The notes beneath the pieces were generated by a model. That model saw nothing but the letters and a program-made list of their open reading frames with translations, made no database searches and was not told where the DNA came from. A stretch of DNA of 64,000 nt from Candidatus Chlorohelix allophototropha (GTDB lineage: Bacteria; Chloroflexota; Chloroflexia; Chloroheliales; Chloroheliaceae): contig NZ_CP128399.1 of the NCBI RefSeq assembly GCF_030389965.1, forward strand, positions 1,240,001 to 1,304,000. The letters run 5' to 3'. The stretch's first letter is position 1. The number at the start of each line of letters is the position of its first letter. Shown piece after piece: positions 1 to 64,000 of the stretch. Both the position numbers and the translations under genes were made by a program.

Positions 1-861
1 GTTTCGAAAAAGCTTGAGTTGGCAGAAGTTGTCAGCCGCTACCTGCCAGACGAGGTGGAGAGCCTTGCAATTGGCGGTATGCACATGCACAACAACCCGA
101 TGGCGCTGATACGAGAGGTGGTACGCCAGAAAAAGCGCATCAAGCGGCTCATTACCAGTCCTGCCGCTTGCATCAACGCCGATTTGCTCATCGGCGCAGG
201 GCTGGTGGAAGAAATTGTTACCGCTTATGTGGGTTTTGAGCATTTGGGATTAGCGCCCGCTTTCCGGCGTTTTGCTCAGGAAGGCAAGCTCAAGGTTTAT
301 GAAATTGACGAACTTACGCTGATTTTGGGGCTTAAAGCCGCTTCGAACGGGCAACCCTTTGCCGCACTGAGTCCTGCGCTTGCCTTTAGTGATGTGTCCA
401 AATTCTCACCGGAATTTTACAAGCCCATTACCAACCCTTTCAACGGACAACCCGCTTTTGCCTGTCCGCCCATCAAGCCTCAGATAGCTTTTATTGCAGT
501 GCAACAAGGCGATGAGTACGGCAACGGGATTTTCAAGGGCGCACCTTTTATAGATCGCGAAATGATGTTTGCCGCCGAGACGGTGCTTTTACAGATTGAG
601 CAACTCACTCCTTCCGAGCAAGTTACCCGCAATCCGCTTCAGGTTACGGTTCCGGGCATGAAAGTTTCCGCAGTAGTAGCAGCGCGTTTTGGCTGTCACC
701 CCACCAGTTGCCACCGTGTGTACCACTACGATGAGGAACATCTGAAGCTGTATTTGCAGATGGCAGCTACCGCTGAAGGTTTTGAAGAGTATCTCCAGAA
801 ATACATTATTGGGTATAGCGAAGAAGAATATCTCAAGCGTACCCAATCACGCACCCTTTAG
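1..861 (+). CDS. CoA-transferase family I, alpha subunit (IpdA/GctA-like), 5' end outside window
   Basis: Alpha subunit of a two-subunit family I CoA-transferase. The frame is open from base 1 (VSKKLE before the first TTG at 19), so the true start is probably upstream and the gene is partial. Visible family features are the GGMHMHNNPMALIREV segment, in the place of the usual glycine-rich oxyanion loop, and the later pattern YEIDELTLILGLKAA followed by QPF, which matches my recollection of IpdA-type subunits. The chain ends at a TAG 15 bases before the beta subunit start. Members move CoA between short or dicarboxylic acyl groups, or, in IpdAB, hydrolyse a ring-opened steroid CoA thioester. 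The substrate cannot be read from the sequence. Family assignment is firm, subtype is not. Confidence 0.8.
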   Translation, partial: VSKKLELAEVVSRYLPDEVESLAIGGMHMHNNPMALIREVVRQKKRIKRLITSPAACINADLLIGAGLVEEIVTAYVGFEHLGLAPAFRRFAQEGKLKVYEIDELTLILGLKAASNGQPFAALSPALAFSDVSKFSPEFYKPITNPFNGQPAFACPPIKPQIAFIAVQQGDEYGNGIFKGAPFIDREMMFAAETVLLQIEQLTPSEQVTRNPLQVTVPGMKVSAVVAARFGCHPTSCHRVYHYDEEHLKLYLQMAATAEGFEEYLQKYIIGYSEEEYLKRTQSRTL

Positions 862-876
862 GAAGTAGGTGGTTTG

Positions 877-1683
877 ATGCAAATCAGGCTGGAAATGATA
901 GACAGACCCCGCAAGGGTTATTCAATACTCGAACTGATGGCGTGTGTGATGTCCCGCACTTTAATAGATGGCACAACCGTAGGGACTGGCGCAGGAAGCG
1001 CAGTGGCAAGGGCAGCTTGCCGTTTGGCGCAATTGACCCACGCCCCAAATCTGAATTATCTGGCGGGAGGTAGCGGTGCGGTAAATCCTTTGCTCGACCC
1101 CTTGGTGGCTTCCTCTTGCGATTACACCAATTACATCTGCGAGTCGGTGGTGACAATGAGCGATGTAATCGGCTCAATACCAACCGGCACAACCGACCTG
1201 TTTTTTTGCGGAGGCTTGCAAGTTGACCGCTACGGGAATGTGAACCTGAGCGTAATCGGCGATTACAATAAACCACGCTTACGTGGACCCGGTTCGGCGG
1301 CTTTGCCGTTAATGACAGGGGCGCGCCACTTCATCATTTTTATGACCGACCATTCGCCCCGCTCTTTCGTGGAAAAGGTGGATTTCCGCACCGCCCCCGG
1401 TTTTCTGGAAGGCGGCGAATCGTGGCGAGCCGCTAAGGCGCAGGGCTTGATTAAGGGGGAAGGACCGTTACTAGTGCTTTCACCGTTGGCAGTGCTGGAT
1501 TTCGAGGAAGAAAGCAAGACGATGCGCTTACTCTCGGTGCATCCAGGCAAAACGGTTGAGGAAGTGATGGCGGCTACGGGCTTTAGCCTGATTGTGCCTG
1601 AAAATGTGCCTGAGACAAGCCCTCCATCGCCAGAAGAACTAAAGCATCTGCGCTCTTTTGATGCCGACGGTATTTTGATCTAA
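877..1683 (+). CDS. CoA-transferase family I, beta subunit (IpdB/GctB-like)
   Basis: Beta subunit partner of the preceding gene, 268 residues. ATG at 877 is chosen over the TTG at 874 because a purine-rich site (AGGAAGTAGGTGG, 860-872) precedes both. The segment QVDRYGNVNLSVIGDY is a strong IpdB/glutaconate CoA-transferase B signature and the length is normal. The place where classical beta subunits carry the catalytic glutamate (S-E-N/S-G) here reads LAGGSGAVNP, with no glutamate. In the IpdAB subgroup the beta subunit also lacks it and the alpha subunit supplies the acid, so a hydrolase-like or ring-opening role is possible. That is inference. The two genes form one transcription unit. Confidence 0.82.
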   Translation: MQIRLEMIDRPRKGYSILELMACVMSRTLIDGTTVGTGAGSAVARAACRLAQLTHAPNLNYLAGGSGAVNPLLDPLVASSCDYTNYICESVVTMSDVIGSIPTGTTDLFFCGGLQVDRYGNVNLSVIGDYNKPRLRGPGSAALPLMTGARHFIIFMTDHSPRSFVEKVDFRTAPGFLEGGESWRAAKAQGLIKGEGPLLVLSPLAVLDFEEESKTMRLLSVHPGKTVEEVMAATGFSLIVPENVPETSPPSPEELKHLRSFDADGILI

Positions 1684-1694
1684 TAGGCGGATTT

Positions 1695-2642
1695 ATGACA
1701 GATAAAACGCGAGGGGAACGCAACAGGACTCTTACACTCTGCCCGGAAGAACTGGAGCTTTTTACCTCGCGTTTGCTCAAGTCTTCTGCGCCCCTCTCGG
1801 TTTCAGAAATCCAGAATCGCACGCTTTGCGGTGATTTACCCGAAATTTTACCCCACCTACCTTCGTCTTTTGTTGACCTGCTTTTTCTCGACCCACCCTA
1901 CAACCTGACCAAAAATTTTAACGGGCGCATCTTCCGAGCACGCGATGGGGAAGAATACGAACTATGGCTGGCTAGCTTGCTGGAAAAACTGGCGCGTTTG
2001 CTGAAACCCACCGCTTCGATTTATATCTGCGGAGATTGGCGTTCCACATCGGCAATTTTTAACGCCGCTTCGCGCTATTTTCAGGTACAGAATCGCATCA
2101 CATGGGAGCGGGAAAAAGGGCGAGGCGCGTTGAAAAACTGGAAGAACTGCGCCGAAGATATCTGGTTTTGTACTGTTTCAGGTGAATTTGTATTTAACTC
2201 GGAAGCGGTGAAGCTGAAACGCAAGGTAATTGCGCCCTATCGTGACCACGAAGGTAAACCAAAAGACTGGCAGGAAACCAGCGAGGGCGATTTTCGCCTA
2301 ACCTATCCCTCGAATCTCTGGACTGATATGACCATACCGTTTTGGTCAATGGCTGAAAATACCGAGCATCCCACCCAAAAGCCTGAAAAATTGCTAGCAA
2401 AACTGATATTGGCAAGTAGCCTGTCCGGTCAGGTGATATTCGACCCCTTTGTGGGTTCTGGCACAACTTCGGTGGTGGCGAAGAAACTTGGGCGCAAATT
2501 CGTGGGAATCGAGATAGACGAACTATATTGCTGTCTTACTGAAAAACGGCTGCTGCTAGCAGAAACGGACAAATCTATTCAGGGTTATTCCGATGGGGTG
2601 TTTTGGGAACGAAACTCAGGAGCAAAACGTCAGGGCGAGTAA
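1695..2642 (+). CDS. Orphan DNA adenine-N6 methyltransferase, beta class
   Basis: Site-specific DNA methyltransferase of 315 residues. Motif IV is DPPY at about residues 66-69 (LFLDPPYNL) and the SAM-binding motif I is FDPFVGSGTT at about 249-258, so the catalytic motif precedes the SAM motif, the order of the beta class. The segment TEHPTQKPEKLL before motif I is usual for adenine-N6 enzymes. No restriction endonuclease or specificity subunit lies nearby, so it is an orphan enzyme, and its recognition site cannot be predicted. It starts 11 bases after the CoA-transferase stop and may share that transcript. A strong hairpin follows the stop. Confidence 0.88.
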   Translation: MTDKTRGERNRTLTLCPEELELFTSRLLKSSAPLSVSEIQNRTLCGDLPEILPHLPSSFVDLLFLDPPYNLTKNFNGRIFRARDGEEYELWLASLLEKLARLLKPTASIYICGDWRSTSAIFNAASRYFQVQNRITWEREKGRGALKNWKNCAEDIWFCTVSGEFVFNSEAVKLKRKVIAPYRDHEGKPKDWQETSEGDFRLTYPSNLWTDMTIPFWSMAENTEHPTQKPEKLLAKLILASSLSGQVIFDPFVGSGTTSVVAKKLGRKFVGIEIDELYCCLTEKRLLLAETDKSIQGYSDGVFWERNSGAKRQGE

Positions 2643-2677
2643 AAAGCCCTTCCCTAATTTTGCGGGAAGGGCTTTTT
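2641..2677. terminator. Bidirectional rho-independent terminator between methyltransferase and hsp20
   Basis: Perfect 14-bp stem (2641-2654 pairing with 2664-2677) with a 9-base loop. A-tract and T-tract flank it on both strands, so it can stop the plus-strand methyltransferase transcript and the converging hsp20 transcript. Confidence 0.9.
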
Positions 2678-2709
2678 GTCAGTTCAGATGAGAGTTGTTT
2701 TATCAGCTA

Positions 2710-3150
2710 TTATTTGGCTTTGATCTCGATTTTGTGAACCTCTTTCTGACCAAGGCGTGGTAAGCTCAGCGTCAATACGCCGCTCTCCATCTTAGCCTCA
2801 GCTTTTGTAGTATCAATCGGTTCTGGCAAGCGCATACTACGGTAGAAAGAACCGCTACGGCGTTCACGGTAAACGTAATTCTTATCTTTCTTTTCTTCGC
2901 TCTCCTCGTGTTTAGCGCGCAAGGTTAGTAAGTCTCCCTCAAGATTGATTTCGATCTCCTCGGGCTTGTAGCCCGGCATATTAGCATGCAACTCGTAGCC
3001 GTTCTCAGTTTGAACGAGGTCAATCGCAGGGCTGAAAACAACCGGAGAGCGGTCAAAGCCCTCATCAAACCAGCGGTCAAATACTTTGTAAACATTTTCA
3101 CGCATAGTTTCCAATTCTTGAAATGGATTCCAGCGTTCAATCGCGTTCAT
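2710..3150 (-). CDS. Small heat shock protein, Hsp20/alpha-crystallin family
   Basis: ATP-independent holdase chaperone of 146 residues, cytoplasmic. The alpha-crystallin domain runs from about residue 40 (PAIDLVQTENGYELHANMPG) to the end, with the A-x-x-x-n-G-v-L motif as AKMESGVLTLSLPR. The N-terminal WNPFQELETMRENV is typical of bacterial class A members. The start is the ATG at 3150: AAAGGAGG lies 9 bases before it, while the in-frame TTG at 3159 sits inside the ribosome-binding spacer. It is transcribed alone, convergent with the methyltransferase. I saw no CIRCE inverted repeat upstream, so its heat control is not visible. Confidence 0.95.
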   Translation of the reverse strand: MNAIERWNPFQELETMRENVYKVFDRWFDEGFDRSPVVFSPAIDLVQTENGYELHANMPGYKPEEIEINLEGDLLTLRAKHEESEEKKDKNYVYRERRSGSFYRSMRLPEPIDTTKAEAKMESGVLTLSLPRLGQKEVHKIEIKAK

Positions 3151-3504
3151 AAAAATCAACCTCCTTTATGATACATTACCGAACAACTCTGGAATTATCT
3201 TCCAATAAATATTGTAGCCAAATTATGTTAGAACAAGGTTAGCCAAATGTTAGAGCTGCGCTAGAGTTAAAAACCATAAAAGGTTGCAAAATCTTAACCT
3301 TTATTTACCTTATTTTTACTTATAGCCACTGAAATTAAACAGGGAATATTAATATAATGTTAGAAATCCTAAGTTCTTAAGGGAGCTAACTTAGCTACTG
3401 CGACCATCTTATTTCTTTCGGTCTTAGCCTTTTCTTAACTCTTTTGAACAGGTTCATACCCACGTGGTTTAGCGGGTGTGGCTTGAAACACTAGGAGAGT
3501 CTGT
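3151..3504. promoter_or_regulatory. Divergent AT-rich region between hsp20 and the oxidase cluster
   Basis: No gene seen in about 350 bases. For the plus strand there is a perfect TATAAT at 3353-3358 with a CTGAAA box 18 bases upstream, giving a leader of about 150 bases before the first cytochrome gene. That start has an AGGAGAG site at 3492-3498. Promoter assignment is by motif only. Confidence 0.45.
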
Positions 3505-4605
3505 GTGCATTTAAGAATGTCTTTTGGAACCGTGTTTGCCGGTGCAGTGCTTATGGTCATGACCAGCGTTTTTATGACCGTCGGCTTATCTTCTTTGAGT
3601 TTCCAGCCTGCCCCTTCAGATATAGCCCGTCCGCTCACCGCTCAAGAAGCGCGTGGTCGCCAGATTTACATCAGCAACGGTTGCGTATATTGCCATACGC
3701 AATATGTCAGACCGCAAGATTGGAATGCGGCAGGTGGTGGAAAAGCATCACGGGTGGCACAAGCCGGAGACTATGTTTTCTTGCAGACTATGCTGCTCGG
3801 CTCAGAGCGCACCGGACCTGACCTTTCTCAGGAAGGCGGCATCCATCCTGACGATTGGCATAAAGCGCATTTCAAGAACCCACGCTATACCAGCCCGCAA
3901 TCTATTATGCCGCAATTCAGCTTCATCAAAGATCAAGAACTGGATGACCTGATTGCCTATGTACAGAGCTTGGGTGGAAAAGCTGCCGACGCTCGTGTTT
4001 CCCAAATGCGCGCACAACAAGACGAAGTGCTAAAGGGCTGGTACACCAGCTACGAAACGCATCTTGCCCAAATAAAAGAAATGGTGCCTCCTACTTGGCG
4101 CGACCTCAAAAGCGCGATGACACCCACTACCCGCAGCCTGCTACACGGTAAGCAAATTTTTCTGAGCAACTGCGTGGGTTGTCACGGTCAAAACGGCAAC
4201 GGACGTGGTCCTGCCAGTTCCAGTATGAAGCCCGACCCGGCTGACTTTACCCGCGTGGAATTGCAAGTATCCGCCAGCGACGGTCAATTCTACCAGTATT
4301 TGCTGTTCGGCTTACCCGGCACGTCCATGCCGGCTTGGGGCGACTTCCTAACGGTTAACGACATTTGGGATACCATCAACTTCTTGCGCACTATTCCCAA
4401 GGGCGGTTTGACCTTGCCAGACTCGGAGTTGAAACCCGAAATGATGCTCAACTACGACCCGCGCTACGGTGGCGAAGGCGCAGGGAAGTATCCCGGTCCG
4501 CAACCGAGCAATCCTGATAAAGCGCTGGACAATCCTTATTGCTACATTACACCTGCTGCCAGCGCCACTCAAACGGCGGGTTGCGAAAAGCTGGTGCAAA
4601 AGTAA
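3505..4605 (+). CDS. Dihaem cytochrome c, fused CcoO-like and CcoP-like domains (copy 1)
   Basis: Membrane-anchored electron carrier of 366 residues. One N-terminal helix (about 6-30) is followed by a CcoO-like haem c domain: CVYCH at 60-64, the CcoO-specific TQYVRPQ after it, and SIMPQF with axial Met135. A second, CcoP-like domain has CVGCH at 223-227 and TSMPAW with Met275. In standard cbb3 oxidases these are separate subunits, so one chain probably does the work of both and passes electrons to the CcoN-type subunit encoded at 5775. The start is GTG 3505 with AGGAGAG six bases upstream; a paralogue starts with the same MHLRMSFGTV at 7523. The tail after residue 310 is Pro/Ser-rich with two extra cysteines (about 344 and 359). 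Confidence 0.88.
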   Translation: MHLRMSFGTVFAGAVLMVMTSVFMTVGLSSLSFQPAPSDIARPLTAQEARGRQIYISNGCVYCHTQYVRPQDWNAAGGGKASRVAQAGDYVFLQTMLLGSERTGPDLSQEGGIHPDDWHKAHFKNPRYTSPQSIMPQFSFIKDQELDDLIAYVQSLGGKAADARVSQMRAQQDEVLKGWYTSYETHLAQIKEMVPPTWRDLKSAMTPTTRSLLHGKQIFLSNCVGCHGQNGNGRGPASSSMKPDPADFTRVELQVSASDGQFYQYLLFGLPGTSMPAWGDFLTVNDIWDTINFLRTIPKGGLTLPDSELKPEMMLNYDPRYGGEGAGKYPGPQPSNPDKALDNPYCYITPAASATQTAGCEKLVQK

Positions 4606-4621
4606 ATAGCAGATGCCGCAA

Positions 4622-4640
4622 CGCCGTATTGGTTACGGCG
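4622..4640. repeat. Small hairpin between cytochrome copy 1 and the 11-helix protein
   Basis: CGCCGTA and TACGGCG pair around a five-base loop in the 63-base gap. No T-run follows, so it is more likely an mRNA stability or attenuation hairpin than a full terminator. Confidence 0.4.
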
Positions 4641-4668
4641 GGCGTTTGAAACAGAAGGTTATATAGTT

Positions 4669-5775
4669 TTGGCGATTAAACACAAGCAGATGAAAATTGG
4701 CAATTCCGCTACCGCAGAGCGTATCGCTCAAGTAAGCCAGACTTTGCGCTGGACGCTGGTGGCGTTGGTGATAGCGGCAGTTGCCGAACTGCTGGTGTGG
4801 CGCACTTTCAGTCGGGTGGGGGTGTTCATCCCCAAAAGCGAAGGCTCGGTGTTGCAGACGGTTTACACCGTGAGCGTACAGATTGGCACAATCATGCTCA
4901 ATTTTGCGGTTGTGCTGGCGCTGGTTTCGCTGACGTTATCGCTGTCGCGCTTTCGAGTGGGCGGAGAGCTATCGAATGGGCTGAGAACGGGCAGTTTGCA
5001 ACAAAGGCGCAACTTTTACCTAACTATCGCGCTGGTAGCGGCGCTGGTGGTAATGGTAACTTCCACCATATTACTTGGGTTGGTGCAAAACGAGTTTGTA
5101 ACCGTAACTATCCGAGTAGCTTTGCTGACGGCTTTCTGGGCGTTGGCAACGGACATGTGGTTACGTGAGAAAAACTGGCAGATGCGAATGTTTACCGCGC
5201 TAATGCTGGCAGGTTATACCCTACAAATTGTGGATAAGCTGCTGCACGATACGGTGTTCCCTTTGATGGGCGTAAACTGGCAGGAAACGATTTACGAGCC
5301 AGTATTGATGGCAGGGGAGTTGTTGGTAGTAATAAATGGGATGGTGGGCTTTCTCGCGTTTACTCGGCGCGCAGCGCTGGAACGAGGTGCATTTCGCAGT
5401 ATGCTGGAGCATCCCAAAAGCTTGATAGGGGCGGTAGCGTTGGTGGGAATATTTATGTCCCTGACGGTGCTAACCATCGCCGAATCTTCGATAGTGCCAA
5501 TTTTAGGATTATACGCGCTGGGCTACGGTATGCACTGGAATCTGGCGCTTTACGTTATATCGCTTTTCTTCTTCCTCTACACGGTATTTTTCTGCTTTGG
5601 AGAATGGAGGCGGGGCGCGTTTTACCGGGCAACTGCTCTGGGTATGGTGCTGCTATTTGCAGGTGGCTACACCTTCCAAATTTCAGACCAATACCTTTTC
5701 GCACTGGTCGGGGTGCTATTACTGGCACGCCCTGAATTGATGGAGAGTAACGATTTGGTTGGAGGCATGAACTGA
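4669..5775 (+). CDS. Polytopic membrane protein of the oxidase cluster, unknown function
   Basis: I do not recognise this 368-residue protein. It has about ten or eleven hydrophobic segments and no haem-binding CxxCH or clear catalytic motif. Two segments look alike, LMLAGYTLQIVDKLL near 180 and LLFAGGYTFQISDQYLF near 335, which suggests an internal duplication. It is placed between the dihaem cytochrome and the oxidase subunit I and its last codon overlaps the ATG of that subunit (TGATGA at 5773), so translation is probably coupled. A role as an extra quinol-facing or assembly subunit of the oxidase is inference from position. The start is TTG 4669 after AGAAGG; an ATG at 4690 is the alternative. 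Confidence 0.75.
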   Translation: MAIKHKQMKIGNSATAERIAQVSQTLRWTLVALVIAAVAELLVWRTFSRVGVFIPKSEGSVLQTVYTVSVQIGTIMLNFAVVLALVSLTLSLSRFRVGGELSNGLRTGSLQQRRNFYLTIALVAALVVMVTSTILLGLVQNEFVTVTIRVALLTAFWALATDMWLREKNWQMRMFTALMLAGYTLQIVDKLLHDTVFPLMGVNWQETIYEPVLMAGELLVVINGMVGFLAFTRRAALERGAFRSMLEHPKSLIGAVALVGIFMSLTVLTIAESSIVPILGLYALGYGMHWNLALYVISLFFFLYTVFFCFGEWRRGAFYRATALGMVLLFAGGYTFQISDQYLFALVGVLLLARPELMESNDLVGGMN

Positions 5776-7178
5776 TGAACGAAGAATACAGCGCCGCACG
5801 AAGCTGGATATACAGCTCAGCGGTCTGGCTGGCAGTCGGTACCTCATTTGCCATGATTGCGGCAACCGAGATGGTATTCCCCGATTTTCTAGGGGGCGTT
5901 AGCTTCCTTGAGTTCGGACGGTTGCGCCCAATCCATGTGAATGGTGTAACGTTCTTCTGGCTTTCAATGGCGTATTACGGAGCCTTTTTCTATATAGTGC
6001 CGAAGTTAACCGGACGGGCATTGTGGAGTGAAAACCTTGCCAAGATAGTAATGTGGGCGTGGAACTTCCTCGGCATCTTTATGGTAATTACCCTGATGGC
6101 GGGTATGACTCAGGGGCGCGAATATGCCGAAATGATTTGGCCGATTGATATATTTGTGGCTATTGCCACCAGCTTAAACGCCTTCAACATCCTGATGACC
6201 ATCTCCCAACGTGCGGAAAAAAAGATTTATGCTTCGCTCTGGTACATTATGGGCGCGGTAGTTTGGCTACCGATAGTATATGCCATCGGGAACGTCATTT
6301 GGTCGCCACTGGCAGGTGGTGATAATCCCTTTGCCGGTTCGCTGGCGGGCATTAATGATGCTACTTGGAACTGGTTCTACGGGCATAATATTTTGGGCTT
6401 GTGGTTTACTCCCGGCGGCGCGGCGTTGGTATATTACATTGTTCCGGTAGTCACCCGCACTCCCTTATACAGCCACATTCTGTCGCTGGTCGCCTTCTGG
6501 AGCCTCGCGCTATTCTACCCATTGGTGGGACAACATCACTTGCTTTCCACCCCAACCCCCGGTTGGTTGAAAACCGTCGCTACCGTAGCCTCTATCGGCT
6601 TGTTTGTGCCGGTCATTACCTTCCTAACCAATATTTGGATGACCATGCGCGGCAACTGGGGTCGTATATATGCCAGTTTACCCCTGAAATATGTAATAGT
6701 CGGTACGGTCTTTTACTTTGTAACCTGTATCCAGGGACCTTTCCAAGCAATCCAAAGCTTTAACCGCTTGGTGCACTTCACCAACTGGATTGTAGGACAT
6801 GCCCATCTTGCCTTGCTCGGCACGATGACAATGTGGGTGATGGGCGCGATTTACTACATCATACCCGTTACCCTAAAGCGTCGTATCTGGAGTCCGGGCT
6901 TGTGTGAAATTCAATTCTGGTTAGTTACGGGCGGCTTCCTGCTGATAATGATTAGCTTGCAAATCGTGGGCTTGATACAGGGCGCAATGTGGCTGAACGG
7001 CGAAACCGTTTACAAAACCGTGTCTTCGCTGAAACCCTTCTTTATGATGCGCGCGTTTGGCGGTGCGCTGGTAGTTATCGGTGGATATATCCAGCTTTAC
7101 AACATTTACAAGACGGTGAGAAGCGGACCAAAAGTGGATTCGTTTGTACCTCAAACCGCCGCCGAAGTAGGGGCGTAA
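5775..7178 (+). CDS. ccoN: C-family (cbb3-type) haem-copper oxidase subunit I
   Basis: Catalytic subunit of a cbb3-type terminal oxidase, 467 residues, about 12 helices, inner membrane. All ligands are present: His54 (RPIHVNG) and His344 for low-spin haem b, His342 for haem b3 (VGHAHLALLG), and His204 (WFYGHN), His254 and His255 (GQHHL) for CuB. Tyr248 stands six residues before the HH pair, the spacing of the His-cross-linked tyrosine of cbb3 oxidases, which nitric oxide reductases lack. It should therefore reduce O2. It differs from typical CcoN in the loop after HH (LLSTPTPGW in place of LHYTALPDW). It is coupled to the upstream membrane protein. The reading frame is complete and intact. 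Confidence 0.93.
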   Translation: MNEEYSAARSWIYSSAVWLAVGTSFAMIAATEMVFPDFLGGVSFLEFGRLRPIHVNGVTFFWLSMAYYGAFFYIVPKLTGRALWSENLAKIVMWAWNFLGIFMVITLMAGMTQGREYAEMIWPIDIFVAIATSLNAFNILMTISQRAEKKIYASLWYIMGAVVWLPIVYAIGNVIWSPLAGGDNPFAGSLAGINDATWNWFYGHNILGLWFTPGGAALVYYIVPVVTRTPLYSHILSLVAFWSLALFYPLVGQHHLLSTPTPGWLKTVATVASIGLFVPVITFLTNIWMTMRGNWGRIYASLPLKYVIVGTVFYFVTCIQGPFQAIQSFNRLVHFTNWIVGHAHLALLGTMTMWVMGAIYYIIPVTLKRRIWSPGLCEIQFWLVTGGFLLIMISLQIVGLIQGAMWLNGETVYKTVSSLKPFFMMRAFGGALVVIGGYIQLYNIYKTVRSGPKVDSFVPQTAAEVGA

Positions 7179-7281
7179 CAGTGGAGCGGCAGGGATATTG
7201 TCTGGAGCAGTATTCCCTGCCGAAGGCGGGAAAGTTATGGGCGCATACCGATACGCCATCGACTACAGGAGAAATTAAGCA

Positions 7282-7446
7282 ATGGTTATGGAAGAAAAAA
7301 CCGAATCCGCTACCGCCAACAAACGAAACATGGCAGAAGTGGCACTGATAATTCTAGTAATACTATTCACACTGGTAGCGTTTGGAATGTGTATTGGGGC
7401 TACTTTCTTATCAATGAATACTTTAACCAGCAATTTACCGAAATAA
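7282..7446 (+). CDS. 54-residue single-helix protein (possible CcoQ-like subunit)
   Basis: Small gene reading MVMEEKTESATANKRNMAEV, then one hydrophobic helix from about residue 20 to 45 and a short tail ending in NLPK. The start ATG 7282 has AGGAG (7267-7271) ten bases upstream. It lies between subunit I and the second dihaem cytochrome. Size and position match the CcoQ/FixQ type of small cbb3 subunit, but the sequence itself is not clearly homologous, so that label is tentative. Coding status is supported by the good ribosome-binding site and the fit between flanking genes. Confidence 0.65.
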   Translation: MVMEEKTESATANKRNMAEVALIILVILFTLVAFGMCIGATFLSMNTLTSNLPK

Positions 7447-7522
7447 ATGCAGTGGCTAACAGGCACGCACGGCGGCAGGCGCATTTGCCGGGTTGCCAAA
7501 TCCTTATAGAGGAGTGAATTTC

Positions 7523-8629
7523 GTGCATTTGAGAATGTCATTTGGAACCGTATTTGCCGGGGCTGTACTTATGGTCATGACCAGCGTTTTCATGACGGTT
7601 GGTTTATCGTCCTTGAGCTTTCAGCCTTCGCCATCCGACATAGCGCGTCCCCTTACCGCCGATGAGGAGAAGGGACGGCAGGTATATATCAGCAACGGTT
7701 GCGTATATTGTCATACTCAATACATCAGACCGCAGGACTGGAACGCGGCAGGTGGCGGAAAAGCCGCGCGGGTAGCACAAGCGGGGGATTATGTTTTCTT
7801 GCAAACCATGCTGCTCGGCTCAGAACGCACCGGACCTGACCTTTCACAGGAAGGGGGCGTACACCCGGACGATTGGCATCTGGCGCATTTCCAAAACCCG
7901 CGCTTTACCAGCCCGCAATCCATTATGCCTCAGTTTAACTTTTTGAGCGTAGAGGATAGAACCAACCTGATTAAATATGTGCAAAGTCTCGGCGGAAAAG
8001 CAGCAGATGTGCGGATGGCTATCCAGAGCAGCGAAAAGGATGCGCTGGTAAAATCTCTAAACGGCGGTCAAGGCGACCGTTCAGTGACCGACCCTAAAAA
8101 GCCCTATGACCAAGCGCACTTGGATTACCTGATGCAGCAAGTGCCGACAACTTGGAAAAATACCCGTAGCGCGATGCCGCCTAGCAATCGCAGTATTGTA
8201 CACGGCAAGCAGATATTCCTAAGTAACTGTGTCGGTTGTCATGGTTATAACGGGGATGGCAATGGACCTGCCGCTCAATACATGCAGCCGCGCCCATTCA
8301 ACTTCACCGATGTAGCGGCGCAAAAAGTCACCAGCGAAGGGCAATATTATCACTTCTTGTTATTTGGCTTGCCGGGTAGTGCAATGCCCGCATGGGGCGA
8401 TTTCCTGACCGTTAACGACATCTGGGATGTAATCAACTTTATTCGCACCATCCCTAACGGAGGTTTGACCATAGCCGAAGATAAGCTGGATGCTTCGTTG
8501 CAGGTAACAGGACCAAACGCCGGGCCTGAGCCTTCACAGTATGATGCCAATCAGGAATTCTGGTCGAAGAATCCGCCAAACCCGGTTCCAACCGTTGCGC
8601 CGGATCCTAATACCAGTGGAGGGAGATAA
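7523..8629 (+). CDS. Dihaem cytochrome c, fused CcoO-like and CcoP-like domains (copy 2)
   Basis: Paralogue of the cytochrome at 3505, 368 residues. The first 160 residues are nearly the same in both copies: membrane helix, CVYCH at 60-64, TQYIRPQ, SIMPQF with Met135. The linker between the haem domains is longer here (about residues 165-208) and the second domain has CVGCH at 236-240 and SAMPAW with Met288. The start is GTG 7523, preceded by GAGGAGTG at 7509-7516; an in-frame TTG at 7493 is rejected because it lies upstream of that site and the paralogue also starts at MHLRMS. Two such chains beside one CcoN suggests either two electron inputs or a dimeric cytochrome arm. Confidence 0.88.
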   Translation: MHLRMSFGTVFAGAVLMVMTSVFMTVGLSSLSFQPSPSDIARPLTADEEKGRQVYISNGCVYCHTQYIRPQDWNAAGGGKAARVAQAGDYVFLQTMLLGSERTGPDLSQEGGVHPDDWHLAHFQNPRFTSPQSIMPQFNFLSVEDRTNLIKYVQSLGGKAADVRMAIQSSEKDALVKSLNGGQGDRSVTDPKKPYDQAHLDYLMQQVPTTWKNTRSAMPPSNRSIVHGKQIFLSNCVGCHGYNGDGNGPAAQYMQPRPFNFTDVAAQKVTSEGQYYHFLLFGLPGSAMPAWGDFLTVNDIWDVINFIRTIPNGGLTIAEDKLDASLQVTGPNAGPEPSQYDANQEFWSKNPPNPVPTVAPDPNTSGGR

Positions 8630-8632
8630 GAA

Positions 8633-8926
8633 ATGACAAAGCGTAAACTTGTTACTGTTCTTTTACTGGTTTTTCTGATGCTGCTGGCGTTTACCACACC
8701 CGCCTTTGCGCATGAAAACGTGGGGGGCGATGAACTAGCGGCAGCAGACGCAATGTGGATTGTAGCGTCGTTCTTCTTGATAATTTCAGGGTTGGGTATT
8801 ATTTATTCCGTTCAAAACGGCGAATTCCGAAACCCAGAGAAAACCAAACGCGATATGCTCAGACGCGCGCTCTTGGATGATTCCGGTGAGGAGCTAGATA
8901 AATACATTACCATCGAGGAACAGTGA
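8633..8926 (+). CDS. Signal-peptide membrane protein with CcoS/FixS-like segment
   Basis: 97 residues. An N-terminal signal-like helix ends in AFAHE near residue 26, and a second helix (about 41-61) leads into IIYSVQNGEFRNPEKTKRDML. In CcoS/FixS, the small cbb3 maturation protein, one helix is followed by a W/S-x-x-x-G-Q-F-D-D-L-x-x-P-x-x-R-I/M-L segment, so the resemblance covers the position and pattern of this part. The role in haem or copper loading is therefore plausible, not shown. It follows the second cytochrome by three bases with GGAGGGAGA as ribosome-binding site. Confidence 0.6.
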   Translation: MTKRKLVTVLLLVFLMLLAFTTPAFAHENVGGDELAAADAMWIVASFFLIISGLGIIYSVQNGEFRNPEKTKRDMLRRALLDDSGEELDKYITIEEQ

Positions 8927-8928
8927 TT

Positions 8929-8996
8929 AGGGGTGCAGGAGTAATAGGGGTGTCCCCTATAACTTCTTTCTTCCCTCTCCCTCTGTAGGTGAGCGA
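8929..8996 (+). repeat. Dispersed palindromic repeat, short copy
   Basis: AGGGGTGCAGG, a perfect ATAGGGG-TGT-CCCCTAT hairpin (8944-8960) and a CTTC/CCCTCT tract. The same parts in the same order occur on the minus strand at 37651-37740. This copy lacks an internal segment of about 18 bases found there. Confidence 0.7.
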
Positions 8997-9018
8997 TTAG
9001 GAATCAGGAGATAGTCAA

Positions 9019-9336
9019 ATGGCGATTGGCTCAATAATATTACAAACCGTTTCTCAGCCTGATATTGTAGCCCCATGGGATTTACCCGTGTGGTACTGGC
9101 TGCTATCGGCAGTGGCTGAGCTATTCGTGGTTCTATTGGTTTTTATGTGGGCGCGCAGCGGACGTGACAAGCATGAGAAAAAAATAGCCTACGACCGTAG
9201 CGCTGAAAACTTCAACGGAGTAATTCAGAGTGGTTTTGGAGCTATACCCTATTTTCTAGTGCTAGTGTGGGCATCCGTTTTTGTGGCAATTGCCGGTTAC
9301 ATTACAGTTTCTCTGATTACGGGGGTGCGATACTAA
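9019..9336 (+). CDS. Two-helix membrane protein of the oxidase cluster
   Basis: 105 residues, not recognised. One helix at about 25-44 (VWYWLLSAVAELFVVLLVFM), a charged loop ARSGRDKHEKKIAYDRS, and a second helix at about 76-98. No metal or haem motif. ATG 9019 follows AGGAG within 8 to 10 bases. It overlaps no neighbour and is followed after five bases by the next small gene. The position inside the cluster suggests a small oxidase subunit or assembly factor, which is inference only. Confidence 0.65.
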   Translation: MAIGSIILQTVSQPDIVAPWDLPVWYWLLSAVAELFVVLLVFMWARSGRDKHEKKIAYDRSAENFNGVIQSGFGAIPYFLVLVWASVFVAIAGYITVSLITGVRY

Positions 9337-9341
9337 ATTAT

Positions 9342-9560
9342 ATGGAAAAGCTGGACTCGAAACGAATTGAGGCGCTGGGAGATTTGGCTTTCAGCGAGCA
9401 TCATGAGCATCTTGAAACCGATGACTCCCAGTTTCCCTATATGCTGTTGGTAATTATGGGAGTATCAGTTGTGGCTATTGGAGTTATGTTGGTACTATTT
9501 TTTGGTCTGGGAAACGAGGTGGTAACTCAAACCCTCGGAACCCATTTTCAGAAACGATAG
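9342..9560 (+). CDS. 72-residue single-helix protein
   Basis: MEKLDSKRIEALGDLAFSEH, a His/Glu-rich stretch (HHEHLETDD at about 20-28), then one helix (about 32-56) ending in FFGLGNEVV. The ATG at 9342 is preferred over the far upstream in-frame ATG at 9267, which would place 25 residues inside the preceding gene. The ribosome-binding site is weak, so coupling to the upstream stop at 9336 is likely. The acidic, histidine-rich N-terminus could bind metal such as copper; that is a guess. Confidence 0.6.
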   Translation: MEKLDSKRIEALGDLAFSEHHEHLETDDSQFPYMLLVIMGVSVVAIGVMLVLFFGLGNEVVTQTLGTHFQKR

Positions 9561-9573
9561 GGGATAGTTCCAA

Positions 9574-9888
9574 ATGTCTTACATGCGTTTAGTATCATTT
9601 TCATTGCCCAAAGAAGAAGCCGATGCGATTGTGCCCGGTTCTACCGCTTTTAATGCGCTGGTTGCCGGTCGCAAATTTGTCACCCAAGCCCTTAACGGTT
9701 TGGTAAGTTCGCACGTATGGCGTTCCAGTGGCGCTACCGGCGCGGTGGATTTTGTGATTTCCAGCGAGTGGAATTCACTGGAAGATATGCAGGGTTACTC
9801 GAATAACCCAAACATTATAAAGTTGGAAGATACCCTTAGCGAAAACAACGAAAGCTTCTCTATTTCGATTTACGAGTTGCTCGGCTAG
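9574..9888 (+). CDS. Soluble protein resembling dimeric alpha/beta-barrel (ABM-like) family
   Basis: 104 residues with no signal peptide or helix long enough to span the membrane. The pattern SSHVWRSSGATGAVDFVISSEWNSLEDMQGY, with alternating strands and an S-x-W-x-S-x-E-D-x-x-x-Y turn, is like antibiotic-biosynthesis-monooxygenase type ferredoxin folds. Some of that fold bind or degrade haem, which would suit an oxidase cluster, but no haem ligand is identifiable. It is the only clearly soluble product among the cluster genes. ATG 9574 follows GGGG at about 10 bases. Confidence 0.55.
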   Translation: MSYMRLVSFSLPKEEADAIVPGSTAFNALVAGRKFVTQALNGLVSSHVWRSSGATGAVDFVISSEWNSLEDMQGYSNNPNIIKLEDTLSENNESFSISIYELLG

Positions 9889-9920
9889 AAGCGCAGGTTT
9901 GTATCCCGGAGAGCATACCT

Positions 9921-10604
9921 ATGGAAGTGATTAATAAACCCGGTAGTGATAAAACAAGCGATTCGAACGAGGCTGGATTTAATCCGCCTCCAAATTCGGA
10001 TGAGGATAGAGGCGATAATCATGATAATCGCCCCAATCGTCCCTATGGCAAAATGTCAAAAACCGCGCTAAGCTTGCGCCGGGTTGCCTTTGTTTTGTGT
10101 GGAGCTATGTTCGGGGTCGCTTTTCTTTTTACCATTTTTACGGTAATAGTCACCTCGACACAACCTGAACTCACCCCTAATTTACCGGATGCCAGTTTGC
10201 ATCAAGATGAACTCTACATCAAATTTGATGATGAAGATTTCTATCGCTCACTGGTAGTAATCAGAGATCAAATAGCCGACCCTGATCCTCAAGAAGTAAC
10301 CCAGATTGACGTTGGAAGAAGCTTTAAGCTGGTATTTACGCCCAAACAAATGGATATACCGGAGAATTATCGGATAGTGTATCGCGACCAAAACATGACG
10401 GCGGAAAATGCTGCACTGGAAAGTAATCTCGATCGCAAAGCCGGGCGTAATGTAGAGGGTGGTTTTGATACCTTAACTATTTCTCCTCACAATGGCAAAT
10501 GGCCCGTAGGTCGCTTCCTGATTCTGTATGAGGATGGTGGGATGTTCGGAGGTAGGCTCTTTGCTTATTTTACTGTTAACGAAGCTCCTTCACCAGCGAA
10601 ATAG
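9921..10604 (+). CDS. Single-helix protein with extracytoplasmic beta domain
   Basis: 227 residues, unrecognised. The first 50 residues are polar and Asn/Asp/Pro-rich, followed by one helix (about 55-78, VAFVLCGAMFGVAFLFTIFTVIV), and an external domain rich in predicted strands, ending GRLFAYFTVNEAPSPAK. The topology would put the C-terminal 145 residues outside. Two bases separate its stop from the next in-frame TTG, and a proper ATG follows at 10634. It has no cysteine pair or haem motif outside the helix. Placement suggests a structural or copper-chaperone role, unproven. Confidence 0.6.
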   Translation: MEVINKPGSDKTSDSNEAGFNPPPNSDEDRGDNHDNRPNRPYGKMSKTALSLRRVAFVLCGAMFGVAFLFTIFTVIVTSTQPELTPNLPDASLHQDELYIKFDDEDFYRSLVVIRDQIADPDPQEVTQIDVGRSFKLVFTPKQMDIPENYRIVYRDQNMTAENAALESNLDRKAGRNVEGGFDTLTISPHNGKWPVGRFLILYEDGGMFGGRLFAYFTVNEAPSPAK

Positions 10605-10633
10605 GCTTGTCAACCTGCTTATATGAGGAAGTC

Positions 10634-11251
10634 ATGCGCAAACTAAAAAAACTAATACCTATACTGGTTCTAGTAATGTTGTTTTTCAGCCTTAGCGGAA
10701 TCGCATTGGCGAAGGAAGAAGATAGAGAGAATTTACCACGTATCGCCACCATCGGCAATACCCGGGTAGAAATAGTATTACCGCAACACGATGGAACTAG
10801 CGCCGGTTCTGATATTACCTTTGTATTCAAGGTAACTGATTTGGCTGGTAATCCCCTGAACAATCAGGATTTAAGTTTTATGGCGGTACGCGATTACAGC
10901 GGTCAGGTTAAGAAAGAGTTCAATGGGCCACATGACCCGGTAATCGGTCCGGACAAACTACAGCCCACTGGAAACCCTGGCGAATACAAAGTAGTTGCCA
11001 ATTTCTGGCACAACGGGCATTGGCAACTGAGTGTAAGCAGCGCCGATTTTGAAGCCCCCTTGCGCTTTACCCAATCAATCAGCAGCGACCCTGCCGATGG
11101 TACGGGGTTTAGCTGGGATTGGCTGATTTGGCCTGCAATGCTGATTATTGCCACTGGGGTTGTTCTGTTTATCGGCAGGAAAGGCGACAAATTCCCTGTC
11201 CCGGTTGAAGAAGTCAAAGGCTTCCAAGAAGTTGCCGGAGCAAGAAGGTAG
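10634..11251 (+). CDS. FixH/YtkA-like secreted, membrane-anchored protein
   Basis: 205 residues. A signal peptide (MRKLKKLIPILVLVMLFFSL, cleavage near SGIALA) precedes an Ig-like domain of the YtkA/FixH type: a strand pair with DLAGNPLNNQDLSFMAV, then PTGNPGEYKVVANFWHNGHWQLSVSS. A single helix near the C-terminus (about 158-178, WLIWPAMLIIATGVVLFIG) anchors it. FixH/CcoH proteins take part in cbb3 oxidase assembly, and YtkA-like domains are often linked to copper, so copper delivery to the CcoN subunit is a fair inference. ATG 10634 is preferred to TTG 10607 because GAGGAAG lies just upstream. Confidence 0.68.
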   Translation: MRKLKKLIPILVLVMLFFSLSGIALAKEEDRENLPRIATIGNTRVEIVLPQHDGTSAGSDITFVFKVTDLAGNPLNNQDLSFMAVRDYSGQVKKEFNGPHDPVIGPDKLQPTGNPGEYKVVANFWHNGHWQLSVSSADFEAPLRFTQSISSDPADGTGFSWDWLIWPAMLIIATGVVLFIGRKGDKFPVPVEEVKGFQEVAGARR

Positions 11252-11260
11252 AGGAGACTT

Positions 11261-13450
11261 ATGGCGGATATTCTACTTGAAAAAAGCGGCAAAGCAGAGA
11301 AACCCGATATTCTGGCGGGTTATTACGATACCAGTAACCTAGCGCCGGACGGCACCTATTACAGTAACGACTCTATATTGGTAAAATTCTTTTTAGCGCA
11401 GGTGCTGGCGCTGTCGGTAGCGGCTATACACGGCGTGTTCCAGCGTTTGCCCTTCATGGCAGAATGGTTGCGCGAAGCCGATTACGGTGGTCACCTTTTC
11501 ACCAATCTAGGTCTAACCCATATCAACGTGGTACTAGGGGGAACAATTTCCATAGCCGGATTGACCTACTATGTGTTGCCGCGCTTACTCAAACGCCGAC
11601 TTTTCAGCGAAACGCTTTGCAATATTTCGTTCTGGTTCACCTTTAGCGGAGTGTTGGGCTTTTACATGGCACTGCTGCCGATAGGTTTGACCGAGGGTGC
11701 GCTGGTTCATCAGGGCTATACCTATACTCAAGCTAAAGATATTGTCGGCTTTTGGCACAAAGCCCCCGAAGCAATTACCGCTTCGGCAATGGGCATCGGC
11801 TACTGGCTATTTGTGACCAACGTAGTTATGACCATTTGGTCGGCGCGCCGCCAATCCAATCGTGAGCAAATATTCGCCGCCAAATTCTTCGTGGTTTCGG
11901 TGGTAGCTTTGTTGCTCGGTACGCTTCAGGGCGTATATCAGGTATTGCCGTGGTCGCTGGACTGGCTCTATAAGGTGGGCGCAGCCGGACAACTGATTGA
12001 CCCGATGTCGCACGCTCATATGAATCTGGTAGGCGGTTGCGTCTTTGCCTTTGCCGGATTTGTCTATTACTTCTTGCCGCGCATTACCGGAAAGCCGGTG
12101 TATAGCATCCGCCTTGCAAACTTCTCTTTCTGGTCAATGTTCATCGGCGTATTTACCTTCTGGTTGGTGCTAATTATTCTCGGCTTTATCGAAGGGGACA
12201 TGGTAATTTCGCAAGGCATTACCCCCATCGCTGCAAAACAGGCGGTTGGCTTCTGGCATCCGCTATTGATTTCGTCCGCCGCTTCAATAATGCTGCTAGG
12301 CTTCTGGACTTTTATCGCCAACATAGCCTTAACCTTGAAGCAGGGCATCGGTCAGTCGAAAGAGCGATTTCTGGCGGTTGGTTTGGGTTTCACAGCCATA
12401 GCCCTATTTATAAGCACCAGTCAAGGTATCTTACAGGTTATACCAAGCTTTACCACTTGGCTCGATCAAGCGCGCGAAGCCGGAGAAATGATTACTCCTC
12501 TTTCCCACGCGCAAATGAACATCATCGGGGTGGTAACTCTAACGTTAGTTACATGCGGTATGTTCGCAGTGCCGCGTATGGTAAATCGCCGCCTCTACAG
12601 CTACACCCTCGCTAAGTTTTCCATAACAATGATTGTGGTGGGGGTTAGTCTGCTATATGTAATTCTGGTAGTGCTAGGCGTTACCGAAGGAAACATTATC
12701 CGTGAGGGCAATACCTTTGCACAGGCACGCGCCGCCGTCACGGGCGATATGCACGACTGGATACTGGTAGGGTTATACGCTATCATCGGTACGGCATATT
12801 TAACCTACGCCTACAATCTACTGCGTACAATGGGTAAAGCTACCCTCGCCAAGATGTTAGGCAAGGCGGGCGATAACCTGCAACGAACCACACGCTATTT
12901 GGTAGCAATCAATGTGCCACGCGCCACCTTAGAACAAGCGCAACGCTCTGCAATCCTTGCCAATGGAACGATTAGCGACCCAGATTTCAGTGGAGTGGTG
13001 GTTTCGAGTACAACCGCTGCCGCCGATAGCGGTTCTTTACCAGCCGCTAACCTAACTACAATTCGCAAGGGCGGGTATGTTACCCGACTATCGCACATTG
13101 TAAATATCAACCCGTGGAAAATCTTTGCGCTGGAAGTAGTTCCGGGTATCTTCGGGTTTTTGGGCGTAGGCTGGCTGTTAAGCCGTCGTCCGGCAATGGC
13201 AGTTTTACTGTTTACCGGATGGCAAGCCCTTTTCTGGATTTGCTTCTGGGCAGTAGCGGTACTGATGGCACCCGATTGGTTGCCGATATTTGTAGGGATT
13301 TATCTCATCCTACCCTTTGTAAGTGGTTGGGTAGCTGCACAAACCTATCGCAAACGAGCCGCTGAAATTAAGCGCGAGGTTACCCGCAGTCTCATTAGCG
13401 ATACCGCCGAAAGCACGCTTAATAAAGAACAGCGTGCCGGAGTAGAATAA
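11261..13450 (+). CDS. Triplicated haem-copper-oxidase C-terminal module, 729-residue membrane protein
   Basis: Three tandem units of about 155-165 residues (about 39-193, 206-358, 369-522), each equivalent to helices IX-XII of the CcoN encoded at 5775. Each unit starts with a helix ending Q/H-G-v-x-Q-x-x-P, then the helix X motif, Y-x-x-P-R, a FW/FS helix, G-x-x-E-G, and a final helix. In CcoN the helix X motif is GHAHLALLG with both haem ligands. Here unit 1 has THIN (only the second His, H87), unit 2 has SHAHMN (both, H251 and H253) and unit 3 has SHAQMN (only the first, H416). CuB ligands and the cross-linked Tyr are absent, so it is not itself an oxidase. A C-terminal part (about 615-695) adds three helices. 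A haem-b binding electron or quinone subunit is possible. I know no described family with this layout. Confidence 0.82.
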   Translation: MADILLEKSGKAEKPDILAGYYDTSNLAPDGTYYSNDSILVKFFLAQVLALSVAAIHGVFQRLPFMAEWLREADYGGHLFTNLGLTHINVVLGGTISIAGLTYYVLPRLLKRRLFSETLCNISFWFTFSGVLGFYMALLPIGLTEGALVHQGYTYTQAKDIVGFWHKAPEAITASAMGIGYWLFVTNVVMTIWSARRQSNREQIFAAKFFVVSVVALLLGTLQGVYQVLPWSLDWLYKVGAAGQLIDPMSHAHMNLVGGCVFAFAGFVYYFLPRITGKPVYSIRLANFSFWSMFIGVFTFWLVLIILGFIEGDMVISQGITPIAAKQAVGFWHPLLISSAASIMLLGFWTFIANIALTLKQGIGQSKERFLAVGLGFTAIALFISTSQGILQVIPSFTTWLDQAREAGEMITPLSHAQMNIIGVVTLTLVTCGMFAVPRMVNRRLYSYTLAKFSITMIVVGVSLLYVILVVLGVTEGNIIREGNTFAQARAAVTGDMHDWILVGLYAIIGTAYLTYAYNLLRTMGKATLAKMLGKAGDNLQRTTRYLVAINVPRATLEQAQRSAILANGTISDPDFSGVVVSSTTAAADSGSLPAANLTTIRKGGYVTRLSHIVNINPWKIFALEVVPGIFGFLGVGWLLSRRPAMAVLLFTGWQALFWICFWAVAVLMAPDWLPIFVGIYLILPFVSGWVAAQTYRKRAAEIKREVTRSLISDTAESTLNKEQRAGVE

Positions 13451-13477
13451 TTATCGATTGGGCAGCGCTTAGCTATA

Positions 13478-13513
13478 AATGAGGGTAACGTGATTTCGTT
13501 GCCCTCATTTTAT
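13478..13513 (+). terminator. Rho-independent terminator of the oxidase cluster
   Basis: 13-bp stem with one G-T pair (13478-13490 with 13497-13509), six-base loop, followed by TTATAT. It closes the run of genes that began at 3505. Confidence 0.8.
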
Positions 13514-13587
13514 ATCGAAATTAGCCTGAATCGGGGTAGGGTGATTGCTTTAATGCCGGAGTTTGATAAGATTATATTGAAGAAATA

Positions 13588-13616
13588 TTGCATAGATTTG
13601 GCAATTCGATTATGCT
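13588..13616 (+). promoter_or_regulatory. Putative sigma-70 promoter for tatA
   Basis: TTGCAT (13588-13593), 17-base spacer, TATGCT (13611-13616), about 84 bases before the tatA ATG. Motif match only. Confidence 0.5.
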
Positions 13617-13699
13617 ATACTTGAAAAACATGCTGGCTTTATCCCCTGTTTCGTGTGCCGGGATTAACTTTTGCTGGTAGATAGTTGCGGAGGTTTAAG

Positions 13700-14011
13700 A
13701 TGTTTGCTTTTGACAAACCCTTTGTTTGGGTAATTATTCTACTGATTATAATCGTGCTGTTCGGGGCAAATCGCCTGACAGACATCGGGAAGTCGTTGGG
13801 ACGTGGTATTCGAGAGTTTAAAGAAGAAACTCAGGCTGCAAATAAAGATACCAAGCCGGAATCCACAACCACCACTACTACAGTTGCCAGCAGCGCCGTT
13901 ACACCTGCGGATGATGAAGAAGTGGTAATTACCCGCCGTGAGCGCAAACGTGAAGATGGCACAACCGAAGTTATAGAAGATCGGGTCATTCGAAAAAAAG
14001 CGCAACTTTAA
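13700..14011 (+). CDS. tatA: Sec-independent (Tat) translocase subunit TatA/E
   Basis: Pore-forming component of the twin-arginine translocase, 103 residues. One N-terminal helix (about 8-22), the hinge FGANRLTDIGKSLGRGIREF, an amphipathic helix, then a Thr-rich linker and a charged tail rich in Arg, Lys and Glu. The FG at the helix end is the conserved pair of the family. The start is ATG 13700 after GGAGG at 13690-13694; the TTG at 13685 lies before this site. No tatC lies next to it, so partners are elsewhere. The unusually long charged tail distinguishes it from short TatE forms. Confidence 0.92.
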   Translation: MFAFDKPFVWVIILLIIIVLFGANRLTDIGKSLGRGIREFKEETQAANKDTKPESTTTTTTVASSAVTPADDEEVVITRRERKREDGTTEVIEDRVIRKKAQL

Positions 14012-14025
14012 AGCATTAGAATGGC

Positions 14026-14796
14026 GTGTATAGGTTAATCCCTGACACGCCAGACTGGCAAATTATGAATTTAATCTTTGCCATCGGTACATTGACTTTA
14101 TTGGGGTTAATGTACTGGGGTGCATATTTTAACGGCAAAGAAATTAAGAGTATCCAAATCCGGGGTAATTTGCTATTGCAATTCCCGGAGTTTCTGTTTA
14201 AGCTCGTGCTTCTTGGGCTTTGCCTTGGTTTAGCTTCTACTTATACAATGGCGCGCACCGAAAGAGTTTTCGGTTGGCCTCCCAAAAACTTTGGCATTGA
14301 ATTAGTTTTGGGCGTGGTTATCGGGCTGGTAGTCCAATACTCCGTCAACTTTCTCTCCGGTTTGGCAATTCGCATCTGGGGTCCGCAAATCTACTCTCCC
14401 ATCATCATGAAGAATGTAGTGCCGCGCAAATTCAGCGAGTGGGTATTAATCCTGATTCCCTTATTGCTAGCGGTAGCGGTGGAAGAAGTCCTGTTCCGCG
14501 CATTGGCGGTGGGCGGATTTTCAAGCCTGATAAACCCATGGATAATGGCGGTAGGTTCTTCTATCCTGTTCGGAATGGTACATGTGCCACAAGGGAAACT
14601 TGGTATGGCGTTGACCGGGCTGGTCGGTTTTATCTTTGCGGCGGTTTTTATTATTACAAGCAGTTTATTGGTGGTTATCAGCGCGCATTACGTGATAAAC
14701 CTACTCCAGCTTGCCAAAGCGGGTGAGGAAGAAAACTGGCTAAAGCGTTTTTCACCACCTGCTAAAGCTGAAAACAAGCCTGAAGCAGAACAATAA
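14026..14796 (+). CDS. CPBP-family intramembrane protease (Abi/CAAX-like)
   Basis: 256 residues, about seven helices. The family signature is complete: Glu153-Glu154 and Arg158 (EEVLFR), FGMVH with His186, and a final His221 in SAHYVIN. CPBP proteins are membrane metal-independent or metal-assisted glutamate proteases that cut near membrane helices, some processing prenylated proteins or bacteriocin-type peptides. The substrate here is unknown. The start is GTG 14026; no strong ribosome-binding site is visible and it follows tatA by 14 bases, so coupling is likely. The C-terminal 30 residues are charged and cytosolic. Confidence 0.85.
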   Translation: MYRLIPDTPDWQIMNLIFAIGTLTLLGLMYWGAYFNGKEIKSIQIRGNLLLQFPEFLFKLVLLGLCLGLASTYTMARTERVFGWPPKNFGIELVLGVVIGLVVQYSVNFLSGLAIRIWGPQIYSPIIMKNVVPRKFSEWVLILIPLLLAVAVEEVLFRALAVGGFSSLINPWIMAVGSSILFGMVHVPQGKLGMALTGLVGFIFAAVFIITSSLLVVISAHYVINLLQLAKAGEEENWLKRFSPPAKAENKPEAEQ

Positions 14797-14799
14797 CTC

Positions 14800-15573
14800 C
14801 TAATTCTGAGATATAAGTTTGTACAGCCGCGCTTTCTTTTTATTCTCCCGCACAATCCACTGAATGTCCGGGTTGCCTGATTTTTCCAGTTCCGAGAAAT
14901 AGTGTAACCCATCATCCGGCAGTGAAGCAATCGCTACGCTGATGGAATAGCCAAGCGCTTGACGCAGCGTTTTGTATGTCGGGTGTTTACGCTGTGCCGG
15001 AGTAACCTGTATAAAGAGCCTGACCACCTCTCGCTGTAGCTGCAAGGCTTCGTAGGTATGCTCATATTCTTTCAATAAACGCGGTTCGGCTACTGCCGCT
15101 ACCACTGCCCGAAGCGCTAGAAGCTCGCCACCTTTTAGCCACTCACCCAGTGTTAAAACCGTTCGCTCCCAATCCTTCTCCAGCATTGCCTGAAGCGCTT
15201 GTGCTACCATCTCTCGTACTCGCCAAGATTCACTGAGGGCTGCTTTGTATAACCGCGCAACCTTTTCTTGCCAACAATCGGGAAGCACTGCCGCCATCTG
15301 CCCGTAAGAGGCAACCGCTGCACTTGGCAAAATCGTTTCAGGGGCATTGGCTTCAACCGTTATGGAACTCCAACCTTCGAGTAGCAATTCCAGTTGCGCC
15401 ACCGGGGATTCGGGCAGCGTTACCAGCGTTTTCACCAACTCGGCAAAGTCGTAAACCAGCGGTAGATTCATACGCGGTCCCGGTAAATTGCTTCTCTCCT
15501 TCAAATAGCTTTCCAGCTCGGAAGCATTACCGGAAATGAGAGCCTCTTGCAACAGTTCTGCCAATGAGTTCAT
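14800..15573 (-). CDS. Alpha-helical (HEAT-like) protein, unknown function
   Basis: 257 residues, soluble, without a signal peptide. The chain is almost wholly helical with repeated hydrophobic spacing (for example SWRVREMVAQALQAMLEKDW and GGELLALRAVVAAVAEPRLL), as in HEAT or ARM solenoids used for protein contacts. ATG 15573 is chosen because extending upstream in frame would overlap most of the neighbouring glycosyltransferase. The gene begins four bases after that gene's stop, so the two form a minus-strand operon. It ends four bases past the end of the convergent CPBP gene. No specific family recognised. Confidence 0.7.
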   Translation of the reverse strand: MNSLAELLQEALISGNASELESYLKERSNLPGPRMNLPLVYDFAELVKTLVTLPESPVAQLELLLEGWSSITVEANAPETILPSAAVASYGQMAAVLPDCWQEKVARLYKAALSESWRVREMVAQALQAMLEKDWERTVLTLGEWLKGGELLALRAVVAAVAEPRLLKEYEHTYEALQLQREVVRLFIQVTPAQRKHPTYKTLRQALGYSISVAIASLPDDGLHYFSELEKSGNPDIQWIVRENKKKARLYKLISQN

Positions 15574-15577
15574 AGCT

Positions 15578-17800
15578 TCAAGCCTCTGTATTTTCACGTA
15601 AGGGGCGGCGCACCAATACAAGGCAAAGTAGCCACAGCGCGAACAGGGCGTAGAAAAAGGTACTGCTCGCAATACGCGCCAGCCCATAGGCACGATCCGG
15701 GAAAAATTGTACATTTTGATCGGAAGCCAACAAGCCATAAGCCACCGCAAATACCGCCAATTGCCATTTCGCCGCATTTCTGCGCCCTAGCATCACCACT
15801 AAAGCTACGATAACCACCAGACTCATTATGGCATATTGCTTCCAGTTAAAAGGCGCGATAAGCAACGCCATCAGCAACAATGTCCCAAATTTGAGTTGTT
15901 GCACCAGCCAATCTTTAGCAGGCGCGCGCCAGATAATCCACAAGCTTAGACCGAAAGCCAACGCCGCAAACAAATAGCAGAATATTACCAGTTCGCGGGG
16001 GAAGGGCTGCCCCGAAAAACTTCCGTCCACCTCGTTTACTGCCAACCTGCCAGCAAACCCCCAGAAAGAGTGGTTCACCAGCCCGATTTCCGGTTCGTTG
16101 ACACTCCACAACGCGCGGGTGAAGTAAAACCACAGGTTATCCCAACCGATTACCAACCCTGTCAGCACGTTTACCACTACCGACCCGGCGATTAAGCCTA
16201 GCAACCCCCTCCAGCGTTTCTCTAGCAAGAAATATGCACCTGAAAAAACAGGCAGCAATTTCAGCCAGATGGGATACGCCAGCACACTCCCCGCCCAACC
16301 CTCGCGCCCTTGCTTAAGCAACAATGCGGTTAAGCTCAGACACAGCAGCAAAATATAGTTGGGCTGCCCTAACGCCACGTTTTCTGCCAATTGGCGGAAG
16401 CTCAGTACCAGAAACAGGATAGCGGGCAGCATACCACGTTTTAAGCCAAATAGTTTACCTAGAATTAGTAGAATTGGAATCAGTATTAACTCGTTAACAA
16501 TGCGCCAGAATAAAAGTGCGGTATAGGCATCCTGTCCGAATAAACGCACCGGTAGCCAGAAAAGGATAACGTAGGCGGGTGGTTGGCGCACCGCCGAACC
16601 CGGATATTTGGCAATATCTCGCAGATCATAAAGGGGAGTTAGCCCTTGCTCTGCCTGAACCTGCCGGGTGTAATAGCTGCGAAAGTCGGGTCCGCGATAG
16701 GTATCATTTAAAAACACTTGCCCGTGAAGATATATAAAGCTAAGAATAGCAGCGATAGCAAACGCCCACGCGAACAGTCCCGCAAAATATTTCTCAGAGC
16801 CTTTGCGCGTGTACGCCACCAGCGATATGCCAAACGCCGCAAGCTGGCTGACCATTATCACCGAGTCGCTGTTTAAGTCACTTAAGCTAAGACGATTGAA
16901 GCTAAATTGTGCTAACGGCAGCACAGGCAAAAAACAGGCAGCATAGATAAAGGCTGCGGGTAAGCTAGGGGCGCGTACCACAAATTTATTGGCAGCATAT
17001 AACGCCAGACAACCAACCCAAGCCACAAATGTCCACGGCGCGTAACCCGGTTCGGCGGCTTCACGCCAGAAAAGCAAACTGGCAAGCAGCATTGCACCCG
17101 CTATGACATGCATGCCGTTAATCCAGAGCGGATTGCGAGTAAAGAAACGAGTCCATGCGCGTATCGCCAAACTCATCAACCCTAGCAAGAGCGGCAATAT
17201 GAGCGAAGCAGCCCAACCCTTGAAACCGTAGGCTGCGTAATCCGGTTCTAATTTAAATGAGTAGACAATAGCGGCAAGGTTGCGGGTATCGCCCTTGCCC
17301 GGTTGGAAAGTGCCATCCGCATCGAATTTGAGCAAGAGCGGGTTAGTACGTGGGGCAAGTTGAGCCGGTAAATTAAAGGTTATAACGCTCCCTTCCGCCA
17401 TACCGTTTATAGGGAATTGCCCGATGGCGGTAGTAACACCGTCCAGTTGGTAGGAAACGGTCAGGGTAGCGCCGACTCGATCGGGAGAACGGGCGGGGCG
17501 GGGCGCGCTAGCAACCAACGACAGTTTGCGAGGCAATAACGTTAGAGTCCATGGCAATTCAAGCGTGGCTGATTTAGCCATCCAACGATAGCTGTTTTCT
17601 GTATTCTGGTGGTCGGTAGGGCGTTTCTCCGGCGCATAAAAGCCGTTGCCCAAATACACCAAATCAAGCCGATTATCCCCGCCAAAGTCAATTACAAAGG
17701 GAGTGTTGAGAAGAGCCAACGCCCACGCCAGCGCCATAATCAGACCTGTGAGCGGTACTGCTTTTAACTTTAAGGATGGTTTGAAGGTAGTAGAACTCAA
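15578..17800 (-). CDS. GT87-like (DUF2029) polyprenol-dependent membrane glycosyltransferase
   Basis: 740 residues with an N-terminal anchored beta-rich segment (about 40-185, holding NRLDLVYLGNGFYAPEKR) and then about a dozen helices. The core has the GT-C marks of the mannosyltransferase DUF2029 group: GPDFRSYYTRQVQ with the external Asp, YPGSAVRQPPAYVILFWLP, and NVALGQPNYILLL. Such enzymes transfer mannose or arabinose-like sugars from lipid carriers outside the membrane, for lipoglycan or surface polysaccharide assembly. The start is TTG 17800, with AGGA about 11 bases before it. It is first in an operon with the helical protein at 14800-15573. Confidence 0.8.
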   Translation of the reverse strand: MSSTTFKPSLKLKAVPLTGLIMALAWALALLNTPFVIDFGGDNRLDLVYLGNGFYAPEKRPTDHQNTENSYRWMAKSATLELPWTLTLLPRKLSLVASAPRPARSPDRVGATLTVSYQLDGVTTAIGQFPINGMAEGSVITFNLPAQLAPRTNPLLLKFDADGTFQPGKGDTRNLAAIVYSFKLEPDYAAYGFKGWAASLILPLLLGLMSLAIRAWTRFFTRNPLWINGMHVIAGAMLLASLLFWREAAEPGYAPWTFVAWVGCLALYAANKFVVRAPSLPAAFIYAACFLPVLPLAQFSFNRLSLSDLNSDSVIMVSQLAAFGISLVAYTRKGSEKYFAGLFAWAFAIAAILSFIYLHGQVFLNDTYRGPDFRSYYTRQVQAEQGLTPLYDLRDIAKYPGSAVRQPPAYVILFWLPVRLFGQDAYTALLFWRIVNELILIPILLILGKLFGLKRGMLPAILFLVLSFRQLAENVALGQPNYILLLCLSLTALLLKQGREGWAGSVLAYPIWLKLLPVFSGAYFLLEKRWRGLLGLIAGSVVVNVLTGLVIGWDNLWFYFTRALWSVNEPEIGLVNHSFWGFAGRLAVNEVDGSFSGQPFPRELVIFCYLFAALAFGLSLWIIWRAPAKDWLVQQLKFGTLLLMALLIAPFNWKQYAIMSLVVIVALVVMLGRRNAAKWQLAVFAVAYGLLASDQNVQFFPDRAYGLARIASSTFFYALFALWLLCLVLVRRPLRENTEA

Positions 17801-17890
17801 GCGTCAATTATTCCTATCATTAGTGCAACCAGATCGGGTAAAGCATATCACAAATTAACGGCAGTTTGGTAATCGCTAACAAGCGCAAAC

Positions 17891-17922
17891 AAAAACCGGT
17901 TCTGGATTGGAACCGGCTTTTC
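17891..17922 (-). terminator. Terminator of the hemG-like gene
   Basis: 12-bp stem with one G-T pair read on the minus strand (AAAAGCCGGTTC with GAACCGGTTTTT), loop of about eight bases, ending in a T-run. It lies 28 bases after the flavodoxin gene stop. Confidence 0.75.
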
Positions 17923-17949
17923 GATAAGGAAAAATCATCAAATAAATTA

Positions 17950-18528
17950 CTAGCGCGTAGCTTTCTGAGGTTCGGCACTAGCGCTGCTTTTATCCAGCAA
18001 CGACACGAGGCTCTCGGCAAATTTAGTGACCTGCTCCCAATCAGTGTATTCGTAATCGCGTTTAATATCGGTTGGTCCCAGCGAATTGCGGGTGATATAG
18101 CGCATCAACAGTTTGTTGAGAATGTTGTACTTAGTGTACTGCAATGCACCACCGATTAGCGTGGTAGTGGTCGGCTTCCAACCAGTTTCGGTTATGAAGC
18201 GTTCTAAATATTTTTCAGCCAGCGCATGAAGTCTCGGGACTTTTGAACCGGCGCTCACACTAACCGAGAAAAAACCGGAGGGTTTGCTATTAAGAGCGCT
18301 GAGATTGGATTTCACAAACTTCACCATATAGGGCTGGTGTTTCCCGGTGTGAATCGAAGCGCCCACCAGTATAAAGTGATAATTGGCAAGATTAAGATTA
18401 GAGGGTAAGCCGTTCCCGCGAACTAATTCTACTACATGTCCTTTGCCTTGCACTACCTCTGCAATTCGCTGGGCAATTTTGGTAGTTTGTCCTTCCCCAC
18501 TGCCGTAAACAATCAGTAGCTTAGCCAT
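17950..18528 (-). CDS. HemG-like flavodoxin-domain protein
   Basis: 192 residues. The N-terminus MAKLLIVYGSGEGQTTKIAQ holds the FMN phosphate loop of long-lived flavodoxins, followed by VGASIHTGKHQPYMVKFVK and FFSVSVSAG, both typical of the menaquinone-linked protoporphyrinogen IX oxidase HemG. HemG oxidises protoporphyrinogen in haem synthesis, using the quinone pool. Relatives with other roles exist in many Chloroflexota and archaea, so haem synthesis is probable but not certain. ATG 18528 has GAGAGG nine bases upstream. A stand-alone gene between the peptide transporter and GT87 genes, with its own terminator. Confidence 0.82.
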   Translation of the reverse strand: MAKLLIVYGSGEGQTTKIAQRIAEVVQGKGHVVELVRGNGLPSNLNLANYHFILVGASIHTGKHQPYMVKFVKSNLSALNSKPSGFFSVSVSAGSKVPRLHALAEKYLERFITETGWKPTTTTLIGGALQYTKYNILNKLLMRYITRNSLGPTDIKRDYEYTDWEQVTKFAESLVSLLDKSSASAEPQKATR

Positions 18529-18568
18529 ATATTAGTACCTCTCTTAAAGTATGCGCCGTACAAATTTA

Positions 18569-19474
18569 TTATTCATCCAGCAACCAGTCAGAAATATAGT
18601 TGAGCGATAGCACTGTAAAAACCAGACTCATGCTAGGAGCCAAAATCATCCAAGGACTTGTCCTGAAATGCACCCCTACTTCGTTAATCATATTGCCCCA
18701 ACTTGCCCCCGGCGGCTGAACCCCTAATCCAAGAAAGCTCAAGCTTGCCTCGCTCAAGATAACCAGAGCCATACCGAGCGGAACCAGTGCCGCAATTGGG
18801 CGAATAAAGTTGGGGAACAAATGCTTGATTATTATGTGGAAGGAAGATGCCCCCATAACACGGGCTGATTCTACAAACTCTCGCTGTTTCAATGAAAGCA
18901 CCTGCGCTCTTGTGAGGCGGGTAATGTCAGGCCAGCTTATCAAGGTAATGACAATAAAAGCAGTCAGAATCCTGGGGAAGGTATCCACCACACTGACCAC
19001 CAATATAATCAAAAGCAAGCCCGGAAAAGCATACAGCAAATCAGCGAAACGCATAATAATAAAATCAGCCCAACCTCCGAAGAAGCCCGATAGCACACCC
19101 AGTGTTATACCGATGGAAAGCTGAAGGGTCGCTACACCAACTGCCAGTACCACTGTCACCCGCGCGCCATGAATCAAGCGACTCAGGAAATCGCGCCCCA
19201 ACCCATCAGTACCAAGCCAATGTGCCGGAGAAGGGTCTTGCCAAGCAACGCCTTTGCCACGTTGCTGATACTCCGGAAGGTAAGGTGAAACCTGGTCGGC
19301 AAAAATAGCACAGGTAAGAATCACCACGATAAATAGCAAGCTAAAAAGTACCAGTATATCTCGCTTGCGCCCGAACCAGGTCTTTTGCCGTTTCTTAAGT
19401 AGAGGAGACACATCCGCCATTGCAGTAGTAAAGTAGGGATTTTGCTCCTGCGAATTTAGCTCAACTGTTGACAT
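18569..19474 (-). CDS. Oligopeptide/dipeptide ABC transporter permease (DppC/OppC)
   Basis: Inner-membrane permease of about 301 residues with six helices. The EAA loop contacting the ATPase is present as ESARVMGASSFHIIIKHLFPN, and LGTDGLGRDFLSRLIHGARV near residue 95 is the N-terminal signature of DppC-type subunits. ATG 19474 is favoured; TTG 19486 is the alternative and would overlap the previous gene. It is the third gene of a unit binding protein - DppB - DppC that reads toward 18569. No ATPase genes (DppD, DppF) follow. Confidence 0.92.
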   Translation of the reverse strand: MSTVELNSQEQNPYFTTAMADVSPLLKKRQKTWFGRKRDILVLFSLLFIVVILTCAIFADQVSPYLPEYQQRGKGVAWQDPSPAHWLGTDGLGRDFLSRLIHGARVTVVLAVGVATLQLSIGITLGVLSGFFGGWADFIIMRFADLLYAFPGLLLIILVVSVVDTFPRILTAFIVITLISWPDITRLTRAQVLSLKQREFVESARVMGASSFHIIIKHLFPNFIRPIAALVPLGMALVILSEASLSFLGLGVQPPGASWGNMINEVGVHFRTSPWMILAPSMSLVFTVLSLNYISDWLLDE

Positions 19475-19478
19475 AAGA

Positions 19479-20402
19479 TTAACCAATACTTCTGGTACGC
19501 GGGTCGATCATCGTATTCAAGATGTCCACCAGCAAGTTTATGATAATAAAAATAGTAGCCAGCATTAGCGTTGAAGCCTGTATAACCGAATAATCCCGCG
19601 AAGGAATTGCTTCGATGGTTAGGCTGGTAAGCCCCGGAATACCGAAGATTCTTTCAACAAAGAAAAGCCCGGTAATAGAACGTCCCGCCAATGGTCCAAT
19701 AACGGTAATGACAGGAATAAAACCGTTTTTCAGAACGTGCCAGCGCATTATATGGAATGGGGATAGTCCCTTAGCGCGTGCCACCGTCACATATTCCTGC
19801 CGTAACACTTCCACCATTGAGGAACGGCACACCCGCGCGATAAAGGCTGCCGGAGCCAGCGCTGCCACTATTACAGGCATTATTAGGTTTTCCGGTTTGC
19901 CCCAACCACCGGGCGGTAACCATTTTAAACCTACTGCTAAGCCCCAAATCATAAAATATGATAGCACAAAACCGGGCATTGCACCGAAAAAGCTAACCGC
20001 CGCCGTTATAACTTTGTCAACGAACTTTCCCCGTCTAAGCGCACTCCATAAACCCAACCAAACCCCAATAAACGCGCCAAGGGTTATGGATAGCACCCCC
20101 ACCAATAAAGTAGGACCTATGCTCATTTGGATGAGATCCACTACACGCATATTGGCGCGGGCAAAGGAAATGCCGAGGTCGCCTTGCGCCAGATTGCCTA
20201 GATAGGTAAAAAGTTGCTGCCACAGCGGTTGATCAAAACCATAATGGTGGCGCAACTCCTCGATTGTATCGTTATCAACTCCAAGCCCAATTAATTGCTG
20301 GAATGGGTCACCCGGTGCAAGCCTTCCAATGATGAAGGTTACAATGACCACACCCAGCAGAGCCGGAATAAAAAACAGAATACGCCGTAATACAAAATTC
20401 AT
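19479..20402 (-). CDS. Oligopeptide/dipeptide ABC transporter permease (DppB/OppB)
   Basis: 307 residues, six helices. The N-terminal FVLRRILFFIPALLGVVIVTFI and GRLAPGDPFQQLIG (AxGDP motif), the segment QPLWQQLFTYLGNLAQGDLG, and the EAA loop YVTVARAKGLSPFHIMRWHV are standard for DppB. It pairs with the DppC protein encoded downstream to form the membrane channel. It follows the binding-protein gene by 46 bases and lacks a clear ribosome-binding site of its own. Direction of transport is import, judged from the binding protein. Confidence 0.93.
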   Translation of the reverse strand: MNFVLRRILFFIPALLGVVIVTFIIGRLAPGDPFQQLIGLGVDNDTIEELRHHYGFDQPLWQQLFTYLGNLAQGDLGISFARANMRVVDLIQMSIGPTLLVGVLSITLGAFIGVWLGLWSALRRGKFVDKVITAAVSFFGAMPGFVLSYFMIWGLAVGLKWLPPGGWGKPENLIMPVIVAALAPAAFIARVCRSSMVEVLRQEYVTVARAKGLSPFHIMRWHVLKNGFIPVITVIGPLAGRSITGLFFVERIFGIPGLTSLTIEAIPSRDYSVIQASTLMLATIFIIINLLVDILNTMIDPRTRSIG

Positions 20403-20448
20403 TTGATAATTACAGAGGCGTAGTTAGCTACGCCCCTGCCCTATAAGG

Positions 20449-22206
20449 TTACTTCACTTCAAGTTCAGTGTAAGGCATAATACCCAGCACGTTAACGCGG
20501 AAACCGGTAACATACGGGCGTACTAAGCTATAGAACTTACCCCAGATAACCGGAACGATTACCGCATCATCCATCAGCTTGGTTTCAATCTGATTGTAGA
20601 TGGTGTAACGAGCAGTATTGTCCACAGTGCCAAGCGCTTTAACCAACAAGCTATCTACATCTGGATTGCTATATCCATAATAGTTGAAAGGCGATTTGCT
20701 GGCAAAGTTTGATAGCATCGAATACTGATCAGGATAAGAAGCCATCATCAGGGTAGCCCACGCAGCTACCTTGCCCTGCTGCAAGGAAGGACCAAACCGC
20801 TGTTGATCGGTTACGTCAATTTTAACATTCATACCGAGATTAGTTTTCAGAGCTTCTTGCATAAATTGGGTAGGTCCTGCAATGTCAGGTCCTGAGCCAA
20901 CCTGGGTAAGCGTCAGTTCCGGCATTTTGGAGCCATCCGCATAACCGGCTTCAGCCAATAATGCTTTAGCAGCGGTCGGGTCATATTTGGCTTTCATCTG
21001 TCCGGATACGTAGCCGGGCAAACCGCTTGGAATCACACCAGAAGCAACGTAACCTGCGCCGTTGAGCGGGGTGTCGTTGATAGCGGCAGTATCGAGCGCC
21101 ATAGTGACGGCTTTGCGAACTTTGGCATCCTTGAAGGGTTCGTAACCGTTCGAGTTCAAACCGATGTAGAGGGTGAAACCCATACCGATCGGGAATTCGG
21201 TCAGTATTTTGGAAAGGTCGCCCTTTTCCTTCTTAATGCGATCAACTTCAGTGGTTAGCAACTGCCAGTGAGCATCAGTCAAGCCGCTCTCAAACTGGTT
21301 CAGACGGTTGGTTTGGTCGCCCACTATCAAATATTCGACACGGGTTAATTTAACCTTTTTACCAAACCAATTGGGGTTGGGAACCAGCGCAATTTTCTGA
21401 CCGTGTTGCCATTCTGTTAGTTGGAAAGGTCCTGCGCCCGCGCTCTTGGTTTCCCACCACTTGGCGCCACTCTCAACAATGTCCTTATCAAGGATAAAAC
21501 CGGCGGTACTAGCCAACTTGGTGGGGAAGAAGGGAGTGGGTTGAAGTAAGGTAAATTCGATTGTGCCGGGGTCAATCACTTTGATACCGCTGATGCTGTC
21601 AGCTTTAGCGGCAAACTTGTCGCTTGCCCCTACAATATCCCCAACTACGCCGAGAGCAACGGCGTTCTTGATTTTAGGATCAACCGCACGTTCGTAGGTA
21701 TAAACTACGTCTGCCGCAGTTACTTGACGACCACTGGCGAATTTAGCAGTGGGATCAAGGGTAAATGTCCAAACCTTTGCATCCGCGCTGGCTTTCCATT
21801 CTTTGGCAATGCCCGGAACTACGTTAGCTTTCACATCAAAATCGGTCAAACCAACGTACAGGTTATTGTACATATAGCGAGTAGTATAACCTTGTGGTTG
21901 GCTGGCTTGGGGGTCAAGCGTTACCGGGTCTGGTCCATACCAGACTTCACGATAAATGCCGGGATGACCGCTACTTGCGACTGCGGCGGTAGCGGCGGCA
22001 GTGGTAGCTGCCTGTGTAGTCGCTGCTTTGGCAGTGGTAGCGGCGGTACTGGCAGCAGATGTAGTTGTGGCGGATGCCTGTGTAGTAGCGTTTGCTGTAG
22101 TGGCGGCGGGAGTGGCAGTATTATCACCGCAAGCTCCAAGTATCGTCGCAACCATCATCAATAAAACAGCTACTAATGACAGGCGGGAAGAATTCTTACT
22201 TCTCAA
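20449..22206 (-). CDS. Oligopeptide ABC transporter substrate-binding lipoprotein (SBP family 5)
   Basis: 585 residues. A signal peptide with lipobox (ILGAC, cysteine about 26) is followed by a Thr/Ala-rich linker of about 50 residues, then a family 5 solute-binding domain: YREVWYGPDPVTLDPQ, AKEWKASADAKVWTFTLDP, GRQVTAADVVYTYERAVDP. It is anchored by lipid to the outer face of the membrane and delivers peptides or similar ligands to the permease pair. The start is TTG 22206, supported by AAGGAG six bases upstream; no ATG is better placed. The low-complexity linker probably spans the cell envelope. Confidence 0.92.
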   Translation of the reverse strand: MRSKNSSRLSLVAVLLMMVATILGACGDNTATPAATTANATTQASATTTSAASTAATTAKAATTQAATTAAATAAVASSGHPGIYREVWYGPDPVTLDPQASQPQGYTTRYMYNNLYVGLTDFDVKANVVPGIAKEWKASADAKVWTFTLDPTAKFASGRQVTAADVVYTYERAVDPKIKNAVALGVVGDIVGASDKFAAKADSISGIKVIDPGTIEFTLLQPTPFFPTKLASTAGFILDKDIVESGAKWWETKSAGAGPFQLTEWQHGQKIALVPNPNWFGKKVKLTRVEYLIVGDQTNRLNQFESGLTDAHWQLLTTEVDRIKKEKGDLSKILTEFPIGMGFTLYIGLNSNGYEPFKDAKVRKAVTMALDTAAINDTPLNGAGYVASGVIPSGLPGYVSGQMKAKYDPTAAKALLAEAGYADGSKMPELTLTQVGSGPDIAGPTQFMQEALKTNLGMNVKIDVTDQQRFGPSLQQGKVAAWATLMMASYPDQYSMLSNFASKSPFNYYGYSNPDVDSLLVKALGTVDNTARYTIYNQIETKLMDDAVIVPVIWGKFYSLVRPYVTGFRVNVLGIMPYTELEVK

Positions 22207-22462
22207 TTCTCGCTCCTTTTGGTTCCCTTAAGTTGCCTAGTAGCAGCAAAGGGCTGCTAAAGTCCTTCAGGCTAAATCGGATATGGGTAGCACGGAATAA
22301 AGTAGTTCCCGACTCAGACTATTATGTAGAAGTTAACACTAAAGAGGGCAAGTCGCTGTAACCTGAACTACCAAATGCTAGTTTGTTTAAAACTTCACTT
22401 GCAATTTTATTGTGCTTTTGGTAACGCCCGCGTGATTTATACGAGACGGTGTAAGCTCTCCT
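22207..22462. promoter_or_regulatory. Region upstream of the binding-protein gene
   Basis: About 250 bases with no supported gene. It holds the AAGGAG site for the TTG start on the minus strand and presumably the operon promoter. I saw no confident -35/-10 pair. Confidence 0.3.
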
Positions 22463-22497
22463 AAAAAATCCCCTTTCCCGATTGGGGGAAAGGGGAT
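22463..22497 (-). terminator. Terminator of the ftsH-like gene
   Basis: 12-bp perfect stem (22468-22479 with 22486-22497), six-base loop, followed on the minus strand by six T. It lies 30 bases after the FtsH-like stop. Confidence 0.88.
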
Positions 22498-22526
22498 CAT
22501 GTAATTCTAGCTTATCACCTACGCCT

Positions 22527-24551
22527 TTACCATTTACTCGGTAAGAAATCATCCTCGTCTGTGTAGGCGCTGGTAGTCTTTTGCACCGAAATTACTTCAC
22601 CTTTGATCACGTTTCGATTTTTGGCAGAGTAAGCCGCTACTCCGGGGAAAATCGAGTCATCATCTTCATCATCTACCTCAACCGCAACAGGCTGGCTTGG
22701 CGCAGAAATAGGCGCACTACCTGAACCGGCAGCCGTTTTCTTGCCTTCAGCGTACATTCCACCGTATTGCTCAAGACCGGCGTGTTTGCCCATCTTAGAG
22801 AGGCGGAAACCAAGTTGTCGCGCATCATTGGACAATACTGCGGTAAAGCGATTGACAATTTCCAGAACTTCATCGCCTAGCATTTCTTCACGCTGGATCA
22901 AAGCTTCTGCCAACGCATGGCACATCTCAGCGTTTGACGACAACAGAGATTTCACTCGGCGATACTGAGTCTGGAGGAAAGCCTCGATTTCCTGTACCGA
23001 TACCGCCTGCTCGCCCAACACCTGCGAAGAAGAGAGATGCCCGTTCATACCGACGAGGTTGCAATACAATATTGCGCGTTGGGTAGCATTGGCAAGGTCG
23101 CCGCTGAATCCGGTCATTGCTGTGTTCAGGAAAAGTTCTTCAGCCGCACGGCTGCCGAGGCTTACCTGAATATCGGCTTCAATTTCATCTTTGGTAAGGG
23201 TATAACGTTCTTCTTTAGGTTTGGGCTGCATAAAGCCCAACGCACCGCCATGCCGAATAATGGTCAATTTCACCAAGTCTTCGTGAGGGTTCAGCAACAC
23301 TTGCGCTACCGCATGTCCAACCTCATGGTAGGCGATGCGCCGTTTCTCTTCGTATGACATACTGCGAATAGGCATGCGAAGACCAACCTCAAACAAGTCG
23401 CGGGCGGCGATTAAATCCTTATACGTAATCGCGTCACGACCGTCAAAGTGGGCGCGCACCACCGCTTCATTGATAACGTAGCGGATAGATACCGGGGTAT
23501 AACCGATAGTCTGGGCTACCACTTTATCCATCGGGATATTTTCGTGGTTTACCTTGTCGAGATAATACTCGATAATCTCGCGGCGACCATCCGAATCCGG
23601 CAGATCAACTTTAATCTTGCGGTCAAAACGACCAGGGCGCAAAAGAGCTTCGTCCAAAGTTTCTACCAAGTTAGTTGCGCCAACGGTCAATACGTTTCTT
23701 CGCACCGCTTTTTTGGCTCTAAAATCAATACCGAGCCAACGCAAAAACTTGCGATTCATTGAGTCGTGAACGGGGGGTGGATCCATTTGTACCAGCAGTT
23801 CGTTAATCAAACCGCTGCCCATACCGCCCATCATACCGCCCATACCCATACCCATGCCGCCCTGTTGCTGCCCAGCGCGTTTTTGCCCGATAGCATCAAT
23901 TTCATCCAGAAAGAGGATACACGCGCCGTATTGATCTGACAGTTTGTTGGCTTTTTTGTACAGGGCTTTGATGCTCAACATACCGCCCGCTACGAAGGGG
24001 CTTTGCAAACTGGCGGCAGAGCAATAACCAAAGGGCAAACCTGCTTCGGTAGCAATTGCTTGCGCCAGATAGGATTTACCTACACCGGGGTCGCCTTCCA
24101 ACAACAGACCGCGAATGACCTCGCCGCCCATATCCTTAAATTCGCGCGCCCCTTTGAGTAAAAGCACCACTTCCCGCGCCATTTCCAACACTTGCGGATT
24201 GCCTTTGTAATCTTGAAAGGAGATGCCCGTTTCACCCGGTTTGAGCCAGAAAGTACGAGGGCGCGCGATGGCAAAGAACATTATGTAAATCTGGAAAAGC
24301 GCGAATATGGCAGCAAAAGCCAATTGGAAAGCCAACTGGACGATTGTCTGCGAAATGCCACCCAAACCGCTCTGGCTGTATATCGGAACTAGGAAGTTCC
24401 AGATAAGCAGTATAAACAGAGTGAGCGCAATCCAAGAACCGAGGTGTTGGCGAAGGGGGTTGAATTTTACCTTCTTCCCCAATCTTTCTATTGCTTCGTC
24501 CACCTCGTCCTTACGAGTTACGGGGCGACGTTTGCTTCGTAAATTCTCCAT
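22527..24551 (-). CDS. Divergent FtsH-type membrane AAA+ zinc protease
   Basis: 674 residues. Two N-terminal helices (about 40-57 and 70-95), then the AAA domain: Walker A GDPGVGKS at 153-160, Walker B ILFLDEID at 212-219, arginine finger segment RPGRFDRK at 305-312. The protease domain has HEVGH at 409-413 and the third zinc ligand Asp485 in TGFSGDLANAT. It degrades membrane and cytosolic proteins using ATP. Oddities: Walker A is GDPGVGKS, not GPPGTGKT; a Met/Gly-rich insert (MGMGMGGMMGGMG at about 233-245) sits right after Walker B; and the periplasmic loop between the helices is very short. It is probably an extra FtsH paralogue, not the housekeeping copy. Confidence 0.9.
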   Translation of the reverse strand: MENLRSKRRPVTRKDEVDEAIERLGKKVKFNPLRQHLGSWIALTLFILLIWNFLVPIYSQSGLGGISQTIVQLAFQLAFAAIFALFQIYIMFFAIARPRTFWLKPGETGISFQDYKGNPQVLEMAREVVLLLKGAREFKDMGGEVIRGLLLEGDPGVGKSYLAQAIATEAGLPFGYCSAASLQSPFVAGGMLSIKALYKKANKLSDQYGACILFLDEIDAIGQKRAGQQQGGMGMGMGGMMGGMGSGLINELLVQMDPPPVHDSMNRKFLRWLGIDFRAKKAVRRNVLTVGATNLVETLDEALLRPGRFDRKIKVDLPDSDGRREIIEYYLDKVNHENIPMDKVVAQTIGYTPVSIRYVINEAVVRAHFDGRDAITYKDLIAARDLFEVGLRMPIRSMSYEEKRRIAYHEVGHAVAQVLLNPHEDLVKLTIIRHGGALGFMQPKPKEERYTLTKDEIEADIQVSLGSRAAEELFLNTAMTGFSGDLANATQRAILYCNLVGMNGHLSSSQVLGEQAVSVQEIEAFLQTQYRRVKSLLSSNAEMCHALAEALIQREEMLGDEVLEIVNRFTAVLSNDARQLGFRLSKMGKHAGLEQYGGMYAEGKKTAAGSGSAPISAPSQPVAVEVDDEDDDSIFPGVAAYSAKNRNVIKGEVISVQKTTSAYTDEDDFLPSKW

Positions 24552-24586
24552 AAATTAGTCCTCGTTACTTCCTTGCATTTAAACCG

Positions 24587-26434
24587 TTAAGGAGTAGTAG
24601 TCTGCGTCCCGTTAGTCTGGTTGCGCCCTAACATAGCGCTCAGAATCGGGTCGGAGGTGGTAATTGCTTGTATTTTGCCACTGCTATCCAGAATTATCAG
24701 ATAATCAAATTGTCCAGCACGATCGCCATATTGCAGCGTCGAAGAATAACTGGCTTCAGAATTTCCGGCGGGATAGCTTTTGCCACGAACAAAGCTGTAA
24801 CCCACATAACTCAGCTTGACATTCTGGGTAACGGCTTCCGCTTTATATTTACCTATTTCGACTGCCATAGTGGCAGGGGTAATCCCTTTTCCGCTCAACT
24901 CTTTCTGGTAACTAGCGCTGAACGAAGCCCAGATTTTTTGGGTGTCAAAGGTGGTCAAACCTGACATCAAGCGCTCGGCTACAAAACTAGGAGAGAGCAA
25001 ATCTGTGCCCGTTTGCGGCAAGGTAGAGCTATTTGAGGGTCTGCGAAGGGCGGTGCTAACGATTGGGTCTTGCGCCACAATCTCAGTGACTTTATCGCTG
25101 CTATCATACTTCACCAAAAATACGGTGGTTGTTTCGCGCCCGTTTACGGTATAGCTGACGGTGTACATCTCGGCGTTTGAGCCTGTATCACGGGTTTGTC
25201 CGGCTTGCCCCAATTCAAAACGGGTATATTGCGGCTTCTCACTGATTGCGTCAAGCTCCTTGACAGTACTGTCAATAGCGGCTTGCATATTGTTCTGATT
25301 GAAACCATCAGCGGCTAGAGCTTTCTTATAGGCATCGCTCAACCCGTTCCAAATGAGCTTAGCATTGAATTTTGAAATGCCCTGCAAAACCTGCACGCCG
25401 GCGCTGCGCGGCTTGATAGTCGCATCAGCACTACGCACTATCGATTCGAGAAAGATTGCTTGCAGCGAAGGGTCGTTGCTGGTTACCTGAGTCACATGCC
25501 CGGTAGCATCAAGGTTGATAGTATAGGTAAATTGCGGGGTGGTGCTATTTTTCAGATATGCAGCATATTGTTCAATTGTCGCAGTGGAAGTAGTATCAGT
25601 TTGATTGCCGCGTAGGGTGAAATGATCGTAATTAGGAACGGTAGCATCTTTTTTAAGCTTATCAAAAGCCGCCTGTATCATTGGCTGATCTACACCGGAG
25701 TCGTTCAACTGCTGGTGGTAATCATCAGAAAGCGATGTCCAAACTTCTTTCGCATCATTTTTGAATAGACCAAGCAACAGAAGGGTGCTGCCATCACCCG
25801 GCTTTACCAACGGGTTTGCGCTACGCACAGTGGTGAAGAACAGGGTTTTTGACAATTGCGAGTCATCGCTCATAATATCGCGGATACGATCTTTAGCATC
25901 AACTTTCAAAGCATAATGTGTTTTGGTTTCAGTAGCACCGATTTTCAGAGTAGCTTCAAAAACATCGGCTTTACCGCTACCGTCACGCAAGTCTCCAAAA
26001 CCCTGCCATGTAAAGTATTCATACACAACCGGGTCACCACTAGCCTGAGTGGGCTTTTTAGCTTCGTCCAGCAGTTGTTGCAACCGCGCCAAATCAAGTC
26101 CATTATGAATCAAGGTTTGGCGATAGTCCTCATTAATGCCCTGCCATATTTGGGAGGCATTGTAGGCGGCAAGACCTTTTAGCACTTGCACGCTGGACTC
26201 ACGCGCCGTACCTGTCACCCCATCAGCATTACGGACTAATGAACTGGAATTATCCGCACTGACGATATTCAAAAAGTTGGTGGAAACAAGCAAAGTGATT
26301 GCTGCCGATAGGAAAGCTATAATAATGAAACTACTCACCGGATGGCGAGTAGTAAACCGCCCGGTATTTATGGTCAACCGTCCTAAACCCCGAAAGAAAC
26401 GGATTGTAATCCGACCAACTATTTTAAATATCAT
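24587..26434 (-). CDS. Membrane-anchored protein with four tandem repeats of about 112 residues
   Basis: 615 residues, unrecognised. The N-terminus has FRGLGRLTINTGRFTTRHP and one helix (about 34-56), after which the chain should be outside. Four units follow at about 81-193, 214-323, 345-457 and 484-598. Each begins with a V-x-V-L-x-G-L/I-x-x-F/Y-x-A-x-x-I/V-W segment, has a Y-x-x-x-L-x-x-x-G pattern, and ends with a strand and V-T-x-I-x-x-x-D-P. The units look like an NTF2/cystatin-type helix-plus-sheet fold. It shares its N-terminal design with the next gene upstream. Both lie just upstream of ftsH on the same strand, so they may be FtsH partners or substrates. Confidence 0.7.
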   Translation of the reverse strand: MIFKIVGRITIRFFRGLGRLTINTGRFTTRHPVSSFIIIAFLSAAITLLVSTNFLNIVSADNSSSLVRNADGVTGTARESSVQVLKGLAAYNASQIWQGINEDYRQTLIHNGLDLARLQQLLDEAKKPTQASGDPVVYEYFTWQGFGDLRDGSGKADVFEATLKIGATETKTHYALKVDAKDRIRDIMSDDSQLSKTLFFTTVRSANPLVKPGDGSTLLLLGLFKNDAKEVWTSLSDDYHQQLNDSGVDQPMIQAAFDKLKKDATVPNYDHFTLRGNQTDTTSTATIEQYAAYLKNSTTPQFTYTINLDATGHVTQVTSNDPSLQAIFLESIVRSADATIKPRSAGVQVLQGISKFNAKLIWNGLSDAYKKALAADGFNQNNMQAAIDSTVKELDAISEKPQYTRFELGQAGQTRDTGSNAEMYTVSYTVNGRETTTVFLVKYDSSDKVTEIVAQDPIVSTALRRPSNSSTLPQTGTDLLSPSFVAERLMSGLTTFDTQKIWASFSASYQKELSGKGITPATMAVEIGKYKAEAVTQNVKLSYVGYSFVRGKSYPAGNSEASYSSTLQYGDRAGQFDYLIILDSSGKIQAITTSDPILSAMLGRNQTNGTQTTTP

Positions 26435-26459
26435 AAGTGAACTACCCCTTATGCGAATA

Positions 26460-27044
26460 TTAATTAAAGGCGATTATTTTGCCTTGCCCTGCCACTACTA
26501 GGGTAAAAGGCTCATCTATTATTTGCTTATTGATGTTTAAATAGCGCGCTACATAGAAATGGATGGTCTGCCCATCTCCACCGTCAAAGCCGCCGATATA
26601 ACGATATTCTTGGTATTGCATACCTCGTTCTTTAAACTGGGCAAATTGCTGCGCAAAGTAATCTTTACCCCTGCCCATCTGAGCAAGTTGGTTTTGAAGC
26701 TGGGCATCGAGTGAATTCCATACATCATCGGCATTGAGATAAATCTGACCGCGCATGAAAGCTTCTGTAATCTGGGGCGCGTTTGTGGTACTTATTTTTG
26801 AAGATGTGGCAGAAGCTTGAGCAGAGACGCTTTTGCTTACTACCGGCTGGGGGTTACCTACTACTATATTAATGTTGAGAATTGTTATTAGTAACCAGAT
26901 GCCACCCACTACAACCGCAGTAAGTACCACGCCACCCAGAATTGTTTCGTGCCGACCAAAAAATTTGAATATTCCTATAGTGAAACGACCTAACCCGCCA
27001 AAAAAACGGGTAAGTAATCGACCAAATACGCGGAAAAGTAGCAT
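26460..27044 (-). CDS. Membrane-anchored single-repeat paralogue of the 615-residue protein
   Basis: 194 residues from ATG 27044 (GTG 27053 is possible). The N-terminus FGRLLTRFFGGLGRFTIGIF and one helix (about 40-62) mirror the neighbour at 24587-26434, and the outer part holds one copy of the same repeat: ITEAFMRGQIYLNADDVWNS to FTLVVAGQGKIIAFN. The pair probably arose by duplication and then repeat expansion in the other gene. Function is unknown. It precedes the larger gene by about 25 bases in the same direction. Confidence 0.65.
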   Translation of the reverse strand: MLLFRVFGRLLTRFFGGLGRFTIGIFKFFGRHETILGGVVLTAVVVGGIWLLITILNINIVVGNPQPVVSKSVSAQASATSSKISTTNAPQITEAFMRGQIYLNADDVWNSLDAQLQNQLAQMGRGKDYFAQQFAQFKERGMQYQEYRYIGGFDGGDGQTIHFYVARYLNINKQIIDEPFTLVVAGQGKIIAFN

Positions 27045-27298
27045 ATACCGCACCCGGTGTTATTTTATTTTGAGATTTAAAACCGGATCAAACGCCGGAA
27101 AGCTCGCCTGCAACGGGTCTCCGGGTTAAAATTGAATAAGTAAAGAACAACCTGCGAAGCGGGCATCCTTAGCAAGGATTATAGCTGAGTCTTAAGGCTA
27201 TAAGTGTTAAATAACTATTAAATGACTCTGAAATGTTTGCTAATATATAGGAGAAATTATAGCACCAAATACCCGAGTGAAACCATGTAAATCGGATT
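27045..27298. other. Intergenic region with a small inverted repeat
   Basis: No gene seen. A 7-bp inverted repeat (TTATAGC 27179-27185 with GCTATAA 27197-27203) lies 100 bases after the glycosyltransferase stop on the minus strand. It lacks a clear T-run. Confidence 0.3.
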
Positions 27299-28906
27299 CT
27301 ATTGCAGATTCCAGCTTCTGAGAAATAATTCCCAGTTTTTGCGACGCTGGCGTTCTTCTTCTTCGGGGCTGAAACCATAATGAGGGGAAGTACCTAGTTG
27401 ATCAGTGCGCTCCAATAACGGTTCAATATCCGGCAAAATCATCAGTCCAAAGCCTTTATCCTTAAAATTATAGGAATAATCGGCTTCAAGAGCGTAGGGG
27501 TGGCGGAAATGCTCGTCCATAAATCCCACTTCGTCCTCAACCAACACGCGCCGGAAGCATAATAAGCTACCTTCAAGCGCATCGGGGTGGGCTCCAGTAA
27601 GGCTTAGACCAACCGCTTTTCCCTCCTGCCGTTCAAGCTTCAAACCCGCCAAACCGTAAAGAGCATATTCTTCCATCGCGTAAAGACGGTGATAAAGCGC
27701 GTCAAACAGGTCGCCTTTGAGCTTCAAACCCGGTTCGAGCAGCAACAACCAACGCCCGCGGGCTTGCCGAAAAGCGATATTGCGTGCGGCTGCCACACCC
27801 AAATCCTCCGCGAATAACGCCCTGAAATTACGGTAAGCGGTGTTGAGAGTTTGGAGATATGTGGTTGTCTCCTCCGCGCCGTTCAAATCCACCACAATCG
27901 TCTCAACTGTGCGCTTCGAGTTGATGACCTGTGCCAGCAAACTGTTCAGGGTGATTTTTAGCTCAGGCAAATTCTGGCGCGAAACCAAGCACACCGTAAA
28001 ATCGAAGCGATCTTCCTCACGCAAGAAAGAGCGCACTATGCGGCTGTTCTTAAGGCGGAGTAAACCCTGCGTTTCCTCTTTCTGCTGCTGTTCTCTCTGC
28101 TGTGGCTTTTTCTGGAAAGGCTTGTTTTTGGAATCGCTCATACGGGGCGTGCCTTTTGCCCCTTCCCTGCCTGTAACCGGGTTTTTGGCTTTCTTATCCG
28201 GGTAGCGGGTCGGCTCATTTTTCGGTTCGGCAGGCGCGGGATTATCCAGCCCTAGTTCAAAGCCAAGCACCCGATCAAACTCAGCCAGTAAACGCAGGCG
28301 GGATGCATCATCCAAATCACTTTGTAATAGCATAGCCCATAGCACCGTCAAGGCACGGGGCAAATTCAGGTCGTCGGCGATTTGCTCATAAAAGCGGTTG
28401 CGCCATTCTTCCACTGAGGCAGAGGCTTTGCCGCTTTCGGCTAACCCGCCGTTGGTATTCTGAGCTTTCAGGCGCGAAATAGAGCTTCGCAGCCTTTCCA
28501 GCGCAGTTGCCGAATCGGTAAGAGCGCGAAGCGGAGGCATGTTATCACGATAATGGGTTGAAGCCAACCAATAGCGCAACTCGGCTGGACTAAAGCCAAT
28601 CAGGTCGCCGGGATTTATAGCAAGGTCAGGTGCGCCGGGCAGCAACGTAAAAGCCGCCTGTTTGCGTTCTTCCTCATCGGTTATGAGTAGGCAATCGGCG
28701 GTAGCAGCCTCGCTTACACGCTCAAACTTGAGACGCTTTCGCTGCAACGCCTTCCCAAGCCAATCCAACAGGCAATTCAAACGTAGGGTTGCGGGAGTAC
28801 GCTTATCCTCAAGCAGGGGGGCGGAGACATAAAGCTTTATTAGACCCTTATGGTCGGGTAATTTTTCTTTGCGACGACTATGCGCGTTGTATATTTTCAG
28901 TTCCAT
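27299..28906 (-). CDS. Degenerate cysteinyl-tRNA synthetase domain fused to a family 2 glycosyltransferase
   Basis: 535 residues. Residues 1-220 align by eye with CysRS: MELKIYNAHSRRKEKL at the N-terminus, LYVSAPLLEDKRTPATLRLN where CysRS has LYVCGPTVYDxxHIGHAR, then a short jump to FSPAELRYWLASTHYRDNMP (CysRS: xLRYFLLSxHYRSP) and the helical EQIADDLNLPRALTVLWAML. The zinc cysteine, HIGH, the middle of the catalytic fold and KMSKS are all gone, so it cannot charge tRNA. A basic linker (about 225-285) leads to a GT-A fold (about 300-480) with FTVCLVSRQNLPELKITLNS, VVDLNGAEET and LGVAAARNIAFRQARGRWLLLL, where the usual D-x-D reads EPG. Cytosolic; sugar and acceptor unknown. Confidence 0.75.
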   Translation of the reverse strand: MELKIYNAHSRRKEKLPDHKGLIKLYVSAPLLEDKRTPATLRLNCLLDWLGKALQRKRLKFERVSEAATADCLLITDEEERKQAAFTLLPGAPDLAINPGDLIGFSPAELRYWLASTHYRDNMPPLRALTDSATALERLRSSISRLKAQNTNGGLAESGKASASVEEWRNRFYEQIADDLNLPRALTVLWAMLLQSDLDDASRLRLLAEFDRVLGFELGLDNPAPAEPKNEPTRYPDKKAKNPVTGREGAKGTPRMSDSKNKPFQKKPQQREQQQKEETQGLLRLKNSRIVRSFLREEDRFDFTVCLVSRQNLPELKITLNSLLAQVINSKRTVETIVVDLNGAEETTTYLQTLNTAYRNFRALFAEDLGVAAARNIAFRQARGRWLLLLEPGLKLKGDLFDALYHRLYAMEEYALYGLAGLKLERQEGKAVGLSLTGAHPDALEGSLLCFRRVLVEDEVGFMDEHFRHPYALEADYSYNFKDKGFGLMILPDIEPLLERTDQLGTSPHYGFSPEEEERQRRKNWELFLRSWNLQ

Positions 28907-29036
28907 ATCGCCTAGAAGTATAGAGCATAAGCCTCAAAATGTAAAAAGGTGCACAAATGCAATTTCAATTGCGGCGTATAGGCAATTGGGGTAAACTTGA
29001 AAGACAGAACACGAATTTTTCAAAGGAGAGAATAGA
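28907..29036. promoter_or_regulatory. Divergent region upstream of the pyruvate dehydrogenase operon
   Basis: 130 bases between divergent genes; must hold the pdh promoter. AAAGGAG precedes ATG 29037. No confident -35/-10 pair is visible. Confidence 0.35.
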
Positions 29037-30113
29037 ATGGTTGCTGAACTGGAAATTCCCGCGTTGGATAGACCTTATCAGGTTCTAACGCACAAGGGAC
29101 AATTAGTAGATGAACCTCCTGCCCTTTCGCCCGACAAGCTAATCGAATTGCACCGCTATATGCTGGCAACCCGTATATTTTCTGATAAAATCATCGCTTT
29201 GCAACGGCAGGGACGCGCCGGAACTTTCGGATCGCTGGCAGGGCAGGAAGCAACGGCGGTGGGTCTGTCCGCACCGCTCAAGCCGCAAGATTGGCTGGCA
29301 ACTTCCTATCGTGAAGCAGGCTGTTTTCTGGTGCGCGGCGTGCCCTACAACGATTTACTTTATTACTTCAAGGGCTACCCGCCCGATAATACCCATACTA
29401 GAACCAACACCCTACCCATCCAAATTGTCATTGGCACCCAAATGTTGCATACCACCGGGTTGGCGTTGGGCGCGAAAATAAAAGGCGATGACGCGGTGGC
29501 GTTGGGTATTTGCGGGGATGGCGCAACCAGCGAGGGTGATTTCAACGAGTCGCTCAATTTCGCGGGAGTGTTCAAAGCCCCGGCGATTTTGGCTGTCACC
29601 AATAACGGCTGGGCAATCAGTACGCCGCGCCGCAAACAAAGTGTTGTCCAAACGCTGGCATTGCGCGGGGCGGGTTTTGGCGTTCCAGCTTATTTGGTGG
29701 ACGGCAATGATGTGTTGGCGGTTTACAAGGTGATGGAACAAGCGGTAGCGCGAGCGCGGGCAGGCGAAGGACCTAGTTTGATTGAAACGATTACCTACCG
29801 CATGGGGGCGCACACTACCGCAGACGACCCCTCCCGTTATGTGCCAAAAGAAGACCTCGAATACTGGCGACAGCGCGACCCGATTGACCGTTTCCGCAAA
29901 TACCTTTTCGCGCAGCATTTGCTAGACGAGGCAAGCGAACACATTATGGCGGAAACTATCGAACGCGAAATCAACGAAGCGGTGGATTACGTGGAAGCTA
30001 GAACCAAACCCACGCCCGACCTGATTTTCGACATCACCTTCGAGCAACCCACCCCCCGCATGCAGCAACAACGTGAGGAAATGCGGCGCGAGATGAGGGA
30101 AAAAGGTCTTTAG
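29037..30113 (+). CDS. pdhA: Pyruvate dehydrogenase E1 component, alpha subunit
   Basis: Thiamine diphosphate-dependent decarboxylase subunit of the 2-oxo acid dehydrogenase complex, 358 residues. The TPP-binding motif runs from GDG (160-162) to NN (189-190) within GICGDGATSEGDFNE and TNNGWAIS. TYRMGAHTTADDPSRY near 255-270 is the phosphorylation-loop region, conserved also in bacteria. It forms the heterotetrameric E1 with the next gene. First gene of the operon pdhA-pdhB-pdhC-lpd; ATG 29037 follows AAAGGAG. Branched-chain 2-oxo acid use cannot be excluded from sequence alone, since the two groups are close. Confidence 0.92.
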   Translation: MVAELEIPALDRPYQVLTHKGQLVDEPPALSPDKLIELHRYMLATRIFSDKIIALQRQGRAGTFGSLAGQEATAVGLSAPLKPQDWLATSYREAGCFLVRGVPYNDLLYYFKGYPPDNTHTRTNTLPIQIVIGTQMLHTTGLALGAKIKGDDAVALGICGDGATSEGDFNESLNFAGVFKAPAILAVTNNGWAISTPRRKQSVVQTLALRGAGFGVPAYLVDGNDVLAVYKVMEQAVARARAGEGPSLIETITYRMGAHTTADDPSRYVPKEDLEYWRQRDPIDRFRKYLFAQHLLDEASEHIMAETIEREINEAVDYVEARTKPTPDLIFDITFEQPTPRMQQQREEMRREMREKGL

Positions 30114-30134
30114 TAGGCACAGGAGAGGAAAGCG

Positions 30135-31160
30135 ATGACTATTTTAGAAGCCACTAACCAAACTCCCGGCGCAAAACCCGCCCCGCGCCTGACTATGATT
30201 GAAGCTATCAACCAATCGCTGCGAATTGAGATGGAACGTGACGGGCGAGTGGTAATGATAGGCGAGGACATCGGCAAAAACGGTGGTGTGTTCCGCGTGA
30301 CCGATGGACTACAAGCGCACTTTGGCGAGAATCGGGTGTTTGACGCGCCCTTAGCAGAGTCGGGCATTATCGGTACGGCGGTAGGTATGGCAGTATATGG
30401 CTTGCGCCCGATTGCCGAAATCCAGTTTGCCGGGTTTATGTATGTCAGCTTTAATCAGCTTGTCTCACAGGCAGCCCGCATGCGCTTTCGCAGTGGCGGC
30501 ATGTTCACCGTCCCGATGGTAATACGCGCGCCTTATGGTGGCGGCGTGCGTACCCCTGAACTACACTCCGATAGCCTCGAAGGGGTGCTGTTGCAAACGC
30601 CCGGCTTGAAAGTGGTTGTCCCCTCCAACCCCTATGACGCGAAGGGGTTGCTGGCGGCAGCGATAGAAGACCCCGACCCGGTGGTATTCTTCGAGAATAT
30701 CAAGCTGTATCGTTCTTTCAAGCAGGAAGTACCAGAAGAACGTTATGTTATTCCGTTGGGCAAAGCGTCAGTAGTGCAGGAAGGCAGCGACATCAGCATT
30801 TTCACTTATGGGGCAATGGTTTCGGTGGTCTTGCAAGCAGCAAAGCAAGTGGCAGAAGAAAAGGGCGCAAGCATCGAAGTGGTGGATTTGCGTACTACCT
30901 GGCCCCTTGATGAAGAAACAATCGTCAATTCTGTCACCAAAACCGGACGTGCGATGATAGTGCACGAAGCCCCCAAAGCGGGCGGCATCGGCGCGGAAAT
31001 AAGCGCCATCATAAACGAAAACTGCCTCTATTCGCTGCTCAAGCCCGTAGCGCGGGTAACTGGCTATGATACCCCTTTCCCGCCGCCCCAATTGGAAGAC
31101 CTTTATCTACCCACTCCCACTCGTGTAGCGTGGGCTATCGCCGCCACTCTGGAGGACTAA
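30135..31160 (+). CDS. pdhB: Pyruvate dehydrogenase E1 component, beta subunit
   Basis: 341 residues. MIEAINQSLRIEMERDGRVV and MIGEDIGKNGGVFRVTDGL are the N-terminal marks of E1 beta, with AEIQFAGFMYVSFNQLVSQAARM and PYGGGVRTPELHSDS in the middle and PLDEETIVNSVTKTGRAMIV in the transketolase C-terminal domain. Together with the alpha subunit it binds TPP at the interface and acetylates the lipoyl group of E2. It starts 21 bases after the alpha stop with AGGAGAGG before ATG. Confidence 0.93.
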   Translation: MTILEATNQTPGAKPAPRLTMIEAINQSLRIEMERDGRVVMIGEDIGKNGGVFRVTDGLQAHFGENRVFDAPLAESGIIGTAVGMAVYGLRPIAEIQFAGFMYVSFNQLVSQAARMRFRSGGMFTVPMVIRAPYGGGVRTPELHSDSLEGVLLQTPGLKVVVPSNPYDAKGLLAAAIEDPDPVVFFENIKLYRSFKQEVPEERYVIPLGKASVVQEGSDISIFTYGAMVSVVLQAAKQVAEEKGASIEVVDLRTTWPLDEETIVNSVTKTGRAMIVHEAPKAGGIGAEISAIINENCLYSLLKPVARVTGYDTPFPPPQLEDLYLPTPTRVAWAIAATLED

Positions 31161-31165
31161 ACACT

Positions 31166-32440
31166 ATGTTTGAGTTCAAGTTGCCAGATGTAGGCGAGGG
31201 CATGCACGAAGCGGAAATCGTGCGTTGGTTGGTCAATCCCGGTGAAACGGTCAAGCTCGACCAAATAATGCTGGAAATCCAAACCGATAAAGCGCTGGTG
31301 GAAATTCCTAGCCCGGTTGCGGGTGTGGTAGGACAAATCCTCAAGCCGATAGGACAAATCGCGCATGTCGGGGATGTACTGATTAACTTTGAAACGCAAG
31401 CGAGCGCAAAAAGCAGCACAATTGCACCTATGGTAGCGACTGTACCTGTCGTAGCAGCCGTTTCTGCTATCGGCACGTTTACCCCTGCCGAAAGTGGTGT
31501 ACTAGCTTCAAGGGTGCGGGCTGCCCCTGCCGTTCGCAAAAGAGCCTTGGAATTGGGCGTGAACCTTGCGCTGGTAAAAGCCAGCAGCCCAGATGGGCGA
31601 GTGCTGTTGCAAGATGTGCTGGCGTATGCCGAAGAAAGCAAGCACAAGCCCACTACCAACGGCGCATCCCACGCCCCAATATTGGAAACAGTTGCACCCC
31701 CACCGCCCGTTGTATCGACAACGCCCATCGCATCGGGTGGCGAAGAGCGCAAACCACTCGTAGGTTTGCAACGGCGCATGGCAGAGCGCATGGAATTAGC
31801 GTGGCGCACTATCCCGCACGTCACCACTTTTGAGCAGGTGGACTCAGAGCAATTAATCGAGATGCGCCGCCAGATACAGCCCGCCGCCGAACAGCGCGGG
31901 GTATCGCTCACCTATCTGCCGTTTATAGTCAAAGCAGTGGTTGCGGCGCTCAAAGCCAATCCCATCTTCAATAGCAGCCTTGATGAAAAAACCCGCGAGG
32001 TTATTTACAAACGCTATTACCATATCGGGCTGGCAACTGCCACACCGGACGGACTGGTGGTAGCAGTAGTGCGTGATGCGGATAAACTCAGCCTGTCGCA
32101 ACTTGGCGCAGAAATAGCGCGGCTGGCGGAAGGTGGGCGCAATCGCAGCCTAAAGCCACACGAACTGAGCGGCAGCACCTTTACCATCTCCAATTACGGT
32201 AGCTACGACGGCGGAATGGGTACGCCCATCATCAACCCGCCCGAAGTGGCAATTCTGGGCGTGGGGCGCATCAAGGACGAGGTGGTAGCCCGCAACGGTC
32301 TGCCAATAGTGCGCCCAATGCTGCCGCTCAACCTCAGTTTCGACCATCGCCTGATTGACGGAGCGACTTCCGGGCAGTTCATGCGTGTGCTGATGGAATT
32401 GCTGGAAAACCCCGCCCGGCTCATGCTTGATATGGTCTAG
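31166..32440 (+). CDS. pdhC: Dihydrolipoamide acyltransferase E2 of pyruvate dehydrogenase
   Basis: 424 residues. One lipoyl domain (1-75, lipoyl Lys42 in TDKALVEI), an Ala/Pro/Val-rich hinge, a peripheral-subunit binding domain (about 117-157, ASRVRAAPAVRKRALELG), a second linker, and the catalytic domain from about 200, ending with the active-site HxxxDG as DHRLIDG. It forms the core of the complex and passes acetyl groups to CoA. ATG 31166 is used because GGAGG (31151-31155) precedes it; the upstream in-frame start at 31130 would overlap E1 beta by 31 bases. Confidence 0.93.
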   Translation: MFEFKLPDVGEGMHEAEIVRWLVNPGETVKLDQIMLEIQTDKALVEIPSPVAGVVGQILKPIGQIAHVGDVLINFETQASAKSSTIAPMVATVPVVAAVSAIGTFTPAESGVLASRVRAAPAVRKRALELGVNLALVKASSPDGRVLLQDVLAYAEESKHKPTTNGASHAPILETVAPPPPVVSTTPIASGGEERKPLVGLQRRMAERMELAWRTIPHVTTFEQVDSEQLIEMRRQIQPAAEQRGVSLTYLPFIVKAVVAALKANPIFNSSLDEKTREVIYKRYYHIGLATATPDGLVVAVVRDADKLSLSQLGAEIARLAEGGRNRSLKPHELSGSTFTISNYGSYDGGMGTPIINPPEVAILGVGRIKDEVVARNGLPIVRPMLPLNLSFDHRLIDGATSGQFMRVLMELLENPARLMLDMV

Positions 32441-32451
32441 GAGAAAAAACA

Positions 32452-33888
32452 ATGGTGGTTGGCGATGTTACAACCGCAGTGGATGTGGTGGTACTGGGCG
32501 GCGGACCCGGCGGATATGTGGCAGCAATACGCGCCGCGCAACTAGGTAAAAGCGTGGTGCTGGTAGAGCAATCCACCGTAATGGGCGGGGTCTGTTTGAA
32601 CGAAGGCTGTATCCCCCTCAAAGCGTTGGTGGCAGCCAGCGAACGCTACTGGCAAACGTTGGAAAGCGAATCGCTGGCGAGTATGGGCATCTTGACCGAA
32701 GGTGCATCGCTCGATTTCAGCCGCATGCAGAACTGGAAAGATGGCATCATCCATCGCTTGACCGAAGGAGTAGCGAAATTGCTCTCCGGCAACCGAGTCG
32801 AGGTGGTGCATGGCTTGGGCTGGTTTCTGAACTCTAAAGAGATGCGCGTGGAAGGCGAACACGGCGCGTTGCGTTTCAACTTCGAGCAGTGCGTGCTGGC
32901 GGTAGGGGCGAGCTATGCCGCGCTTCCAGATTTACCTTTCGATGGCAAGTTGGTATTGAACCCGCGCATGGCATTAAAACTTGCCGATATTCCTCCCATA
33001 TTAGCAATCTGGGGCGATGATTACATCGCGTTGGAATTGGCAACCGTCTTTGGGCGACTCGGCTCTCACGTAGCGCTGCTGACTCCCGCAGAACGCCCTT
33101 TGCCCGATGTGGATGCCAGCGCAGTTCGGTTGGTGATGGCGGGTTTGCGCAAATTGGGGATACAGCATATCGGGCAGGCATTTCCTGTAGCAGTGGAAAA
33201 CGACAACGTGGTGTATCTGAAAGGGCAGACACGCACCGCCCTACCTACCGGAACGCCGCTAGTAGTATGCGGTAATTTGCAAGCAAACACCGCCAACCTA
33301 CACTTGAAAGAGGCAGGCTTGAGCATGGGCGAGGGCGGCGCAATCGAAGTGGCAGCCGACCAACGTACCCGCGTGGCGCACATTTTCGCGGCAGGAGATT
33401 GCACCCAACACCGTCCGGCAGTCGCTACCAGCGCAATCAAGCAAGCGAAAGTGGCAGCGGAAGCGTTGGCAGGTAAAAAAGTGGCATACACCCCGCAAGC
33501 CTTCCCACGAGTGGTTGGCACCTCGCCCGAACTGGCAGTGGTAGGACTATCGGCGGAAGCGGCACAAGCGGCGGGCTACCGAGTAAAAACCGGGCGTTTT
33601 TCGCTGGCGGCGAACGGACGCGCCTTAACGCTCGGCGCAGATTCGGGTGTGGCGTTGCTAGTAGCGGATGCGGACAATGACGCGCTATTGGGCGTAACGC
33701 TGGTTGGCACGCGCTCCGGCGACCTTATCGGCGAAGCGGCGCTGGCAATCGAGATGGGAGCAACCCTAACCGACCTTGCTGAAACACTGCACTGGCATCC
33801 CGGTTTGGGCGAAATGCTGTTGGAAGGAGCAGAAAGCGCGTTGGGGCAAGTGATTCATCAGCTTGATTTGAAAGCCGCTAGCCGTTGA
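32452..33888 (+). CDS. lpdA: Dihydrolipoyl dehydrogenase E3
   Basis: 478-residue FAD flavoprotein reoxidising dihydrolipoamide with NAD. FAD motif GGGPGGYVAAIRAAQ (about 16-30), redox disulfide C48-LNEG-C53 (GGVCLNEGCIPLKAL), second FAD motif FAAGDCT, and the C-terminal dimer motif with catalytic His in LHWHPGLGEMLLEG. The NAD segment has WGDDYIALELATVFGRLG in place of the usual GxGxxGxE run, a somewhat divergent Rossmann motif. Last gene of the pdh operon, 11 bases after E2 with TAGGAGA before ATG. Confidence 0.92.
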   Translation: MVVGDVTTAVDVVVLGGGPGGYVAAIRAAQLGKSVVLVEQSTVMGGVCLNEGCIPLKALVAASERYWQTLESESLASMGILTEGASLDFSRMQNWKDGIIHRLTEGVAKLLSGNRVEVVHGLGWFLNSKEMRVEGEHGALRFNFEQCVLAVGASYAALPDLPFDGKLVLNPRMALKLADIPPILAIWGDDYIALELATVFGRLGSHVALLTPAERPLPDVDASAVRLVMAGLRKLGIQHIGQAFPVAVENDNVVYLKGQTRTALPTGTPLVVCGNLQANTANLHLKEAGLSMGEGGAIEVAADQRTRVAHIFAAGDCTQHRPAVATSAIKQAKVAAEALAGKKVAYTPQAFPRVVGTSPELAVVGLSAEAAQAAGYRVKTGRFSLAANGRALTLGADSGVALLVADADNDALLGVTLVGTRSGDLIGEAALAIEMGATLTDLAETLHWHPGLGEMLLEGAESALGQVIHQLDLKAASR

Positions 33889-34000
33889 CATTTTTTACCA
33901 AATCTAGGCTTGACCAGCCATTGCTCAACCTTTATGATTAATCAATAAGTAATAGTTTTAACAATCCTTTGGCAAACAAAATTGAGCAAAGCGCGGGCAG

Positions 34001-35254
34001 ATGAGCGATATCATAATAGGCAGCAATAACACCAATAATGTTGAAGAAGCGGGATATGTCGCTAGATGGCTGCTGACCATCACCGGACACGACAAACCCG
34101 GCGTTACCACCGCCATCTGCCGTTTGTTGGATGAGGAGGGCGCGGATTTGCTGGACATCCAGCAAGTTACCATCCCTCCGCTGCTGGTAATGGCTCTGGA
34201 TGTGGGCTTGCCAAAGCGCGATGCCAACCTGCCCCGCAAAGAGCAACAGGCGCTGCTTCATAAGCTAGAGCGGTTGGGGGTTGAGCTAAACCTGACAATC
34301 AATCTACAGCCCTTTGACCCAACGCATATTACGAACAGCGACAACCTGTACGCCGTTACCTGCCTCGCCCCCATCATCAAGCCCTATGCCCTGCAAGCCA
34401 TCACCGGAGTGCTGGCACAGATGGGTGCAAACATCACCCGCATTTCCCGCCTGACCGAACACCAGCTAAAAGCAATCGAGTTAACTGTTTACGCACCCTG
34501 TGGTCTTGGACAGGCACAGCTAAAAAAGTCGCTCTTTGCCGTCAGCAACGCGGTACAGGTAGATATTGCGGTGCAGCCCGAAAGCCTATACCGCCGCAGC
34601 AAACGCTTGATTGTGATGGACGTGGATTCGACCCTCATCCAGAACGAGGTGATTGACGAAATTGCCAAAATAGCAGGAGTGGAACAGCAGGTCGCCGACA
34701 TTACGCGCGAAGCGATGGAGGGCAAACTCGATTTTGCAGGCGCGTTGCACAAGCGTGTAGCGTTGCTGGCAGGCTTACCCGCTGAACGCTTGCAGGAAGT
34801 GTTCGAGGTGATTCGCTTCACCCCCGGCGCAGAGCGACTCATCAAAGTCTTGAAACTGCTTGGCTATAAAACCGCTATCGTCAGTGGTGGCTTCAACTTC
34901 GTAACCGACATCCTCAAGGAACGGCTACGGCTGGATTACGCCTTCGCCAATACCCTTGAGATTGAGGACGGCAAGTTGACCGGGCGCGTAACCGGAGCGA
35001 TTGTTGACCGGCAAGCTAAAGCCCGTCTGCTAAAAGAAGTCGCGGCGAAAGAAGAAATCGAACTGGCGCAAACGCTAGCGGTGGGCGATGGTGCAAACGA
35101 CCTGTTGATGCTCGAAACGGCAGGCGTGGGGGTAGCCTTCAACGCCAAACCGATTGTGCGCGAAGCCGCCGACCTCTCCATCAACCAGCCCAGTCTCGAT
35201 GTGCTGCTCTACCTCATCGGCATCCACGAACATGAGATTGCCCGTTTTGGTTAG
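34001..35254 (+). CDS. serB: Phosphoserine phosphatase SerB with two ACT domains
   Basis: 417 residues, longer than the minimal SerB because two ACT-like regulatory domains precede the catalytic part (about 20-100 and 115-190). The HAD core has the nucleophile motif VMDVDSTL with Asp207 and Asp209, motif II AIVSGG, and motif III GDGANDLLML. It makes the last step of serine synthesis, phosphoserine to serine, in the cytosol; the ACT domains suggest feedback by serine. No strong ribosome-binding site precedes ATG 34001. A likely start of a two-gene unit with psuG 51 bases downstream. Confidence 0.92.
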   Translation: MSDIIIGSNNTNNVEEAGYVARWLLTITGHDKPGVTTAICRLLDEEGADLLDIQQVTIPPLLVMALDVGLPKRDANLPRKEQQALLHKLERLGVELNLTINLQPFDPTHITNSDNLYAVTCLAPIIKPYALQAITGVLAQMGANITRISRLTEHQLKAIELTVYAPCGLGQAQLKKSLFAVSNAVQVDIAVQPESLYRRSKRLIVMDVDSTLIQNEVIDEIAKIAGVEQQVADITREAMEGKLDFAGALHKRVALLAGLPAERLQEVFEVIRFTPGAERLIKVLKLLGYKTAIVSGGFNFVTDILKERLRLDYAFANTLEIEDGKLTGRVTGAIVDRQAKARLLKEVAAKEEIELAQTLAVGDGANDLLMLETAGVGVAFNAKPIVREAADLSINQPSLDVLLYLIGIHEHEIARFG

Positions 35255-35305
35255 GTTAATTTTCAACAGTATATATATCTTCATAAAATCAGAAGGCTTT
35301 ATCTA

Positions 35306-36214
35306 ATGCAAAAATATCTCGAAATCGGCGAGGAAGTACGCCAACCCGCCGTTGCGCTCGAATCAACCGTAATCTCGCATGGGTTACCCTACCCTGAGAA
35401 TATCCAGACCGCTCGCGCTTTAGAAGAAACGGTGCGCCAGAACGGAGCAAACCCCGCTACCATCGCCCTGATGGACGGCAAAATTAAAGTGGGGCTTGGC
35501 GCAGACGCGCTCGAAAAGCTGGCAACTGCAAAGGATGTGGCGAAGGTCAGTCGGCGCGATTTTGCGGCAGCACTGGCGCGTGGCACAATCGGTGCAACCA
35601 CCGTTGCCGCCACCATGATTGCAGCGCAAATGGCGGGAATCAAAGTCTTTGCCACCGGGGGCATCGGGGGCGTACATCGGGGCGCAGCGCAAACCTTCGA
35701 CATCAGCGCAGACCTGACCGAACTGGCACGTACCCCCGTTCTGGTGGTATGCGCGGGAGCAAAAGCAATCCTCGACCTTGAACTGACAATGGAATACCTC
35801 GAAACGCAGGGCGTACCCGTGATAGGCTACGGCACAAACGAGCTTCCCGCTTTTTACACTGCCCATAGCGGCATCAGCCTTGAGTTACGCGCCGATAGCC
35901 CAGAAGAAGTCGCGGCAATCGCCCGCACTCAATGGGACTTGGGCTTTAGCGGAGGGTTGGTAGTAGTCGTGCCACCGCCCGCTTCCGCCGCGCTTTCCGC
36001 AGACGAAATTAATCGCGCCATCGAAGCGTCCTTGCAACAGGCAGGAACGGCAGGAGTCAAAGGCAAGGCGGTTTCGCCCTTCCTGCTGGCAGCGGTCAGT
36101 CGCGAAACGGGCGGCAAAAGCCTCACCCTCAATATGGCGCTGCTCAAGAATAACGCGGCGGTAGCGGCGCAAATCGCAAAGGCGCTGTATATGACCGATG
36201 CGCGTCTAATTTAA
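35306..36214 (+). CDS. psuG: Pseudouridine-5'-phosphate glycosidase
   Basis: 302 residues. VALESTVISHGLPYPEN and the Mn/Lys active-site region TGGIGGVHRGA with TFDISADLTELARTPVLVVCAGAKAILD are diagnostic. The enzyme splits pseudouridine monophosphate reversibly into uracil and ribose 5-phosphate, in pyrimidine salvage. The usual partner, a PsuK pseudouridine kinase, is not next to it. ATG 35306. Confidence 0.94.
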   Translation: MQKYLEIGEEVRQPAVALESTVISHGLPYPENIQTARALEETVRQNGANPATIALMDGKIKVGLGADALEKLATAKDVAKVSRRDFAAALARGTIGATTVAATMIAAQMAGIKVFATGGIGGVHRGAAQTFDISADLTELARTPVLVVCAGAKAILDLELTMEYLETQGVPVIGYGTNELPAFYTAHSGISLELRADSPEEVAAIARTQWDLGFSGGLVVVVPPPASAALSADEINRAIEASLQQAGTAGVKGKAVSPFLLAAVSRETGGKSLTLNMALLKNNAAVAAQIAKALYMTDARLI

Positions 36215-36247
36215 TTATTTAGCACAAAAGATTAAACCTAGATATAA

Positions 36248-36273
36248 GAGCAACTTGCGCAAGTGGGTTGCTC
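36248..36273. repeat. Hairpin after psuG
   Basis: GAGCAAC pairs with GTTGCTC around a 12-base loop containing TTGCGCAA, 33 bases after the psuG stop. GAAAAATC follows; possible transcription or decay signal, not a canonical terminator. Confidence 0.45.
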
Positions 36274-36490
36274 GAAAAATCTCCTCAAGCGAAATCTGCA
36301 AATTAAGAAAGCCAAGTCTCAAAACTTCCTAAATTATGTTATTTGCCAGTTTAACCCACTATAGGGTAAAATTCATTTACTGTAGTATCAATCCTAGGAT
36401 TCACTCTCACTGGTGTGTCTAATCTAATTGGAAACGTAGTGCGGCAAAGAAGCCGCCAAATGCTCAACGAGTGTGGAGGTATCTACTGTT

Positions 36491-37582
36491 ATGATGACGA
36501 AACAGGTAGTAAGACGCGCCGCTCTGTTTGGATTAATGAGTCTGGCTATGATGCTTAGCTTTACTGTTTTTGCGGCAGCACCCACTTACGCCGCCTCTCC
36601 CACCATTGCATCTCTTGCACGCCAAGAATTGCTGGTACAATCGCTATTAGCCCCTGCTAGCGCACCCCTTGCCACTGTAACCGGACCAACCCAATCGCAC
36701 GACCCGGCTAATCCCGGCAGCGATGTTTACGCCTATTCCAGCTATTCGGTAAACACTTACAACATTTGGCATATGCAAGGGCTGGCAATTTGGCCCACCG
36801 CAGTTACCTATCTTATACCGACCGGAACAGTCCCCGCAGGTGGCTATCCGGTGATTGCGGTCAGTCCCGGCAAATTCCTCGATAGCACCAGCAATTATGA
36901 CCAGTTGTTGCGCCACTTCACCCTCAAAGGCTACATCACTCTTTTCATTGACACCGACACGGGAGTGGTGGATTGCCAGCACAGTCGAATGGCAGGCGAG
37001 TTCCTTGATGGTATTAAAAAGACCATCACCAACAAGTTGAGCGGCAAAGCCAGCAACCCGCCCAAAGTAGCGTGGTGGGGGCATTCAATGGGCGCAAAAG
37101 TAGAAGCGTTAGCAGCCCGCATGACCACCAACAGCGCCTACATTGCTCCTACCGCAGTCATCGCCAACAATTTCAGCAATAACAACGGCGGTGTGTGCAG
37201 TGATGATGCCATTGCCGGAGCCAACACTATCCCCGCTTCGATTTGGTACACCATAATCAAAGGTGACAACGATACGGTAGCCGGTAGTGACCCTCAAAAC
37301 CTGTATAACGCCATTCCGCAAGTAACTCATCGTCAACTTATCACGGTAGTGTCCTATCCTGACATCAGCCTGAACGCCGATCATTACGCCCCAATGACCA
37401 ACTACAATATTTTGGTCGGTGGTACACTGGACGCTTTGGATTGGTGGCTCTATTGGAAAGTGGCAGTTGGCGCGTTCAACTACCATTTCAAAGGTGGCTC
37501 GGATATTTGGGCATACGGTTCGCAGCGCACCAATGGCGGCATCGACTCCAGTGGTCGCCAAATTTTGCATCAGGTATCATAA
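36491..37582 (+). CDS. Secreted alpha/beta hydrolase (chlorophyllase/PET-hydrolase-like)
   Basis: 363 residues from ATG 36491, which has GGAGGT (36475-36480) ten bases upstream; the GTG at 36473 would overlap that site. A long signal peptide (MTKQVVRRAALFGLMSLAMM to YAA, about residue 35) exports it. The fold has the oxyanion segment VIAVSPGKFLDS, nucleophile GHSMG (Ser about 198), acid IKGDNDTVAG and His in NADHYAPM. The layout suits extracellular esterases of the dienelactone hydrolase, cutinase or chlorophyllase groups. Two cysteine pairs (VDCQH and GVCSDD) could form a disulfide. Substrate unknown. A palindrome that may end the transcript follows at 37609. Confidence 0.8.
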   Translation: MMTKQVVRRAALFGLMSLAMMLSFTVFAAAPTYAASPTIASLARQELLVQSLLAPASAPLATVTGPTQSHDPANPGSDVYAYSSYSVNTYNIWHMQGLAIWPTAVTYLIPTGTVPAGGYPVIAVSPGKFLDSTSNYDQLLRHFTLKGYITLFIDTDTGVVDCQHSRMAGEFLDGIKKTITNKLSGKASNPPKVAWWGHSMGAKVEALAARMTTNSAYIAPTAVIANNFSNNNGGVCSDDAIAGANTIPASIWYTIIKGDNDTVAGSDPQNLYNAIPQVTHRQLITVVSYPDISLNADHYAPMTNYNILVGGTLDALDWWLYWKVAVGAFNYHFKGGSDIWAYGSQRTNGGIDSSGRQILHQVS

Positions 37583-37608
37583 AACCAACGCTTGAATCAA
37601 AATATAAG

Positions 37609-37629
37609 CAAGGGGTTTAAAACCCCTTG
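37609..37629. terminator. Perfect palindrome after the hydrolase, probable terminator
   Basis: CAAGGGGTTT and AAACCCCTTG around a single A, 27 bases after the stop, followed by TGTTTTAAA. It may act as terminator and also adjoins the dispersed repeat. Confidence 0.55.
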
Positions 37630-37650
37630 TTTTAAACCCTTCGTAACTAC

Positions 37651-37740
37651 TCACCCCCTAACCCCATCAAGGGGGAAAGAGGGAAAGGAAGTATAGGGGA
37701 CACCCCTATGACCCCGGCGGGGAATTTCCCCTGCACCCCT
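37651..37740 (-). repeat. Dispersed palindromic repeat, long copy
   Basis: Read on the minus strand it begins AGGGGTGCAGG, then GGGGAAATTCCCC, CCCCGCCGGGG, then the 18-base ATAGGGGTGTCCCCTATA and a CTTC/CCCTCT tract. Three nested palindromes in 90 bases. The same outer parts make up the repeat at 8929-8996. Confidence 0.7.
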
Positions 37741-37799
37741 TTTCGTTTGTTTTGTACCCAAGCTGAGTTGTTACAACCATTCTTGCAAGAGAAAATAAA

Positions 37800-37830
37800 A
37801 AGAACCGCTGCTGCTCATCAGCGGTTCTTA
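37800..37830. terminator. Hairpin terminator upstream of the Liv-type gene
   Basis: 11-bp perfect stem AAGAACCGCTG / CAGCGGTTCTT with an 8-base loop, flanked by A-rich and T-rich sides. Usable on both strands. Confidence 0.6.
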
Positions 37831-38028
37831 TGTTTTAGGAAGGAGTATAGAGAGAAAACATCGGAGAATTAGATTTTGTAAGCACGTCGCTTACCTCCCT
37901 ATCTTATCCCCGCAAGCTCAAACCGACTATGTATTTATTCACCATTTCGCCGTGATTAATATCACAAACTGACTTTGCCAAGATGTTCTAGGAATGCTAA
38001 TATATATAGATTGAAAGGATTCTATAGA

Positions 38029-39225
38029 TTGAAACAGCTTCGGGCTTTGCTGGCATTGCTCATAGTGATGTTGGTGGCTGGCTGTAGCGAGGAAGTAACC
38101 GCTACAGCTATACCCGACATTCAGCCTAGCCCGGTGGTGGGAAACGGCACCGGCGATATTAAAATCGGGTTGGTTGGTCCGCTCACCGGCGCAAATGCGG
38201 CTTACGCAGCGGCAATGCGGCGCGGGGTATTGCTGGCATTGGATGAGCTAAAGCAAAACGGCTGGCTGAACGGACGTAAAATCTCATTGATAGAACGTAA
38301 CGACCAATCCAGCCCCGACATGGCGAAGGTAGTGCTGGCGGATCTGGTGGATAAGGAGCGGGTCGTCGCAATTATCGGAACGGTCAGCGATGAGGTAGGT
38401 TTGGCGGAAGCGCCACTGGCAAATCACTGGCAAGTGCCATGGCTGGTCCCGGTTGTCACCAGCCAGCGAATTACCCAGAACGACAGCAGTTATATCTTTC
38501 GCCTAGCAGTGCCAGATGTAGTGCAGTTCGAAGAAATTCAAAGCTTTTTCCAGAAACGCGGTTATAGCCGTTACGCCCTAATTACCGATAGCAGCAAGGC
38601 GGGTCAGGAAGGGCGTAAGACTTGGCAGACATTTTTGAAAAGTAAAAATATCAGCCCGGTTTTTGATGAACCGTTTTACACTGACGATAAGAGCGAAAGC
38701 CAGAAAGAATATGCCGCCCGCGTAAAAGCAGCAGCGCCTGAGGCTATTTTCTTCTGGGGCAGCGCACCAGCTTGCGGTCAACTGCGCGCGCTGCTGGCAG
38801 AACAAGATTTTGTTATCCCGATTGCGGGAAGCGACAACCTCAGTCTTTTAAGTTTTGGCAAAGGCTTGCCGGTAATCGCCGAAAATATTTTTCTGCCCCA
38901 GACCTTTATCGAGAACCCGAACCCACGCTACACCGATTTCATCAATCGTTACAAACGCTTTTTTAATACCGACACGATTGATTTTCCCGGTGGAGTGGCA
39001 CAAAGTTATGACGCTACCCGCCTACTGATAGAAGCGCTCAGGAAACCGGGTAGCGCCGATAACCGCGAAATATTGCGGATAGCTTTGGAAGAAAGCTCTC
39101 TGAACGACGGAATCATCAAAAGCTATTTCAAACCTTGGAAAAGCGGCAGTATGCATGAAGCTTTAAACCGACAGGATGTACTAATGGTTGCGTGGCGCAA
39201 TGGACGGTTGGTATATGCAGAGTAG
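38029..39225 (+). CDS. Branched-chain amino acid-type (LivK-like) substrate-binding lipoprotein
   Basis: 398 residues. The lipobox VAGC follows a short signal (LKQLRALLALLIVMLVAGC), then a type I periplasmic-binding fold: IKIGLVGPLTGANAAYAAAM, GVLLALDELKQNGWLNGRKI, AIIGTVSDEVGLAEAPLANH. It binds amino acids, amides or similar small ligands outside the membrane. The start is TTG 38029 with AAAGGA nine bases upstream; earlier in-frame starts would put 18 residues before the signal peptide. No Liv permease or ATPase genes are next to it, so it is an orphan receptor or feeds a transporter encoded elsewhere. Confidence 0.85.
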   Translation: MKQLRALLALLIVMLVAGCSEEVTATAIPDIQPSPVVGNGTGDIKIGLVGPLTGANAAYAAAMRRGVLLALDELKQNGWLNGRKISLIERNDQSSPDMAKVVLADLVDKERVVAIIGTVSDEVGLAEAPLANHWQVPWLVPVVTSQRITQNDSSYIFRLAVPDVVQFEEIQSFFQKRGYSRYALITDSSKAGQEGRKTWQTFLKSKNISPVFDEPFYTDDKSESQKEYAARVKAAAPEAIFFWGSAPACGQLRALLAEQDFVIPIAGSDNLSLLSFGKGLPVIAENIFLPQTFIENPNPRYTDFINRYKRFFNTDTIDFPGGVAQSYDATRLLIEALRKPGSADNREILRIALEESSLNDGIIKSYFKPWKSGSMHEALNRQDVLMVAWRNGRLVYAE

Positions 39226-39413
39226 CCTATACGATACCATATTTCACCGATTCCGCCGCCCGTATAAAAAAATTTTTCGCGAAAAGTTTTGTTTGTTACG
39301 GATTTACTCTTTGTTTACCGTTGTCTACCCTGCTTTTAACCGATAAGAATTAATCTAGAGTCAACAAAAAAAGAGTATTCGTAATATGGCAACATGCAAA
39401 AAAGGGGTGTTTA

Positions 39414-42400
39414 ATGACACGCAAAAAGGTAATGGTTGACGGCAACGAAGCCGCCGGAAACGTAGCCTACAAGTTAAGTGAGGTAATCGCAGTATATCCA
39501 ATCACGCCCTCCACCGCTATGGGGGAATTGGCGGATAGTCGGGCAGCCCTCCGGAAAAAGAATATCTGGGGAACTGTTCCATTGGTAGAAGAAATGCAAT
39601 CCGAAGGCGGTGCGGCAGGGGCTTTGCACGGCGCACTCCAGACCGGAGCGCTGGCTTCGACCTTCACGGCTTCCCAAGGTTTGCTTCTAATGATCCCCAA
39701 TATGTACAAAATCGCCGGGGAATTGACCTCCACTGTGTTCCATGTGGCGGCGCGTTCGTTGGCAGCACAAGGGCTTTCAATCTTCGGCGATCATGCCGAT
39801 GTGATGGCGGTACGTGCTACCGGATGGGCAATGCTCGCCTCTAACAATGTGCAAGAAGCACAAGATTTCGCGGCTATTGCTCATTCTTCCACTCTCAAGG
39901 CTCGCGTTCCTTTTATCCATTTCTTTGATGGCTTCCGCACTTCCCACGAAATCAACAAAATCGAAGAAATCGGAGATGACGATCTGCGCGCCATGATCGA
40001 CCAAGACTTGATTCAGGCTCATCGCAAACGCGCTCTATCGCCAGAACACCCTTTCATTCGGGGTACTGCTCAAAACCCGGATGTTTATTTCCAAGGGCGT
40101 GAAAGCGCGAACCCTTATTATCTGAATTGCCCTGAAATCGTGCAGGACGCGATGGACAAATTCGCTTCCCTCACTGGCAGACAATACAAGCTATATGAAT
40201 ATGTGGGCGCGCCTAATGCTGACCGAGTAATCGTAGTAATGGGTTCGGGCGCAGAGACCGTCGAAGAAACCGTTAAGTATCTGAACGAACTAGGTGAGCG
40301 GGTCGGTGTTTTAAAAGTACACCTATATCGCCCCTTCCCAGTTAACCTCTTTTTGCAAGCGTTACCCAAAACCGTTAAAACTATCGCCGTGTTAGATCGC
40401 ACCAAAGAACCCGGTAGCGGTGGCGAACCACTCTACCTTGATGTAGTGGGAGCGTTGAGCGAAGGCGGCAAGGATTTAGGCTATGACTCACATGCTATCA
40501 AGGTTGTGGGTGGTCGCTACGGTCTTTCCTCCAAAGAATTTAAACCTAATATGGTTAAAGCCATTTTCGATGAACTAACCAAAGCCGAACCGCTCACCCA
40601 CTTTACCGTTGGTATCAACGATGATGTGACCTTTACCAGCCTGTCCTTTGACCCGCATTTCTCCATCGAGAAAGATACAACAGTACGCTGTGTCTTCTGG
40701 GGTTTAGGCTCGGACGGTACAGTCGGTGCGAACAAAAACTCCATCAAGATTATCGGCGAAGAAACCGACAATTATGCGCAGGGCTATTTCTACTTCGACT
40801 CGAAGAAATCCGGCACGGTCACAAACTCGCACTTGCGCTTTGGACCTGATCCTATTCGCGCCGCTTACCTGATTGACGAAGCAGACTTCCTAGCATGCCA
40901 CCAGTTCGGCTTCCTCGAAAAATACGATGTGGTAAAGAACGCTCGTCAGGGAGGCGTGTTCCTGCTCAACACTTCCTACAGTGCTGAAGAAGTCTGGAAC
41001 TACATCCCGGTCAAGACACAACAAGCAATTATCGACAAAAAGCTCAAGTTCTACGTAATTGACGGGCAGCAGGTAGCCAGCGACACCGGTATGGGCGGTC
41101 GTGTCAACACCATTATGCAGACCTGCTTCTTCGCTTTGAGCGGAGTGCTTCCTAAAGATCAGGCAATTGCCAAAATCAAGGAATCCATCAAGAAGAGCTA
41201 CAGCAAGCGTGGCGAAGCGGTTGTGCAGAAGAACTACTTGGCGGTAGATCAAACTCTGGCAAATCTTCGAGAAGTGCAAGTACCGTTGGAAGTATCCGGT
41301 TCGTTGGTGATTCGTGATGCAGTAGTTGCAGAAGCACCAACCTTCGTACGCGATGTGCTAGGGCAGATGATTTCGCTGGAAGGCGATAGCCTGCCGGTGT
41401 CGGCAATGCCCGTGGACGGCACTTACCCCAGTGGTACAACCCAATGGGAAAAGCGCAACCTCGCTACCGAACTACCGGTATGGGAACAAGATATTTGTAT
41501 TCAGTGCGGTAAATGCGTAATGGTTTGCCCTCATGCTGCTATTCGCCAGAAAGTTTATGACCCGGCTTTGCTGGAAAACGCATCCCCTACTTTCAAGAGT
41601 ACAGAAGCGCGTTTCAAAGAATTCGGCGATAAACTTTACACCTTGCAGGTAGCTCCAGAAGATTGTACCAGTTGCGCGCTGTGTATCGAAGTTTGCCCGG
41701 TGAAAGACAAGAAACAGCCCGGACGCAAAGCCCTCAACTTCGCCCCGCAAATACCTTTGCGCGCACCGGAAAAAGCGAACTGGGAATTCTTCCAGTCATT
41801 GCCGGAAGTAGATCGCACCAGCCTAACCTTCGGTTCAATCAAGAACTCGCAATTGCTGCAACCGCTCTTCGAGTTTTCGGGAGCTTGCTCCGGTTGTGGT
41901 GAAACACCTTACATCAAGTTATTAACTCAATTGTTCGGCGACAGATCGCACATTGCCAACGCCACCGGCTGTTCTTCAATCTTCGGCGGCAACCTCCCCA
42001 CCACTCCATGGTCGTACAACCGCGAAGGGCGAGGACCGGCTTGGTCGAACTCGCTATTTGAAGATAACGCCGAGTTCGGGTTGGGCATGCGCTTAGCTCT
42101 GGACAAACAGCTTGAATATGTGCAAGAAATTCTGCCAAAAGTGTCCGATATCGTTGGCGCTGAATTGGTAGAAGCTTTGCTAAAAGCCGAGCAGTTGGAC
42201 GAAATAGGTTTGAAGAAACAGCGCGAGCGGGTAGCCCTGCTAAAGCAGAAGTTACAGCCTGTACTGGAAGCTACCAGCGCAGATGACCCACGCTATACTT
42301 ACATGAAAGATCTATCGGTACTGGCGGACATTCTCGTCAGACGTAGCGTCTGGATTGTTGGTGGTGACGGCTGGGCGTACGACATCGGTTACGGTGGTCT

Positions 42401-43022
42401 AGACCATGTGCTGGCAAGTGGTCGCAATGTCAAGGTACTGGTGCTAGATACTGAAGTCTATTCTAATACTGGTGGTCAGGCTTCCAAAGCTACCCCGATA
42501 TCGGCAGTTGCCAAATTTGCCTCAAAGGGCAAAGCTAAACCCAAGAAAGACCTCGGCTTGCTGGCGATGTCTTACGGTTCAGTGTATGTAGCGAGAGTGT
42601 CGATGGGCGCAAACGATCAGCAAACACTCAACGCCTTCCTTGAAGCCGAAGCGTATGATGGACCCGCTATCATCATCGCCTACGCCCACTGTATCGCGCA
42701 CGGCATTGATATGCGCAAGGGTTTGGAACAGCAAAAGCTGGCAGTACAATCGGGCGATTGGCCGATCTACCGTTTCAATCCTGAAAAGGCAGAGCAAGGC
42801 GAAACCCCGTTCTTACTGGATTCCAAAGACCCAACCGCAACCTTTGAGGAATACAGCAAAAACGAGGGGCGTTTCCAGGTACTAGCCAATAACGGTCAAA
42901 AGGAAGCTGCTGCCGATATGTTGCAGCAAGCTGACACTGACGTTAAAAAGCGCTGGCAGTTCTACAAGAATCTGGCAAATATGTACAAGAATGATGCGCC
43001 CGGCGGGGATAGCAAGAATTAG
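39414..43022 (+). CDS. nifJ: Pyruvate:ferredoxin/flavodoxin oxidoreductase, single-chain
   Basis: 1202 residues, the length of the homodimeric five-domain enzyme. Order: pyruvate-binding domain I (IAVYPITPSTAMGELAD), domain II, gamma domain, ferredoxin domain with two 4Fe-4S motifs (CIQCGKCVMVCP about 694-705 and CTSCALCIEVCP about 752-763), then the TPP domain with proximal-cluster cysteines (GACSGCGETPY about 824-834) and GDGWAYDIGYGGLDH about 983. It converts pyruvate and CoA to acetyl-CoA, CO2 and reduced ferredoxin, and is reversible. It stands alone, with AAGGGG before ATG 39414. Co-occurrence with the pyruvate dehydrogenase genes 6 kb upstream suggests use under different oxygen or redox states, perhaps in CO2 fixation; that is inference. 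Confidence 0.95.
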   Translation: MTRKKVMVDGNEAAGNVAYKLSEVIAVYPITPSTAMGELADSRAALRKKNIWGTVPLVEEMQSEGGAAGALHGALQTGALASTFTASQGLLLMIPNMYKIAGELTSTVFHVAARSLAAQGLSIFGDHADVMAVRATGWAMLASNNVQEAQDFAAIAHSSTLKARVPFIHFFDGFRTSHEINKIEEIGDDDLRAMIDQDLIQAHRKRALSPEHPFIRGTAQNPDVYFQGRESANPYYLNCPEIVQDAMDKFASLTGRQYKLYEYVGAPNADRVIVVMGSGAETVEETVKYLNELGERVGVLKVHLYRPFPVNLFLQALPKTVKTIAVLDRTKEPGSGGEPLYLDVVGALSEGGKDLGYDSHAIKVVGGRYGLSSKEFKPNMVKAIFDELTKAEPLTHFTVGINDDVTFTSLSFDPHFSIEKDTTVRCVFWGLGSDGTVGANKNSIKIIGEETDNYAQGYFYFDSKKSGTVTNSHLRFGPDPIRAAYLIDEADFLACHQFGFLEKYDVVKNARQGGVFLLNTSYSAEEVWNYIPVKTQQAIIDKKLKFYVIDGQQVASDTGMGGRVNTIMQTCFFALSGVLPKDQAIAKIKESIKKSYSKRGEAVVQKNYLAVDQTLANLREVQVPLEVSGSLVIRDAVVAEAPTFVRDVLGQMISLEGDSLPVSAMPVDGTYPSGTTQWEKRNLATELPVWEQDICIQCGKCVMVCPHAAIRQKVYDPALLENASPTFKSTEARFKEFGDKLYTLQVAPEDCTSCALCIEVCPVKDKKQPGRKALNFAPQIPLRAPEKANWEFFQSLPEVDRTSLTFGSIKNSQLLQPLFEFSGACSGCGETPYIKLLTQLFGDRSHIANATGCSSIFGGNLPTTPWSYNREGRGPAWSNSLFEDNAEFGLGMRLALDKQLEYVQEILPKVSDIVGAELVEALLKAEQLDEIGLKKQRERVALLKQKLQPVLEATSADDPRYTYMKDLSVLADILVRRSVWIVGGDGWAYDIGYGGLDHVLASGRNVKVLVLDTEVYSNTGGQASKATPISAVAKFASKGKAKPKKDLGLLAMSYGSVYVARVSMGANDQQTLNAFLEAEAYDGPAIIIAYAHCIAHGIDMRKGLEQQKLAVQSGDWPIYRFNPEKAEQGETPFLLDSKDPTATFEEYSKNEGRFQVLANNGQKEAAADMLQQADTDVKKRWQFYKNLANMYKNDAPGGDSKN

Positions 43023-43073
43023 TAATCCTGTTGTGGGCTACCAGCAGCAGCAGCCCACAGCAATTCTAGTCAG

Positions 43074-43099
43074 AAAGCCCGGACAAAAATCCGGGCTTT
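43074..43099. terminator. Bidirectional terminator between nifJ and def
   Basis: 10-bp perfect stem (AAAGCCCGGA with TCCGGGCTTT), six-base loop, T-run on the plus strand. It separates the converging nifJ and def genes. Confidence 0.85.
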
Positions 43100-43104
43100 T
43101 TCTA

Positions 43105-43716
43105 TCACATCACTAGTCCGGCTTCGGGACGGGGAATGAGTTTGTTGAAATTCAGCACCGGGTCGTCCGGCGCAACGGGCGAGACTTTGCGAAGGTCGCG
43201 CAGAGTAGTGATACGGTCGGGATAGAGAATACCATCCAGATGGTCAATTTCGTGCTGCAAAACGCGCGCATAGAGGCTATCGGCTTCAAATTCTAGCCGC
43301 TTTCCCTCCGGGCTATACGCCACCACCCCGATTTTACCGGGGCGCACCACAAAGCCCTCGTAACCCTTAACCGAGAGGCAACCTTCGGTGGCTTTGCGCA
43401 TATCCTCCGAATACCACACTATTTCCGGGTTTACCAACGCTTGCAACGGTACTTCGGCTATCTGCCCAAATCCAACCCGCTCGTGCGCCGGAATCGCAAT
43501 TACTATCAACCGCGAGAACAACCCCACCTGTGGCGCAGCGATGCCGATGCCGCCAAACGTCACCCGTGAGTAATCTAGTCGCGACACCCAATCGCGCAGC
43601 CACACGCTGTCAAATTCGGCAGCTGAAACGGGCGCAGAAATTTGGCGCAAGCGCATATCAGTAAATTGCAGCACCGGATCGGCGAGTTTAGCATTTATGT
43701 CAAGTTGATTGCTCAT
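43105..43716 (-). CDS. def: Peptide deformylase
   Basis: 203 residues. All three motifs are present: GIGIAAPQ at 56-63, EGCLS at 111-115 and HEIDH at 155-159, whose Cys and two His hold the metal. It removes the formyl group from nascent N-terminal methionine at the ribosome. Relative to classical enzymes, motif I has P for the usual x in GxGxAAxQ and the C-terminal tail is extended (KLIPRPEAGLVM). Start ATG 43716 with AAGGAG 11 bases upstream. Confidence 0.95.
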   Translation of the reverse strand: MSNQLDINAKLADPVLQFTDMRLRQISAPVSAAEFDSVWLRDWVSRLDYSRVTFGGIGIAAPQVGLFSRLIVIAIPAHERVGFGQIAEVPLQALVNPEIVWYSEDMRKATEGCLSVKGYEGFVVRPGKIGVVAYSPEGKRLEFEADSLYARVLQHEIDHLDGILYPDRITTLRDLRKVSPVAPDDPVLNFNKLIPRPEAGLVM

Positions 43717-43845
43717 TATGGCATTTTCTCCTTATAATATTTTGTTGCCAATCATAGCAATTTTTGCCATCAAAATAAATAGCCCCGCTTGACAATCGCG
43801 GCAGGATAAAGTCCAATAAGGGTAGAGATTGGTATTAGAAAGGGC

Positions 43846-44829
43846 ATGAGAATAATGGCAATTACAATTGAAAATATCGTTACCGCAGAAGATGATTTTG
43901 CTTTAAGCGCAGAGCTTTTACCAACTGCACCTTTCGACTTCCACGCTTCGTTAAACTCGTTGAAGGAGAGCGGCGCAACCGACCAGACCGAAACTCTGGC
44001 GGAAGATTTAAGCTGGCTAGAACGACCTCTGATGCTGGATAATCGCCCCTTCTTGGTACGCCTTGCCAACGCCGGCAGCCTAGAACAGCCGCGCCTGAGC
44101 CTGAGATTACGCGCCGATGAAGATGCAGATTCGCTGCCCACTCCGGCGCAGCTAGAAAAAGCCGCGCAATGGGCAGACCGCCGCTTTTATCTGAACGTGA
44201 ATCTGGAAGAAATACGCACTGTCCTCAGCGTGAACGAGTACGGCGAAAACCTATGCGCCCGCTTTTTCCCGGCGCGACCTACCGGCTTGGGGGGCGCGTG
44301 GGAAGGCTTGTTGCGTACCGTGATTGCCAACCAAATTTATCCCGGTTTGGCAAAACGCTTGCAAGAAACCTTCCTCACTTTCTACGGTTCAAAGGCGCGT
44401 TTCGGCGACAAAGAGTATCGGCTGTTTCCCACGCCTGAAAAGTTGGCGGAGGTGTCGCCCGATGAGTTACAGAGCATGCGCTTCAGTCGCCAGAAAGCTG
44501 GATATTTGCCCGGCATCGCCCAAATGGTTGTATCCGAACCGGAGAAATTCGATTTCGAGCGTTTGCGCCACTTGCCCGGTCACGAAGCGGTGGCGATTCT
44601 GGACGAGTTGCCGGGCGTGGGCAAGTGGACGGCGCACTATGTAGCAATGCGCGGGTTGTGCCACCCGGACGTATTCATCGACGAGAAGGGCTTACGCAAG
44701 ACGCTTGCTTCCGGCTACGACCGCCGCGCCGATTTATCCGATGAGGAGTTCGAGTCGCTTACCGCAGTATTTGCACCCTATCGCACCTTTGCTTGTTATT
44801 ATTCCTATATGCGGATGTATAACGTATGA
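43846..44829 (+). CDS. DNA-3-methyladenine glycosylase, AlkA-type HhH-GPD protein
   Basis: 327 residues. An N-terminal domain with strands (to about 130) is followed by the HhH-GPD fold: WEGLLRTVIANQIYPGLAKRL, FSRQKAGYLPGIAQMV, and the helix-hairpin-helix LPGVGKWTAHYVAMRG, then PDVFIDEKGLRK, which contains the catalytic Asp of AlkA-like enzymes. It excises alkylated bases such as 3-methyladenine. No iron-sulfur Cys cluster, so it is not a MutY/Nth type. Start ATG 43846 (ATG 43855 possible). Its stop overlaps the next gene (ATGA), so the two are translated as a pair. Confidence 0.87.
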   Translation: MRIMAITIENIVTAEDDFALSAELLPTAPFDFHASLNSLKESGATDQTETLAEDLSWLERPLMLDNRPFLVRLANAGSLEQPRLSLRLRADEDADSLPTPAQLEKAAQWADRRFYLNVNLEEIRTVLSVNEYGENLCARFFPARPTGLGGAWEGLLRTVIANQIYPGLAKRLQETFLTFYGSKARFGDKEYRLFPTPEKLAEVSPDELQSMRFSRQKAGYLPGIAQMVVSEPEKFDFERLRHLPGHEAVAILDELPGVGKWTAHYVAMRGLCHPDVFIDEKGLRKTLASGYDRRADLSDEEFESLTAVFAPYRTFACYYSYMRMYNV

Positions 44830-45245
44830 GCCATGCCGAAATCGAGGAGATAGTCAATCGCGAGACTCGCGCATGGGATACGCAGGACGCAGAGCTTTTG
44901 ACCAGCATGTTCCATCCCGATATGGTGTGGGTTTGGCCTCCTCACGCTCAGGCGCATAACCCCATCGATTGGATGATAGAGTTCGGGCGGTTCGACCACG
45001 ACCGCTGGAAAGCATCATGGCAAGAGCTTTTCGACAGCCACCGCTTGGTACACAACCACCGTGTTATCAGGAAAATCACGCTCTCCCGCGAGGGGGATGG
45101 CGCATTCGCAGTGGTGGACATCGACACGCTATGGGAAGCGCAGGACGGTTCGCAAATGCATTGGCTTGGGCGCGTCTGCAAAGTTTACGCCAAAGTCGGC
45201 GCAGATTGGAAAATGACGATGCACACGGGCGTGCTGGAATATTAG
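44826..45245 (+). CDS. SnoaL/NTF2-like protein
   Basis: 139 residues with the DUF4440/SnoaL pattern: IVNRETRAWDTQDAELLTSMFHPDMVWVWPP at the N-terminus, LVHNHRVIRKITLSREGDGAFAVVDIDTLW in the middle and WLGRVCKVYAKVGADWKMTMHTGVL at the end. This cone-shaped fold holds small polar molecules; many members are non-enzymatic or steroid/polyketide acting. Four-base overlap with the glycosylase gene (ATGA, 44826). A link to alkylation repair is only from context. Confidence 0.78.
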   Translation: MSHAEIEEIVNRETRAWDTQDAELLTSMFHPDMVWVWPPHAQAHNPIDWMIEFGRFDHDRWKASWQELFDSHRLVHNHRVIRKITLSREGDGAFAVVDIDTLWEAQDGSQMHWLGRVCKVYAKVGADWKMTMHTGVLEY

Positions 45246-45363
45246 TCTGGTAGCTACAAATAGTTCTAGTGTTTAGAGTATTATTGCGTTATGTTAAGTT
45301 GGGTGGTAAAATTGGTGGATAGAAGTACAATAATACGAGTTCAAAAATAATTTATAGCACAGA

Positions 45364-45369
45364 TATAAT
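45364..45369 (+). promoter_or_regulatory. Candidate -10 box upstream of the DUF4268 gene
   Basis: Perfect TATAAT, 38 bases before the TTG start; a weak TTCAAA lies 18 bases further upstream. Confidence 0.4.
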
Positions 45370-45407
45370 GTAACTCAGAGCCTACTACATTAGGAGAAAC
45401 CATAAAG

Positions 45408-46382
45408 TTGAAAGCCGCTTCCACAAATATGTCTAATTCTGACAAAACAATTGCCAGCTTAGAAGTAGTGCCTATTCGACAGGCTTTCCCAAATGAAGCC
45501 CGCCATTTTACAACCTGGCTTGAAACTAATATCAATGCATTAAGTGATCGGATAAATATGACTCTCACCGTAATCGAACGCGAAAAAGCGGTGGGAAGTT
45601 TTAACGTGGATTTGCTGTGTGAAGATGATGAAGGTGACCGAGTTATTATCGAGAATCAGCTAGAGCGTTCCGACCATAGCCATTTAGGGCAACTTCTGAC
45701 CTATCTGGTTAACTTAGAAGCGAAAACGGCTGTTTGGATAATGACCGAACCACGTCCTGAGCATCAGAAGGTGATTAACTGGTTAAATGAAAACACTCCA
45801 GCAGATACGGCTTTCTATTTGGTTAAGGCAGAGGCTATAAGAATAGCTGATTCTCCTTATGCACCGCTCTTTACCGTCATGGCTGGTCCAGATCGACAAG
45901 CCAAAGAGGTAGGAGATAAAAAGAAGGAATGGGCTGACCGCCAGTACGCCAACTTGGAGTTCTGGAAAAGCTTGCTAGAACGCAGCAAACAGAAAACGAA
46001 GTTGTTTACCGCTATTTCTCCTAGCCGGGAATATTGGCTTGGAATCGGAGCAGGCATCACTGGTCTGGCTTTCACCTATGTAATCTTGCGGGAGCAAGGA
46101 GGAGTAGAGCTTTACATTGACTCCACCAAAGACCAAGGCTTAAAAAACAAACAGATTTTCGACAGGTTATTTGAGCAAAAGGTCGAAATTGAGCAAGAAT
46201 TCGGCGACACAATCGATTGGGAAAGGCTCGAAGGGAAACGTGCCTGTCGAATTCGCAAACGTTATGATATCGGCGGTTTAGCCGATCCAGACTCCTGGTC
46301 GACCCTACAAGATCAAATGATTGAAACAATGATAAAATTTGAGCGCATTTTCCGCCCCCGCCTAAACAATATAAATGTGTAA
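45408..46382 (+). CDS. PD-(D/E)XK nuclease-like protein with DUF4268 C-terminus
   Basis: 324 residues. The N-terminal half has the restriction-endonuclease-like core: FNVDLLCEDDEGDRVIIENQ (Asp, then E-x-Q) with LERSDHSHLGQLLTYLVNLEAKTAVWI, usual for nuclease-fold proteins of unknown target. The C-terminal half, WADRQYANLEFWKSLLERSK to ERIFRPRL, is DUF4268. Proteins of this kind occur alone or beside defence and recombination genes. No methyltransferase or helicase adjoins it here. Start TTG 45408 after TAGGAGA with 11-base spacing; ATG 45429 is an alternative. Confidence 0.8.
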   Translation: MKAASTNMSNSDKTIASLEVVPIRQAFPNEARHFTTWLETNINALSDRINMTLTVIEREKAVGSFNVDLLCEDDEGDRVIIENQLERSDHSHLGQLLTYLVNLEAKTAVWIMTEPRPEHQKVINWLNENTPADTAFYLVKAEAIRIADSPYAPLFTVMAGPDRQAKEVGDKKKEWADRQYANLEFWKSLLERSKQKTKLFTAISPSREYWLGIGAGITGLAFTYVILREQGGVELYIDSTKDQGLKNKQIFDRLFEQKVEIEQEFGDTIDWERLEGKRACRIRKRYDIGGLADPDSWSTLQDQMIETMIKFERIFRPRLNNINV

Positions 46383-46463
46383 TAACTTAACTACCTTCCC
46401 TGTTACAACCATTCTGGTGCAACCTGATTGATTCTAGCTTTCCAAAGCGTTGGAGTAGGGAAA

Positions 46464-46895
46464 TTAGCTCAAAAGCTGTGCCAGATGCCCTTTCATATGG
46501 GTAAGATACTCTGAAAAGAGGGTTTGCACCGTTATGGGTACGCCCTCCCCGATATAACACAGTTTGGAGAGCGCGTCTTGCGGTATGTAGCGCACAAGGT
46601 GCAGCAAGTGGCGATTACAACTCTCCCACAATAGCACCAGTTCTTCCCAGTTTTCCGCCTGATAGTGCTGCACCGCTACCCACTCTTCCTGCCGATAACC
46701 CGGAAAGCGCAACTCCGCTTCCAACTGCACCCGCACAAAACGCTGGTGGTTATTGGTAGCCGAATCAATCAAATGACCTAGCAGTTGCTTCTTCGACCAC
46801 TCGCCCGGCGCGGCTACTTGCGCCCCCACTATCGCTCGCAATTGTCCCGACACACGCTCTATTATTTCTTTTAGTTCTGCCAGCAAAGTATCCAT
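46464..46895 (-). CDS. DinB-family protein
   Basis: 143 residues. A four-helix bundle with the three metal-binding His of the family: HLIDSATNNHQRF and, near the C-terminus, YLTHMKGHLAQLL. DinB proteins include bacillithiol/mycothiol-dependent S-transferases, but many have no known reaction. It stands alone on the minus strand between the DUF4268 gene and a 276-base gap. Start ATG 46895. Confidence 0.88.
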   Translation of the reverse strand: MDTLLAELKEIIERVSGQLRAIVGAQVAAPGEWSKKQLLGHLIDSATNNHQRFVRVQLEAELRFPGYRQEEWVAVQHYQAENWEELVLLWESCNRHLLHLVRYIPQDALSKLCYIGEGVPITVQTLFSEYLTHMKGHLAQLLS

Positions 46896-47171
46896 AATTT
46901 GCCTTTTTATCTTTTGATATTGTAATAAGCATATTTTAATGTTATAAATATAATTATAGCCTACACAAATTCAACGCTTCTCTTTTGTACTAGCATATAG
47001 AACCCCCCACCAATAGATTGCAGCAGAGAAAAAGCACAAAAGACAGTTGCACTCCAGTTAGCCACCTTTACCCTAAATATGAAAGTTCACTACAAGAAGT
47101 TTCTTACCAAAGGTGCGGTAATCAATCTTTAACACCGAACCGGGTGGTTAATCCCGGCAAAGGAAAAGTCA
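46896..47171. other. Intergenic gap with AT-rich part and a hairpin
   Basis: No gene seen. CCGGG-(8)-CCCGG pairs at about 47139-47156, just before the next gene's AAAGGA site; too short to call a riboswitch. Confidence 0.3.
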
Positions 47172-47426
47172 ATGGAAGATAAACTAGAACTCCTGCTTGG
47201 AGAAAGAATTTATGAGGAACTTACCCGCCCCGAAGAGTTACAACCCTTCGAGTACAACGGATTGCATATCTCCGTTGCGGATTTGCAAGGGCTTCAAGCC
47301 GAAATTGACGAGGATCTGAATCCGCTTGGCGATGTAAATTGGATGACGAAAAAGGAAATCAAGTCTATACACTGTCAATTATTAGCAAAAAGAATTATTG
47401 ACATGGGAGTCCCAAAAGCCTTATAA
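47172..47426 (+). CDS. Small acidic protein, unknown
   Basis: 84 residues, MEDKLELLLGERIYEELTRP to IDMGVPKAL. Acidic, predicted helical, without cysteine-based motif; LLAKRIIDMGV at the end is helix-like. No family recognised. AAAGGA lies 7 bases before ATG 47172, so translation looks genuine. It converges on the acetyl-CoA synthetase gene and the terminator at 47468 lies just beyond it. Confidence 0.6.
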   Translation: MEDKLELLLGERIYEELTRPEELQPFEYNGLHISVADLQGLQAEIDEDLNPLGDVNWMTKKEIKSIHCQLLAKRIIDMGVPKAL

Positions 47427-47461
47427 ATAAACCCCATATTACCATCAGATAGACAGTGGAA

Positions 47462-47501
47462 AACAAAAAAAGGGCGGGGGTACAATATCCCTCGCCCTTT
47501 T
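47462..47501 (-). terminator. Terminator of the acetyl-CoA synthetase gene
   Basis: 13-bp stem with one G-T pair (47468-47480 with 47489-47501), 8-base loop, followed on the minus strand by seven T. Confidence 0.88.
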
Positions 47502-47515
47502 CGATTCTTCGAGAA

Positions 47516-49456
47516 TTAGTTATCCAAAGTGCTGGTGTCGCCGATTGGCTCGCCCAGTTCCTTGGCACGGATTACACGGCGCATAATCTTGCCAGAACGG
47601 GTCTTGGGCAGCGAAGGCACGAATTCGAGTTCGTCCGGCACTGCTACGGGACCTACGTTGCTGCGAACGTGCAACTTCAGTTCCTTCTCCATTTCGGGGC
47701 TGGCTTCGTAACCGTTCTTCAGAATTACGAACACTTTGACATGCTCGCCCTTCATCGGGTCTGGCTTGCCGATTGCCGCTGCTTCCGCAACCGCTGGGTG
47801 ACTTACCAAGCTAGACTCGATTTCCATCGAGCCAAGGCGGTGACCGCTAACCTTGATTACGTCATCCACACGACCCTGAATCCAGAAATAGCCATCATTG
47901 TCACGATGCACCGCATCACCTGCGAAATAAACATCGGCGATGGTATTCCAGTAGGTTTCGTAGCGTGCCGCATCACGGAAAATGGTGCGCATCTGGCTGG
48001 GCCACGGGTGGCGAATAACCAAGAAGCCGCCCTTTTCGTGACCAACCGAGCTACCGTCCTTATCCACCACGTCCGCCTCGATGGTGGGGAAGGGCCACGT
48101 AGCGCTGCCGGGTTTCAGAGGCAGGGTCACATTGGGGGTAATCATGTGCGCGCCGGTTTCAGTCTGCCACCAAGTATCCATAATCGGCAGTTCGTGTCGC
48201 CCGATTACATCGCGATACCACATCCATGCTTCGGGGTTGATAGGCTCACCCACCGAACCGAGCAAGCGCAAGCTGCTGAGGTCGTGCTTTTGTGGCCATT
48301 CTTCGCCAAAGCGCATCAAGCTACGAATCGCGGTAGGAGCGGTGTAGAAGATGGATACTTTGTACTTGGCGCATACTTCCCAGAAACGATCCGGGTTAGG
48401 ATAGGTGGGAATACCTTCGAAATAGACGCTAGTCGCGCCGGTCATGAGCGGCCCGTACAGCAAGTAGCTGTGACCGGTTACCCAGCCCGCATCGGCAGTA
48501 CACCAGAACACATCTTCCGGCTTGATGTCGAAGGTGAATTTCATGGTAGCGTAAACGCCCACCGCATAACCGCCATGTACGTGTACTACGCCCTTTGGCT
48601 TGCCGGTGCTACCGCTGGTGTAGAGGATGTACAGCATATCTTCGCTGTCCATCTCTTCGCAGGGTACAACCACATCTTCGGGAATGTCGGCAACAAGGTC
48701 GTGCCACCAGATGTCGCGCCCTTCCTTCATAGGAACTTCGGTGCCTAAGCGTTGGTACACCACCACATGCTCAAGGGTAGGCACTTCAGCAGCCGCTTCA
48801 TCGGCGGTCTTCTTGAGATCAACCAACTTGCCGCCGCGATAGTTACCATCGGCAGTAATAATGATTTTAGCTTCGGCATCCACGCAGCGATCGCGCAACG
48901 CGTGAGCAGCAAAACCGGCGAATACCACCGAGTGAACCGCACCCAAACGCGCTACTGCCAGCAAAGCTACCGCTTGTTCCGGCACGGCGGGAAGGTAGAT
49001 ACCAACCCGGTCGCCCTTCTTAACGCCCAATTTCTGGAGACCGGCAGCAAAACGATTCACCTGCTGGTACAGGTCTTTGTAGGTAATAGTGCGGGTATCG
49101 CCGTTATCGCCTTCCCAGTAATAGGCAACCTTATTTTCTACCGGGGTTCCCATATGGCGGTCAAGGCAGTTATAAACAATATTAAACTTGCCTTCGGTAA
49201 ACCAGCGGAAGAAGGGTTTCTGAGTCCATTCAAAGGTGTTTTCCCACTTCTTGAACCAATGAAGCTCATTCGCCATATCATCCCAGAATTCGAAACGGTT
49301 TTCAACAGACCATTTGTGGAACTCGTGGAAATCAGTATAGCCTTTGGAGTGCATATACGCCGTAATATTGGCGTTGTCCACCACTTCCTGAGAAGGGGTA
49401 AAGACACGCAATTCATTTAAAACATGATCAGTAGCCTCGGATTTGAGGTCGCTCAT
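47516..49456 (-). CDS. acsA: AMP-forming acetyl-CoA synthetase
   Basis: 646 residues, normal length. The adenylation motif YTSGSTGKPKGVVHVHGGY, WCTADAGWVTGHSYLLYGPL, TWWQTETGAHMITP and the C-terminal LPKTRSGKIMRRVIRA with the acetylation-regulated Lys are all present. It activates acetate to acetyl-CoA through acetyl-AMP in the cytosol. ATG 49456 has AAGGAGG nine bases upstream. It has its own promoter, a leader of about 200 bases and its own terminator. Confidence 0.96.
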   Translation of the reverse strand: MSDLKSEATDHVLNELRVFTPSQEVVDNANITAYMHSKGYTDFHEFHKWSVENRFEFWDDMANELHWFKKWENTFEWTQKPFFRWFTEGKFNIVYNCLDRHMGTPVENKVAYYWEGDNGDTRTITYKDLYQQVNRFAAGLQKLGVKKGDRVGIYLPAVPEQAVALLAVARLGAVHSVVFAGFAAHALRDRCVDAEAKIIITADGNYRGGKLVDLKKTADEAAAEVPTLEHVVVYQRLGTEVPMKEGRDIWWHDLVADIPEDVVVPCEEMDSEDMLYILYTSGSTGKPKGVVHVHGGYAVGVYATMKFTFDIKPEDVFWCTADAGWVTGHSYLLYGPLMTGATSVYFEGIPTYPNPDRFWEVCAKYKVSIFYTAPTAIRSLMRFGEEWPQKHDLSSLRLLGSVGEPINPEAWMWYRDVIGRHELPIMDTWWQTETGAHMITPNVTLPLKPGSATWPFPTIEADVVDKDGSSVGHEKGGFLVIRHPWPSQMRTIFRDAARYETYWNTIADVYFAGDAVHRDNDGYFWIQGRVDDVIKVSGHRLGSMEIESSLVSHPAVAEAAAIGKPDPMKGEHVKVFVILKNGYEASPEMEKELKLHVRSNVGPVAVPDELEFVPSLPKTRSGKIMRRVIRAKELGEPIGDTSTLDN

Positions 49457-49659
49457 CCGGTAAATCCTCCTTAATTAAGTGGCTTGCGCCCGCGCTGCTG
49501 CCTTCGCCAAAAACAACGTTGTTCGTGTCTCCATTTGTAATCCCGTAGCTAATACATGGATACGCATAGTGAGAAAAATTCCTTATGTATTAAAGCCAAT
49601 CGCGGGTTGGCATCAGGACATGGTAAAGCAGGCGAATAGATACAACACATCTACCCACT
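49457..49659 (-). promoter_or_regulatory. Long leader (5' UTR) of acsA
   Basis: About 200 bases between the promoter at 49660 and the start codon. It contains an 8-bp inverted repeat TAATACAT / ATGTATTA near 49552-49594. No known riboswitch recognised. Confidence 0.45.
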
Positions 49660-49688
49660 ATTATAGTTAATGAGAGGAAGACGGTCAA
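49660..49688 (-). promoter_or_regulatory. Sigma-70-type promoter of acsA
   Basis: On the minus strand TTGACC (49683-49688), exactly 17 bases, TATAAT (49660-49665). The strongest promoter match in the window. Confidence 0.75.
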
Positions 49689-50203
49689 TTGCTAAAATGC
49701 TCACTAATCAGCTTCTTAAGTACCTGTTTCGACATCTCACAGATTTGTGCAACTTTTCACATACGCGAAGAGGTGATTCTCAGATTAGCGCCTCATGATT
49801 ATGTCAAGTTATGATGCTGTTCAAATACTAAGGAGAATACTATTCGTCACCTTCTATTACCTATCTTCAAAAAGAGAAGAGCATGTGTTTACTCTCTAAT
49901 TTTCTCCGAGAAGGTCGGTTCATTACCCTCTGAGCATATCTAGCATTTTGAGACTTGCTAATTTTGAGGCTTACTAATAGTATAATTACACCTGTGGAAT
50001 TAAAAGCTTTTTTATTCCGACTGAGAAAAGGTTATCACTTATTTCGGGTTTACGCCGTTTTCTATTGTGGTCGGGAGCTTTCTCCTTTTTCCCTTTAATT
50101 CTGATTGACTTTGAACATTTTATCCTTGGACGTAATAATTATCGTAAGCTTGTTGTATTATAATTGCACTGAAAAGAACAGTAGATCATAAGAAACGGAT
50201 AAC
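49689..50203. other. Non-coding region upstream of the response regulator
   Basis: About 500 bases with no supported gene. It is AT-rich and holds perfect TATAAT boxes at 49981-49986 and 50159-50164 on the plus strand, the second 40 bases before the regulator's ATG. No -35 box is convincing. Confidence 0.4.
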
Positions 50204-50908
50204 ATGGCAAAACAAGCTGAAGACATGATACAAGTGCTGATAGTTGATGATCGCGCAGATGTGCGTGAAGGAATACGTAGTATTCTTGCGATTGAATCAA
50301 CTATTGAGGTAGTAGGTGAGGCAACGAGCGGTAAAGAAGGAGTCGAACTCGCTCGAAAGTTACGCCCGAATATTACTTTAATGGATATTGAAATGCCCGG
50401 TGAGTTTGATGGTTTGGTGGCAACTCGTTTGCTAAAAAAAGATTGCAGAGATTGCGATGTGTTGATGCTAACCTTTCACGATGGACAGGAATATCTGAAA
50501 CAGGCTTTGTTATGTGGCGCAAGCGGCTATATCCTGAAAGACTCCACTCGAACAGATTTAATACGTGCGGTTGTAACGATAGCTAACGGTGGGATGTTAA
50601 TTGACCCTGCAATGTTACGTTACTTAATACACGATATTGCGCAAACCGATGTTTTTTTTCAAAACGGTAGTAGCGCCACTCAGAGGAACGAAGAACTTGC
50701 CAAAAAGGCTGAACTCGCAAAGAATTTGACCCGCCGTGAGAAAGAAGTATTCGAACTACTTGGTGAAAGTTTGACCAATATAGACATCTCCACACGATTA
50801 ATGATCAGTCAGGCAACTGTAAAAAGCCACGTAAAATCAGTTCTTGATAAATTGGAGTTAAATGACCGGACGCAAGCGGCAGTATTAGCGGTACGTTTGG
50901 GGTTATAA
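50204..50908 (+). CDS. NarL/FixJ-type response regulator
   Basis: 234 residues. Receiver domain about 9-130 with acidic pair (VDDRAD), phosphorylation Asp61 in MDIEMPG, Thr in LTF and Lys in LKDS. LuxR-type helix-turn-helix from about 168: LTRREKEVFELLGESLTN and ISQATVKSHVKSVLDKLEL. DNA-binding transcription factor. No histidine kinase gene is adjacent, so its kinase is unknown. Confidence 0.93.
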   Translation: MAKQAEDMIQVLIVDDRADVREGIRSILAIESTIEVVGEATSGKEGVELARKLRPNITLMDIEMPGEFDGLVATRLLKKDCRDCDVLMLTFHDGQEYLKQALLCGASGYILKDSTRTDLIRAVVTIANGGMLIDPAMLRYLIHDIAQTDVFFQNGSSATQRNEELAKKAELAKNLTRREKEVFELLGESLTNIDISTRLMISQATVKSHVKSVLDKLELNDRTQAAVLAVRLGL

Positions 50909-51039
50909 TTCAATTAATTGGTTGGTTATACCAGCATTGTTGTTAATACTTGCAGAAAAAAGCAGTAATTTAAAACGTTTTATTACAGCCTTCAACTTAT
51001 TATTATTTATTGCTAAAACTTGGATCAGGAATAGAAAAT

Positions 51040-52089
51040 ATGAATCTCACTCGTAGTGGTTCACCTAGAGCTTTAGTAGTGGATGACGTTAGCCAAGCTG
51101 CCGAAACAGTTGCCTATATTCTTCATCTAAGCCGGGGCTTTAGTGTGAGAACTGTTTACGACCCATATGATGCCCTCAAGGTCGTAAAAGAAGAGAATTA
51201 TGATCTGGTAGTTATTGATTACCAAATGCCCGGTCTGGATGGAATTCAATTACTTAAACAACTTAAAAGTTCAGATGCCTCAACTACCTACATTATTATG
51301 ACCGGCAGGAACGATATGCGGGTTATAATGAATGCGCTTAAAGCAGGCGCACAGGGGTTTGTTGCCAAGCCGTTCACTCGGAACGAACTGCTGGAGTCGA
51401 TTGATCTAGCGATGGAAAAAACGCGCTTGCTACGTGAACATATCCATATGCGAGTTTATGCTCCCTTATTGCGTAGCGCAATTGGCGCACTTTTAAGCGC
51501 ATTGGAGTATGAACACGATGATACGGCAAATCACTCCAAACGGGTTGGCTATTACGCCGAAGAGATTTCAATTGATTTCGGAATGAGTCAGGAAGAACGA
51601 CATGTAACCCAACTAGGCGCATTATTCCATGACATTGGCAAAATCGGCGTACCCGATCATATCCTGTTGAAACCAGGTTTTCTGAGCGAGGAAGAACGCT
51701 TTATAATGCGTACCCATCCTGAGATTGGCTGGCGTATTATTAAAGATGTTGAAGGATTGAGCAAAGTAGCGGAAATCGTACGCGCTCACCATGAAAGATT
51801 TGACGGAAAGGGCTATCCCGATGGACTAGCTGGCGAACAGATACCGCTTGGGGCAAGAATAGCGGCTGTAGCAGATAGTTTTGAAGCAATTGTGTCACCA
51901 CGGGTTTATTCGCCGGGACGGTCGGTGGAAGAGGCGTTGGAAGAAGTACGCCGTTGTTCTGGCACCCAATTTGACCCGGATGCGGCAGAGGTTTTTCTCA
52001 AAAAAATGGAAAGTGGAAAAATCCTGTACAAACCCACTTATACACCTATAACTAACCTAGATTTTTGCGTCCAGCCTCAGCCTAAATAG
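51040..52089 (+). CDS. Response regulator with HD-GYP phosphodiesterase output
   Basis: 349 residues. Receiver domain about 8-125 with phosphorylation Asp60 (VIDYQMPGLDG), then the HD-GYP domain: HSKRVGYYAEEIS, HDIGK near 204, HHERFDGKGYP near 257. HD-GYP proteins break down cyclic di-GMP, so this may lower c-di-GMP in response to a kinase signal. ATG 51040 is preferred to TTG 51010 as AGGAATAG precedes it. The gap of about 130 bases to the LuxR regulator suggests co-transcription or a shared pathway. Confidence 0.92.
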   Translation: MNLTRSGSPRALVVDDVSQAAETVAYILHLSRGFSVRTVYDPYDALKVVKEENYDLVVIDYQMPGLDGIQLLKQLKSSDASTTYIIMTGRNDMRVIMNALKAGAQGFVAKPFTRNELLESIDLAMEKTRLLREHIHMRVYAPLLRSAIGALLSALEYEHDDTANHSKRVGYYAEEISIDFGMSQEERHVTQLGALFHDIGKIGVPDHILLKPGFLSEEERFIMRTHPEIGWRIIKDVEGLSKVAEIVRAHHERFDGKGYPDGLAGEQIPLGARIAAVADSFEAIVSPRVYSPGRSVEEALEEVRRCSGTQFDPDAAEVFLKKMESGKILYKPTYTPITNLDFCVQPQPK

Positions 52090-52153
52090 TCTAGACAGGT
52101 ATAGTTACTTCTGACACCTTAAAAGGACTGTAGGTGCTTCTCTCTTCCGAGAT

Positions 52154-53737
52154 TTATGAAGGCTTTTGTGGGTTTTGTTTCTTTTCGCGTTGTTTGCGCT
52201 TGAAAAAAGTGGAAAGGCTCTCGGCATGATGTTTAGCAGCGCCCGCTGCTAATTCATCTAATGGATAGGGACTATAACGCGCCTTTTCGTAGAGCCGAGA
52301 AATTTTATCAAGCTCGGGTTGGAGTTCTGCCTCTAAAACTACAGGCGCAAGCTTTTCTTCATATTCGTGAGGAGTATCTCCCATACCTCGAAAATAACCT
52401 GCTCTTCCGGCTCGCTCTGACATATGGCGATAATGGTAGCGAATTTGCCCGCGCGGGTTGTCAGGGATTCTTTCACGGAAGAAACGACGCAATAGATTAA
52501 GCCTTCCTGAATCTTCTGTTAGTTCCTTCTCAAATCCTTCGCGCAAGCGACGTGACCCAAATAGGCTTTTTAGCCAGCTCAGCAAACTATTCCAACCCAC
52601 TTTCAGCTTAATTTCTCGCCAACGTGGGCTTACCCACCCGGCTTTAATGAGAAATATAATTGCGAAATAGATGATTCCAGCCACCAACGCCGAAAGTACC
52701 AAAAGATTTAACAACAACCATAAGGCTTGAAGAAATGCCGGGACTTTGCTCGTTTCTTCCCCTTCCACAGGGGGCACAGTTTTGGTAGGAGGAGGCGCTA
52801 AAATTGAATAGTCATCTACAATATTTTGCTGCCCATTCTTATTGTCCAACGAGATATTCGGGACACGAAGTATCCCAGAACTTCCCAACCAAGCTAACCC
52901 GAACGCGGCAACAAAAGCTAGGGCGAGTAGCGCCAGCAAGTAAAAATTCCAACGAGTAGGCAATCGCGCCGGTTCTTTAAGACGGTCAACCCGCCAACCG
53001 GTGCGTAAAAATCGCAATCGTAAAAGCGCCTGTAAGGGAATACCAATTAACAATCCAATTGCGCCGATAAGTAGAATATTTGCGCGGTATTCGCTTTGCG
53101 GAACGATGGTTCCATAATAATCGCCCAGCGGAATTGCCAATAGAATAGCGCCAATCTCCAGACCTAGCGACCATTTCCAAGTAGCCCCTAATTCACTATA
53201 ACTTTTGGCGTGATCAAAATTTATCCGTTCGGTGTCAAGAGACCTAAACACTGCCTCATCTTCTTCTGCCAGTTCATAAGGCTGGACATGCAGGTAAAAA
53301 TAGTTGCCGGAATAGCCACGTCCGCTCAACCACGCAATACTAATCACAAACATATCAAGCGTGAAATAAAGGTCTAGTAAGCTGGAATTATAGCCTGCAA
53401 AGAAAGCCATAACACGGATAAATACCACCAGCGCCAAAGTTTCCGATAATGCTACGAAAAGGTGGTTTGGACGAAACGACTCTTCCAGCCAAATGCCCCG
53501 GTAAAAACTGGCAAAATGGGCGCCAAATACGCCAACTACCAACCAAAAATCGGGCCATTTACCATTTATCCCATAAATCATATAAATGACTGTCGCAAAA
53601 AGGCAAGTGAATTGTAGGCTGCGCAAAAGGCAAATAACCAACGTTTCAAACGCAGGAGGACGGCGTTTTCGATCCAGAATTTTCGGGTTACTATTTTGAG
53701 GGCGCAAAGTTAAGCTCTCCCGGATAGGTAATATCAA
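52154..53737 (-). CDS. DUF4129-type membrane protein of the MoxR operon
   Basis: 527 residues with several helices in the first 300 (for example SLQFTCLFATVIYMIYGING) and one near 345-365, then a basic cytosolic part whose end matches DUF4129: RRFFRERIPDNPRGQIRYHYRHMSERAGRAGYFRGMGDTPHEYEEKL. Such proteins usually carry a transglutaminase domain or sit next to one; none is seen here. Third gene of moxR-DUF58-DUF4129. It overlaps the DUF58 gene by 47 bases, the first ATG being 53737, so coupled translation is likely. Function unknown, possibly envelope maturation. Confidence 0.78.
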   Translation of the reverse strand: MILPIRESLTLRPQNSNPKILDRKRRPPAFETLVICLLRSLQFTCLFATVIYMIYGINGKWPDFWLVVGVFGAHFASFYRGIWLEESFRPNHLFVALSETLALVVFIRVMAFFAGYNSSLLDLYFTLDMFVISIAWLSGRGYSGNYFYLHVQPYELAEEDEAVFRSLDTERINFDHAKSYSELGATWKWSLGLEIGAILLAIPLGDYYGTIVPQSEYRANILLIGAIGLLIGIPLQALLRLRFLRTGWRVDRLKEPARLPTRWNFYLLALLALAFVAAFGLAWLGSSGILRVPNISLDNKNGQQNIVDDYSILAPPPTKTVPPVEGEETSKVPAFLQALWLLLNLLVLSALVAGIIYFAIIFLIKAGWVSPRWREIKLKVGWNSLLSWLKSLFGSRRLREGFEKELTEDSGRLNLLRRFFRERIPDNPRGQIRYHYRHMSERAGRAGYFRGMGDTPHEYEEKLAPVVLEAELQPELDKISRLYEKARYSPYPLDELAAGAAKHHAESLSTFFKRKQREKKQNPQKPS

Positions 53738-54944
53738 AAACGGGTAGATTCATTGCCCTTAAAGCTTCAATTCCGGCTGGATACTGAGATGAGTAATTAC
53801 TACGCGCTGTAAAAATTGTAATAAGGGTAAAGCCGGCTTTTCTAATTCTAGCACACTCGGTAATCAGTTCAGCATAAGGTTCAAAGCTGATGAGAGCAAT
53901 TGTTGACCCCCATGGCAGGGTATTACTCCAGCTTCCTGCCAATTGTTCAAAACGAGGCGAGTCAGCCTTGATTTCAATAGCGGAAAGCTTATCCAGCACT
54001 TCATACAGCCATGGAGTACCACTTTTAGGATGCATTTCAGGACGATTTAATCCCTGCGCAACAGTTTTCTCTCCCGCACTCCAGTAACTATTATCTTCCC
54101 AACCCGGATCATTTCCATTGCTGTACAAACCGAAAGACTGGCGCAACTCATTGGCGCGCACCATCAGCGAAGCCGCAACCGAAATCGAAGCCTCAGCCGC
54201 CTGCCGAAAATTGAATGCCAGATTGGGAGGATGCAAATCCAGAAACACTGCAAGGGGTATTATACGGGTACGCTCGAATTGCTTAACCTGAAGCTGCCCG
54301 ATACGGGCGGTATTGCGCCAATCAATATAACGCGGGTCGTCGCCCGGTTCATAGTTGCGCACCCCCGCGATTCGACTTGGGTCAGGCAAAAGAGGCTGGC
54401 GAGTGCGAATATTGCCAAGCGGGAGACGACTGGGCAATTGTAGCTGTTCCAACGCGAAAATCTGAGGGAAAACTGTCAGGCGTGAGCGAGCACCCCAATT
54501 CAGTCTTTTGCCAAAATTATCGTTCCCGCCATCAAATATTACCCCGGCGCGCCCTTCAATTGGTCCAACCCGGTAACGCCCGCGCCGTTTACACTCTACC
54601 CGGTAATTGAGTTTGATTTTTTCTTCGCTACGTAGACTCAATAGCCATTCAGGACGAGGGGTAACATTCAGCCCCGATGGTATATAGTCGTAAACTACTA
54701 CCCATGGAAGTGGTAACTTGCTACCGTTATGGGCAATAACCTGTACCTCAAACGTATCGCCTACGAATGCCTGTTTCTGCATTTCGCGGCTAAGGCGCAC
54801 CCGGCGAACGGCATAATTTAGCCACAATCGGTTAAATAGCAGTAGCGAGAGTAAAGCCATCACCACTAACCCAAGCAGCCAAAAACCCTCCCAGATGCCG
54901 GGAATCAGCAACAATATGAGAATAATCAGGAGAACTCCAACCAC
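53691..54944 (-). CDS. DUF58 (von Willebrand-like) membrane protein
   Basis: 417 residues. Two N-terminal helices (about 5-45), an outward/soluble domain, and the DUF58 signature PDPSRIAGVRNYEPGDDPRYIDWRNTARIGQLQVKQFE. It is the usual partner of MoxR ATPases, thought to act as a vWA-type scaffold in metal insertion or protein assembly. It ends in a 47-base overlap with the DUF4129 gene. Start ATG 54944, two bases after the MoxR stop. Confidence 0.9.
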   Translation of the reverse strand: MVGVLLIILILLLIPGIWEGFWLLGLVVMALLSLLLFNRLWLNYAVRRVRLSREMQKQAFVGDTFEVQVIAHNGSKLPLPWVVVYDYIPSGLNVTPRPEWLLSLRSEEKIKLNYRVECKRRGRYRVGPIEGRAGVIFDGGNDNFGKRLNWGARSRLTVFPQIFALEQLQLPSRLPLGNIRTRQPLLPDPSRIAGVRNYEPGDDPRYIDWRNTARIGQLQVKQFERTRIIPLAVFLDLHPPNLAFNFRQAAEASISVAASLMVRANELRQSFGLYSNGNDPGWEDNSYWSAGEKTVAQGLNRPEMHPKSGTPWLYEVLDKLSAIEIKADSPRFEQLAGSWSNTLPWGSTIALISFEPYAELITECARIRKAGFTLITIFTARSNYSSQYPAGIEALRAMNLPVFDITYPGELNFAPSK

Positions 54945-54946
54945 AG

Positions 54947-55939
54947 TTAGCTCTTTTTCGCTATTACTGCGTCGTTTGGTACGTCGAGGGTTTTTAGCAG
55001 GTCGGCTAGAATATTTTCGGCTTTGCGTCCGCGCATCATACTCTCGCTACGAACAATCAGGCGATGGGCAATTACCGGATTTACCAGCGCCTTAATATCA
55101 TCCGGCAACACATAATCGCGTCCCAGTAGGGCAGCTTTAGCCTGAGCACAGCGCACTAACGCCAGCGTACAGCGTGGGCTACCACCTAACGCCAGTTCAG
55201 TGTGATTTCTCGTAGCATTTACCAGTTTAATAGCATAATCCAGCAGTGCATCATCAATATAAAGATTGCCGATAGCTTGCTGGAGTTCCACCAGTTCTTC
55301 AGAAGTAGAAACAGCAGTTAGTTCGTTGATAGGGTGGCGGGTTTGCTGACTGCGTACCATTTGTCGCTCAGCCATCGGCGAAGGATAACCGACCTCAATC
55401 CGCATCAGAAAACGATCTAACTGAGCTTCGGGCAAAGGGAAAGTGCCTTCATATTCAACCGGGTTTTCAGTCGCCATTACCAGAAAGGGACGAGTAAGAA
55501 CCTTAGCTTGCCCTTCAATCGTCACCTGTCGCTCACCCATTGCCTCCAATAAAGCGGATTGGGTGCGCGGTGTAGCGCGATTGATTTCGTCTGCTAACAG
55601 TACGTTGCTGAAAACAGGACCGGGATGAAATTCAAATTCGTTGCTGCGCTGATTGTAAATCGAAACCCCAATAACATCATTCGGCAATAGATCGGGGGTG
55701 AATTGCAAGCGCCGGAAATTGCCGCCAATACTAATGGCAAGAGCGCGCGCCATCATCGTTTTGCCAACACCCGGCACATCCTGCAAAAGAATATGCCCAT
55801 CTGCCAGTAACGAAACGAGAGCAAGCTCGATAACCTCGCGCTTGCCCACTATTACTTTTTCTACGTTACGGGCGACTTTTTCTCCCCAATCGCGCGCTTT
55901 CGAGGCTATTTGAGCGTTAACCTGTAAATTGGAGGACAT
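54947..55939 (-). CDS. MoxR-family AAA+ ATPase
   Basis: 330 residues. Walker A DVPGVGKT, Walker B LLADEINRATPRTQSALLEAM, sensor 1 in ATENPVEYEGTFPLPEAQLDRF, and sensor 2 region RCTLALVRCAQAKA. MoxR proteins are chaperone-like ATPases that drive assembly or maturation with vWA proteins, here DUF58 immediately downstream. First gene of the three-gene operon. Start ATG 55939. Confidence 0.94.
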   Translation of the reverse strand: MSSNLQVNAQIASKARDWGEKVARNVEKVIVGKREVIELALVSLLADGHILLQDVPGVGKTMMARALAISIGGNFRRLQFTPDLLPNDVIGVSIYNQRSNEFEFHPGPVFSNVLLADEINRATPRTQSALLEAMGERQVTIEGQAKVLTRPFLVMATENPVEYEGTFPLPEAQLDRFLMRIEVGYPSPMAERQMVRSQQTRHPINELTAVSTSEELVELQQAIGNLYIDDALLDYAIKLVNATRNHTELALGGSPRCTLALVRCAQAKAALLGRDYVLPDDIKALVNPVIAHRLIVRSESMMRGRKAENILADLLKTLDVPNDAVIAKKS

Positions 55940-56281
55940 CCTTCACCTAGATTCCAATCGAAACCGCTTTGGTTTCGAGATAAGCCTGTATCCTTTTGGT
56001 GGACAGATAAATTATGTCACTTTAGGTAGTTCCATGCAAATTTAAATTTTGCTACCGGAGGTAAATAATATTGCAGGATGGCAATTTAAAAGAACTAAAG
56101 CCCCCATCGACAATCATTGCACTTCCGGGGGCTGCTTCAAAGTTATAATCAGCCCCAACAAGTTGCGGGCTTTCTAAAAAGCGATAGCCTGACGAATTCC
56201 ACTCCCGTTCCAATAACAATTGCCACCTGATTCTCAAGTTTTCCCGTAAAAACGCTCCCATTGCGTGTTTACAGCAGGCAA
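55940..56281. other. Gap between moxR and the GH31 gene
   Basis: 342 bases without a supported gene. On the minus strand AGCCCCC and GGGGGCT (about 56101-56136) pair around a long loop, followed by TTAGTTCTTTT, which may end the GH31 transcript. The moxR promoter should also lie here. Confidence 0.4.
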
Positions 56282-58252
56282 TTAGAGAGCAATATCGCGG
56301 GATGCCCTGACGAATAGCGGAATCCTTTCAAGAGGAGCTTCTACCTCAATTGATTGTCCGCCTCTATAAACCTTGCCCGTTGCAACCTCGCGCCAGTCAA
56401 CTCCGATAGGTAGGTAAACGTGTCTTTTTCTTATATTTGCCGCCAGTACCGGGGCTATCAAAATATCCGCACCAAACAAAAATTGGTCGTCAATTTCATA
56501 ACATTGCGAGTCAGCCGGAAAATCGAAAAACATGGGGCGCATCGGTGGCGTACCTTGTTCATGCGCTTTACGCATCTGTTCCATGAGATAGGGCTTTAGG
56601 CGTTCGCGCAGATGTAGCAAGCCAGATATTATTTCATAGGCTTCTTCACCAAAAGACCATACTTCATTAGGCGCACCGGTAGCTTTAGTTTCATTATATG
56701 GCTCGCGGAAGCCGTGTAGCCTGAAGATCGGACAAAATACCCCATACTGAAACCAGCGAACTATTAACTCACGATATTCGGGCGAATCGAGATTTCCGCC
56801 CAAAAAGCCGCCTATATCGGTAGTCCACCACGGTATGCCACTCATAGCAATGTTTAATCCGGCAGTAACCTGCGCCCGCAGTGATTCAAAGGTAGGTGGT
56901 ATATCGCCAGACCATACCACAGTACCCCAGCGTTGGCTGCCCGCCCAAGCAGAGCGAGAAAGCAAAAAAATCTCGTCTTCTCCTACCGCTCTCATCCCCT
57001 CATAAAAGGTTTGCTGGTGCAAATAGGGGTACATGCAACCAATTTGCTTGCCGTCTCCGGCGTAGTAAACCAAATTATCATAATCAAAGTTGGTTATCTC
57101 CGGTTCGCAGGCATCTAGCCACCAACTCTTGACACCATTATTGTAATAACCATCGCGCACTTGCTCCCAAAAATAATGGCGTGCCTCTGGGTTGGAAGGA
57201 TCATAAAGCGGAAAGAAAATGGGATGGGGTGATTCTATATCTCTAAATAAATTTACTCCGTTTACCCCCCGTTTGGTACGCACAAATAAACCGCGTTCCA
57301 ACATCTCAGCGTAATTGCGACTGGCAGTATTGAGATGAGGCCAGATGGAAACCATCACCTTTATACCCATCTCTTCCAGTTCGCGTACCATTCCAGCAGG
57401 GTCAGACCAGTACGTGGGGTCGAACTGCATATCACCCATTCTAGTCCAATGATACGCATCTATGATTATCCCGGCTAACGGCAAGCCGCGCCGTTTGTAC
57501 TCGGTAGCTATTTCCATTACTTCAGCTTGACTAGTATAGCGCAATTTACTTTGCCAGAAACCCACCGCCCATTCAGGCAGTATCGGAGCAAATCCGGTTG
57601 CACCCGCATATTGCGCCATAATTTCATAATAGCTGTTGCCCGCTGTAACAAAATAGTCTAACTGGCTAGTGCAATTTGCCACCCAACGAGTTGTGGTCTT
57701 ACCAAACTCTACTCTGCCTAGTGTAGGATTGTTCCAAAGAAAGCCATACATACGGTTGGAAACATAAAATGGGATGGTTACTTCAGTGTTGCGCTGCATT
57801 AAGTCAATAACACAACCCTTTTGATCCAGTAGCCCGTGTTGATGTTGCCCAAGCCCGAAGATATGCTCACCCTCATAAGCCTTGAAACGAGCCTCTATCT
57901 GAAAATTATCCTCGTGCAAATCCTTATAACTACGCCCCGGCAAAGTATTTAGTGCGCCGGATAATTCGGAGAGCAATTCCACCTCAGATTCGCTATGGTA
58001 AAAACTGATTCTCCCCTCATCTGAGAGTTTCGCGGTGAGTAGTCCGTTTTGTATAATCGCCTCCTTGAGTCCGATAGCAATACTACATTCATCAGACTGA
58101 GGCTCTAACAAGGCACTTAAACTAGTAGGATTGATGCGATTCAGGCTGCTTCTAACTCGTAAGCTGTTCTTACCCCATGGCTCTAACCATAATGTTTCAT
58201 AGCCACTGCGCCAGATTAGCCGCTTTTCCTCCATTGCAAATACGCCGACCAT
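56282..58252 (-). CDS. Glycoside hydrolase family 31, alpha-xylosidase/alpha-glucosidase-like
   Basis: 656 residues. N-terminal beta domain, then the GH31 barrel: LPEWAVGFWQSKLRYTSQAEV, the IIIDAYHW strand, the nucleophile in GVKSWWLDACEPE and the acid/base Asp in VVWSGDIPPTF, followed by SGIPWWTTDIGGFLGG. The WWLDxxEP nucleophile form is common in bacterial alpha-xylosidases of this family. Lacking a signal peptide, it should work in the cytosol on imported oligosaccharides. The gene faces Nudix and xylulokinase genes across the intergenic region, which supports xyloside or isoprimeverose use. ATG 58252 has AAGGAG upstream. Confidence 0.9.
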   Translation of the reverse strand: MVGVFAMEEKRLIWRSGYETLWLEPWGKNSLRVRSSLNRINPTSLSALLEPQSDECSIAIGLKEAIIQNGLLTAKLSDEGRISFYHSESEVELLSELSGALNTLPGRSYKDLHEDNFQIEARFKAYEGEHIFGLGQHQHGLLDQKGCVIDLMQRNTEVTIPFYVSNRMYGFLWNNPTLGRVEFGKTTTRWVANCTSQLDYFVTAGNSYYEIMAQYAGATGFAPILPEWAVGFWQSKLRYTSQAEVMEIATEYKRRGLPLAGIIIDAYHWTRMGDMQFDPTYWSDPAGMVRELEEMGIKVMVSIWPHLNTASRNYAEMLERGLFVRTKRGVNGVNLFRDIESPHPIFFPLYDPSNPEARHYFWEQVRDGYYNNGVKSWWLDACEPEITNFDYDNLVYYAGDGKQIGCMYPYLHQQTFYEGMRAVGEDEIFLLSRSAWAGSQRWGTVVWSGDIPPTFESLRAQVTAGLNIAMSGIPWWTTDIGGFLGGNLDSPEYRELIVRWFQYGVFCPIFRLHGFREPYNETKATGAPNEVWSFGEEAYEIISGLLHLRERLKPYLMEQMRKAHEQGTPPMRPMFFDFPADSQCYEIDDQFLFGADILIAPVLAANIRKRHVYLPIGVDWREVATGKVYRGGQSIEVEAPLERIPLFVRASRDIAL

Positions 58253-58551
58253 GCTTTATTTTCTCCTTGCTTCTAATTACAATTCTCAAGCGCCTAAATT
58301 TTCACACTAATCTTAAATCTTGAGGGGTTTTACTCAGACTCAAAATATAATATTTTATTGGGGATATCTACACAATCCTTGACGGGTTTTGATGTTTTTT
58401 TGCCCTTTTTTTTATCATTAGCTAATATTTCTGATTATGTAAAGTTGTTTGCGGCATGTTTTTTACCCAATATTTATCTTATCCATAGGCTGAATTAATG
58501 TATAATATTTCAACTGGTATCATACCTTAGTAAGAGAATAAATAATAAAGA
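58253..58551. promoter_or_regulatory. Divergent AT-rich promoter region, GH31 and Nudix genes
   Basis: About 300 bases with no gene. A perfect TATAAT at 58501-58506 points to the Nudix/xylB side. No operator repeat that I can support. Confidence 0.4.
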
Positions 58552-59004
58552 ATGATGAAAATTAAAGAAGTTTTGAACTATGCTTCTCCCGAAGAAGCGC
58601 AACAAGCCGGAGAGCATATCCAAGCAGTAATAATTGTACCTTTTCATAGCAATGGAATCGTATTGTGCCGTAACCGTTGGCGCGGCTGGGAATTTCCCGG
58701 CGGTGGAGTAGAATGGCGTGAATCGGTTTATAGCGCGGCTGGGCGTGAACTGGTAGAAGAAACCGGAGCAGAATTCTCCAGCCTTGAATTTGTACAAGTG
58801 TTATGGTTAGAGCGGAATATTTATCGTTCGTTGAAAATTGCTCTATTTTATGCTGAAGTAACTCAGTTGAATGCACATCATGATTTTTATGAAATATTGG
58901 AAGTAAAACTTTTCAATAAATTGCCCTCGCCTCGTTTACTAAGTTACGAATGTGAAGACGAAATTTACCAGATTGCGCTAGATGCTTACCAGAAAGCAGC
59001 TTGA
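58552..59004 (+). CDS. Nudix hydrolase
   Basis: 150 residues. The full Nudix box is present at 51-73 and fits GX5EX7REUXEEXGU (G51, E57, R65-E66, E69-E70, G72). Such enzymes hydrolyse nucleoside diphosphates linked to another group; the substrate is not predictable. It lies 66 bases before xylulokinase and in the same direction. Start ATG 58552 with no strong ribosome-binding site; a second ATG follows directly. Confidence 0.92.
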   Translation: MMKIKEVLNYASPEEAQQAGEHIQAVIIVPFHSNGIVLCRNRWRGWEFPGGGVEWRESVYSAAGRELVEETGAEFSSLEFVQVLWLERNIYRSLKIALFYAEVTQLNAHHDFYEILEVKLFNKLPSPRLLSYECEDEIYQIALDAYQKAA

Positions 59005-59070
59005 TTTCGTCCTAGCCATAAGCTCACCACAGTATCTTCTGTAGTATCTACACGATGAGGTTCTATAGTT

Positions 59071-60492
59071 ATGGGATTACTTGGCATTGACCTTGGCACT
59101 AGCTCGGTTAAAGTTGTCGTAATTGATGAACTGGGGCACACCTTAAGCAGTAGCAAAGGGGAATATTCGGTCATTTCCGAGCAACCCGGTTGGGCGGAGA
59201 GCAACCCGAACGAGTGGTGGGAAGCTACGATTACAGCAGTTCGGAACGCTTTAGCCATTCTAGAGGGAGTCAAGATTGAGGGTATCGGGCTTAGCGGACA
59301 GATGCATGGCGTTGTTCTGGCAAATAGCGCGGGGGAATTTATACGTCCCGCAATCCTCTGGGCTGATAACCGCGCAGAATCCGTTTTAGAGCAATACCGG
59401 AATTTACCGCAAGCAACTTTAAACCGACTGGCAAATCCGCTTGTGCCGGGAATGGCGGGACCGATTCTTTGCTGGTTGGCTAAATATGAACAGGATATTT
59501 ATAACGCGGCACGGTGGGCTTTCCAGCCTAAAGACTGGATAAGGTTTTGCCTGACGGGGGTTGCAGCGGCTGACCCCAGTGATGCCTCAGCAACTTTGCT
59601 TTATGATTTGATTGCCGATGAATGGCTGGACGATGTTATTACTGAACTTGAACTGGATCCTCAATTATTACCACCGCTGCTACCCTCGCAGGCTATTGCC
59701 GGAACGCTCACCAAACAAGCCGCAGAAGTTCTCGGCTTACCGACCGGAATTCCAGTGGCTACCGGAGCAGCCGACACTGCGGCGGCAGCGCTCGGTACAG
59801 GTTTGTTTGATACCGAAGTGGTTCAATTTACAATGGGAACAGGCGCACAGTTTCTACAGCTATGCAACAAGCCACTACCTGACTCAAGCGGACGTACTCA
59901 TCTTTATCGCGCTGCCACCGAAGCAAGTTGGTACAATATGGCAGCGGTTCAGAACGGGGGTCTGGCGTTGGATTGGGTGCGGCGAGTACTCAACGCAAGT
60001 TGGGATGAGCTTTATAGCAGTATCGAAACCATTTCGCCCGGTTCTGACGGGTTATCCTTCCTACCGTACCTAACAAGAGAACGTTCTCACCATCCCAATC
60101 CGGCAAGTACAGGGGCATTTCTAGGAATGCGTATTGACCATCGCCGAGAACATTTTTTACATGCAGCTTTAGAAGGGGTTGCTTTTGGGATTCGAGTGGC
60201 GCTTGAAGCGTTGTCCGGTACAGAAAGCATAACTACGCTGCGGATGGCAGGGGGTGGCAGTGTAGAACCAAAATGGCGGCAAATGCTTGCAAATATTCTT
60301 GGACGCGAATTATGGATAGTGGATACGCCCTCCGCCTCTGCACAAGGCGCAGCAATTTTGGGGGGCATCGCCGCAGGTATTTGGGCGAATACAGCAGCAA
60401 CCTTACATTTTGCACCGTCAACTCAGCTTGCGGCTATTCCCGACCCATCTCAGAAACAGCTTTATGATGAGATTTTCGCAAAATATTTGTAG
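59071..60492 (+). CDS. xylB: Xylulokinase
   Basis: 473 residues, FGGY kinase family. N-terminal phosphate loop LGIDLGTSSVKVVVID, GIGLSGQMHGVV, WADNRAESV, and in the second domain GAADTAAAALGTGLF and RMAGGGSVEPKWRQMLANIL. It phosphorylates D-xylulose to xylulose 5-phosphate, feeding the pentose phosphate pathway. No xylose isomerase (xylA) is adjacent in this window. The GH31 alpha-xylosidase-like gene is divergent to it. Confidence 0.93.
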   Translation: MGLLGIDLGTSSVKVVVIDELGHTLSSSKGEYSVISEQPGWAESNPNEWWEATITAVRNALAILEGVKIEGIGLSGQMHGVVLANSAGEFIRPAILWADNRAESVLEQYRNLPQATLNRLANPLVPGMAGPILCWLAKYEQDIYNAARWAFQPKDWIRFCLTGVAAADPSDASATLLYDLIADEWLDDVITELELDPQLLPPLLPSQAIAGTLTKQAAEVLGLPTGIPVATGAADTAAAALGTGLFDTEVVQFTMGTGAQFLQLCNKPLPDSSGRTHLYRAATEASWYNMAAVQNGGLALDWVRRVLNASWDELYSSIETISPGSDGLSFLPYLTRERSHHPNPASTGAFLGMRIDHRREHFLHAALEGVAFGIRVALEALSGTESITTLRMAGGGSVEPKWRQMLANILGRELWIVDTPSASAQGAAILGGIAAGIWANTAATLHFAPSTQLAAIPDPSQKQLYDEIFAKYL

Positions 60493-60603
60493 TTGTTCAG
60501 CCACAACATAGTGGTTTGATTTCATTAAACCACAATTAGATTGCCCTATAGCGCTAATTTTTAGGACTATAAGTAGCCCGGGGAATCTATCAAATAAAGC
60601 AAA

Positions 60604-60610
60604 GGTTAGT
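60604..60610 (+). repeat. Left target-site duplication of the IS element
   Basis: GGTTAGT directly outside the left terminal repeat; the same seven bases follow the right end at 62109-62115. Confidence 0.85.
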
Positions 60611-60661
60611 TTGACGTTTAGATAAACCAAAGGGCAAGCAGTGTTGGCACAACTTGCCCAG

Positions 60662-60698
60662 ACGAGTAATGTTCTAATTGAGAAAGGACACTACTCGT
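60662..60698 (+). promoter_or_regulatory. Hairpin enclosing the transposase ribosome-binding site
   Basis: ACGAGTA (60662-60668) pairs with TACTCGT (60692-60698), directly before ATG 60699; the loop holds GAGAAAGGA. In a transcript entering from outside it could hide the start, as known for some IS elements. Confidence 0.55.
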
Positions 60699-62018
60699 AT
60701 GAACCTTAACACACTTAAAGAATTTCGGCACGAAATCTATGACTGCTTTGAATACGCCAGTGACGCATTGTTTAATCTGGCGGATGCCCTTATGACAGAA
60801 AGCCAGGCTCAATCGGTACTGGAACTGACCCTTTCGCCCAATTTTGAGCGAAAATGGCCCAGTTTGTATGAGGCTTTGCAAATGGGTCAAGTTAACCAAA
60901 CTCGCTTCGAGCAAACCATGGTGCGCTACGCCCCTCATCCCTTCGATGGTGAAAGATTGGTACTGGCAGTGGATGCTACCAATATCGAGCGACCCTTTAG
61001 CACTACATCTGCAGATCGTGGCTGGCTTTACAAACACAATCTGCCCAATTGTGATAAGCCCGTGACCGTGGGTTGGCAATTCTCGACCGTGGTGGTGGTG
61101 CCGGCTCAAACCAGTAGCCATACATACATTGTCTCCAACCGCAGGATCAAAACCAGTCAAACACCAGCAGAGGTAGCCAGCCAGCAACTGAGCGAATTGC
61201 GCCCATATTTTGCTGAAAGACCGCTCAATCTGGGAGACCGGTACTACCCCACCAAAGCATTTATTCAAAATAGCAGTAAGGACTATGACTTGCTGCTGCG
61301 GCTCAAGTCTAACCGAGTATTCTATCGAAAAGTGGTGAGAGATGAGCAGAAACGAGGTCGCGGCGCTCCCGCTAAACACGGTGCTCGTTTCCAATGTAAT
61401 GATCCCAATACGCACGGTTTGCCGCAGCGAGTGTGGGTTGGGACGGACGAAAATGGACACAAACTGGTAGTAAGCGCATGGACTGAGCTGCATTTGAGGG
61501 AAGCACCTGAACTGGCACTGAGCATAATCCGAATACAGCGTGAGGCAGCCAGTGGTAAAACCCATGACCCTCTGGAAAGTTGGTATGTGTGGTCGGGTCA
61601 AACTGAGCTTGACCTGACGCAAGTCTGGTCGTATTACAAGAGGCGTTACTCGATAGAACACGGCTATCGTTTTGACAAACAAGATTTGTTGTGGGAAAAA
61701 CCACGCTTGCGCTATCCGAGCCAGTTTGAGTTGTGGACGGCGATAGTCAGTTTGGTACACGACGAATTGCAAATCGCTCAAGGCTTGGGCTTGGAAGTGT
61801 TGCGACCTTGGGAAAATAGTCAACGACAGCCAAGCCCTCAGCAAATTCGACGAGGCTTGTCCGGAATAATTGTGCAGTTGGGCAGTCCGGCCAAAGCCAG
61901 CAAAGTGCGAGGAAATGGGAAGGGTCGAGCGGTTGGCACCAAAGTAAGACCGGCTACCCGCTATAAGGTGGTCAAAAAGGGGTTTTCTACCTCTAATTTG
62001 ACGAATATTCGCTGTTAA
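60699..62018 (+). CDS. IS4-superfamily DDE transposase
   Basis: 439 residues. Catalytic residues: first Asp in LAVDATNIERPF, second Asp in LNLGDRYYPTKAF, and Glu in YKRRYSIEHGYRFDK, which fits the Y-(2)-R-(3)-E-(6)-K signature of the IS4 superfamily exactly. It acts on the element's 17-bp ends. Start ATG 60699 with AGAAAGGA ten bases before; TTG 60678 is an alternative. The frame is intact. A long reverse-strand frame over the gene is a shadow. Confidence 0.92.
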   Translation: MNLNTLKEFRHEIYDCFEYASDALFNLADALMTESQAQSVLELTLSPNFERKWPSLYEALQMGQVNQTRFEQTMVRYAPHPFDGERLVLAVDATNIERPFSTTSADRGWLYKHNLPNCDKPVTVGWQFSTVVVVPAQTSSHTYIVSNRRIKTSQTPAEVASQQLSELRPYFAERPLNLGDRYYPTKAFIQNSSKDYDLLLRLKSNRVFYRKVVRDEQKRGRGAPAKHGARFQCNDPNTHGLPQRVWVGTDENGHKLVVSAWTELHLREAPELALSIIRIQREAASGKTHDPLESWYVWSGQTELDLTQVWSYYKRRYSIEHGYRFDKQDLLWEKPRLRYPSQFELWTAIVSLVHDELQIAQGLGLEVLRPWENSQRQPSPQQIRRGLSGIIVQLGSPAKASKVRGNGKGRAVGTKVRPATRYKVVKKGFSTSNLTNIRC

Positions 62019-62108
62019 ATTTGCTGGTAACTGGCTACAAACTGTCATTCTTTTGTAAGTTCCGATACGGGTTTCTATTTCCTATAGCCCCGTTTATCTA
62101 AACGTCAA

Positions 62109-62115
62109 GGTTAGT
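62109..62115 (+). repeat. Right target-site duplication of the IS element
   Basis: GGTTAGT immediately after the right terminal repeat, equal to 60604-60610. Confidence 0.85.
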
Positions 62116-62290
62116 AACGCCCTTCTCTAAATGAGTAAAGGATGAATTGACTGTTTACAATAGTCGGAAACCATGATAAAAAGCACAAAATTGTAAGAGA
62201 TGACCACCTTGCGTGGGCGTGTTATAATGTAAAATGACATGACATAACATGTGTTTGCCATTAGCTGCAAATTCCGAAAGGTGGAAATCA

Positions 62291-63490
62291 TTGACTACCG
62301 GCAATTCCTCCAAGCAACTGCAAGAAGGCATCCAGAAGGTTAAAGATGGAAGCCTCGAAGAGGCTTATAACATTTTCAGAAAATTAACCGACAAGGACCC
62401 CAACAACGAGTTTGCGTGGATATGGCTTGCTACTACCTCTACCAATCCGGCAGAGAAACGCAGCGCACTCGGACATGCTCTAGATATTAATCCGAATAGC
62501 AGCCACGCCAAAGATGCTTTGCGCGAACTCGATATGAAAATGCGTTCAGCGCAAACTGTCGAAACCCCATATGCCCTCCCCCCATTGCCGGATAACCCGC
62601 CAATCGGTATCCCTCCCGAAAATGATGACCCGCTGGCAACTTTAAGGGCAACTCCCGGCAGCAATAAAAATAAGAAACAAAAGAAAACTGCTACCCCTAA
62701 AGTGAGTGGTAGGCAGCCCGGCAGGAGTGGTTCTCGCCGCTTCAGACTGGCAGTATTCGCTATCGCGGTTGCTATTTTGGTGCTGTCGATTGCTTTTGTG
62801 GTCACGCGCAACCCGCAAACTACTGAGACGGTTGCCACTGACGAGACCGCTACTCCTACAGCATCGGCAACCACAACCGTTGCCACGGTAACTACCACTG
62901 TACCAACTGAAACCACTGCGGTAGTAACCACTAACGCCCCAATTGAAACTGCTGCCACCACTACCCAAGCGGCTGTTCAAGCAACTACCGTTGTGGCAGG
63001 GCAAGCGGGTACAAGTGGGACAACCGCCGACCGAATTGATAAATTGGTGCTGGACAGTCGGAAAAGCGCGGATGCAGGTGATTTTAAAGCAGCAATTGCT
63101 TCTCTTAACGAGGCGCTAGGCATAGACCCGCGCAATATTCCGGCTAATTTTGAGCTTGGGTTAACCTATATGCGCGCCCCCGATGACCAATCGGTAGGTG
63201 GTGGCAATCGCTTTGAAGCAGCCACACAAGCTTTTAAACGTGTAACCGAACAAGCCCCGACTTGGGCAGGGGGCTGGGCTAGATACGGCGAGGCGCTTTC
63301 CGCACGTGGCGATGTGCCAGGGGCAATCAAGGCATTTGCACGCAGCCTTGAGCTTGACCCAAATGGATCTGAAAGATGGCTTGCGCTGGCAGTATTGTAT
63401 GAGCGCAATAACCAACAAGTTGAGGCAGGCTATGCCCGGCAGCGAGCGCAAGGCATCAATGCCACGCCTCCGCCGGGTGCGCCACGCTAA
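62291..63490 (+). CDS. Membrane-anchored TPR protein with Thr-rich linker
   Basis: 399 residues from TTG 62291, which has AGGTGG six bases upstream; ATG 62249 is a possible longer start. An N-terminal TPR pair (LQEGIQKVKDGSLEEAYNIF to LDINPNSSHAKDALREL, about 10-85), a basic stretch, one helix (about 157-180), a Thr/Ala/Val-rich stalk (about 183-250), and C-terminal TPR units (FKAAIASLNEALGIDPRN, PGAIKAFARSLELDPNG). The N-terminus should be cytosolic and the second TPR block outside. Function unknown. The insertion sequence ends about 180 bases upstream and may have displaced its promoter. Confidence 0.75.
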   Translation: MTTGNSSKQLQEGIQKVKDGSLEEAYNIFRKLTDKDPNNEFAWIWLATTSTNPAEKRSALGHALDINPNSSHAKDALRELDMKMRSAQTVETPYALPPLPDNPPIGIPPENDDPLATLRATPGSNKNKKQKKTATPKVSGRQPGRSGSRRFRLAVFAIAVAILVLSIAFVVTRNPQTTETVATDETATPTASATTTVATVTTTVPTETTAVVTTNAPIETAATTTQAAVQATTVVAGQAGTSGTTADRIDKLVLDSRKSADAGDFKAAIASLNEALGIDPRNIPANFELGLTYMRAPDDQSVGGGNRFEAATQAFKRVTEQAPTWAGGWARYGEALSARGDVPGAIKAFARSLELDPNGSERWLALAVLYERNNQQVEAGYARQRAQGINATPPPGAPR

Positions 63491-63570
63491 ATGTGTTTTT
63501 AGGCGCAGATTCTTATAACTTTATCAATTAATTTTCTCCGACAACCCGACAATCGAGGAGAAACACATAA

Positions 63571-64000
63571 ATGAATTTGAACACACAAGCTGAGCTTGAG
63601 AGCCGTTTCAAGCAGGGTGTTGACCTTGCAAAAAATGGCAATCAAGGCGAAGCTTATCGCATTTTCGTTGAAATTACCAAGCTACATCCTACCAACGAAC
63701 AGGCTTTGATATGGCGTGCTGCCGTTAGCGCCAACCCGGCTGAAACCCTAGCTTGTCTGGAACTGGTGCTGAAAATCAACCCGAACAACGAGCGCGCCAT
63801 AGCCGGACTGGAATGGGCAAAGCAGCGGATGAAAGCTGCAACATCTACTCCTGAAAATCCGGTAGTAGAACCCAATATAAAGCCTACAAATGTACAAAAC
63901 GAAACAAAAGCCGCCGACATTCCGTACAAAAGAAGTAGGTTTCAAAAGCAACAGGTAAAATTCATAACTCCTGAACCTGTATCCATTGAACGGGAAGTCA
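63571..64000 (+). CDS. TPR-type paralogue of the preceding gene, 3' end outside window
   Basis: Open to the last base, so partial. Starts ATG 63571 with GAGGAG about ten bases before. The first 75 residues (FKQGVDLAKNGNQGEAYRIF, then LKINPNNERAIAGLEWAKQRM) match the N-terminal TPR block of the gene at 62291, including the N-P-A-E-T/K step, so the two are tandem duplicates. A Pro/Thr/Lys-rich stretch follows. Whether it also has a helix and outer domain cannot be seen. Confidence 0.72.
   Translation, partial: MNLNTQAELESRFKQGVDLAKNGNQGEAYRIFVEITKLHPTNEQALIWRAAVSANPAETLACLELVLKINPNNERAIAGLEWAKQRMKAATSTPENPVVEPNIKPTNVQNETKAADIPYKRSRFQKQQVKFITPEPVSIEREV

Follow-up and report, generated by a model that had tools for sequence, protein, structure and literature searches.

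A three-unit CcoN-like protein with two predicted haem b sites, encoded beside a cbb3 oxidase in Candidatus Chlorohelix allophototropha

The cbb3 oxidase gene cluster in the window (the whole 64,000-nucleotide stretch of the Candidatus Chlorohelix allophototropha genome that we analysed) contains a gene at 11261..13450 (+) encoding a CcoN-like protein of 729 residues, characterised here from its open reading frame, a Pfam COX1 match, an AlphaFold2 model and Foldseek comparisons. It is built of three homologous four-helix units followed by a membrane domain. The best reading overall, which we hold to be probable, is that this protein is a dihaem-b accessory electron-transfer subunit of a variant cbb3 oxidase and that it arose by a separate triplication; haem binding and function are what we infer within this reading. 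The protein would thus add a probable dihaem b subunit to the cbb3 oxidases of Chloroflexota, Alphaproteobacteria and Thermoleophilia, and bears on how electrons are delivered there.

A three-fold ring is the long-standing view of the haem-copper oxidase fold, and to our knowledge intermediates are missing. A free four-helix unit carrying both haem ligands, together with an independently fused trimer, would allow the proposed origin of subunit I by triplication to be tested directly. This ancient fold has seemingly been built by tripling more than once, and relatives of the single block survive as free genes.

Three homologous units and the predicted fold

The three units, each of four helices, comprise residues 39-193 (unit 1, 11375..11839), 206-358 (unit 2, 11876..12334) and 369-522 (unit 3, 12365..12826), all on the + strand, and were compared by blastp, by profile comparison and by Smith-Waterman alignment. 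Units 1 and 2 share 39% identity over 151 residues (blastp E 1e-36), units 2 and 3 share 32% (5e-25) and units 1 and 3 share 31% (3e-20). The between-unit Smith-Waterman scores were 299, 211 and 175, against a maximum of 61 for shuffled sequences (n = 500) and 31-40 for reversed units. The units are homologous beyond doubt, and the boundaries and mutual homology that a first-pass annotation of this DNA had proposed for them are borne out by these searches and the shuffle control.

Pfam COX1 matches the 729-residue protein in three stretches (6e-28) and units 1, 2 and 3 singly with E-values of 3.5e-11, 1.6e-12 and 6.9e-6, the value for unit 3 falling below the curated cut-off. Against TIGR00780 (NCBIfam ccoN, cut-off 583 bits) the protein scores 46 bits, a weak test since the CcoN of the same cluster also fails with 317. 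Profile comparison places the units closest to the last third of CcoN (helices IX-XII; E 1e-16 to 1e-21, at 19-25%, or about 22%, identity), with only 1e-4 to 1e-9 for the first and second thirds, and the earlier assignment of the units to helices IX-XII agrees with this. The thirds of CcoN also match one another (E about 1e-8 to 1e-13), hence the three-unit build is the plan of the whole subunit I family, CcoN included, and is not peculiar to the 729-residue protein. The units of the latter are 31-39% alike, whereas the thirds of CcoN are only 16-25% alike.

AlphaFold2, run without templates on an alignment of 18 homologues, gave a model with a pLDDT of 80 and a pTM of 0.73, with values mostly of 85-97 in the unit cores. 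The 12-helix core is followed by a weakly predicted stretch and then by the C-terminal membrane domain (residues 545-729, 12893..13447, +), in which E625 and W638 are invariant in the alignment of homologues; this domain also matches separate open reading frames of about 200 residues in other Chloroflexota. In Foldseek searches of the PDB cbb3 CcoN came out on top, with E 9e-9 to 1e-7 and TM-scores of 0.70-0.76 when scaled to the target length; on the same scale NorB reached 0.77-0.78. The matches comprised about 500-545 aligned columns. The model contains the three four-helix arcs of the subunit I fold that defines the haem-copper oxidase superfamily. The 12-helix core is therefore predicted to represent the whole subunit I fold and not three tail ends; subunit I being a ring of three units in its own right, the match spans all of it. 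The first-pass annotation had described a duplicated, partly haem-binding module evolved from an oxidase; the haem-type histidines, the homology of the units and their nearness to CcoN helices IX-XII are upheld, and the three tail ends have to be given up on the Foldseek evidence.

The protein shares with CcoN, the catalytic subunit of C-type cbb3 oxidases, the 12-helix three-unit fold, sequence homology, a place in the same cluster and an HxH motif borne by the second helix of a unit. It differs in having no CuB ligands, in a ligand set that is shifted by one unit and in its extra C-terminal membrane domain. NorB and qNOR are likewise similar in fold, but the three-unit protein shows neither an FeB site nor their catalytic ligand set.

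Invariant histidines and predicted haem sites

Only four histidines are invariant in the 18 homologues, which come from Chloroflexota, Alphaproteobacteria and Thermoleophilia: H87 at the 'second' position of unit 1 (11519..11521), H251 and H253 at the 'first' and 'second' positions of unit 2 (12011..12013 and 12017..12019) and H416 at the 'first' position of unit 3 (12506..12508; all +). All other histidines vary. The split of ligands noted earlier (second in unit 1, both in unit 2, first in unit 3) is thus exact. The place of the second histidine in unit 3 is taken by Q418 (12512..12514, +), which is glutamine in 18/18 homologues and would face a predicted haem-free pore between units 3 and 1. 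The first position of unit 1 is occupied by L, Q, N or Y, except that in locus L027 it is a histidine. This homologue (L027 10013-11932) carries five of the six histidines, with HTH in unit 1, and is a possible intermediate in histidine loss.

In haem-copper oxidases the helix II histidine and the second histidine of helix X bind the low-spin haem, and the first histidine of helix X (haem b3) shares the binuclear pore with that of helix VI (CuB). Measured to the proline that ends the second helix, H251 and H416 lie at 22 residues and H87 and H253 at 20. In CcoN the corresponding distances are 22 for the helix II and first helix X histidines and 20 for the helix VI and second helix X histidines. 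In hhalign comparisons of the first and last thirds of CcoN, the helix II histidine aligns with the first position of helix X. For helix VI, hhalign sets the histidine at the first position by way of a two-residue gap inside the helix, and the ungapped reading gives the second.

From the known ligand chemistry, the three-fold symmetry and the histidine register we deduce a facing rule, by which the second histidine of one unit would share a pore with the first histidine of the next. H87 with H251 and H253 with H416 would then form two full pairs, predicting two bis-His haems b and none in pore 3/1, a deduction that uses the ungapped register of helix VI, which hhalign does not reproduce. Two full pairs would arise by chance in about 1 in 5 cases if four of six histidines were retained at random. 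The ligands had been thought merely split and partly kept; by the symmetry argument they would instead make exactly two complete facing pairs.

Of the CuB ligands (the helix VI histidine and the helix VII His-His pair), no counterpart was found of the pair, the helix-3 position being without histidine in every unit; the claim that the CuB site is absent therefore stands. Nor does the protein follow the order of low-spin ligands on helices II and X, since its HxH motif lies in unit 2 and not unit 3 and its single 'first' histidine lies in unit 3 and not unit 1.

We propose that the three units close into a 12-helix ring like that of CcoN, in which one bis-His low-spin haem b would occupy each of pores 1/2 (H87 and H251) and 2/3 (H253 and H416). 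The two haems would be neighbours close to the periplasmic face, in the manner of haems b and b3 of CcoN. The third pore would have lost its second-position histidine (now Q418), and usually the first as well, and would hold no haem. Having no CuB, the protein would be incapable of O2 reduction. Two invariant residues, D247 and Q418, are at best candidates for a quinone site.

The oxidase cluster and the three-unit homologues

The cluster is compact and lies on one strand (+). It begins with a fusion of CcoO and a class I cytochrome c (3505..4605; FixO 1e-33, Cytochrom_C 5e-21), followed by a multi-helix protein, by CcoN (5775..7178) and by a second CcoO-cytochrome c fusion (7493..8629; FixO 2e-30, Cytochrom_C 1e-20). 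As judged by profile and alignment, this CcoN is a catalytic subunit with all six ligand histidines and the helix VII tyrosine. Two small membrane proteins come next, one a conserved partner found in 8 loci (8633..8926) and the other found in 3 loci (9019..9336) and resembling, by eye, the N-terminal helix of CcoP without its cytochromes. The run then continues with a Dabb-like protein, an anchored and presumably periplasmic protein (9921..10604, hereafter the 9921 protein), an anchored YtkA-like protein (10607..11251) and the three-unit gene. The YtkA-like protein may be CcoH/FixH-like, its Pfam YtkA match (6e-5) being slightly below the cut-off. The last two gaps are of 3 bp and then of 10 bp, the latter separating the end of the YtkA-like gene from the start of the three-unit gene.

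Several features of the cluster are worth recording in their own right. CcoN is flanked by two CcoO-class I cytochrome c fusions within a single cluster. The multi-helix protein between the first of these and CcoN (4669-5775, 368 residues) has no family match and was found only in the window and in a locus of the same family, L024. The small Dabb/ABM-like protein (9574-9888) is retained in same-family loci, and loci L031-L033 have a different protein of 102 residues at a similar place. A TatA-like protein, recognised by eye, is encoded immediately past the three-unit gene (13685-14011).

The same triplicated layout was looked for in other genomes, as had been suggested, and was found in the 18 homologues compared. 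These include proteins from Chloroflexota (Ktedonobacteria and Anaerolineae among them), Rhodobacterales, Roseibium, records of Aurantimonas and Paracoccus, and a Thermoleophilia bin. Some of the loci come from metagenome bins with possibly mistaken names, such as L028, labelled 'Proteobacteria', which groups with Ktedonobacteria. The protein is rare, occurring in 5 of 301 sampled Chloroflexota genomes (that of the window counted) and in 1 of 198 genomes of the phylum of the Thermoleophilia host, namely that host itself. The Roseibium homologue had no match in the plasmid collection, and no match was found in viral contigs.

In all 14 loci where both genes were measured, CcoN lies 2.5-5 kb upstream of the three-unit gene on the same strand, showing the linkage to ccoN/ccoO expected of an accessory cbb3 subunit. 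The linked CcoN keeps all its ligands and the helix VII tyrosine, so the oxidase looks functional. Linkage to CcoN does not by itself prove a complex. The Chloroflexota and Thermoleophilia loci that were examined have a relative of the 9921 protein beside the three-unit protein or fused to its C-terminus, an argument for the two working together; the family is absent from the alphaproteobacterial loci. The fusions occur in two phyla (L032 9857-13147, 1097 residues; L038 7185-10409, 1075 residues) and have more helices after the periplasmic family.

Stand-alone units, origin and possible role

At gammaproteobacterial loci one unit occurs as a gene of its own, of 188-208 codons, directly before ccoN. 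This family, SA, with proteins of about 180 residues overall, was found in 24 of 274 genomes of Gammaproteobacteria and in 45 of 299 of its phylum (Pseudomonadota), in cbb3/CcoG clusters where its usual neighbours are CcoG, small cytochromes and a 170-residue protein. Both histidines are invariant in the 19 SA genes aligned. Profile comparison of SA with units 1, 2 and 3 gave identities of 43, 46 and 31% and E-values of 1e-51, 1e-56 and 1e-43. A model of one SA unit has a pLDDT of 92 and matches CcoN best (TM-score 0.73 by query length). The cbb3 clusters of some SA-bearing genomes hold another family of single units, SB. Both families are matched only by Pfam COX1, at profile positions of about 300-433. 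They differ from the window protein in having one unit of about 170-200 residues, so that a ring would require trimerisation; if SA formed a homotrimer, this would have three full histidine pairs. No description of the single or triplicated unit was found in the literature searched, which is weak evidence of novelty given its thin coverage of subscription journals; the available cbb3-cluster passages of the Nitrospina, Zetaproteobacteria and Mariprofundus papers mention neither form.

The first-pass annotation had derived the units from the end of CcoN. In the profile comparisons the free-standing four-helix family is closer to the units than is any part of CcoN, and, as judged from these sequences, the units derive from it or share an ancestor with it. 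In a tree of units, the first, second and third units (T1, T2 and T3) each form one group, T2 with weaker support (90/80), so the triplication occurred once, ahead of the spread between phyla. In some lineages unit 3 is evolving rapidly. The split between {units + SA} and {CcoN thirds + SB} has support of 99/97 (99.2/99 in a reduced set). Collinear descent from CcoN was rejected by the AU test (p = 0.019, reduced set).

The three-unit protein is likely, though not proven, to represent a triplication separate from that of CcoN. We envisage that a free-standing, HxH-bearing four-helix unit was triplicated and fused apart from the subunit I triplication. The rival history, in which an ancient duplicate of CcoN underwent circular permutation of its gene by one unit, lost CuB and was then homogenised, would account for a ligand set equal to that of CcoN shifted by one unit (units 1, 2 and 3 corresponding to helices VI, X and II). 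In the reduced set it was only just rejected (AU p = 0.048, borderline), and the single pairing T1+C2 gave a non-significant p of 0.18. We nevertheless consider it quite unlikely, as all three units resemble one another and the stand-alone unit more than they do any third of CcoN, in line with the 99% split, and permutation leaves unexplained why all three most resemble the last third. The nearness of SA and SB to that same third suggests that they may be broken-off ends of CcoN rather than relics. It is a rather unlikely proposition that the building block of subunit I survives in the stand-alone unit, which would act as a homotrimer carrying three bis-His haems, and that the triplication was repeated independently in the window protein, where two haem sites were kept and one lost.

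As to function, lateral electron transfer would be the likeliest job, because of the two adjacent haems b predicted near the periplasmic face and the fixed place beside CcoN/CcoO. Electrons would move through both haems to the haems c of the CcoO-cytochrome c fusion, perhaps from quinol, a plausible donor but one that we regard as less likely than not. The computations show the triplication, the fold, the invariance of the ligands, the linkage and the existence of the stand-alone unit; we infer haem occupancy, membership of the complex and the direction of electron flow, as we do the quinol donor. A bc1-type cytochrome b is encoded in all 11 hosts checked, and NrfD in only some hosts. The three-unit protein is thus not the only path by which these hosts can move electrons from quinol to cytochrome c; its use of quinol need not be assumed, and the idea that it is a necessary substitute for bc1 was rejected.

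Other roles fit parts of the evidence. In a haem or copper assembly factor the units would bind haem b transiently for CcoN, the stand-alone units doing likewise as trimers, and CcoG and thioredoxin-like genes do adjoin the stand-alone units, while the YtkA-like neighbour resembles copper/assembly proteins. We think this unlikely, since two complete ligand pairs that do not vary from phylum to phylum fit a stable cofactor, the 12-helix fold, C-terminal domain and conserved periplasmic partner fit a structural subunit, and most cbb3 oxidases dispense with the three-unit protein. A haem-based sensor or store of O2, NO or CO that regulates the oxidase would suit a haem-copper oxidase fold with haem in gas-reachable pores, but both predicted haems are ligated by two histidines with no free site and the cluster shows neither a signalling domain nor a kinase or regulator partner, making this highly improbable. 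Very unlikely too is a structural relic that holds the complex together and retains its histidines for packing; the fast divergence of unit 3 in some lineages would agree with it, yet exactly four histidines are invariant in 18 proteins and the others vary. An accessory subunit for electron transfer remains our preferred reading.

The SB genes (L123 7426-7962, L130 1558-2082 and L116 5140-5667) carry a GHGH/AHTH motif and are found upstream of ccoN, where their neighbours are cytochromes and a thioredoxin-like gene. DUF2871 (PF11070), also a small multi-helix family, matches SB weakly and below the cut-off (E 2e-4 in L116, 0.013 in L123), and in the Pfam search gave no match to the three-unit protein. 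A protein of about 172 residues with a weak Bact_hydrolase match regularly adjoins the single-unit gene (L114 7237-7755, - strand; L156 9123-9638). One further single-unit gene (L163 6213-6749, - strand) has the second histidine only (ALGH) and alone would be unable to form a facing pair.

Follow-up and report, generated by a model that had tools for sequence, protein, structure and literature searches.

A short CysRS–glycosyltransferase fusion gene of Candidatus Chlorohelix allophototropha, a probable degenerate paralogue of an intact Chloroflexota fusion

The stretch of DNA analysed here (the window, 64,000 nucleotides) carries a gene that is probably best explained as a lineage-restricted, doubly degenerate paralogue of a Chloroflexota fusion between cysteinyl-tRNA synthetase (CysRS) and a family 2 glycosyltransferase (GT2), kept as a binding or regulatory protein. 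A copy of the full fusion would have been stripped of about 200 residues from the catalytic core of CysRS and of the anticodon-binding domain; it would also have gained a basic disordered linker and lost likely catalytic residues of the glycosyltransferase (GT), and selection would now retain the short protein for binding, not for catalysis. As a double pseudoenzyme it would most likely serve in regulation or as a scaffold, with its GT-A fold and its CysRS helical domain recognising either a ligand or another protein as partner. The gene is no lone oddity: the intact fusion is found in the same genome and in other Chloroflexota.

Layout and two halves of the short protein

As shown in Table 1, the protein has two domains joined by a linker. 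The first-pass annotation had read one fused gene here, and one gene it is, on the minus strand; the plus strand is full of stops over the same span. The two-domain protein is also a single open reading frame in four related genomes, and the uninterrupted frame here and in these relatives rules out a frame error or two genes joined together. Next to the gene, at 24587–27053 on the minus strand, two proteins of 615 and 197 aa have no Pfam family above cut-off and show repeated segments by eye; they sit between it and a gene for an FtsH-like AAA protease.

Table 1. Features of the short CysRS–GT2 gene, in window coordinates.
Feature	Position	Strand	Basis or remark
Short CysRS–GT2 fusion gene, 535 aa	27299..28906	minus	Span includes stop codon
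Residues 1–64, N-terminal strands and first helix of the CysRS Rossmann core, without zinc Cys and HIGH	28715..28906	minus	BLASTP, site table, structure match
Residues 65–103, short bridge replacing about 200 residues of the CysRS catalytic core (CP1/zinc, KMSKS)	28598..28714	minus	Alignment, site table
Residues 104–222, CysRS helical domain after KMSKS; no anticodon-binding domain beyond	28241..28597	minus	TIGR00435, hhalign
Residues 223–284, basic linker, net +7, low-confidence/disordered 223–280	28055..28240	minus	pLDDT under 50
Residues 244–249, VTGREG, linker motif	28160..28177	minus	Alignment of five short forms
Residues 285–535, GT-A fold, GT2-like, degenerate catalytic residues	27302..28054	minus	PF00535, fold Z, site table
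Residues 391–393, EPG at DxD position	27728..27736	minus	Site table, alignment
Sigma-70-like promoter TTTACA-17-TATACT, 10 bases upstream of ATG	28917..28945	minus	Consensus match only, 10/12

It was found that the N-terminal half has the class I CysRS fold. As a single-sequence query, the window protein is matched by TIGR00435 at residues 105–209 (E 5.3e-13) and by Borrelia CysRS (PDB 3sp1) at residues 104–218 (phmmer, E 3.6e-6); residues 1–64 can be aligned both to the N-terminus of CysRS and to the long fusion, in the latter case at 33% over 63 aa by BLASTP. The five short homologues taken together align with three CysRS-type sequences at an hhalign probability of 95.9% (E 5e-9), and their N-terminal part is closer to the long fusions (99.3%, E 9e-21) than to canonical CysRS. 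The AlphaFold2 model, built with 23 aligned relatives, has a mean pLDDT of 82 and consists of two folded parts and a disordered linker (223–280); its residues 1–224 match 3sp1 with Z 19.8 (rmsd 3.0, 223 aligned). As long fusions were part of the model's alignment, this fold match depends to some extent on the homology that it would support; the single-sequence matches to TIGR00435 and 3sp1 are independent of that alignment.

In the window copy the zinc ligands Cys, Cys, His and Glu are replaced by S and gaps, and the HIGH-type and KMSKS motifs are absent; no CysS_C match was obtained with Pfam, and the disordered linker takes the place of the anticodon domain. As judged from sequence and predicted structure, residues 1–222 are a true but gutted CysRS, which agrees with the earlier claim of a dead CysRS N-terminal part without zinc Cys, HIGH and KMSKS, and the CysRS match for residues 1–220 on which that claim depended was found. 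Of the segment order proposed with it, the CysRS parts at 1–222 stand, but the "anticodon-proximal" piece corresponds to the helical domain, and no anticodon-binding domain is left. Residues 1–64 are basic (net +4 to +9) and the linker has a net charge of +7 to +8, both in all five homologues, with a mildly acidic helical domain between them; the basic linker may allow non-specific nucleic-acid binding. The linker is otherwise variable and disordered, and the motif V-[TA]-G-x-E-G is kept in it in all five short forms.

The family 2 glycosyltransferase described earlier behind a basic linker is confirmed: PF00535 matches residues 305–390 (E 5.9e-8, above cut-off), and predicted residues 301–535, with pLDDT about 94, match GT-A enzymes such as GalNAc-T2 (Z 20.3). 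The DxD position reads EPG in the window copy and DAG in the other four short forms, so that its third position is G in 5/5, and it reads DTS, DAS, DPS or GNH in the long forms. The altered DxD had been correctly noted; it is not special to the window copy, as no GT of the fusion family has a canonical DxD. Since this is so everywhere, the GT of the parent may itself be a module for binding.

The intact fusion in the same genome and across Chloroflexota

A TIGR00435 profile search of the window genome gave four CysRS-type genes: the window gene, a canonical CysRS of 475 aa (L001), a CysRS–GT2 fusion (L002; 795 aa if translation begins at the likely ATG, 815 aa if at the first start codon) and a CysRS/MshC-like protein of 416 aa without anticodon domain (L003). 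The true cysS that had been expected elsewhere in the genome is L001. The long fusion keeps the zinc ligands, HIGN, KMAKS, the anticodon domain, the GT2 domain and a His-rich tail; it matches CysRS 1u0b over 437 residues with Z 38.8, the fold of its CysRS half matches canonical CysRS at Z 39.9, and the window protein aligns with it at 27% over 458 aa (BLASTP, E 1e-42). At the locus of the intact fusion (L039:7928-10312, contig 2, 477 kb), 18 His lie in the last 75 residues, and the gene lies between one for a PMT-like membrane protein on its upstream side and a Fur-family gene on its downstream side. Elsewhere in this genome, an MshC-like gene (L003:1477-2727; 358 bits, cut-off 485) and an MshA-like one (L198; 397 bits, cut-off 462) point to a possible mycothiol-like pathway in a Chloroflexota.

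The long fusion occurs in 13 of the 158 genomes of the class, under six family codes (two of the 13 are partial at contig ends), and a scan of 84,980 species genomes adds fusions from Dehalococcoidia and other Chloroflexota; among the matches listed from that scan none is fusion-like outside Chloroflexota, and no plasmid homologues were found. The fusion is scattered in Chloroflexota, in Chloroflexia and Dehalococcoidia, and the search for it in other members of the phylum that the first-pass annotation had proposed was successful. A canonical CysRS is also present in all ten fusion-locus genomes checked (that of G158 is deduced from two further CysRS-type frames on one contig), and the idea that the fusion is its host's only CysRS is rejected on this ground.

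The CysRS halves of the fusions group in one clade apart from canonical CysRS (SH-aLRT 100), and L168, a standalone CysRS-like protein, branches at the base of this clade. In the GT tree, one clade (100/100) takes in every fusion GT, the five short forms and one S51-GT protein; inside it the short-form GTs make up a clade of their own (100/100) on a long stem, and they score 120–143 bits against A1 vs at most 51 bits for other GT2 proteins of the same genomes. The GT of the window protein falls in the fusion clade, and the protein has no complete CysRS with catalytic residues.

An S51-peptidase-like gene directly follows the long fusion in G096 (L170), at L078 and, with overlapping ends, in G020, and a more distant S51 member lies beside it in the window genome with the Fur-family gene between. 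Close S51-like orthologues occur in 6/13 fusion genomes vs 9/145 others (hypergeometric P about 3e-4, ignoring shared ancestry). The protein at L086:4870-6711 has an S51-like N-terminus, recognised by eye and with no Pfam S51 match at E 0.1, in place of the CysRS catalytic domain, followed by a CysS_C-like stretch and a fusion-type GT2; the fusion lineage's standalone CysRS-like protein (L168:6635-8047) is encoded in the same genome. In G001, genes that look by eye like those for cystathionine beta-synthase and gamma-lyase lie about 1 kb from the long fusion. The S51 and cystathionine-gene neighbourhoods are associations, not functions. In G096 (L170:15234-16783), an ArsR-family regulator and a His-rich cation-diffusion transporter, both recognised by eye, lie a few kb from the fusion, and together with the His-rich tail they suggest a possible metal link.

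Decay, retention and possible roles of the short form

Of the 158 genomes of the class, only those of the window's family have the short form, and all five of them carry it. It is an open frame of 535–600 aa in these five genomes, at 39–43% identity. All five copies have lost both zinc cysteines, the zinc His, HIGN and KMAKS, and the only CysRS catalytic position with a trace left is one aligned Glu in G002. The values of dN/dS in three genomes of one genus are 0.10–0.26 for the CysRS parts and 0.13–0.20 for the GT, and are approximate because they come from NG86 with dS of about 0.8–2.3; these values indicate that both domains of the short form are under purifying selection. As evolution has kept this seemingly dead copy, the protein probably works by binding or regulating and not by catalysis. 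The data show the homology, the motif losses, the shared ancestry, the purifying selection and the confinement to one family; the lack of catalysis and the binding or regulatory role are inferred from them.

The missing motifs are no proof that activity is gone, and GT2 enzymes with an unusual DxD exist. It is conceivable, with a probability on the low side, that the short protein is a working glycosyltransferase of non-canonical, perhaps metal-independent type, in which the CysRS remnant is only an appendix for folding or partner binding. The well-predicted GT fold is consistent with this, as are the acceptor-side half of the domain, which is the most conserved region among the short forms in the alignment, the conservation of the long forms, which likewise have no canonical DxD, and the retention in the window copy of the "VD" Asp on the nucleotide-binding strand. 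Against it, that Asp is E in two short forms; the Asp at the catalytic-base position, assigned by alignment to the GT2 pattern, is D in 18/18 long forms but lost in four of the five short forms, of which the window copy has E there, three others have G and one keeps D; and HxH and W, kept in every long form, are lost in 5/5 short forms.

The CP1/zinc region and the anticodon-binding domain are two main tRNA-contacting parts of CysRS. An improbable account, which follows the steering idea of the first-pass annotation, is that what is left of CysRS, with the basic linker, still holds on to tRNA or another RNA and so directs a glycosyltransferase that is active, if unusual, to this RNA. The basic charge of linker and residues 1–64 in all five homologues and the conservation of the helical domain with the long form would fit, but this domain is mildly acidic, and the idea is weakened because both tRNA-contacting parts are deleted and, in all five copies, the GT is missing likely catalytic residues. 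No better placed is a hetero-oligomer of active and dead paralogue in which the short form is the regulatory partner of the long fusion: the two occur together in three of the five family genomes and share the conserved helical domain, but G003 and G004 have the short form only (an absence of the long form that rests on 91–92% complete genomes), which speaks against a role as no more than a long-form subunit. A decaying pseudogene, which the lost motifs might suggest, is rejected as having next to no chance, given the dN/dS values and the conservation of the open frame, and a promoter-like site lies directly upstream.

Relation to known systems and significance

MshC, the mycothiol cysteine ligase, is a CysRS paralogue that acts on a sugar and is not fused to a GT; in mycothiol synthesis MshC and MshA act separately, in cysteine activation and in the supply of the sugar acceptor. 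Residues 1–218 of the predicted model resemble MshC in fold (PDB 3c8z, Z 18.4), but the window protein has no active site and scores 12.3 bits against TIGR03447 (cut-off 485); the long form reaches 216 bits on the same profile and differs from MshC in keeping the anticodon domain. Canonical CysRS (TIGR00435; 3sp1, 1u0b) shares its fold with residues 1–222 and with the CysRS half of the long fusion; it differs from the window gene, which is without all catalytic motifs and the anticodon domain, and from the long form, which carries GT2 and often a His-rich tail. On its sequence features the window protein would not count as a member of CysRS, of GT2 in the catalytic sense, or of MshC.

The preferred, weakly supported guess is that the parent fusion couples an MshC-like cysteine activation to a sugar or sugar-nucleotide domain. 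A tentative and rather doubtful extension is that the intact fusion, the S51-like partner and the His-rich tail constitute a new Chloroflexota cysteine-conjugating system, in which the CysRS half would activate cysteine and the GT half would supply or hold the sugar acceptor, the window protein being a dead offshoot that regulates or senses one element of the chemistry.

It has been reported that HisZ, a dead HisRS paralogue, activates HisG and is kept as a regulatory subunit (PMC10795190; PMC9437257), which is the same kind of role as that proposed for the window protein; HisZ, however, has a class II fold and no GT fusion. GmaR is a GT2-fold flagellin glycosyltransferase and an antirepressor of MogR (PMC9638930), that is, a GT2-fold protein controlling a transcription repressor, but it has no CysRS part; the fusion GT domain gives a weak profile match to it (22ao, E 0.0018). 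As to this parallel, the short form overlaps a PadR regulator gene by about 4 bases in G001 and G003, a link seen in one genus only, and its neighbours show no conservation between the window genome, G002 and the other genus. The PadR-family genes L041:8336-8941 and L044:8442-9065 of that genus abut or overlap the short-form end (about 4 bases at L044). CysRS* of Desulfobacterales, a CysRS paralogue active on a special tRNA (reviewed in PMC9437257), is without an anticodon-binding domain, like the window protein, but is catalytically active and has no GT.

In the open-access literature searched, no published description of a CysRS–GT2 fusion or of the short form was found. The intact synthetase–glycosyltransferase fusion is apparently undescribed, in line with the first-pass statement that the combination is not known from any described family. 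Time and again, synthetase paralogues that no longer serve translation, MshC and HisZ among them, have brought new metabolism or regulation to light. Several Chloroflexota lineages carry an intact CysRS permanently joined to a GT in addition to the housekeeping CysRS, and this points to a link between cysteine and sugar or between tRNA and sugar. The window gene, as a probably dead two-domain derivative kept by selection, may serve as a case study of how enzymes become binding proteins.
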